From a virus, in the IMG/VR virus record IMGVR_UViG_3300030118_000146, positions 33,115 to 55,779 of that record: DNA of 22,665 bases; one strand, written 5' to 3'. The notes under the pieces are model-generated. The model was not told the origin of the DNA, searched no databases, and worked only from the letters and a program-made list of their open reading frames with translations. Made by a program: the position numbers and the translations under genes. Below are positions 1 to 22,665 of the stretch, one piece after another; positions within the stretch are counted from its first letter, which is position 1, and every line of letters begins with the position of its first letter.

Positions 1-519
1 CTTAGGAATCTGACCAGCGTACAGCATAGCAATAAGTTCCCGTAGTGACTTGGCCCAGCCCGGACGTGAATCGCCAACTTTAATGATAGTATCTGTAGGA
101 TGCATATCTTCGTTGACGATTGGTAGCTTCTCAATGTTGTGTCGTTCAACAGAGAAGCCTACACCTGTGCCACACATGAGTATGTACATTGTCTCATCAA
201 ACGCACGTGGGCTATCCACAGGTACGTATGAGCAATTGTATCCACCTACATGGCAACGGTCCAGTGCAGGACCAGATGTCATCAAGGCTCTCATGCTTGG
301 CATGATGTGTTGGTCAAGCACAGCAGTCTCTAACTCTGTGCGTAATTCATTAGAAAGTGTATACTTGTGTTTCTTCTTTAGATGAACAGTCATATAATCA
401 AAGTAACGTGACACTGTTTCAGGCCATGTCTCACGTCTTTGCTCATCCTCTTTCCATCTTGCATAGCGAGACAGAGCAATAAAGTTCTGATAATCTGTAG
501 GTAAATGATTACTTATCAT
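1..519 (-). CDS. nrdJ: Class II (adenosylcobalamin-dependent) ribonucleotide reductase, N-terminal part; gene runs off the left edge
   Basis: The first 173 residues are in the window and the frame is open to base 1. They match the monomeric B12-dependent ribonucleoside-triphosphate reductase type (Lactobacillus RTPR): MPSMRALMTSGPALDR at 73-88, GYNCSY at 93-98, FDETMYILMCGTGVGFSVER near 107-126 and GDSRPGW at 149-155. Cys96 aligns with the RTPR active-site Cys119 region. The enzyme reduces ribonucleotides to deoxyribonucleotides for phage DNA synthesis, needs no oxygen or iron and depends on host cobalamin. The ATG at 519 follows GGAG by 7 bases. It is the last gene seen of the minus-strand replication cluster. 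The C-terminal redox cysteines are outside the window. Confidence 0.93.
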   Translation of the reverse strand, partial: MISNHLPTDYQNFIALSRYARWKEDEQRRETWPETVSRYFDYMTVHLKKKHKYTLSNELRTELETAVLDQHIMPSMRALMTSGPALDRCHVGGYNCSYVPVDSPRAFDETMYILMCGTGVGFSVERHNIEKLPIVNEDMHPTDTIIKVGDSRPGWAKSLRELIAMLYAGQIPK

Positions 520-523
520 AGGG

Positions 524-685
524 TCACTCCTGTATGTGCTTAATGTTTTTTATTGTTGCTCCGTCAATGTCATAAAAGTATTCACGGATACCTTCTTCTA
601 TTTCCTCTCCCACATTCTCATCAGCAGGTACAGGATATTCATCTGGGTCTACGTCAATGGTGATGAAGACTTTAACTCTCATCAT
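524..685 (-). CDS. Small acidic hypothetical protein (53 aa)
   Basis: The frame encodes 53 residues, starting MMRVKVFITIDVD and rich in Asp and Glu (VDPDEYPVPADENVGEEIEE). It overlaps the end of the DUF3310 gene by 14 bases and ends 4 bases before the reductase start. The tight packing supports translation, although the ribosome site is weak. ATG at 685 and 682 are both possible. It looks like a short beta strand followed by a helix. I do not recognise the family and propose no function. Confidence 0.7.
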   Translation of the reverse strand: MMRVKVFITIDVDPDEYPVPADENVGEEIEEGIREYFYDIDGATIKNIKHIQE

Positions 686-965
686 CGTAACAGCCCTCGA
701 CTTCGGTAATTAACTTGTCAAGATACCAACTGGCTTTCTTCAAGTCTTCAGAGCCATTCTTGTAACGATAACGCCACAGATACTTCATGATATTACCTTG
801 TAGATAAAACTCAAAACCTTCACCTAATGCAGCGGCAATAGCATCAATACATTCAACACCTGCTTCATTGTAGTGTGGTGGGCTATTGACCATATCAACA
901 CCAGCATATGCTTCCTTTGCCTCTCGCTCAATCTTTTCCATAATATTCTTGTAACTTGTCATCAT
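672..965 (-). CDS. DUF3310 family protein (SaV-like), 97 aa
   Basis: The protein carries the DUF3310 signature: MVNSPPHYNEAGVECIDA at about 25-42, then FEFYLQGNIMKYLWRYRYK at 51-69 and a final helix SEDLKKASWYLDKLI. These small all-helical proteins are common in phages, where they are often labelled nucleotide kinase-like, but I know of no proven activity. The start overlaps the stop of the upstream gene (ATGA at 962-965). A second ATG at 962 is also possible. Its place beside ribonucleotide reductase and nucleases fits nucleotide metabolism, which is an inference. Confidence 0.88.
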   Translation of the reverse strand: MMTSYKNIMEKIEREAKEAYAGVDMVNSPPHYNEAGVECIDAIAAALGEGFEFYLQGNIMKYLWRYRYKNGSEDLKKASWYLDKLITEVEGCYDDES

Positions 966-1315
966 GCACTTCCTTTTGTTCTGGTTCCAAAGTCAATAGT
1001 AACTACGTTATCTTCTCTGTCAATAACACGTGGCTTTGAGTCTACCTCAATAACGTACTCTTTGTCAACATGTTCTACAACAAAATTATGTACCATATCT
1101 CTTAGTTCTTCATCTCTCTCCATAAGAGGCACAGTTGATGCCATCATCTTACAGAAGTGCATAACCTGATTATAGTCCTCGTCAGGTAAATCGTTAGCAG
1201 GTTGTGTAATAATAGATAAATCTATGTCACCGTTCCATGACCCGTCTGTATCTTTAAATGGTCTTACTCTTATTAGGAAATCTTCAGACTTCATCTTCAT
1301 TTCATTTTCGTCCAT
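962..1315 (-). CDS. Hypothetical acidic phage protein, 117 aa
   Basis: The ATG at 1315 is preceded by AGGAG at 8 bases. The product is acidic (MDENEMKMKSEDFLIRVRPF, then SWNGDIDLSIITQPANDLPDED) with a middle helical part around MHFCKMMASTVPLMERDEELRD and a beta-like C-terminal end. It lies between endonuclease I and the DUF3310 gene and overlaps the latter by 4 bases. I do not recognise the family. Its position suggests an accessory of the replication and recombination set. Confidence 0.8.
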   Translation of the reverse strand: MDENEMKMKSEDFLIRVRPFKDTDGSWNGDIDLSIITQPANDLPDEDYNQVMHFCKMMASTVPLMERDEELRDMVHNFVVEHVDKEYVIEVDSKPRVIDREDNVVTIDFGTRTKGSA

Positions 1316-1316
1316 G

Positions 1317-1778
1317 CTATCTGCTCCTTTTTACTTTCGTTCCCGTAAACTTAATAAACTTAGGATGTTTGTTCTTGCCCTTTTCTTTCAGCCAATCCTC
1401 TGGAATAATGCGGTCATAGTAACTAAATCCATACTTAATGCACCACTCAGCGTATGAGGACTTAGCACCCTTACGTAGCTTACGTCTGCTATTTTCAAAC
1501 ACAAATCGTATGTCTAACTTAGGATGCTGCTTCTTGATTGCAAGGTGTTTACGTCTGTCAGCAGCAGTAAACATGCCCTTAGTTTCGATAATAATTCCGT
1601 TAAACAGCACGAAGTCTGGTGTGTATGTACGATAGGCAAGGTCTTCCCATTCTATCTTGATACACTCGTAATCATATTTGACCTTTAACTCTTTGAGTGT
1701 CTCTGCAATCTTGAGTTCAAGGCCGCTACGATATCCATACTTTCGTGCCGCTTTAAATTGTTTGAAGTTTGGTGGCAT
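1317..1778 (-). CDS. Endonuclease I, T7 gp3-like Holliday junction resolvase (153 aa)
   Basis: This is the T7 endonuclease I family, which cuts branched DNA as a dimer during recombination, packaging clean-up and host DNA breakdown. The four catalytic residues of T7 (Glu20, Asp55, Glu65, Lys67) have counterparts in RSGLE, YTPDF and IETKG. Further matches are DRRKHLAIKKQHPKLDIRFVFE, the stretch KGAKSSYAEWCIKYG and IIPEDWLKE. The length is close to the 149 residues of T7. I chose the ATG at 1778, which overlaps the upstream stop as TAATG; a GTG at 1796 would add six residues. The tail (KVKRSR) is basic, as in T7. Confidence 0.94.
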   Translation of the reverse strand: MPPNFKQFKAARKYGYRSGLELKIAETLKELKVKYDYECIKIEWEDLAYRTYTPDFVLFNGIIIETKGMFTAADRRKHLAIKKQHPKLDIRFVFENSRRKLRKGAKSSYAEWCIKYGFSYYDRIIPEDWLKEKGKNKHPKFIKFTGTKVKRSR

Positions 1779-1978
1779 TACCGTAGGTTTCTCCACGTAA
1801 GGCCACTGTAACCCATAGCTTTCATCTCTTCACGTATCATAGCGTCTGCTTCGTTACGTGCTTCAATGGCTGCTCTTAGACCAGCAGTGCGCTTCTCACG
1901 ATACTCTTTACGAAGTTCTGCGAGATGTGCCTCTGCTTCTTTAATCTGGTCTAATAGTTCCTGTAATTCATCCTGCAT
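1778..1978 (-). CDS. Small coiled-coil protein, 66 aa
   Basis: The protein is almost wholly helical and charged, with heptad-like spacing in MQDELQELLDQIKEAEAHLA and ELRKEYREKRTAGLRAAIEA, followed by a short tail ending GLTWRNLR. AAGGAG lies 7 bases before the ATG at 1978. It overlaps the end of the nuclease gene by 11 bases and is joined to endonuclease I by TAATG. It may be a partner or adaptor of one of the two nucleases, but that rests on position only. Confidence 0.8.
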   Translation of the reverse strand: MQDELQELLDQIKEAEAHLAELRKEYREKRTAGLRAAIEARNEADAMIREEMKAMGYSGLTWRNLR

Positions 1979-2834
1979 TTCTATACTCCTTTCTTAGTTC
2001 AATGTAAGATACAATCTTAGGGTCTTTTGCTTTGGACTTAACGGCAGGTAGTTCTACCATCTTAGGCCAGCAAGCATGTTTGTAAGAACAGAACGTGCAG
2101 TTTTTATTCAGTACAAGGTTACCTGTCTCTTTACCGTTGAAAGTTTCTTTCTCAGGCTCAAAGCATCTGACTAACGTATCCCCCATAGCACGGTTGATAT
2201 TATCTTCAATGTTCTGTACCTCTTTGTCTACGTCTAGTCCTGTAGCTGGTACATATTTGAAGTCTCCGTTAGCTTTGTTGACAACCCACCAGCCACCAGC
2301 TTTCTTGCCAGCAGCCTTGGCATACCCGGCTAACTGCCCAACATATCCAAACGTGTCTCCTTCAGATAAGGTATCATATGAGTCAAACTTGTGAATGTAT
2401 GACCAGTTTGAAGCTGACTTAATATCATCCACTGCATCCCGAATGACAATATCATATGAGCCGCTAACAGAAGTATCAGACAACTTAAGAGTAACCTTTT
2501 CAGTGTCTTTATATTCTATTCCTGCTTCTTTCAATAGTCCTTTAAAGACAGCCTCAACGATGTCTCCAAGCATCATGTTCATTACGAATGTGGTTGGCTT
2601 GGGTAACGCAGCCTCTGGCTTGTTACGTTCAAACCAGAGTTGGCAAGAGGGTCTGCCCACATTAGACATGCGTAGGCGAAACCCATCTCGCTTGTTACCC
2701 CCACCAAACTGACGTTGCAGTGCGTCTGATACATCTTGCGCCACTTGCTTGATAGTATCAGGTGACATGGTAGTGCTGCCATTAGCAGCTTTCTCCATGT
2801 ACTGATGCAATGCCAACTCAGCAGGATGGTTCAT
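1968..2834 (-). CDS. PD-(D/E)XK exonuclease with Cas4/AddB-like Fe-S cysteines, 288 aa
   Basis: The nuclease core is visible as GSYDIVIRDAVDDIKSAS (Asp128, Asp137, Lys139: D...D-x-K), followed by GQLAGY (Gln167, Tyr171), the QxxxY motif of RecB-type nucleases. One Cys lies before the core (GRPSCQLWFE, Cys64) and three after it (NCTFCSYKHAC; Cys246, 249, 255). This is the arrangement that binds a 4Fe-4S cluster in Cas4, AddB and related exonucleases. It probably does the job of T7 gp6: degrading DNA ends for recombination and dNTP recycling. The ATG at 2834 overlaps the upstream stop as TGATG; a GTG directly before it is less likely. Confidence 0.9.
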   Translation of the reverse strand: MNHPAELALHQYMEKAANGSTTMSPDTIKQVAQDVSDALQRQFGGGNKRDGFRLRMSNVGRPSCQLWFERNKPEAALPKPTTFVMNMMLGDIVEAVFKGLLKEAGIEYKDTEKVTLKLSDTSVSGSYDIVIRDAVDDIKSASNWSYIHKFDSYDTLSEGDTFGYVGQLAGYAKAAGKKAGGWWVVNKANGDFKYVPATGLDVDKEVQNIEDNINRAMGDTLVRCFEPEKETFNGKETGNLVLNKNCTFCSYKHACWPKMVELPAVKSKAKDPKIVSYIELRKEYRNAG

Positions 2835-3709
2835 CACGCAACCTCTTCGTCTTCAAATTCGATGTCAACAATATCGTCAACACCCTCGATATCCTCACCC
2901 TCTTGCATGGCTTTCTCTGACCATGAGTTGATGATGTACTCATTGTAGTTCTGTACCCACGACATGAAGTCACCAAAGTTGGTCTGCTCCACATCACCAA
3001 GTTCAAGTGTCTTGGTCAAGTCCAGAGATACTACAGGAAGGTAGAAGCTATTACCGTTAGGCAGCTTGCGTTCTTCCGTATTACCAGTGATGCTATGCTG
3101 CACTGGCAGACGCTTCATCTTGCTTAACTTATTGAACACAGTGCCTACATCTTTGAATGCGTCACGGTTCTCAATCTCCCAGATGAAAGCAGTATCGGCT
3201 ACATCCACCGCTTTACCGTTCTCGTCTACTGCATCATGCAGTTCTACCGTGCCAAGCATTACTCGTACACGTTTAATCTGCTTGATTAGTTCCTGTGTCT
3301 TCTCAGGCAGTGACTTGAAGTCCTGAATATAACCTGCTGGCTTACCACAGTTGAAGCCCCCATCGTTATCCTTCAGGTCAATATTAAGGTTATCTGCCAT
3401 CACAGTCTTAACGTAGCGGTTTGGCTTATCACCTGAACCCTTAATAAAACGCTTATACATAAAGCGTTGCAAGTATGGGCGTAGTGTTACTGACGTAGCG
3501 TAGTAAGTTGGCCCATCAGGGATATCCAATTTATATGTACCCCCTTTAACAAGGATACGGTCATTGCCTAAGATAGGCGAATGATTAATACGAAGACGAG
3601 CGAGTGTGCTTGCCTTCTCTTTTGTGCTACCACCCTCTGCTGCAATGCCCATAGCTTTAGCCATCTCAGCATAGTTATTGGTATCAATGGTAGTGATTTG
3701 TGTTGTCAT
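2834..3709 (-). CDS. Putative single-stranded DNA-binding protein, 291 aa
   Basis: The protein begins MTTQITTIDTNNYAEMAKAM and has a beta-rich middle with basic and aromatic residues (YATSVTLRPYLQRFMYKRF, then GSGDKPNRYVKTVMADNL). It ends in a very acidic tail, GEDIEGVDDIVDIEFEDEEVA. An acidic C-terminal tail is typical of phage and bacterial SSBs, including T7 gp2.5, where it recruits polymerase and helicase. It lies between DNA polymerase and the exonuclease, a usual place for SSB in T7-like gene orders. The fold is not obvious from sequence, so the call rests on tail and context. GGAG precedes the ATG by 8 bases. Confidence 0.6.
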   Translation of the reverse strand: MTTQITTIDTNNYAEMAKAMGIAAEGGSTKEKASTLARLRINHSPILGNDRILVKGGTYKLDIPDGPTYYATSVTLRPYLQRFMYKRFIKGSGDKPNRYVKTVMADNLNIDLKDNDGGFNCGKPAGYIQDFKSLPEKTQELIKQIKRVRVMLGTVELHDAVDENGKAVDVADTAFIWEIENRDAFKDVGTVFNKLSKMKRLPVQHSITGNTEERKLPNGNSFYLPVVSLDLTKTLELGDVEQTNFGDFMSWVQNYNEYIINSWSEKAMQEGEDIEGVDDIVDIEFEDEEVA

Positions 3710-3755
3710 ATAATTACTCCTTTCCGTGAAGTGATTTGAAAGTTCGATAGTTATA

Positions 3756-5798
3756 TCAGCTTACGTCTTTCGTGTCAAGCCAATTATCACCAATTTTTGC
3801 TTCTAATAACAGTGGTACATTAAATACGCATCCCCACCGTAATTGGATGAGTTCTGGTAAAACTCTGTTTGTTTCATTGATGACTTCAACTACACTCCTT
3901 TCTTCATCTGGATGTACATCAATGACGATACTATCATGCACCGTATTCACTATACATGATTTCATATCAGATAGCAACCTTTCTATGTGTAATAATGCCA
4001 CAGGCACGATATCTGCTGTAGCAAATGACTGCACAGGATAGTTCTTTATCTGTGTAAAGTTAGATACACGACCATGTACATTACGTACTACATCAGGGAA
4101 AGCAAACTCTCTACCTGATGGTGTGGTAATCTTACGTGTAGTCATAGCTTCTTTAGCCAATCGGGTATGCCAAAGCCCAATTCCTTGGTACTTTTCTGTA
4201 AAGTGTTCGTAGTACGCTGCTTCTTCAGGTGTGCGTCCGAACCCCGTTGCCCCGTAAAGGGGCGCAAAGGTGTGCGCTTTTGCATCCTGTCTATTCGTAG
4301 GCTGACCAGCTTCACTAATAACTTTAGCGGTGTAACTGTGTACATCAAACCCAGTAGATACTTCTTCAATTGCTACTCCATCTTGTGATAGGAATGCAGC
4401 CGCACGAAACTCTAGCTGTGCAAAGTCTGCTTCCATGATTTTACCACCATCCCACCGGGATACAAACACCCTCTTCACAGGGAATGTACCACCACGTGGC
4501 ATGTTTTGCATGTTAGGGTCAGCACCGGAGAACCTGCCAGTAGCAGTGCGATGCTGTAGCAAACGGACATGCAACTTACCGTCAGCTTTTGTGTGTGTAG
4601 ATATACCGTCAACAAACGATGATAGGTATGTCTCCACAGCAGATAGTCTACGTACCTTAGACAAAAACTCTACAGCAGTATCACGCTTGGCAGTACGTGC
4701 CTTGCCCTCAAGAAACTGTAGCTTGTCTTTGCTGGTAGTAAACCCATTAGCACTCATCCATTTAGGTGAGGGTGCTTTAAACTTCAACCCCGCCACAGCA
4801 GGAAGAGGATGAAGAGTATAACCATTCCCATTACAGGATACACAGCGGTTGCTTCTAGCGAAGAGAGTTCCATCTTTCTTTACCTTTCTTACCTGACCAG
4901 TGCCTTTACATACGCTACACTGTGTCGCTTTAGTTTTATGTAGACGTTCCGTATTAGCGTTTACTAGGCTACGAAAGTCTGCCTCATCCATATACGGGTC
5001 AACAGCATTGCCCCAATACTCTTTGTCCAGCACCTTGCGACTGTATATAACCCATGACAGTTGCTCTGGGCTGTTCAGGTTGATAGGTGTGTCACCCATC
5101 AGTTCTTTTACCATTACCTGTAACTCATGCTTCAATGTATCACGCTCCTGTTCGTACTCAGTACGCACATCATCCAGTGCCTTACGGTCAATGGTAAAGC
5201 CGTTCTGGTACATGCGAGACAGAGACACAGCCACCTGATTGGTAAGCTGTACGGTAGTCATTAGCCCTGAATCAGCAGGTGTATTGAGCCTGTACATCAG
5301 CTTGTCAGACAGTTGCTGCGTAGCATGTAGGTCAGCAGATAGATACTCACACAACTCATTGTAAGGAATGTCTCGTGTAGAGTAGCCTTTAGCATAGTAT
5401 TCCTTGAGTGTGTCCTGCTTCTTAGTATCCAACTCATAGCGTTCTGCACAAGCCTCAAGAGATAGTGGCTCTTTGATACCACGCTGTAATACATACTCAG
5501 CAAGCATCGTGTCAAACACAGGGCCATCATACTTGAAGCCTGACTCCCACAACCACAGCAAGTCATGTGCTGCGTTGTGCATGATAAGCACAGTCGCATT
5601 GTCCAAGAACCATTGCACACGTTCACGATAATCTTCTTGATTAGGAACATCTGCATGGTCAAATGGGAAATGCATCTCTACATCTTGGTCAGTCAATACA
5701 CCAATCATAGTCAGTGAGTTCTCTGGCTCAAATGGGTCCATGTGTATCTTACCATCACGCTTGGTGACGGTGTTCTCTACGTCTAATGTTACCTTCAT
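3756..5798 (-). CDS. Family A DNA polymerase with 3'-5' exonuclease and a DnaJ-type zinc insert, 680 aa
   Basis: The exonuclease motifs are DVE (6-8), HNAAHD (74-79) and YLSAD (152-156). Between exonuclease and polymerase lies a zinc insert with CSVCKGTG at 294-301 and CVSCNGNG at 319-326, two CxxCxGxG repeats as in the DnaJ central domain. Polymerase motif A is EADFAQLEFR (catalytic Asp458). Motif B is R503-x3-K507-x3-F511-x3-YG. Motif C is VHDS (Asp622). Phe511 occupies the site of E. coli Phe762, unlike the Tyr of T7. It is the replicative polymerase of the phage. The start overlaps the helicase stop as ATGA. The zinc insert points to the HMO-2011-type phage group. Confidence 0.96.
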   Translation of the reverse strand: MKVTLDVENTVTKRDGKIHMDPFEPENSLTMIGVLTDQDVEMHFPFDHADVPNQEDYRERVQWFLDNATVLIMHNAAHDLLWLWESGFKYDGPVFDTMLAEYVLQRGIKEPLSLEACAERYELDTKKQDTLKEYYAKGYSTRDIPYNELCEYLSADLHATQQLSDKLMYRLNTPADSGLMTTVQLTNQVAVSLSRMYQNGFTIDRKALDDVRTEYEQERDTLKHELQVMVKELMGDTPINLNSPEQLSWVIYSRKVLDKEYWGNAVDPYMDEADFRSLVNANTERLHKTKATQCSVCKGTGQVRKVKKDGTLFARSNRCVSCNGNGYTLHPLPAVAGLKFKAPSPKWMSANGFTTSKDKLQFLEGKARTAKRDTAVEFLSKVRRLSAVETYLSSFVDGISTHTKADGKLHVRLLQHRTATGRFSGADPNMQNMPRGGTFPVKRVFVSRWDGGKIMEADFAQLEFRAAAFLSQDGVAIEEVSTGFDVHSYTAKVISEAGQPTNRQDAKAHTFAPLYGATGFGRTPEEAAYYEHFTEKYQGIGLWHTRLAKEAMTTRKITTPSGREFAFPDVVRNVHGRVSNFTQIKNYPVQSFATADIVPVALLHIERLLSDMKSCIVNTVHDSIVIDVHPDEERSVVEVINETNRVLPELIQLRWGCVFNVPLLLEAKIGDNWLDTKDVS

Positions 5799-7018
5799 CC
5801 TTCGTACCTCGCTGTCTGATAGTTTAACTCTATGTGCAGTTGTCCATGCCAGCCATTCAACTTGTTCTTAACAATGTTTACGTGCCGCACAGGACTGTCT
5901 TCATCTTGCCCTTCTACTGTAGCTGACTTACCAATCAATATCATCAGGTCAGCTTCTGCTGCCTTACCTGTACGTGAACCTTCCATCATGGATTGGTTCA
6001 GTGTGGTGCGACCTTCTGCCTCAGCAGACAACTGTGACATGTAAAATACAGCACAGTCATACGTCTTGGCAATTTGTCTCGCATACATAGCACATGCTTT
6101 CAGTGCCTCGTCCTGTCGGGCAAATGAACCCTCAACAGAGAACTTGTCGCCCATGTCTAGCACAAGTATGTCAGGCTTGTACGACTTGCATACGGACTCT
6201 ACCCACGCCATGTCACGTCCACCTGCTTCTTTAATTTTGATGTTGTCCATCACAGGTTTGTACATGGCTGATGCCTTTGCCATATCCTCACGTATCTCAC
6301 GTGCTGTCATACCACAGGCGGCTGTCAGATACCTAGCACCGACACGGTGGGTAGCTTCTTCGTTACATAACACAATGCATCGTGCGCCTTGATGTGCAAA
6401 CCCACCGGGGCTAGCAATTAAGCTGGCATGAAAAGATGTCTTGCCAGTGTTTGGTCTTGCGCCTACTTCGATAAGCTGACCGCCACTAACACCCTCTATC
6501 TTACGTGTTATGGTAGGTACGTTGAATGTCCAACGTGCTTCTAACTCAGCTTTAGCCATGAGTGTTTCGATACTAATATCATCCCACTCAATATTGAGAT
6601 TAGGAATGAAGTCATCACCATAACGCTCAAGCAGGTTGCGTAGCTTCTCAAGGGTAGCTGTATCACCATTAACCATATCAAATCCAATGTTAGCTACATC
6701 CTCACCCACTACCTGCTGGAATAGTTTGGACAGCACCTCTTGTGCTACGTCACCACCCATTGGGTCTTCCTTTTTGATAGAGGCAAACAGGGATGCATAC
6801 GCTTGCTTTTGTGCTGTAGTCAGCGTTGGATTGTCTGACATGAACAGTGCTTCAATCTCATCTGGATTGACGGTACGTTCATACCTGTCCATTGCTTTAT
6901 CAATAGCCTGTTTAATCTTACGTACATCCTTACTGAACAGGCGGTCTGGACATTTAGAACCACGATGGTCATCGTAGAACGACTTGTCCATAAGGCTACG
7001 TACTAATGCTAATTCCAT
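5795..7018 (-). CDS. Replicative DNA helicase, DnaB/T7 gp4B type, 407 aa
   Basis: The C-terminal RecA-like domain has Walker A GARPNTGKTS at 186-195, Walker B DILVLDMGD at 283-291 and a sensor stretch VFYMSQLS near 324-331. A late motif, VKNKLNGWHGQLHIEL, is typical of the DnaB and gp4 helicases. The first 150 residues are helical and lack the primase zinc and TOPRIM parts, which sit in the separate upstream gene. AGGAG precedes the ATG by 7 bases and the gene overlaps the primase end by 10 bases. It would unwind DNA as a hexamer ahead of the phage polymerase. Confidence 0.94.
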   Translation of the reverse strand: MELALVRSLMDKSFYDDHRGSKCPDRLFSKDVRKIKQAIDKAMDRYERTVNPDEIEALFMSDNPTLTTAQKQAYASLFASIKKEDPMGGDVAQEVLSKLFQQVVGEDVANIGFDMVNGDTATLEKLRNLLERYGDDFIPNLNIEWDDISIETLMAKAELEARWTFNVPTITRKIEGVSGGQLIEVGARPNTGKTSFHASLIASPGGFAHQGARCIVLCNEEATHRVGARYLTAACGMTAREIREDMAKASAMYKPVMDNIKIKEAGGRDMAWVESVCKSYKPDILVLDMGDKFSVEGSFARQDEALKACAMYARQIAKTYDCAVFYMSQLSAEAEGRTTLNQSMMEGSRTGKAAEADLMILIGKSATVEGQDEDSPVRHVNIVKNKLNGWHGQLHIELNYQTARYEG

Positions 7019-7791
7019 GCTGTATCTCCTATGTGGGTTAGTTGTTCGATATCTTCTTCTCTACGGTATTTCAAATCGTCTGTCAAGCGAAGGACACGGA
7101 CATCATCCACATATCCTCTGAGTTCCTTAGCCATTGATAATGTCTTGGGCAGTGCATCGGGGTCTAGTGCTATGACTGCCGTTGAGAACTGTGAAAGATA
7201 CTGCCTGTGGCTGGAAGATAATGACGTACCCAACACAGCAACCCCACACAATACATCATTGCCCACGATGGCTGCACTCACACAGTCCTCAACAACTACA
7301 GCGACTTTACCACAACCGAAGGTATAAGGCAAGCCACTATTTCCATATCGCTTCCATTTAGGTAAGCGTTTCATTACAGAACGACCTGTAGCATCAACCA
7401 TCTTGCCCTTGTGCATGACAGGGAATACAATCCTGTCTTCCTTCACATCGTACATTAGGCCATGCCCATCCATGTCCAAGCCCCAAGTCGCACAGAACCT
7501 ATCAATGTATACGTTTGTGTGATTAGTCACCACGTATGGCGGTAACTCGAACTTGTCCTCTGCAAATCGCTCGACATCCTTTATTGTATTACGTATGTCA
7601 TCAGCAGTCAGGTGTACCTTCTTACCGCCTGATACATTACAGGATGCCTTGTAACAGTTCCATACGAGAGAACCCATGTTATTAGTCACTGTAAATGTTT
7701 TATAGCCATTACATTCTGGACAATTCATTCTCTTTGTATGTCCATTAGGTATATCTATATCACTTATAGTGTTTAATATATTATTATACAT
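7009..7791 (-). CDS. DNA primase, T7 gp4A-like (zinc-binding and TOPRIM), 260 aa
   Basis: The N-terminal zinc motif is CPEC at 24-27 with Cys46 and Cys51 (NCYKASC). The TOPRIM part follows, with VVEDCVSAA holding the conserved Glu and VIALDPDA holding the metal-binding DxD. The GCGKVAVVVEDC and AVLGTSLS stretches match the T7 gp4 primase layout. No helicase domain is fused; that is the next gene. It makes RNA primers for lagging-strand synthesis. AAGGAG lies inside the last codons of the integrase gene, 8 bases before the ATG. Confidence 0.92.
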   Translation of the reverse strand: MYNNILNTISDIDIPNGHTKRMNCPECNGYKTFTVTNNMGSLVWNCYKASCNVSGGKKVHLTADDIRNTIKDVERFAEDKFELPPYVVTNHTNVYIDRFCATWGLDMDGHGLMYDVKEDRIVFPVMHKGKMVDATGRSVMKRLPKWKRYGNSGLPYTFGCGKVAVVVEDCVSAAIVGNDVLCGVAVLGTSLSSSHRQYLSQFSTAVIALDPDALPKTLSMAKELRGYVDDVRVLRLTDDLKYRREEDIEQLTHIGDTAWN

Positions 7792-7794
7792 GTA

Positions 7795-8694
7795 TCACTC
7801 TCCTTGTTGGCACTTGTATGTGCTTATATCATGCATGTGACGTGCTGTCAATGCATAATCTGCACTGGCAAAAGTATTTTTCATGTATGGTTTAACTGAC
7901 TGTGGGTTACTATGTCCTGTAACCGACATGATTTGTGCCATACCGACACCTGCTTCTACCATTTCAGTTGTACCTGTCCTACGTAAGTCCATCAACCGTA
8001 TCTCCTCAGACAGCCCTGCAAGCCTCATCACTTGCCGCCCTGCTTTGGACAGTCTATCTATACTGTATGGATGATAAACGCCACCAGAGGGGCGTGGACG
8101 AGGAGCAACGTATTGTTGAAAGCCGAAGTCATCCTTCTGCTGCGCCAGCATCTCTGTCAGGTCATCACTGATAGGCAGTGTTACCTCTGCCCTACGCTTT
8201 GACTGTTCCAGATACAGCTTCTGCTTGTCCAAGTCTACAACATCCCATGTAAGCAATCGCATGTCACCCAAACGCTGACACCACTCATATGCCATGTGGA
8301 CTATCAGCCCAATGTTACGATAGGCAAAGTCACCATAACAGAATGACAGGAACTTCTGTATATCATCCTCTGTCCATACAACCTTGCGTTGTTTAGGTGA
8401 TTTACGCTTGATGTTAGCAAACGGATTGGCAGTAGCATACTCCATCTCCATTGCATACCTGTACACAAGTGATGACACAGTACACACGTGATTGGCAAAC
8501 GTGATGCCACGCTTTACCCATTCTTCATATGCGTGTTTGGCTTGCTTGCTCGTCACTTCGTTGTACAACTCGTTGCCAAACTCACCGACCAGCACGTTGA
8601 GAAAGTATTGATAGTCTTTCTTAGACTTCTCTCTCAACATACTGAAATCGTTGGAAGAATAGTATGTCAATACTAAATCTTCTACCGTCTTCAT
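7795..8694 (-). CDS. Tyrosine recombinase/integrase with unusual box II, 299 aa
   Basis: An N-terminal SAM-like core-binding region (about 1-100) is followed by a catalytic domain. The catalytic residues I see are Arg141 (QRLGDMRLLTW), a candidate Lys166, Arg238 (LMDLRRTGTTE), His261 (TGHSNPQS) and the nucleophile Tyr270 (VKPYMKN). The box II HxxR motif reads MDLR, so its His is replaced by Met. The gene overlaps the DUF932 gene as ATGA and carries the ribosome site of primase, so it is transcribed with the replication genes. It could integrate the phage DNA or resolve multimers. No tRNA-like attachment site is visible. Confidence 0.92.
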   Translation of the reverse strand: MKTVEDLVLTYYSSNDFSMLREKSKKDYQYFLNVLVGEFGNELYNEVTSKQAKHAYEEWVKRGITFANHVCTVSSLVYRYAMEMEYATANPFANIKRKSPKQRKVVWTEDDIQKFLSFCYGDFAYRNIGLIVHMAYEWCQRLGDMRLLTWDVVDLDKQKLYLEQSKRRAEVTLPISDDLTEMLAQQKDDFGFQQYVAPRPRPSGGVYHPYSIDRLSKAGRQVMRLAGLSEEIRLMDLRRTGTTEMVEAGVGMAQIMSVTGHSNPQSVKPYMKNTFASADYALTARHMHDISTYKCQQGE

Positions 8695-9539
8695 GCTGCA
8701 ATCAACTCCTTGAATGGCTTGCTTTCAATCCACTGTGACACCTTGTTCTCACGCTGGAACATAGACACAGCACTTGTATCTTTGCCAGTGCAGCGAAGAC
8801 TGAAACCATTACGTTCATCAGCATAGCTGGCATAGTTAGTAAAGGCAGAGTACAATGCCCAGACATTCTGTCCACGCATACTCGCCTCTTGATTGTATAA
8901 CCCAAACATTTTCTCTGCCATCCGGTCAGACTTCAGCAGGGTATCAAGCATAGCTTTTACATCACCTCTGTATAGAGGCTTGTTAGCCCAGCCTTGCAGA
9001 CGCTCTGACTGTGCATAGAATGACTGCGTAGACTCTCGTAGGTCACGGATGAACCTGTCCATAGTAAAGTTAGCAGTGTTCTTTCTACGTACCTTGTCAT
9101 GCTCACCACGAATCATCCCATTGGTGCAGAAGAAATCAATAGCACCAAAGAATGTCTGGTTGGAACAGCTACCATCAACACCATGCAAAGCAATGATACG
9201 CTGTGCAATAGTCGTGCTGTGTTTGTCTGTCTCAATACGAGCAGTCACATTAGGCAGGGTCATGTCAAGCATAGCCCATGCATTCTGACGGGCAGACCGC
9301 CACTTCATGTTCATGTCCTCACACTGAGCCGCACCCAAGTTCTCAGTCACAGTGTCATGGACACCCTCAAAGAACTCTGTGTGTGATGCACAGTTGAATG
9401 TGTCACCTACGACACCAATGTACTCACCAGAAGCACCATTTATTACATACTTCTTGTCTCTCACTTTTGTAGGCTCAAACTCTACAGTAAAGTCTAGGTA
9501 TTCAGGAATCATGTCCTGCATTGGAATATCAAACGGCAT
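8691..9539 (-). CDS. DUF932 (DUF945-type) phage/plasmid-like protein, 282 aa
   Basis: The features of the phage/plasmid-like DUF932 family are visible: YIGVVGDTFNCASHTEFFEG near 40-59, then TIAQRIIALHGVDGSCSNQT and FFCTNGMIRG, and the C-terminal WALYSAFTNYASYADERNG. Members are widespread in phages and plasmids; their biochemical role is not established. It is the first gene of the replication block. AAGGAG lies 7 bases before the ATG, and the start follows a short non-coding gap of 53 bases after the small genes to its right. Confidence 0.86.
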   Translation of the reverse strand: MPFDIPMQDMIPEYLDFTVEFEPTKVRDKKYVINGASGEYIGVVGDTFNCASHTEFFEGVHDTVTENLGAAQCEDMNMKWRSARQNAWAMLDMTLPNVTARIETDKHSTTIAQRIIALHGVDGSCSNQTFFGAIDFFCTNGMIRGEHDKVRRKNTANFTMDRFIRDLRESTQSFYAQSERLQGWANKPLYRGDVKAMLDTLLKSDRMAEKMFGLYNQEASMRGQNVWALYSAFTNYASYADERNGFSLRCTGKDTSAVSMFQRENKVSQWIESKPFKELIAA

Positions 9540-9592
9540 ATCTTATCTCCTTCTGTTTGTTAAATGTCAACTGATAGTTAGTTGTATATGAT

Positions 9593-9826
9593 TTATTCGT
9601 CATCGTCAAGTTCTTCAAGTACATAGTCTGCGTAATACTTTGGTCTGCCCTCATCATCCATCTGAGGCACAAACTTCATCACTCTGTGTAGTAAACATTC
9701 AATTTTTTCTAGCTTACCTACATCAGACATCCATAAATCAGTACACTCATGTAATGTCTGAACTATATTCTTCAAGTCGTTGTGAGCATTAAGAAACTCA
9801 ACTCTTTCTTCGTGTGTTATGTTCAT
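9593..9826 (-). CDS. Hypothetical helical protein, 77 aa
   Basis: The protein is mostly helical (MNITHEERVEFLNAHNDLKN) with an acidic end, YVLEELDDDE. GGAG lies 9 bases before the ATG at 9826, inside the end of the upstream gene, which it overlaps by 4 bases. I see no cysteine motif or membrane segment and do not recognise the family. Confidence 0.78.
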   Translation of the reverse strand: MNITHEERVEFLNAHNDLKNIVQTLHECTDLWMSDVGKLEKIECLLHRVMKFVPQMDDEGRPKYYADYVLEELDDDE

Positions 9827-10326
9827 GCTACTTCTCCTTTCATCCAGTTAGGCATACTACGTCCTTTGTTATACCTTGCGAACTTCATCTTGTCAACTGT
9901 GTAGAACGCACGATATGCTTCGATAGGCCACGGCTCATCTGTCTTCAAGTCATCATGACCACTGAAGCATTGTGGATGTGATGTCAATGCACCTTCAGGT
10001 ATCAGGTGTCTTGCATTCCACAATGAACCCCAATGCTTGCTTGCCCCATGTATCTTGTCGTATCGCCAGTTGTAGTCACGCAACATGGCATCATATAACT
10101 TGAAGGCAAAGGTGTAGTTCGCTCGTGTCTCCATTGCCCACAGTGTGCAAGGATGCTTCTGATGCACAGGCTTGTATAACTCACAGGCTTCTGCATAGTC
10201 AGGGGCATGATGCCATACGCTAGTGCATAACATCTGTGCTTCTTCCAGCGGCATCTTCACAATGTGTTGGTCGCATAATGACTTGGCTATTGCATCAGGG
10301 TGATGCTCAATCAAAAATCTATTCAT
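9823..10326 (-). CDS. Conserved marine-phage protein of unknown function, 167 aa
   Basis: The protein has a recognisable pattern that I recall from many marine phages: an N-terminal NRFLIEHHPDAIAKSLCDQH, then IVKMPLEEAQMLCTSVWH, HPCTLWAMETRANYTFAFKL and a C-terminal WPIEAYRAFYTVDKMKFARY. It is rich in His, Trp and Cys in fixed places, which suggests an enzyme or metal site. Some database entries for similar proteins speak of pyrimidine-dimer glycosylase, but I cannot support that from the residues here. It overlaps both neighbours. Confidence 0.85.
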   Translation of the reverse strand: MNRFLIEHHPDAIAKSLCDQHIVKMPLEEAQMLCTSVWHHAPDYAEACELYKPVHQKHPCTLWAMETRANYTFAFKLYDAMLRDYNWRYDKIHGASKHWGSLWNARHLIPEGALTSHPQCFSGHDDLKTDEPWPIEAYRAFYTVDKMKFARYNKGRSMPNWMKGEVA

Positions 10327-10543
10327 CTGTACACTCCTTTTTACCTGCGCAATCCGTTGGATAGCATTGGATTAATACTTTGTAATATTCATTGTTACTT
10401 TCATGACTCCACATCTCTTCGTGTGCAAAAAACTCACATTGCTCTTGATTAAAGGTGTGTCTAAAAATAGATTGATTGCCAACAAACTCCCACTCCACAC
10501 CTGTATGTCCCCACATACTTATGACTAGAACAAACTCTTTCAT
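10319..10543 (-). CDS. Hypothetical protein, 74 aa
   Basis: The 74-residue product begins MKEFVLVISMWGHTGVEWEF, contains FRHTFNQEQCEFFAHEEMWS and ends with three cysteines in IQCYPTDCAGKKEC. It looks like a small beta-alpha protein. The start overlaps the previous stop as ATGA, and the end overlaps the next start by 8 bases, so it is part of one transcript. Family unknown to me. Confidence 0.78.
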   Translation of the reverse strand: MKEFVLVISMWGHTGVEWEFVGNQSIFRHTFNQEQCEFFAHEEMWSHESNNEYYKVLIQCYPTDCAGKKECTDE

Positions 10544-10686
10544 CCCATTATCCTTTCTATAATCCCAACTATAGCTACATAAAACATGTAACCAAACGCA
10601 GACCAGATTACAATGAACCCGACAATGCTGGTGTCACAGTAGCCATAGTCATCCTTTAATCCTAGCTTTCTCAATAGTTTATCCAT
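10540..10686 (-). CDS. Small single-span membrane protein, 48 aa
   Basis: The frame encodes 48 residues: a charged start MDKLLRKLGLKDDYGYCDTS, then a hydrophobic segment IVGFIVIWSAFGYMFYVAIV and a short tail. It probably spans the inner membrane once. It overlaps the neighbours on both sides (ATGA with the next gene, 8 bases with the previous one) and a GAGAAAGAA-type purine run precedes the ATG. Function unknown. Confidence 0.72.
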   Translation of the reverse strand: MDKLLRKLGLKDDYGYCDTSIVGFIVIWSAFGYMFYVAIVGIIERIMG

Positions 10687-10825
10687 CTTGTTCTTTCTCC
10701 TTTAGTTTTCTCTTGCCATCCTGCCACCACTGAATCCGTGCCTTGATAGCTTCTTCTTCGCAAGGGCCACAGGTATGAGTTAGTCTGCCACGCTCATCGT
10801 ATGTGCAGTCTTCGCACTTACTCAT
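10679..10825 (-). CDS. Small putative zinc-ribbon protein, 48 aa
   Basis: Two CxxC pairs, CEDC at 4-7 and CGPC at 19-22, lie at the start, followed by a basic helix (KARIQWWQDGKRKLKEKEQ). The pairs could hold one zinc ion. It overlaps the membrane-protein genes on both sides by 8 bases each. A DNA, RNA or protein contact role is possible but not shown. Confidence 0.72.
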   Translation of the reverse strand: MSKCEDCTYDERGRLTHTCGPCEEEAIKARIQWWQDGKRKLKEKEQDG

Positions 10826-11099
10826 GCTCTCCACCTGCACCCCGGCCTAGTCCACCGAAATACTGTGGCCTACGCTTGGCTGTCTCGAATACACCTGCTG
10901 TGATAAACACGCCAGCTATTAGTAGTGCATGGATAGCGGCACTGATACCAAAGGCAACAACGCTACCCAGATACATACTGAATATGATGCACCACATCCA
11001 TGCCAACACTTGCATAATCATGTGCCGTGTATTCATGTCAGGTATGTTACGCAGTGGGTTGTGTCTGCTGTCCATGATTAGTTTGTATAAATTAGTCAT
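10818..11099 (-). CDS. Conserved phage membrane protein, 93 aa
   Basis: After MTNLYKLIMDSRHNPLRNIP come two hydrophobic stretches: MIMQVLAWMWCIIFSMYLGS and the segment around VVAFGISAAIHALLIAGVFI, then a loop FETAKRRPQYFGG and a Gly-rich tail. The DSRxNPLR...QVLAWMW pattern recurs in marine phage proteins I have seen; function is unknown. CAGGAG stands 7 bases before the ATG at 11099. Two ATG codons further upstream are too close to or above that site. Confidence 0.82.
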   Translation of the reverse strand: MTNLYKLIMDSRHNPLRNIPDMNTRHMIMQVLAWMWCIIFSMYLGSVVAFGISAAIHALLIAGVFITAGVFETAKRRPQYFGGLGRGAGGEHE

Positions 11100-11262
11100 T
11101 GTCATTCTCCTGCATAAACGCATCAAGGCTGTCTGCTTTTGCTACTTCGGTGTAATGATGAAACATCTCATCATATGCAAAGCGCAATAGTGTTTCCATA
11201 TCCCAATCATCTACACATTTCACGCAAGCATTTTGTATTTGTTCATCTGTATATTTAGTCAT
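11092..11262 (-). CDS. Hypothetical helical protein, 56 aa
   Basis: The 56-residue product starts MTKYTDEQIQNACVKCVDDW, has a CVKC pair, and is otherwise helical and acidic (YDEMFHHYTEVAKADSLDAF). AAGGAG is well placed before the ATG. It overlaps the next gene start by 8 bases. The family is unknown to me. Confidence 0.72.
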   Translation of the reverse strand: MTKYTDEQIQNACVKCVDDWDMETLLRFAYDEMFHHYTEVAKADSLDAFMQENDND

Positions 11263-11386
11263 CTGTTTTCTCCTTACGCTTTATCTCATTGTTACAAACA
11301 TAACATACCAGCTTGTGTGCATACAGCAACCATTCTACAGGTATGTACATCACATTTTTGCAATGCTCACAGGTATGTTTAGTCAT
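11255..11386 (-). CDS. Small putative zinc-ribbon protein, 43 aa
   Basis: CEHC at 6-9 and CYVC at 28-31, 18 residues apart, form a likely zinc ribbon, with a basic and then acidic tail ending KEKTDD. The stop overlaps the next start as ATGACTAA. GGAAG precedes the ATG at 11386 by about 8 bases. It is one of three or four tiny Cys-pair proteins in this block. Confidence 0.72.
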   Translation of the reverse strand: MTKHTCEHCKNVMYIPVEWLLYAHKLVCYVCNNEIKRKEKTDD

Positions 11387-11660
11387 AGATTTTGCTTCCA
11401 TCATTCTTCTCTGTCAATATCCAACTGTACTCACAATTAGTCTGCCAATTATCATTAATCCATTCACACTCGTAGGCTGTACAGACAAATTCACCTGTAT
11501 CTTCATCTACCCAAGCGTTCATGTCAAACATTCTGTTACCTATCTGTATGCCATACCAATCTTCATCACAGCAATTTGCCATGTCTTGAAGAATAACTGC
11601 GTCATAGTAGGCTGTAAGATATCCTCTCTCATATCCTGTCAGTGCTAGATTTTTAGTCAT
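11379..11660 (-). CDS. Hypothetical acidic protein, 93 aa
   Basis: The product starts MTKNLALTGYERGYLTAYYD and continues with several Cys and Trp residues (MANCCDEDWYG, then VCTAYECEWINDNWQTNCEY). It is acidic and beta-like. The start codon lies inside the end of the upstream gene (ATGACTAA). Cysteines in CxxxxxxxC spacing could bind a metal, but no known motif is seen. Family unknown. Confidence 0.75.
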   Translation of the reverse strand: MTKNLALTGYERGYLTAYYDAVILQDMANCCDEDWYGIQIGNRMFDMNAWVDEDTGEFVCTAYECEWINDNWQTNCEYSWILTEKNDGSKIYD

Positions 11661-11832
11661 CTGTTATCTCCCGTACATTTTCCAACGTCCAATCGTGTCC
11701 ATCATCGACTTGAACCCACTCACTCATGTCATCTGTTTCCTTCGCTATAGCCCAAGCTGTATCCTCATCGGCTGCTTCAACAATTAGTCCATAGCCCACA
11801 TCCATTGTGGCAGTTACTTTGTATTTAGGCAT
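11653..11832 (-). CDS. Small acidic protein, 59 aa
   Basis: The pattern MPKYKVTATMDVGYGLIVEA followed by ADEDTAWAIAKE resembles small beta-beta-alpha proteins in which a strand pair is followed by a helix, such as the DpnD/PcfM type; this likeness is weak. AAGGAG lies 7 bases before ATG 11832, so I prefer it to the ATG at 11838. It ends TDD and overlaps the next start by 8 bases. Confidence 0.74.
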   Translation of the reverse strand: MPKYKVTATMDVGYGLIVEAADEDTAWAIAKETDDMSEWVQVDDGHDWTLENVREITDD

Positions 11833-11992
11833 CTTCATTCTCCTTGTTTGGGTAAATTATTTCAATCCATACGCCACAATCTTCGTTGGGGCAATCGTAG
11901 TTAGAACCCATAGAAAGTTCACCGTCACTATCCTCTAACATATCATAGTCACCTCTCCAAATAAGTTCTGTGTTACATATTGGACATTTCAT
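11825..11992 (-). CDS. Small zinc-ribbon protein, 55 aa
   Basis: CPIC at 3-6 and CPNEDC at 34-39 make a zinc-ribbon pattern, with a variable acidic middle (YDMLEDSDGELSMGSNY) between them. It overlaps the next gene by 8 bases, and its start overlaps the end of a tiny membrane protein as ATGA. It may bind nucleic acid or RNA polymerase, as many phage zinc ribbons do; this is a guess from the fold only. Confidence 0.77.
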   Translation of the reverse strand: MKCPICNTELIWRGDYDMLEDSDGELSMGSNYDCPNEDCGVWIEIIYPNKENEDA

Positions 11993-12081
11993 CTGTCTCT
12001 CCATCCTATGTATAGCATTATAAATATACCTGTCAGGTATGTCAACAATAGTCCTATGTTAAATATCTCTGCACCTGTCAT
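11989..12081 (-). CDS. Very small single-span membrane protein, 30 aa
   Basis: Three ATG codons follow GAGGAG; the third, at 12081, is best spaced at 7 bases. The peptide is MTGAEIFNIGLLLTYLTG followed by IFIMLYIGWRDR, a single hydrophobic helix with a charged end. It overlaps the gene to its right by 23 bases and the zinc-ribbon gene to its left as ATGA. The good ribosome site and coupling support it despite its size. Confidence 0.6.
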   Translation of the reverse strand: MTGAEIFNIGLLLTYLTGIFIMLYIGWRDR

Positions 12082-12226
12082 CATCATTCTCCTCATCAAC
12101 CAAAAAATGCACGACAAAAAGACCTTCTTCGTCTCTGCCGTATTCTGCATATATTTTGTTTTTCTCTATAAAACTTGTTACGAGTTGCTCAACTTTAGAG
12201 CGAGGCAGTATTTTATATTCACTCAT
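12059..12226 (-). CDS. Hypothetical acidic protein, 55 aa
   Basis: The 55-residue product starts MSEYKILPRSKVEQLVTSFI, continues with EKNKIYAEYGRDEEGLFVVH and has an acidic end (DEENDDDRCRDI). It overlaps the upstream gene by 8 bases and contains the ribosome site of the tiny membrane protein. No known motif is seen. Confidence 0.72.
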   Translation of the reverse strand: MSEYKILPRSKVEQLVTSFIEKNKIYAEYGRDEEGLFVVHFLVDEENDDDRCRDI

Positions 12227-12452
12227 CATATGTATCCTTTACAAATAGTTCATGTGGTATTCTATCCCACTCATTCCGACTCATGCGGAACTTGATAAGT
12301 TCAATGGGTATACAAACTCGCACCCACTTTCTACCTACCACAGCCCACACAAGTCGAGTGCCACAACGAGGCCACTTCACATTGTACAAGTCTACCCTGT
12401 ACAGCTTGGCCTTAGACCATGTAGCTTCCACAGGTCTGGGTGTACTAGTCAT
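12219..12452 (-). CDS. Hypothetical basic protein, 77 aa
   Basis: The protein is basic and Trp-rich: MTSTPRPVEATWSKAKLYRV, then NVKWPRCGTRLVWAVVGRKW, ending with RIPHELFVKDTYDE. GGGAG lies 7 bases before the ATG at 12452. It overlaps both neighbours by 8 bases. A nucleic-acid-binding role would fit the charge, but I recognise no family. Confidence 0.76.
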   Translation of the reverse strand: MTSTPRPVEATWSKAKLYRVDLYNVKWPRCGTRLVWAVVGRKWVRVCIPIELIKFRMSRNEWDRIPHELFVKDTYDE

Positions 12453-12618
12453 AGTCAAACTCCCACCTTTTCTGTGCCAGCTTTACAGCTTCGTTATGTA
12501 CAAATTCCATATACTTTTCAACATCTTCTGCTGGCACAAGAGGGTTGTCCTTTAATATCTGGACATACGCCTCATCATACAAGCGTTCCATGATTTCATC
12601 ATTTTGCGCATTGCTCAT
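12445..12618 (-). CDS. Hypothetical acidic helical protein, 57 aa
   Basis: The product is acidic and helical (MSNAQNDEIMERLYDEAYVQ, then VEKYMEFVHNEAVKLAQKRW). AAGGAG precedes the ATG by 8 bases. The start shares one base with the upstream stop (TGATG) and the end overlaps the next gene by 8 bases. It could be a small inhibitor or adaptor, but there is no direct evidence. Confidence 0.74.
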   Translation of the reverse strand: MSNAQNDEIMERLYDEAYVQILKDNPLVPAEDVEKYMEFVHNEAVKLAQKRWEFDYD

Positions 12619-12791
12619 CAATCATACTCCTTCACATAGTCAAACTCAATGCGTGTGTCTGGGTGCATAGCTTGTGTCATGTCCAGTGCATACTCTACAG
12701 CATTTTCCCAGCCAGCTTCTTTTAGTGTGGCAGGGTGGACGTTTACACGCCCACGCTCTGCACCGATTGTTACTCCGACTTCCCAATACAT
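12618..12791 (-). CDS. Hypothetical protein, 57 aa
   Basis: The 57 residues (MYWEVGVTIGAERGRVNVHP, then ATLKEAGWENAVEYALDMTQ) suggest a strand followed by a helix, like a small beta-alpha domain. The ATG directly follows the stop of the gene to its right and AAGGTGG serves as ribosome site. TGATG couples it to the next gene. Unknown family. Confidence 0.74.
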   Translation of the reverse strand: MYWEVGVTIGAERGRVNVHPATLKEAGWENAVEYALDMTQAMHPDTRIEFDYVKEYD

Positions 12792-13175
12792 TTAAGCCAC
12801 CTTTTTTGCTTTGCCACGGCCTTGTCTAGCAAGGTCACGAAGATTGTTGATAGTTACACTGCCAATCTCTACAGTCACAGGCTTGTCTGTGTTCTTTCTA
12901 CGTACAGCCTTGCCCAATTCCTTGTGCATAGCGTCCAAGAAGATACCAGCAATAGCCTCTGTTGTGTACTGTAAGTAACCACCACAGTCAGCCTTTGCTT
13001 CACGAGCATACTTGAGCATGATGTTGTAGAAGTTGTAACGGCCTAGCTTCACGCCATGATACTGCTGATACAATGCCTCTACCTTAGACAGCTTATGCTC
13101 AATCTCTGGTGATGCAAGCACCTGTCCTGTCATACCTGTTGAACGCTGGTGAAATGTGATTGTTTGAATAGTCAT
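12792..13175 (-). CDS. Hypothetical basic protein, 127 aa
   Basis: The product starts MTIQTITFHQRSTGMTGQVL, has a helical middle (HKLSKVEALYQQYHGVKLGR) and ends in a Lys/Arg-rich tail DLARQGRGKAKKVA. AAAGGAG is well placed before the ATG. An AGTCCAACATTGGACT palindrome lies 24 bases upstream of the start codon, so it may be under control of its binding protein. I recognise no family; a DNA- or RNA-binding role is possible from the tail. Confidence 0.8.
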   Translation of the reverse strand: MTIQTITFHQRSTGMTGQVLASPEIEHKLSKVEALYQQYHGVKLGRYNFYNIMLKYAREAKADCGGYLQYTTEAIAGIFLDAMHKELGKAVRRKNTDKPVTVEIGSVTINNLRDLARQGRGKAKKVA

Positions 13176-13188
13176 AGTAATATCTCCT

Positions 13189-13623
13189 TTACTGTGTTAG
13201 TCCAACATTGGACTTGTTAGGGTTGCTTCTAATTGCCCACATACTAGGGCCGTTTGGCCCTTTACCTGCTGTGACAACGTAGGCATCTGTCACAGGTATC
13301 TCATCCTTTGCAGTCACAAAGCTGTCATACTTGTATGGATTGTATGTCACCTTCTCTGCACCTTTGAAAATGGTAGCAACACCATTATTCAAGCTGATAC
13401 GGCCTGTCACAAAGGCATGTACATTCTTTTTGCCCTCTCGCAGAACACGCTGTCTGCCACCTTGCCGGACAACAAACTTGGCATCAGCTATAGTGAAGCC
13501 TCTCATGTGTGTAACCACACGGCCTGTCTTGCAGTCCTGCACTGAATAGCACTTCTTGTGCAAGTTCCAATATACACGCACTCTCTGTGTGTAGCCGTCC
13601 TTATCCCATGTAAGTCTGTTCAT
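13189..13623 (-). CDS. Conserved phage protein of unknown function, 144 aa
   Basis: The N-terminal pattern QRVRVYWNLHKKCYSVQDCK and the stretch GGRQRVLREGKKNVHAFVTG, followed by VTYNPYKYDSFV, match a protein family common in phages of several kinds, all without known function. It looks beta-rich. Its last codons read Ser-Asn-Val-Gly-Leu across a copy of the 16-bp palindrome. The start overlaps the upstream stop as ATGA. Confidence 0.83.
   Translation of the reverse strand: MNRLTWDKDGYTQRVRVYWNLHKKCYSVQDCKTGRVVTHMRGFTIADAKFVVRQGGRQRVLREGKKNVHAFVTGRISLNNGVATIFKGAEKVTYNPYKYDSFVTAKDEIPVTDAYVVTAGKGPNGPSMWAIRSNPNKSNVGLTQ
13199..13214. promoter_or_regulatory. 16-bp palindrome copy 1, operator candidate
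   Basis: AGTCCAACATTGGACT, arms of 7 bases around a 2-base centre. It lies inside the last codons of the 144-aa gene and 24 bases upstream of the start of the 127-aa gene. It shares 21 bases (TTAGTCC...GGACTTGT) with copy 2. Confidence 0.75.
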
Positions 13624-13805
13624 AATACATTCTCCACTAAATATTTAGCCAATTCTCTTGCAGTCAGGTAGCCTACAGGCTCTTCCTGTCCATCAATCCA
13701 TACTTCACAGGTCTTACCTTTCTCGCCCATGATACCATCACCCTGCACAATAGACACCTGTCTACCGTCCTTTGTGACCAATAAAATCTGATTGTATTCA
13801 CGCAT
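13620..13805 (-). CDS. Hypothetical protein, 61 aa
   Basis: AGGAG stands 7 bases before the ATG at 13805, so I reject a GTG further upstream. The product is a small beta-rich protein: MREYNQILLVTKDGRQVSIV, then KTCEVWIDGQEEPVGYLTAR and a C-terminal helix. It overlaps the basic mini-protein upstream by 8 bases and the next gene as ATGA. Family unknown. Confidence 0.78.
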   Translation of the reverse strand: MREYNQILLVTKDGRQVSIVQGDGIMGEKGKTCEVWIDGQEEPVGYLTARELAKYLVENVL

Positions 13806-13908
13806 ACCATCTCTCCTGTGTTTCACGCTTTGCCTGTCGCATTACTTTGCGAGTACGCTTCCAATCATCACGCTTTGCTTTGCGTGGCTTAGTCTTTAGT
13901 GACTTCAT
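13798..13908 (-). CDS. Very small basic protein, 36 aa
   Basis: The frame encodes MKSLKTKPRKAKRDDWKRTR followed by KVMRQAKRETQERWYA: a strongly basic helix. It overlaps its neighbours by 20 and 8 bases and contains the ribosome site of the next gene. Its own ribosome site is weak (AAAAG). Such peptides could bind nucleic acid. It is too short for a firm call. Confidence 0.55.
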   Translation of the reverse strand: MKSLKTKPRKAKRDDWKRTRKVMRQAKRETQERWYA

Positions 13909-14041
13909 CTTTTCTAGCTTTATCTGCATTGTACTTGTCCTTTTTGCGATTGTACTTTTTCTTGTTAGGCACAGTCTGTGTAGCAGTCCTGCGTCTGTTC
14001 TGTGCCATGATACGAGCTACAGGATTTATACGTCTAATCAT
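13889..14041 (-). CDS. Small basic protein, 50 aa
   Basis: The product starts MIRRINPVARIMAQNRRRTA and continues TQTVPNKKKYNRKKDKYNAD; about a third of its residues are Lys or Arg. AAGGAG lies before the ATG at 14041. A palindrome copy sits 14 bases upstream and a TATACT box a little further, so a promoter with an operator probably starts here. It may bind nucleic acid; the family is not known to me. Confidence 0.72.
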   Translation of the reverse strand: MIRRINPVARIMAQNRRRTATQTVPNKKKYNRKKDKYNADKARKDEVTKD

Positions 14042-14054
14042 GTGTCAACTCCTT

Positions 14055-14070
14055 AGTCCAACATTGGACT
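14055..14070. promoter_or_regulatory. 16-bp palindrome copy 2, operator candidate
   Basis: AGTCCAACATTGGACT lies 14 bases before the start of the 50-aa basic protein. On the minus strand a TATACT box lies 6 bases upstream of it, so the site would cover the transcription start. A hairpin lies directly further upstream. Confidence 0.78.
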
Positions 14071-14077
14071 TGTCTAG

Positions 14078-14137
14078 TATACCTAAGTGATAAAACACTT
14101 TCATTAAACATTCAAGTGTTTTTTCACATAAGGTATA
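14078..14137. terminator. AT-rich hairpin between the GP88-like gene and the basic-protein gene
   Basis: Outer arms TATACCT (14078-14084) and AGGTATA (14131-14137) and inner arms AAAACACTT (14092-14100) and AAGTGTTTT (14114-14122) pair. Runs of T follow the inner stem on both strands, so it may end transcription from either side. It stands between the end of the 235-aa gene and the palindrome of the next one. Confidence 0.6.
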
Positions 14138-14147
14138 CATAAGAGGT

Positions 14148-14855
14148 TTAGCAGTCAATTACGAATCCTGACGTATCAGCTTTGGCTTTTTTGCCTTTGG
14201 CAATCAGACCAACAATAACACCTTTGGGGTCGAGAAAGCGCAAGTCGTCTTTGTCACCATCTACCACAGGCAAGCCCTTGAATGTTTCAGGTAGCTTGTC
14301 ACGGAATACGACTGCGGCATTGACACCTGTATCTCGCACAGCTTGCAACACCTGCTCTGCATAGTCAGGGTCAGCTTCACTGTAAGACAATGTGAGGTGA
14401 TAATTGGCTGGCAGTTTGGCATAGGCACGTTTGACAATTTTTGTGTAGTCATAAAACTGCACCTCTGGAAACTGCTCCATGATACCTGTTTTCTCATACT
14501 GAATATCACTAGTGCCATTCAGTCTAACGCATGGCTGGATGCCATTCTTGCGCTGTCTACGACTAAACACAGTGATGTCGTTGATGAGTGCATCCATGAA
14601 ACCAATACGGTCTGACAGATAGAACATAGTCTTACGTTCCCTGCCACGCTGTACAGACTGCATCTGACCACGCCCTGCACCTTTGAGGCATGGCTCTGCA
14701 CAGCCAGCCTTGTCAGCCATAGCACACAGATTATGCACCTTGCCACGGTACACAGTCTTGTATGGTTGCATGTACTTGATGGCTGTAACATACTCAGAGC
14801 CATCACCTTTGATTGTTTTGGCATTGTTGCCAGTGCCGATAAGATTGTAGGTCAT
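14148..14855 (-). CDS. GP88-like phage protein with cysteine motif, 235 aa
   Basis: The protein matches the phage GP88-like family (mycobacteriophage gene product 88): GTGNNAKTIKGDGSEYVTAI at the start, a Cys cluster LCAMADKAGCAEPCLKGAGR (Cys44, 52, 56), RERKTMFYLSDRIGFMDALI, then VRLNGTSDIQYE and FYDYTKIVKRAY, and a C-terminal GLPVVDGDKDDLRFLDPKGV. The cysteines could bind iron-sulphur or zinc; the function is not established. GGAG before ATG 14855 decides the start over an upstream ATG. The gene follows an 88-aa acidic protein with a 2-base gap and is followed by a hairpin. Confidence 0.86.
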   Translation of the reverse strand: MTYNLIGTGNNAKTIKGDGSEYVTAIKYMQPYKTVYRGKVHNLCAMADKAGCAEPCLKGAGRGQMQSVQRGRERKTMFYLSDRIGFMDALINDITVFSRRQRKNGIQPCVRLNGTSDIQYEKTGIMEQFPEVQFYDYTKIVKRAYAKLPANYHLTLSYSEADPDYAEQVLQAVRDTGVNAAVVFRDKLPETFKGLPVVDGDKDDLRFLDPKGVIVGLIAKGKKAKADTSGFVIDC

Positions 14856-14857
14856 GA

Positions 14858-15124
14858 TTATATCTCCCATGCGTCATCTAACCAACGCTGTGCGGTTGCC
14901 TCATCTGGACAGCCCACAGCCATTACACTTGCCACAGCACGTGCCTCTTCTAGAGCATCACGCTCGGCATCTTCCTCAGCCCATTGCTCCAGCTTGAGAA
15001 TTTCCTCACCCAATTGCTCGATAGTCCAATCATAAGCAAAACCTAATGACGGACGAATACCATGATACGCCTTGAACGCATCACTGTAAGCCTGACACAT
15101 ATCTTCATAGGTAGCAATTCTCAT
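14858..15124 (-). CDS. Hypothetical acidic helical protein, 88 aa
   Basis: An acidic, mostly helical protein: MRIATYEDMCQAYSDAFKAY, then EEILKLEQWAEEDAERDALE and ARAVASVMAVGCPDEATAQR. CGGAG lies 6 bases before the ATG. A palindrome copy sits 20 bases upstream and a hairpin beyond it, so a new transcript probably starts here. Acidic early phage proteins often act as DNA mimics or inhibitors, but nothing specific is seen. Confidence 0.78.
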   Translation of the reverse strand: MRIATYEDMCQAYSDAFKAYHGIRPSLGFAYDWTIEQLGEEILKLEQWAEEDAERDALEEARAVASVMAVGCPDEATAQRWLDDAWEI

Positions 15125-15143
15125 GTTTAACTCCGTTAATGTT

Positions 15144-15159
15144 AGTCCAATGTTGGACT
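15144..15159. promoter_or_regulatory. 16-bp palindrome copy 3, operator candidate
   Basis: The plus strand reads AGTCCAATGTTGGACT, the same palindrome in the opposite orientation. It lies 20 bases before the start of the 88-aa acidic protein, with an AT-rich hairpin next to it, the same layout as copy 2. Confidence 0.78.
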
Positions 15160-15166
15160 TAGTTAA

Positions 15167-15222
15167 GTGTTGTATAAGTAATATATACTTTCACTAAAGT
15201 ATCAGTATATATTACGTTACAC
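15167..15222. terminator. AT-rich hairpin after the 79-aa gene
   Basis: GTAATATATACT (15178-15189) and AGTATATATTAC (15204-15215) are perfect 12-bp arms around a 14-base loop, with weaker GTGT/ACAC pairing outside. It lies directly after the stop of the 79-aa gene and before palindrome copy 3. It may be a terminator or a melting site; there is no long T run. Confidence 0.5.
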
Positions 15223-15223
15223 A

Positions 15224-15463
15224 CTAAAGTAAACCCTTGTCGAGCAACTCCTGTTTCAGCACAAGCAAGGCTTGCATCTGTGCTTCACGCTTCAGCCTAG
15301 CGTCATAGTCACGCTTAGCGGCTTCAGCCTGACCTGTAACGTAACAACGGAACTCAGGCCGTGTCTCAGGCATCAGACCTCGACCATAAGCATGGTCAAA
15401 AGACTGCCAGCTTGAGCCTAAAGGCTTGTGCTTGCCCATCGGTATGTATTGTTTACGTGCCAT
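15224..15463 (-). CDS. Hypothetical protein, 79 aa
   Basis: The basic N-terminal part MARKQYIPMGKHKPLGSSWQ is followed by SFDHAYGRGLMPETRPEFRC and a C-terminal helix EAAKRDYDARLKREAQMQAL. The start shares its first base with the stop of the membrane-protein gene (TAATG). An AT-rich hairpin lies just after the stop. I do not recognise it. Confidence 0.77.
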   Translation of the reverse strand: MARKQYIPMGKHKPLGSSWQSFDHAYGRGLMPETRPEFRCYVTGQAEAAKRDYDARLKREAQMQALLVLKQELLDKGLL

Positions 15464-15642
15464 TATTTCACCTCATCACTCAAATGTATTCCATACATTA
15501 GCCCTGCAAAACCGCAAAGCATACCTATCACAGAGCCTTCCGGCTCACCTGTTACAGCGAATATCAACGATAAGCAAATTAGGCTAATGCCTAAGCCAAA
15601 GGTGATGCAAGCTAACAGGATTTTTAATACTTGTATTAACAT
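15463..15642 (-). CDS. Small two-span membrane protein, 59 aa
   Basis: Two hydrophobic segments are clear: IQVLKILLACITFGLGISLI running on into CLSLIFAV, and VIGMLCGFAGLMYGI, separated by TGEPEGS. GGGAG stands 8 bases before ATG 15642; a TTG further up would include the ribosome site and is rejected. It probably sits in the inner membrane. A long hairpin lies directly upstream of its ribosome site and could control its translation. Confidence 0.77.
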   Translation of the reverse strand: MLIQVLKILLACITFGLGISLICLSLIFAVTGEPEGSVIGMLCGFAGLMYGIHLSDEVK

Positions 15643-15654
15643 TTTGATTACTCC

Positions 15655-15689
15655 CAAAAGGTGACTGTAGCTTATGCTACAGCCTTTTG
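15655..15689 (-). promoter_or_regulatory. Long hairpin across the stop codon of the 191-aa gene
   Basis: CAAAAGG (15655-15661) pairs with CCTTTTG (15683-15689) and CTGTAGC (15665-15671) with GCTACAG (15676-15682), a 14-bp stem with one 3-base bulge and a 4-base loop holding the stop codon. It ends just before the GGGAG ribosome site of the membrane-protein gene. It may stabilise or cut the mRNA or control translation. Confidence 0.6.
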
Positions 15690-16247
15690 ATTTGTGTTGT
15701 CAACTTCTGATTGCAGAAGTTCTAATACTTTATCAACAGCAATGTGATGCTTCCCACACTGTTCCATAACCATGATAACAATGTCAAGTTCATTGACTGA
15801 CTGCTCTTGAGTCTCTGACTCAGTTGGTCCAACATTGGACTCTGTATCAGCCTCTGGCTGTTCATCAGCTTTAGCTGACTTATCAGCTTTCCGCATAGCT
15901 GACTGTAAAGCAGTCAGTGATGTGAAGCCTTTCTTTGAGGCTTGGATGAAGCTACGGCAAGCTGTTTCGTTTTCAACAAACCACAGAGCTTCGCTTCTGC
16001 GGCGTTTGTCGATGGAATGAATGTGGCACTCCTTCAGTCTAGCTGAAGAGATACGGCCAGCATCGCTTTCAGCCTTTAGCTTTAGCATCAGCTTTCCAAG
16101 CCGTGTGTCAAAGCCATCAGCCTTTGTAGCTTTGGTAAACCTCTTCTTATCTGCAGAGCAGATGTTTTTCCACAATCCAGCAAGGGCTTCGCCTTCAGCT
16201 TCCAGAGTGTTGACAACAGCGATTGCAGTGGTTTTTTGGTTGGTCAT
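15672..16247 (-). CDS. Hypothetical early protein, 191 aa, first gene of the minus strand
   Basis: The product starts MTNQKTTAIAVVNTLEAEGE and has a helical, basic first part (CSADKKRFTKATKADGFDTR, LECHIHSIDKRRRSE-like stretch around 80-95). An acidic linker follows (DEQPEADTESNVGPTESETQ) and a last helix IAVDKVLELLQSEVDN. The linker carries a palindrome copy at 15826-15841. AGGAG lies 7 bases before ATG 16247, so I prefer it to an ATG at 16262. As first gene next to the divergent control region, with a structured basic part, it may be a DNA-binding regulator; this is inference. Confidence 0.78.
   Translation of the reverse strand: MTNQKTTAIAVVNTLEAEGEALAGLWKNICSADKKRFTKATKADGFDTRLGKLMLKLKAESDAGRISSARLKECHIHSIDKRRRSEALWFVENETACRSFIQASKKGFTSLTALQSAMRKADKSAKADEQPEADTESNVGPTESETQEQSVNELDIVIMVMEQCGKHHIAVDKVLELLQSEVDNTNQKAVA
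15826..15841. promoter_or_regulatory. 16-bp palindrome copy 4, inside a reading frame
   Basis: GGTCCAACATTGGACT lies within the 191-aa gene, where it encodes Ser-Asn-Val-Gly-Pro in the acidic linker. It differs from the consensus only at the first base. Confidence 0.7.
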
Positions 16248-16267
16248 TTTACTTCTCCTCATTTGAA

Positions 16268-16328
16268 GTGTTACTAATAAAAAATATCTCTCTCACCCTA
16301 AAGGGAGAGATATTATTTTATGTAACAC
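16268..16328 (-). terminator. Terminator-like hairpin in front of the first minus-strand gene
   Basis: Arms AATATCTCTC (16283-16292) and GAGAGATATT (16305-16314) pair perfectly, and GTGTTAC (16268-16274) pairs with GTAACAC (16322-16328) outside. On the minus strand the stem is followed by a T run. It either stops transcripts coming from the right or acts as an attenuator in the leader of the 191-aa gene. Confidence 0.65.
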
Positions 16329-16533
16329 GTAACAAATGAGAGAGTATTTGGGGTCGGCTTTCCGTGATGCGTCATGATGTGATGTGCCATCCTCTGCGCT
16401 TGCCGTTTCGTGGGTGACTGCAAAAATATATTTCATATATATTTTGAAGTTGGTGCGTGAAACTCGCATGTCACATGACGAGGCCAGTTTTGCTGTAGCG
16501 GAACAGATGGGGAACAGCTCTGCTGTTACAGGT

Positions 16534-16549
16534 AGTCCAACATTGGACC
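16534..16549. promoter_or_regulatory. 16-bp palindrome copy 5, in the divergent region
   Basis: AGTCCAACATTGGACC, one base off the consensus at the last position, lies about 290 bases upstream of the first minus-strand gene and about 350 bases upstream of the rightward promoter candidates. Confidence 0.7.
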
Positions 16550-16725
16550 TGACCATCACCGAAGGTGGGTGGTGTTTTGTGCATCGGCATTGCAAAGCAA
16601 TGGTGATTCAGAAACCCTGACCATCACATCATTCCTTCAGAATGGCAACTGATAACATAACAGTTGGCACAACTGAGGTGAAACACAGCATCTATTACAT
16701 CTTAGGATGTAGAGACACATCATCT

Positions 16726-16820
16726 AGTGGCTGACTGCCGCTGACTGCGCATCATATGCCTTGCTTCACGCATCATGCGCACGGTCAGAGAGGCCACCGG
16801 GCATGCGCCACCCCCCGGTG
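16726..16820. repeat. GC-rich inverted and direct repeats
   Basis: GCTGACTGC occurs twice, at 16730-16738 and 16740-16748. Nested arms GTGGC/GCCAC (16727, 16793) and GCGCAT/ATGCGC (16747, 16775) can fold, and CACCGGG (16795-16801) pairs with CCCGGTG (16814-16820). The stretch is clearly richer in G+C than its surroundings. It could be part of a structured RNA, an origin or an attachment region. Confidence 0.55.
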
Positions 16821-16883
16821 CGCTAGTTATATGTACATACAAATACACAGATTAGGTAAATTCACTGTTAACCACAGGAGCAA

Positions 16884-16912
16884 CTGACACTATTTATATT
16901 GCCTAGTATATA
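16884..16912 (+). promoter_or_regulatory. Second rightward promoter candidate
   Basis: CTGACA at 16884-16889, a 17-base spacer and TATATA at 16907-16912 form a good sigma70-type match about 110 bases upstream of the consensus promoter. Its -10 box lies within the palindrome at 16900-16916, so a protein bound there would block it. Confidence 0.5.
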
Positions 16913-16916
16913 GGCA
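16900..16916. promoter_or_regulatory. Palindrome TGCCTA-N5-TAGGCA, operator candidate
   Basis: Perfect 6-bp arms separated by GTATA, overlapping the -10 box of the upstream promoter candidate. A third half-site, TGCCTA, lies at 16930-16935. This looks like a binding site for a dimeric repressor. Confidence 0.5.
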
Positions 16917-16994
16917 GATACATATATTGTGCCTATTTTTTGTGCAGTTCTATAATTAATGTAAATTATTTTGAGTCGCATTGCATTTTAGGGG

Positions 16995-17023
16995 TTGACA
17001 CTTATCTGCATATCTGGTATAAT
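16995..17023 (+). promoter_or_regulatory. Consensus sigma70 promoter for the plus-strand genes
   Basis: TTGACA at 16995-17000 is followed by exactly 17 bases and TATAAT at 17018-17023, with TGG directly before the -10 box (extended -10). Both hexamers are perfect. The start point should be near 17030, leaving a leader of about 138 bases before the TTG start codon at 17168. It implies transcription of the rightward block by host RNA polymerase. Confidence 0.9.
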
Positions 17024-17038
17024 TATACTATAACTAAA

Positions 17039-17055
17039 TAACACTTAAAGTGTTA
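17039..17055. promoter_or_regulatory. Palindrome TAACACTT-A-AAGTGTTA downstream of the promoter
   Basis: A 17-bp palindrome with perfect 8-bp arms lies about 10-25 bases after the expected start point. A related one (ACACT-ATA-AGTGT) is at 17102-17114 and a direct repeat ACACTTAA follows at 17055-17062. It could be a repressor site in the early transcribed region or an RNA hairpin. Confidence 0.55.
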
Positions 17056-17167
17056 CACTTAACTGTCTTATAACTTATCTATATTTATCACTTACAATGT
17101 GACACTATAAGTGTAAGTAGTTAAGTATCCCTATACGTAATTAAATACGTGTTTTAGGATTTTTCCC

Positions 17168-17389
17168 TTGACAAAATCTAAAAAATCAGTAAAACTATAC
17201 ACAGACAATGTACTTGATGCATTCTATGAAGCTATACGTACCAACTCATTAGACCGCTTACATATCCCTCACAGTGATGTCTTTTACGTGCGTCAGGCAG
17301 TAGAAGCACACTATGGGCGTTCATTTACATTAAAGAATGTAGAAGATGCCATGAGAGCAGAGGGGTGGAAAGAACCAAAGGAACAATGA
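17168..17389 (+). CDS. Small protein with TTG start, 73 aa, first plus-strand gene
   Basis: The frame has no ATG or GTG before residue 60, so TTG at 17168 is the likely start, with AGGA 8 bases upstream. The product reads MTKSKKSVKLYTDNVLDAFY, then EAIRTNSLDRLHIPHSDVFY and VRQAVEAHYGRSFTLKNVED, ending AMRAEGWKEPKEQ. I recall similar proteins in marine phages; it looks helical with a winged-helix-like end, but the function is unknown. The stop overlaps the next start as ATGA. Confidence 0.78.
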   Translation: MTKSKKSVKLYTDNVLDAFYEAIRTNSLDRLHIPHSDVFYVRQAVEAHYGRSFTLKNVEDAMRAEGWKEPKEQ

Positions 17390-17616
17390 GTTTTACAGCA
17401 GTAATAATTGCATGTCATGTAGCTAGTGCTGACATGTGTATGCAAATCACAGATAATCGTGGACCCTATGATACAGCAGAACGCTGTGAAGTACGCATAG
17501 AGGAAATGATAAAAGACTTAATCAATGTGTGGACAGTGTATGAAACTCCTATGCTATTTAAGTGGACAGGATGTTTTGACCCAACTGAACAATACAAAAA
17601 AGGTACATCTACTTAA
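17386..17616 (+). CDS. Small Cys-containing protein, possibly exported, 76 aa
   Basis: The N-terminal MSFTAVIIACHVASADMCMQ is short and hydrophobic, like a weak signal sequence, and is followed by ITDNRGPYDTAERCEVRIEE. Four cysteines (10, 18, 34 and one in WTGCFDP) could pair. ATG 17386 overlaps the upstream stop. Similar small proteins occur in marine phages without known function. Confidence 0.74.
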   Translation: MSFTAVIIACHVASADMCMQITDNRGPYDTAERCEVRIEEMIKDLINVWTVYETPMLFKWTGCFDPTEQYKKGTST

Positions 17617-17900
17617 TGCCACGCAAGCCTAGCAAAATGCCTAAACGAAATAAGAAGAACTTCCGACCTACAAAGTCGGGAGCAGGTATGACTGCAGCAG
17701 GTGTAGCTAAATATAGAAAACTAAATCCCGGTAGTAAACTAAAGACTGCTGTTACCGGGAAAGTTAAGAAAGGCAGTAAGGATGCCAAAAGACGTAAATC
17801 ATTTTGTGCTAGGTCTGCTGGTCAAATGAAAAAATTTCCCAAAGCTGCTAAAAATCCAAACAGCCGTTTGAGACAAGCACGTAGACGTTGGAAGTGTTAA
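17616..17900 (+). CDS. Very basic conserved phage protein, 94 aa
   Basis: The family pattern is GAGMTAAGVAKYRKLNPGSK followed by LKTAV, KGSKDAKRRKSFCARSAGQM and a C-terminal NPNSRLRQARRRWKC. I recall this family (tentatively DUF6321) from marine phages and giant viruses; its function is unknown. Roughly a third of residues are Lys or Arg, so DNA binding or packing into the virion is possible. TAATG couples it to the gene before. Confidence 0.85.
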   Translation: MPRKPSKMPKRNKKNFRPTKSGAGMTAAGVAKYRKLNPGSKLKTAVTGKVKKGSKDAKRRKSFCARSAGQMKKFPKAAKNPNSRLRQARRRWKC

Positions 17901-17912
17901 GAGGATTATACG

Positions 17913-18989
17913 ATGTCATTCACAGCAATAAGACAAGCATTAAAGACTGCTAAAAAAATAAAAAAGACTATTGATTCTGAGTTAAAGGAAGGTTTAATAC
18001 CTACGCCTAAAGAGGCCAAGGGTAAGAATGTTCAGAATACAACTCAGGCAAAAGCACGGTCTAAGAAATTAGGTACAGACATTAAAGAAATGGAAGGCAT
18101 TCTAAAAGGTCCAGACTCTAAAGCTGCTACCCAGAAAGGTCTTCGCTTTGCTAAGAAGTATGAAGTTCAAGAAGGTGCAGCACTTGACGCAGAGACAGGT
18201 CGTAGTGTATCAGCAGCACGTGATGTAGAGTCAGGTCGTGCAGGTAAAGTTACTCGTGGTAAGTTTTCTGTAACTAACTTTATTAAAGACCAGATGGCTA
18301 TGTCACCGGGTATGCAATCTCGTAGAAAAACAAATGATGCTTTTCAACGTGCAATTAATAAAGCTGAAACAAAAGCTGAAAAAGATAAACTTCGTGCTGC
18401 TTTAGAAAAAATTCGTGAGCGTAGGGAAAAGGTAGATGTTGCTGCAGAGGGTAGACGTAGAAGCAATATTAGCAAAGGCGTTAGAGAAGCTGCTAGAAAA
18501 CCTAAAGAAGTAGATAATTATGATGTAGCTAATAAGGCTCTTATAGGTGAACCCGGTAAACCACAAACTGGCGGTGAACTAGTCCCTGAATTTTTTAAAC
18601 TAACCGAAAATCAACAGGTTTCATTATTACGTGGAGCAGAGGCTAGATTAACTCCAGCAAAATATAGACAACTTCTTGCAAAAGCAGAAGAGAAACGCCT
18701 TAGAGATAGAGGTGGTAATATTGGAACAGGTGAAACTGCTTTAGGCGCACGTAAAGGAACACGTTTAGGGCGTGTACGTGGTGAAGAAGAACAAGTAAAA
18801 GGAATGATTAGTGGCACTAGACGTGACGGTGTTACTAAACTACGTCCTGAAAATGAAGATACTCTTAGACGTAGAACAAGACGTAATAAAGGTGGTGCAG
18901 TTAAGAAGAAAGCCATAGGTGCTACAGACTATCGTATGAACAAGGGTGGGCTATTGCTTTCATCTATAGATAATAGGAAGAAAAGATAA
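17913..18989 (+). CDS. Long Lys/Arg-rich helical protein, 358 aa
   Basis: The protein is charged and mostly helical (FTAIRQALKTAKKIKKTIDS, then KAETKAEKDKLRAALEKIRE), with a long basic stretch DTLRRRTRRNKGGAVKKKAI and a C-terminal YRMNKGGLLLSSIDNRKKR. The NKGG motif recurs in neighbouring proteins. AGAGGA lies before the ATG. It may be an internal virion or DNA-associated protein; no known domain is seen. Confidence 0.8.
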   Translation: MSFTAIRQALKTAKKIKKTIDSELKEGLIPTPKEAKGKNVQNTTQAKARSKKLGTDIKEMEGILKGPDSKAATQKGLRFAKKYEVQEGAALDAETGRSVSAARDVESGRAGKVTRGKFSVTNFIKDQMAMSPGMQSRRKTNDAFQRAINKAETKAEKDKLRAALEKIRERREKVDVAAEGRRRSNISKGVREAARKPKEVDNYDVANKALIGEPGKPQTGGELVPEFFKLTENQQVSLLRGAEARLTPAKYRQLLAKAEEKRLRDRGGNIGTGETALGARKGTRLGRVRGEEEQVKGMISGTRRDGVTKLRPENEDTLRRRTRRNKGGAVKKKAIGATDYRMNKGGLLLSSIDNRKKR

Positions 18990-19396
18990 TGGCTGTTAAA
19001 GGTGCAACATCAAAGCGTGAGGCTATGGACCAAGCTGTGGCAAACATGAATATGCCAAAGCTGGTAGAACTTATTAAAGACCCCAAGCAACCTGCAGCAC
19101 TAAAGGCTGCTGCACGTAGAAAGCTAAAGCGTCAGTCTGAAGCAGATAAGACCCCCGGCCCTCGTATGGCAAAAGGTGGAGATGCTAAGAAAGTACCTGT
19201 GATTACTATTGGTGTAGGTATGGCTGAGTTTAAAAAAGGTAAAGGCCCAGCTAAGATGATGAAAGGTGGCATGGCTAATGGTAAGCCACACATGTATCTG
19301 TCTAGTGGTGGTGTGGTAGATAATGCTGGTCTACGTGCATTGAAAGCTAGTGGCCCAAAAGGTTTGGAAGCATACAATAAGATTACAGGAAAGTAA
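18989..19396 (+). CDS. Basic protein with KGG motifs, 135 aa
   Basis: A helical start (TSKREAMDQAVANMNMPKLV, then IKDPKQPAALKAAARRKLKR) is followed by a linker with repeated motifs MAKGGDAKK and MMKGGMANGKP and a C-terminal LSSGGVVDNAGLRALKASGP ending AYNKITGK. Such KGG-plus-ITGK tails recur in marine phage proteins. TAATG junctions link it on both sides. Function unknown. Confidence 0.8.
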   Translation: MAVKGATSKREAMDQAVANMNMPKLVELIKDPKQPAALKAAARRKLKRQSEADKTPGPRMAKGGDAKKVPVITIGVGMAEFKKGKGPAKMMKGGMANGKPHMYLSSGGVVDNAGLRALKASGPKGLEAYNKITGK

Positions 19397-19695
19397 TGGC
19401 TCCCAGAGTACCAAGAAAAAAAGGTCAGCCAGCTAAAAGTAAAAAGCATAGTGACCTGTACACAGACGAAGACCCAAAGGGTACAATCAAGGGTCTGAAG
19501 TTTGCTACTGTAAAAGATGCACAGGCATCTGTGCGTAAGATAAAAGCATCTAGCAGAAGTCACAATCACAAAACACAGGCTGCTATAGCTATGGAGCAAA
19601 GGGCTAGAGTTGCAGGTAAGATAGCAGCAGCGAATGTATACAGACGTTTTATAGAAGCGCAAAAGAAGAAGACACGTGCATCCCGTAGAAGCTGA
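19396..19695 (+). CDS. Basic conserved phage protein, 99 aa
   Basis: The pattern RKKGQPAKSKKHSDLYTDED followed by PKGTIKGLKFATVKDAQASV and SRSHNHKTQAAIAMEQRARV is a family seen in marine phages (possibly the one called DUF5824; I am not certain of the number). A basic helix ends the protein. It begins inside the upstream stop (TAATG) and its end overlaps the next gene by 20 bases. Role unknown. Confidence 0.84.
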   Translation: MAPRVPRKKGQPAKSKKHSDLYTDEDPKGTIKGLKFATVKDAQASVRKIKASSRSHNHKTQAAIAMEQRARVAGKIAAANVYRRFIEAQKKKTRASRRS

Positions 19696-20206
19696 TATTC
19701 GTAAGTGGTCGCACGACTTTCTTGAAGTTCCAAATAAGATGCTAAACGGATTACCACCATGTCCGTACGCAAAACAAGCATGGCTTCAAGACCAAGTTAA
19801 GTTTAGTATCAATACTGGGTTAGACGGTCTTACAAAAGAAGTTGCTGACTTTGATAATCACAAGTATGATATAGTTATTTGGGCATCTGAATACTTGCTC
19901 GATATGGAATATCTTGATGGGTGGTGTGATGGTGTAAATGAAGCCATGTCTATTGCTGGTCAAGATATGCACCTGATGGTGTTTCATCCAGACTATGACG
20001 CAAAAGAAGCAGGTCTGGAATTTTTAGTTGAAGATGATGTAACAGACGATGAGTTAGTTTATTGCATGGTCTTTGTACAGAAGTTATCATTACTTGATGA
20101 TGCTTCACTTAGTTTGGAAAAGTCTGGATACTACCAGCACTTTCCTAAAGATACATATGAGTCACTGGTAGTTGACAGAAGGAGACTGAGAGATGCCCGG
20201 ACATAA
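19676..20206 (+). CDS. Conserved marine-phage protein, 176 aa, GTG start
   Basis: The protein begins MHPVEADIRKWSHDFLEVPN with KMLNGLPPCPYAKQAWLQ, then has DIVIWASEYLLDMEYLDGWC, HLMVFHPDYDAKEAGLEFLV and a C-terminal QKLSLLDDASLSLEKSGYYQ. This layout recurs in marine phages; the function is not known. It is acidic, unlike its neighbours. The GTG at 19676 lies 20 bases inside the upstream gene, preceded by AGAAGAAG; the family pattern HPVEADIRKW supports this start. Confidence 0.8.
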   Translation: MHPVEADIRKWSHDFLEVPNKMLNGLPPCPYAKQAWLQDQVKFSINTGLDGLTKEVADFDNHKYDIVIWASEYLLDMEYLDGWCDGVNEAMSIAGQDMHLMVFHPDYDAKEAGLEFLVEDDVTDDELVYCMVFVQKLSLLDDASLSLEKSGYYQHFPKDTYESLVVDRRRLRDART

Positions 20207-20360
20207 AATGAAAGCAGCTAAAAAGAAAATGCGTGGCGGCGGCATGATGAAAAAGAAAATGCGTGGCGGTGGCATGGCTAAGATGGCGCAAAAGAAAATG
20301 ATGCGTGGTGGAATGGCTAAGAAAAAAATGATGCGTGGTGGCGCAGTTAAGAAGAAGTAA
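20193..20360 (+). CDS. Low-complexity Met/Lys/Arg/Gly repeat protein, 55 aa
   Basis: After MPGHKMKAA come four imperfect repeats of KKKM(M)RGG(G): KKKMRGGGM, KKKMRGGGM, KKMMRGGM and KKKMMRGGA, ending VKKK. The repeats are visible at DNA level too (aaaatgcgtggcgg-type units). GGAGACTGAGAG precedes the ATG. Strongly basic and Met-rich; perhaps a nucleic-acid or membrane-binding peptide. Function unknown. Confidence 0.78.
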   Translation: MPGHKMKAAKKKMRGGGMMKKKMRGGGMAKMAQKKMMRGGMAKKKMMRGGAVKKK

Positions 20361-20473
20361 TGGCTAAATTCTACAGCACAGAAAAACTAGAAAAGAAAAG
20401 ACCAAAGCGCAGACCCGGAGTACACAAAAAGAATGTTAATAAACGTAACAAAACTAAAACGTACTTTGGTTAG
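20360..20473 (+). CDS. Very small basic protein, 37 aa
   Basis: MAKFYSTEKLEKKRPKRRPG followed by VHKKNVNKRNKTKTYFG. The KKRP...RPGVHKK pattern recurs in tiny proteins of marine phages. It starts within the stop of the repeat protein (TAATG). Function unknown. Confidence 0.72.
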   Translation: MAKFYSTEKLEKKRPKRRPGVHKKNVNKRNKTKTYFG

Positions 20474-20573
20474 ATACCTTGGATTGGCTTTGCTCAATAT
20501 GGGCAAGCCTTTCACTTCTATAGGCAACTGGTTTTGGCGTAAGCATAGAACTGTGTTAGATTGGAATGATTGA
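20433..20573 (+). CDS. Small amphipathic protein overlapping in another frame, 46 aa
   Basis: The frame from ATG 20433 encodes MLINVTKLKRTLVRYLGLAL followed by LNMGKPFTSIGNWFWRKHRT and VLDWND. It overlaps the previous gene by 41 bases and its stop shares a base with the next start (TGATG). A later ATG would give a shorter form. The W-x-KHR end resembles small phage proteins I recall. It is supported by coupling but not by a strong ribosome site. Confidence 0.58.
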   Translation: MLINVTKLKRTLVRYLGLALLNMGKPFTSIGNWFWRKHRTVLDWND

Positions 20574-20935
20574 TGCCTGTACTTGCTTCTGGTTCAAAGT
20601 TTGTAACAAACATTACAAATCTTACAACTACCAATGATACAGACTGTTATGTTGTACCTGCTAACTTTTCTACGCATGTAGAACATTTTATGATAGCTAA
20701 TAATCATAGTGGTGCAGTTACTTTTACTTTAAAGTTTTTTGAAGCTAGTACATCAACTACGCATACTTTATTTTCCGCACACTCCTTAGCTACAATAAGT
20801 AGTCAATCTATATTTACTACAGAAAAACCTTTGTATATACATGCAGGAGATAAGTTAATAGTTGCTGCAGGAACTGCTAACAAACTTATAGTTACTGCTG
20901 CTGTTGAAGAATTTTTTGACCCAACACAGGGATAA
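20573..20935 (+). CDS. Beta-rich protein, candidate virion protein, 120 aa
   Basis: The protein is rich in Thr, Ser and Val, with alternating strands: NITNLTTTNDTDCYVVPANF, then VEHFMIANNHSGAVTFTLKF and YIHAGDKLIVAAGTANKLIV. It has almost no basic residues, unlike its neighbours. This composition fits a head decoration, stopper or fibre-type protein. ATG 20573 is preceded by GGAATGAT. Exact role unknown. Confidence 0.72.
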   Translation: MPVLASGSKFVTNITNLTTTNDTDCYVVPANFSTHVEHFMIANNHSGAVTFTLKFFEASTSTTHTLFSAHSLATISSQSIFTTEKPLYIHAGDKLIVAAGTANKLIVTAAVEEFFDPTQG

Positions 20936-20940
20936 TAAAC

Positions 20941-21153
20941 ATGGCTCCTAAAGCACCAAAGAAACCTAAAAAGAAAAGCACCGTAAATAAATCAGGTAAT
21001 TATACAAAACCTGCTTTAAGGAAGCGTATATTTAATCGTATTATGGCTGGCTCAAAGGGCGGTAAGCCGGGTCAGTGGTCAGCAAGAAAAGCTCAGTTGC
21101 TTGCGGTTGCCTACAAAAAAGCTGGTGGCGGATATAAAACCAAAAAGGCTTAA
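20941..21153 (+). CDS. Basic conserved phage protein, 70 aa
   Basis: MAPKAPKKPKKKSTVNKSGN leads into YTKPALRKRIFNRIMAGSKG and GKPGQWSARKAQLLAVAYKK, ending with AGGGYKTKKA. This GNYTKPxLRxRI...GQWSARKAQ pattern is a short domain seen in marine phages and in giant viruses. Function unknown; the charge suggests nucleic-acid binding. Confidence 0.84.
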   Translation: MAPKAPKKPKKKSTVNKSGNYTKPALRKRIFNRIMAGSKGGKPGQWSARKAQLLAVAYKKAGGGYKTKKA

Positions 21154-21160
21154 CCCGTAA

Positions 21161-21556
21161 ATGGCTGCAAAACTAAATGAGAATACTGAAGTTGCATTAC
21201 CGCTTCGCAACATTATAAGTATGGTTGCTGCAGCATCACTTGCAACGTGGGCATACTTTGGTATTATAGAACGTCTTAATACTATAGAGACTAACATCGC
21301 TATGATGAAGTCTAATGTAGACCACAACACAGAGTTCAGAATAAAGTGGCCGAGAGGAGAGATGGGGAGCCTCCCTATGGACTCTGAGCAGTACATGCTA
21401 ATAGAGCATTTATCTGACCAATTAGAAAAGTTAGCAGCGCAGATAGATGAAGGTCGTGCGCCTCATGACCAACAACAAAAACTAACACTAGAGTTTTATG
21501 AAAAGCGTATTAGTGCTATAGAAGCCCGTCTTGAGAAAATGACAAATGGTCACTGA
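21161..21556 (+). CDS. Membrane-anchored coiled-coil protein, 131 aa
   Basis: After MAAKLNENTEVALPLRNI there is a hydrophobic segment ISMVAAASLATWAYFGI (about 19-35). Then comes a long helical, charged part (IERLNTIETNIAMMKSNVDH, and EHLSDQLEKLAAQIDE plus FYEKRISAIEARLEKM). The N-terminal KLNENTEVALPLRN is a pattern I know from other marine phages. It may sit in the inner membrane or the virion; a lysis role (spanin-like) is possible. It overlaps the next gene by 11 bases. Confidence 0.83.
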   Translation: MAAKLNENTEVALPLRNIISMVAAASLATWAYFGIIERLNTIETNIAMMKSNVDHNTEFRIKWPRGEMGSLPMDSEQYMLIEHLSDQLEKLAAQIDEGRAPHDQQQKLTLEFYEKRISAIEARLEKMTNGH

Positions 21557-21764
21557 AACAATAACATTAATATTATATCTTTCAGGGCATGTTGCAGAAC
21601 ATACGCCATTTGAGCAAATATCTAAATGCTTAAAAGCAAAACGTACAATAGAAAGAAACTTGTATAAAGATACAGGAACCGTGCGATACTCATGTGAAAA
21701 TAAAACAGTTGAAATAGACAAAGGACCAGACGGTAAAACTTATATCGTAAAAATTGTGGAGTAG
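21546..21764 (+). CDS. Small protein, 72 aa
   Basis: A hydrophobic start MVTETITLILYLSGHVAEHT is followed by PFEQISKCLKAKRTIERNLY and a beta-like end TVRYSCENKTVEIDKGPDGK with YIVKIVE. Two Cys may pair. The first residues could be a signal sequence or a membrane anchor. It begins inside the upstream gene. I do not recognise it. Confidence 0.73.
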   Translation: MVTETITLILYLSGHVAEHTPFEQISKCLKAKRTIERNLYKDTGTVRYSCENKTVEIDKGPDGKTYIVKIVE

Positions 21765-21767
21765 AAA

Positions 21768-22202
21768 ATGATAGCAGAATTAGTTGCAGCTAACGCAGCG
21801 TTTACCGCTATCAAAACAGCTATTCAAAATGGAAGACAGATTGCTGATGTTGCTTCACAAGTAGGTAAGTATGTAAATGCTACAGAAGACCTACGCAGAA
21901 AAGGTGAAAAAAAGAAACGTGCAGGTGGTGCAGACTTACAAGAGTTTATACATCTTGAAAAACTTAGGCAGCAAGAAGAAGAACTAAAACAGCTTATGAT
22001 ATACACGGGTAGACCCGGACTATGGCACGATTGGATAAAGTTTCAAGCACAGGCACGTAAAGATAGATTAGCTGCAGCAGAAGCACGTAAACGTAAAATA
22101 GAACAGTGGATTGAAATAGCTATTATAGTTCTTGTTTGTGTGGTGGGAACGGTGGGGTTAGCTGCATTAGTCGCTTGGGCGTTTTATTTGAAAGGTATAT
22201 AA
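21768..22202 (+). CDS. Conserved phage protein with C-terminal membrane helix, 144 aa
   Basis: The N-terminal ELVAANAAFTAIKTAIQNGR is followed by a helical, charged middle with LQEFIHLEKLRQQEEELKQL and MIYTGRPGLWHDWIKFQAQA. A hydrophobic helix at about 118-141 (IAIIVLVCVVGTVGLAALVA) ends it. The family (ELKxLMIYxGRPGLWxDWxKFQAQA) is common in marine phages. Position next to a holin suggests membrane or lysis context, which is inference. GGAG lies 6 bases before the ATG. Confidence 0.85.
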   Translation: MIAELVAANAAFTAIKTAIQNGRQIADVASQVGKYVNATEDLRRKGEKKKRAGGADLQEFIHLEKLRQQEEELKQLMIYTGRPGLWHDWIKFQAQARKDRLAAAEARKRKIEQWIEIAIIVLVCVVGTVGLAALVAWAFYLKGI

Positions 22203-22450
22203 TGGCACTTAAAGGACCACAGAAAAGTTTAAAAGATTGGGGTAAGCAAAAGTGGAGAACCAAAAGTGGGAAACCATCGAGTGAAACTGGTGAACGGTAT
22301 TTACCGACAGCAGCTATCAAGGCGTTATCACCGCAAGAGTACGCTGCAACAACCCGTGCTAAAAGAAAAGGAACTCGTGCTGGTAAGCAGTTCGTCCGAC
22401 AGCCTAAAGCGATATCAAAGAAAACCGCTAAATTTAGAAGAGGTGCATGA
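22202..22450 (+). CDS. Basic conserved phage protein, 82 aa
   Basis: The pattern GPQKSLKDWGKQKWRTKSGK with SSETGERYLPTAAIKALSPQ and YAATTRAKRKGTRAGKQFVR, then KKTAKFRRGA, is a short family that I recall from marine phages and giant viruses (perhaps DUF5872; number uncertain). Function unknown. The ATG at 22202 shares a base with the upstream stop (TAATG); a longer frame upstream would overlap that gene and is rejected. Confidence 0.85.
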   Translation: MALKGPQKSLKDWGKQKWRTKSGKPSSETGERYLPTAAIKALSPQEYAATTRAKRKGTRAGKQFVRQPKAISKKTAKFRRGA

Positions 22451-22665
22451 TGCTGGCAGCATTGATAGGACCGATAAGTAATATTGCTTCTACGTGGCTT
22501 GAGGGCAAAGTAGAAGAGAAGAAAGCACAGTCAGCTACTAAAGTAGCAAAGGCTCAAGCAGAAGCTGTAGTGATGCAGAAAAAAGCTACAGGTGAAATTG
22601 ATTGGGATTTAGAAATGGCCCGTGCTTCGTCCTCAAGTTGGAAAGACGAGTGGCTGGTAATTTTA
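22447..22665 (+). CDS. Start of a GTA-type holin (3TM family); runs off the right edge
   Basis: The 73 residues present begin MMLAALIGPISNIASTWLEG, followed by a charged linker (KVEEKKAQSATKVAKAQAEA) and EIDWDLEMARASSSSWKDEW with LVIL. The MARAS...SWKDEW pattern before a hydrophobic segment is typical of the holin family named for gene-transfer release in Rhodobacter, which makes membrane holes for lysis. ATG at 22447 or 22450. The membrane helices lie outside the window. Confidence 0.8.
   Translation, partial: MMLAALIGPISNIASTWLEGKVEEKKAQSATKVAKAQAEAVVMQKKATGEIDWDLEMARASSSSWKDEWLVIL

Follow-up and report, generated by a model that had tools for sequence, protein, structure and literature searches.

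Five copies of a 16-letter palindrome in an HMO-2011-type phage genome are almost certainly, to judge from sequence comparison, binding sites of a phage-encoded 191-aa protein (p191), which most likely switches off early genes of the phage. Phages of this type are reported to be among the dominant ocean viral groups (PMC9038755); an integrase is encoded by many, and host integration is reported for CRP-3, a phage that does not encode p191 (PMC6918029). No repressor is named in these papers, and p191 was previously an unnamed protein; on sequence evidence, scores of related ocean phages have this set of protein plus sites. It provides a candidate master regulator, with its predicted binding sites, for a large subset of HMO-2011-type phages, and could make early promoters and immunity groups predictable from sequence alone and the formation of immune lysogens by these phages directly testable.

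Palindromes and neighboring genes

The source record is a 55,779-base genome; the window, meaning the whole stretch of DNA analyzed here, covers bases 33115–55779 (22,665 nt). The palindrome occurs at window positions 13199, 14055, 15144, 15826, and 16534, as the first-pass annotation had placed it, with 0.7–1.1 kb between copies. With up to three mismatches allowed, the window holds 10 strand matches at five places, where dinucleotide shuffles predict 0.23, and none of 100 shuffles reaches the observed count. The statement that there is no further full copy extends to the whole record, where a search with up to two mismatches returns the same five only. The core GTCCAA-NN-TTGGAC has five perfect matches in the genome, none with one or two mismatches, and 15 with three, which is chance level (18.5 in shuffles). 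The site set is thereby established. Random scatter over the genome, the pattern that would speak against an operator set, is not seen: all five copies lie inside 3.35 kb, and the probability of five random genome positions sharing 3,351 bp is 6e-5. Window coordinates of the sites (putative operators) and associated features are as follows:

12792..13175, minus strand: 127-aa gene behind copy 1, homologue of HMO-2011 gp03
13199..13214, no strand: operator copy 1, AGTCCAACATTGGACT, 23 nt before the ATG of the 127-aa gene
13889..14041, minus strand: gene for a 50-aa basic protein, behind copy 2
14055..14070, no strand: operator copy 2, AGTCCAACATTGGACT, 13 nt before the ATG of the 50-aa gene
14076..14104, minus strand: promoter-like ATGAAA-17-TATACT (9/12 matches), directly upstream of copy 2
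14858..15124, minus strand: 88-aa gene behind copy 3
15144..15159, no strand: operator copy 3, AGTCCAATGTTGGACT on the plus strand, 19 nt before the ATG of the 88-aa gene
15166..15209, minus strand: promoter-like element upstream of copy 3, TATACTGATACTTTAGTGAAAGTATA then ATTACTTATACAACACT, common to relatives
15672..16247, minus strand: p191, the proposed regulator, 191 aa from MTNQ, with GGAG before the start
15826..15841, no strand: operator copy 4, GGTCCAACATTGGACT, within the p191 coding sequence
15867..15917, minus strand: DNA for p191 residues 111–127, the proposed recognition helix (from the structure model and mutual information)
16534..16549, no strand: operator copy 5, AGTCCAACATTGGACC, in non-coding DNA 287 nt ahead of the p191 start

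Copies 1–3 do lie close to start codons, and the gaps listed, counted in transcription sense, nearly match the 14–24 bases given earlier. Recognizable promoters precede no more than two copies: the –10-like TATACT lies 5 bp ahead of copy 2, and copy 3 follows an element that is only a putative promoter because its match to the sigma-70 consensus is weak. Promoter-like sequence upstream of copies is also conserved in relatives. Copy 4 encodes the residues S-N-V-G of p191, in a segment that is disordered in the structure model. Scanning the window for Rfam families and tRNAs gave no match.

Association with p191 in related phages

In relatives, palindromes of the form GTCC-N6-GGAC and p191 are either both present or both absent. 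Among 42 loci chosen by gp88 and spanning the region, 12 have p191 with at least three sites and 30 have neither p191 nor sites, with zero exceptions (12/12 vs. 0/30; Fisher P = 9e-11), although the loci in these comparisons are partly redundant and share descent. When viral loci were instead chosen by p191, 80 of 80 had the palindrome, and the 50 p191 homologues found by HMM are all confined to loci with such palindromes. The one-to-one link is thereby established, and isolates fit it: HMO-2011 (whose gp74 is a p191 homologue), CRP-1 (whose gp01 is the p191 homologue), and CRP-345 have both, while neither was found in the 50 kb searched of each of CRP-2, CRP-3, CRP-207, and CRP-603. A divergent 73-aa gene (17168–17389) was rejected as the regulator because relatives lacking the palindrome carry it equally.

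Site placement is conserved as well. As would be expected of operators, copies stay before the same genes: the 127-aa gene in 42/42 p191-bearing relatives, the 50-aa gene in 32/46, and the 88-aa gene in 29/36; rightward genes are preceded by none. A ribosome site and start follow within 45 nt of 123 of the 152 downstream sites, vs. 30% of random positions. In relatives, 44 non-redundant sites are upstream of p191, the majority at 110–330 nt, and 36 are inside p191 homologues, mostly at nt 366–546.

Operator position 6 is either A or G, altered on both halves of the palindrome, and it covaries with p191 residues 112 and 116, where mutual information with operator type is highest. The G type (GTCCGA) goes with S or K at 112 and K at 116 in 19/19, the A type (GTCCAA) with T112 in 57/60, and mixed operator sets with S112 and R116. 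On a tree built without columns 112 and 116, operator type switches 17 times, and the starred branches include zero pairs in the wrong direction. Close A/G pairs differ at residue 112 in six of eight cases and at residue 116 in seven of eight; for matched A/A pairs the corresponding numbers are zero and one of eight. Some pairs with switched type are ~90% identical elsewhere. A further signal, Asn138/Asp138, was discarded because this codon forms part of the operator itself. The covariation at 112 and 116 is established, and the many joint switches, of the operator base on one side and p191 residues on the other, amount to a natural experiment.

The 191-aa protein had been named in the first-pass annotation as one candidate for the regulator, and its co-occurrence with the palindromes, its place among them, the site in its own gene, and the 112/116 covariation together give it strong support. 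The predicted structure (pLDDT 80) is all-helical, with an N-terminal helical domain, a linker, and C-terminal helices; T112, S116, and R119 share one face of helix 111–127. A dimeric helix-turn-helix protein had been suggested. The symmetry of the palindrome together with the covariation implies symmetric reading by one helix, in line with the first part of this suggestion, but the helix-turn-helix itself is not confirmed, because the modeled fold, whole or N-terminal domain, has no significant match in the PDB (Foldseek). When PDB sequences were searched with a profile, nothing significant and no repressor appeared among matches up to E = 10, and Pfam and PHROGs gave chance matches only and no family. 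The sole match in a viral fold library was S4S2E1 (205 aa, 29% identity), whose length fits HMO-2011 gp74.

Proposed mechanism and alternatives

We infer that p191 binds the sites directly and as a dimer, and that it represses rather than activates, in part by road-blocking. A p191 homodimer would read two symmetric AGTCCAA half-sites through helix 111–127, whose residues 112 and 116 would recognize base pair 6 of each half. Copies 2 and 3 are located roughly where transcription begins, and a dimer bound there would block initiation of early transcripts; on the promoter-less copies 1, 4, and 5, it would most likely obstruct elongating RNA polymerase within the early operon. The transcript of p191 itself would be among those road-blocked, amounting to autoregulation. 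This joint account, in which the palindromes are operators of a p191 dimer that block initiation at two copies and elongation at three, is considered probable. It retains the initial description of the palindromes as an operator set for several early transcripts, but widens it to include road-block sites inside an operon beside promoter operators, because only two copies follow a recognizable promoter.

At which stage p191 acts can be read in two ways. Its more likely role, a plausible one, would be to keep lytic early genes off in a prophage and give immunity to phages with matching sites. This agrees, if indirectly, with the tyrosine integrase encoded in 17 of the 18 p191 loci with at least 8.5 kb of downstream flank; the phage studied here and every p191-bearing isolate also carry one. 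Some related integrase-bearing phages have no p191 and must therefore have other regulation. Alternatively, p191 could be an early timing (Cro-like) regulator rather than a lysogeny repressor, made first, lowering all leftward early transcripts during lytic growth, and turning down its own transcript too once accumulated. The integrases of the p191 loci and isolates speak against this; in its favor, the leftward early operon begins with p191, which has sites inside and upstream of its own gene, and this first position is odd, though not unique, for a lysogeny repressor. A pattern-based scan of bacterial genomes also found no p191 relative, and therefore no p191-bearing prophage; a search of plasmids found no homologue either. 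The timing role is a serious possibility, if the less favored one. Both versions have the same mechanism at the DNA and differ in stage.

The palindrome could also act as an RNA hairpin in early mRNA leaders, controlling translation or stability, with p191 as an RNA-binding protein. Sites ~20 nt before start codons in transcript sense, often without a promoter, would suit this, as would the orientation bias of the center (TG:CA = 71:33 at downstream sites) and outer bases (A..C 69 vs. G..T 9), both counted by transcription sense and over sites that within one phage are not independent. However, pair 6–11 is A-T in 157 and G-C in 62, with only two G-U cells; A.C/C.A (93) exceeds G.U/U.G (18) at the outer pair, the opposite of what a selected RNA stem would permit; and sites also occur well inside the p191 coding sequence. 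The tolerated changes fit duplex DNA, and the hairpin was rejected as main explanation, being unlikely. Activation of early genes by p191 is somewhat less likely again: co-occurrence and covariation are silent on the sign of regulation, but copies 2 and 3 cover the start site, downstream of the –10-like element, a position in which a bound protein is usually a block to transcription, and three copies have no recognizable promoter alongside. A partition or replication element (centromere- or iteron-like) of a plasmid-like prophage, with p191 as ParB- or initiator-like protein, would account for several 16-bp palindromes, a form that ParB sites also take, across a few kb adjoining a long non-coding region. 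It was rejected as highly improbable: neither the scanned window proteins nor the p191 family gave a ParA- or ParB-like match, the scanned proteins gave no initiator match either, the sites have a fixed location before start codons of the same genes, and an integrase is present.

More tentatively, p191 may represent a new family of immunity repressors with an undescribed DNA-binding fold, the promoter-less palindromes being symmetric, elongation-halting "stoperators"; this is conceivable rather than probable. If true, HMO-2011-type immunity groups would be set by a two-residue code (T112/A,S116 vs. S,K112/K116) that has switched many times, and unrelated modules would replace p191 at the same locus, for example a 206-aa protein with TGTCTGA-N3-TCAGACA at L121.

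Comparison with known regulatory systems

Like lambda N/boxB, the palindromes are short hairpin-capable repeats in early transcripts, adjoining coding starts. Unlike boxB, their variation fits duplex DNA, with G-U nearly absent at the covarying pair and outer A.C mismatches tolerated.

In cluster A mycobacteriophages (L5 gp71, TipsytheTRex), an immunity repressor acts with stoperators, asymmetric 13 bp sites that are bound by a monomer and number up to about 30 over the genome (PMC6550527, PMC9283540). Similarities include the size of the regulator, the dispersal of several sites within operons and genes, and joint drift of the site set and its regulator; L5 gp82- and gp88-like genes are also found in the genome studied. 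An orientation bias relative to transcription may be a further likeness, although the sites counted here are not independent within one phage. The sites differ in being symmetric 16-bp palindromes, with both halves of the core symmetric in nearly all of 226 sites, and in numbering five in 3.4 kb rather than 20–30 genome-wide, and no sequence link of p191 to gp71 or any solved repressor was found (PDB profile search, Pfam, PHROG).

Where lambda cI/Cro has three adjoining operators at a divergent promoter, the operators here are single and 0.7–1.1 kb apart, and p191 has no sequence or fold match and is encoded in the early operon. The likenesses are the symmetric operators with half-sites about one helical turn apart, one of them at an early promoter (copy 2, 5 bp past TATACT, and similarly in relatives); the N-terminal helical domain, linker, and C-terminal helices predicted for p191; specificity that apparently depends on a small number of residues in a single helix; and a phage-encoded cognate regulator whose putative recognition residues covary with operator bases.

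Distribution and setting of the palindromes

Five copies of AGTCCAACATTGGACT, counting both orientations and allowing one changed base, lie exactly where the first-pass annotation placed them, and its statement that there is no other full copy extends to the entire 55,779-base record, which at up to two mismatches holds the same five only. For the core GTCCAA-NN-TTGGAC, the whole record has five perfect matches, none with one or two mismatches, and 15 with three (18.5 expected by chance, i.e., chance level). The copies are not scattered over the genome, which had been named as grounds for doubting an operator set, but confined to 3.35 kb (P = 6e-5 for five random positions). This stretch belongs to the leftward early region and precedes the replication genes. 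Among named viruses, Puniceispirillum phage HMO-2011 and Roseobacter phages CRP-1 and CRP-345 are the most closely related.

Palindrome copies, in order of transcription, and neighboring features (window coordinates; p191 is the 191-aa candidate regulator)
16534: copy 5; non-coding DNA, 287 nt before the p191 gene
15826: copy 4; within the p191 gene, coding for S-N-V-G in a segment disordered in the model
15144: copy 3; after a promoter-like sequence, 19 nt before an 88-aa gene
14055: copy 2; after a promoter-like sequence, 13 nt before a 50-aa gene
13199: copy 1; overlaps the end of the L5-gp82-like gene, 23 nt before a 127-aa gene
15672-16247, minus strand: p191; start MTNQ at 16247, preceded by GGAG
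13189-13623 and 14148-14870, minus strand: homologues, among the operators, of mycobacteriophage L5 gp82 (PF25735) and GP88 (PF17338)
14071-14125 and 15160-15215, minus strand: conserved promoter-like element before copies 2 and 3
16263-16990: ~700 nt separating divergent units, with no convincing gene; contains copy 5; no Rfam match
16283-16314, plus strand: 12-pair stem with T-rich tail, inside the preceding stretch
16995-17023, plus strand: perfect sigma-70 consensus promoter (TTGACA-17-TATAAT with TG extension), directed rightward into a 73-aa gene and genes beyond

Sites and p191 in related viruses

At homologous places, HMO-2011 carries AGTCCG-N4-CGGACT and CRP-345 carries GTCCAA-NN-TTGGAC. 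Further relatives came from scanning IMG/VR for the pattern and from searching for the gp88-like gene's relatives; many of the contigs obtained have three to eight copies each of GTCC-N6-GGAC palindromes. Loci from different scans overlap (L042, L115, and L201, for example, are one contig). The copies do stay upstream of the same genes: a site is found no more than 60 nt ahead of the 127-aa gene in 42/42 relatives, of the 50-aa gene in 32/46, and of the 88-aa gene in 29/36, and ahead of the rightward genes in none. The p191-bearing loci have 232 non-redundant sites: 44 upstream of p191, 36 within the gene, and 152 downstream. Of the downstream sites, 123 have a ribosome-binding sequence and a start codon within the next 45 nt, vs. 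30% of random positions. An extra copy lies within the integrase gene of CRP-1 (L196 6868) and of CRP-345 (L007 7079); a later gene of CRP-345 contains another (L007 14469).

Of the neighboring genes compared, only p191 is present or absent in step with the palindrome. Its homologues found by HMM are in palindrome-bearing loci in 50 of 50 cases. In a set chosen independently of the motif, comprising 42 region-spanning loci retrieved through the gp88-like gene, 12 combine p191 with three or more sites, 30 have neither, and none is discordant (Fisher P = 9e-11, which overstates independence, some loci being near-identical). In the reverse test, the palindrome is present in 80/80 p191-fetched loci, the best 80 of 199 p191 relatives. 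Among isolates, judged on the initial 50 kb of each record, HMO-2011, CRP-1, and CRP-345 have both, and CRP-2, CRP-3, CRP-207, and CRP-603 neither.

Some p191-less relatives have other arrangements. An unrelated 206-aa protein occupies the p191 locus in L121 (4885-5502), L122, L123, L125, and L129, together with 9-10 copies of TGTCTGA-N3-TCAGACA before genes (4568-11262 in L121), one of them overlapping the beginning of the integrase frame; this is an apparent replacement regulator-operator module. In another p191-less set, L131 has three closely spaced copies of GTCAA-N4-TTGAC (5211-5270) near the 73-aa gene, resembling a tandem operator, with similar sequences in L133, L183, L184, and L186.

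Proposed recognition of the palindrome by p191

The sites could be recognized as DNA or RNA. Base pairing argues against a conserved RNA stem: the covarying pair is A-T in 157 sites, G-C in 62, and G-U in just two, and the outer pair has more A.C/C.A mismatches (93) than G.U/U.G (18), a pattern of duplex DNA recognition. Downstream sites are nevertheless biased in orientation relative to transcription (center TG in 71, CA in 33), partly perhaps through descent within phages; L5 stoperators reportedly show such a bias too (PMC6550527).

There are two main operator types, A-type (GTCCAA) and G-type (GTCCGA), with the change present on both halves. In 84 aligned p191 proteins, columns 112 and 116, separated by one turn of modeled helix 111-127, carry most information on type; column 138 scores equal to 116 but was discounted, its codon being part of the internal operator. 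G-type sets have S or K at 112 with K at 116 (19/19), A-type sets T112 (57/60), and the combination S112/R116 accompanies mixed sets or, three times, A-type ones. On a tree built without these columns, type changes 17 times; strongly supported branches give seven independent pairs, none with a residue change against the expected direction, by themselves too few for P < 0.05. Residue 112 differs in six and 116 in seven of eight close A/G pairs (identity outside excluded columns 91% for L280/L270, 88% for L276/L260), vs. none and one of eight identity-matched A/A pairs. This covariation is the strongest evidence, at the sequence level, that p191 itself reads the palindrome; with the co-occurrence (12 vs. 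30 loci; 80/80), it bears out the earlier suggestion of p191 as candidate regulator. The helix-turn-helix also proposed is putative, drawn from the model and the covariation; no fold match to it was found among solved structures. One clade (L227, L228, L236-L240) has GTCCAA and GTCCGA sites side by side with S112/R116, and is perhaps a relaxed-specificity intermediate.

Possible mode of action and known systems

The copy 2 operator begins 5 bp past the TATACT of a promoter-like ATGAAA-17-TATACT, which would place a bound dimer over the start site and is most simply read as repression of initiation. Copies 1, 4, and 5 adjoin no promoter, and for them the simplest reading would be obstruction of elongating polymerase, as by L5 stoperators (PMC9283540). 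Copies inside and upstream of p191 suggest autoregulation. An integrase in 17 of the 18 p191 loci with enough downstream sequence favors a putative lysogeny repressor over a purely lytic timing regulator. A pattern-based scan found no p191 relative in bacterial genomes.

The promoter-like element, also found before many relatives' sites (L005, L021, L139, and others), consists of an inverted repeat around TTAGTGAAAG, then ACTTAGATATACTA. Its stems vary on both sides (ACACTT..AAGTGT, TATACT..AGTATA, TACATACT..AGTATGTA), and a second regulator may bind there, at the -35 region.

The sole significant p191 match in a viral structure library is S4S2E1, a protein of 205 residues, a length that fits HMO-2011 gp74. 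In the open-licence literature, two papers on HMO-2011-type phages (PMC9038755, PMC6918029) contain neither "repressor" nor "palindrom." By the tests made, p191 falls outside the L5 repressor family: its sites are symmetric, few, and regional, and no homologue of it turned up among solved structures or in Pfam or PHROGs. The p191 system is nevertheless similar in layout to that of L5, and judging from sequence p191 would act in the manner of a dimeric repressor that binds dispersed palindromic operators.
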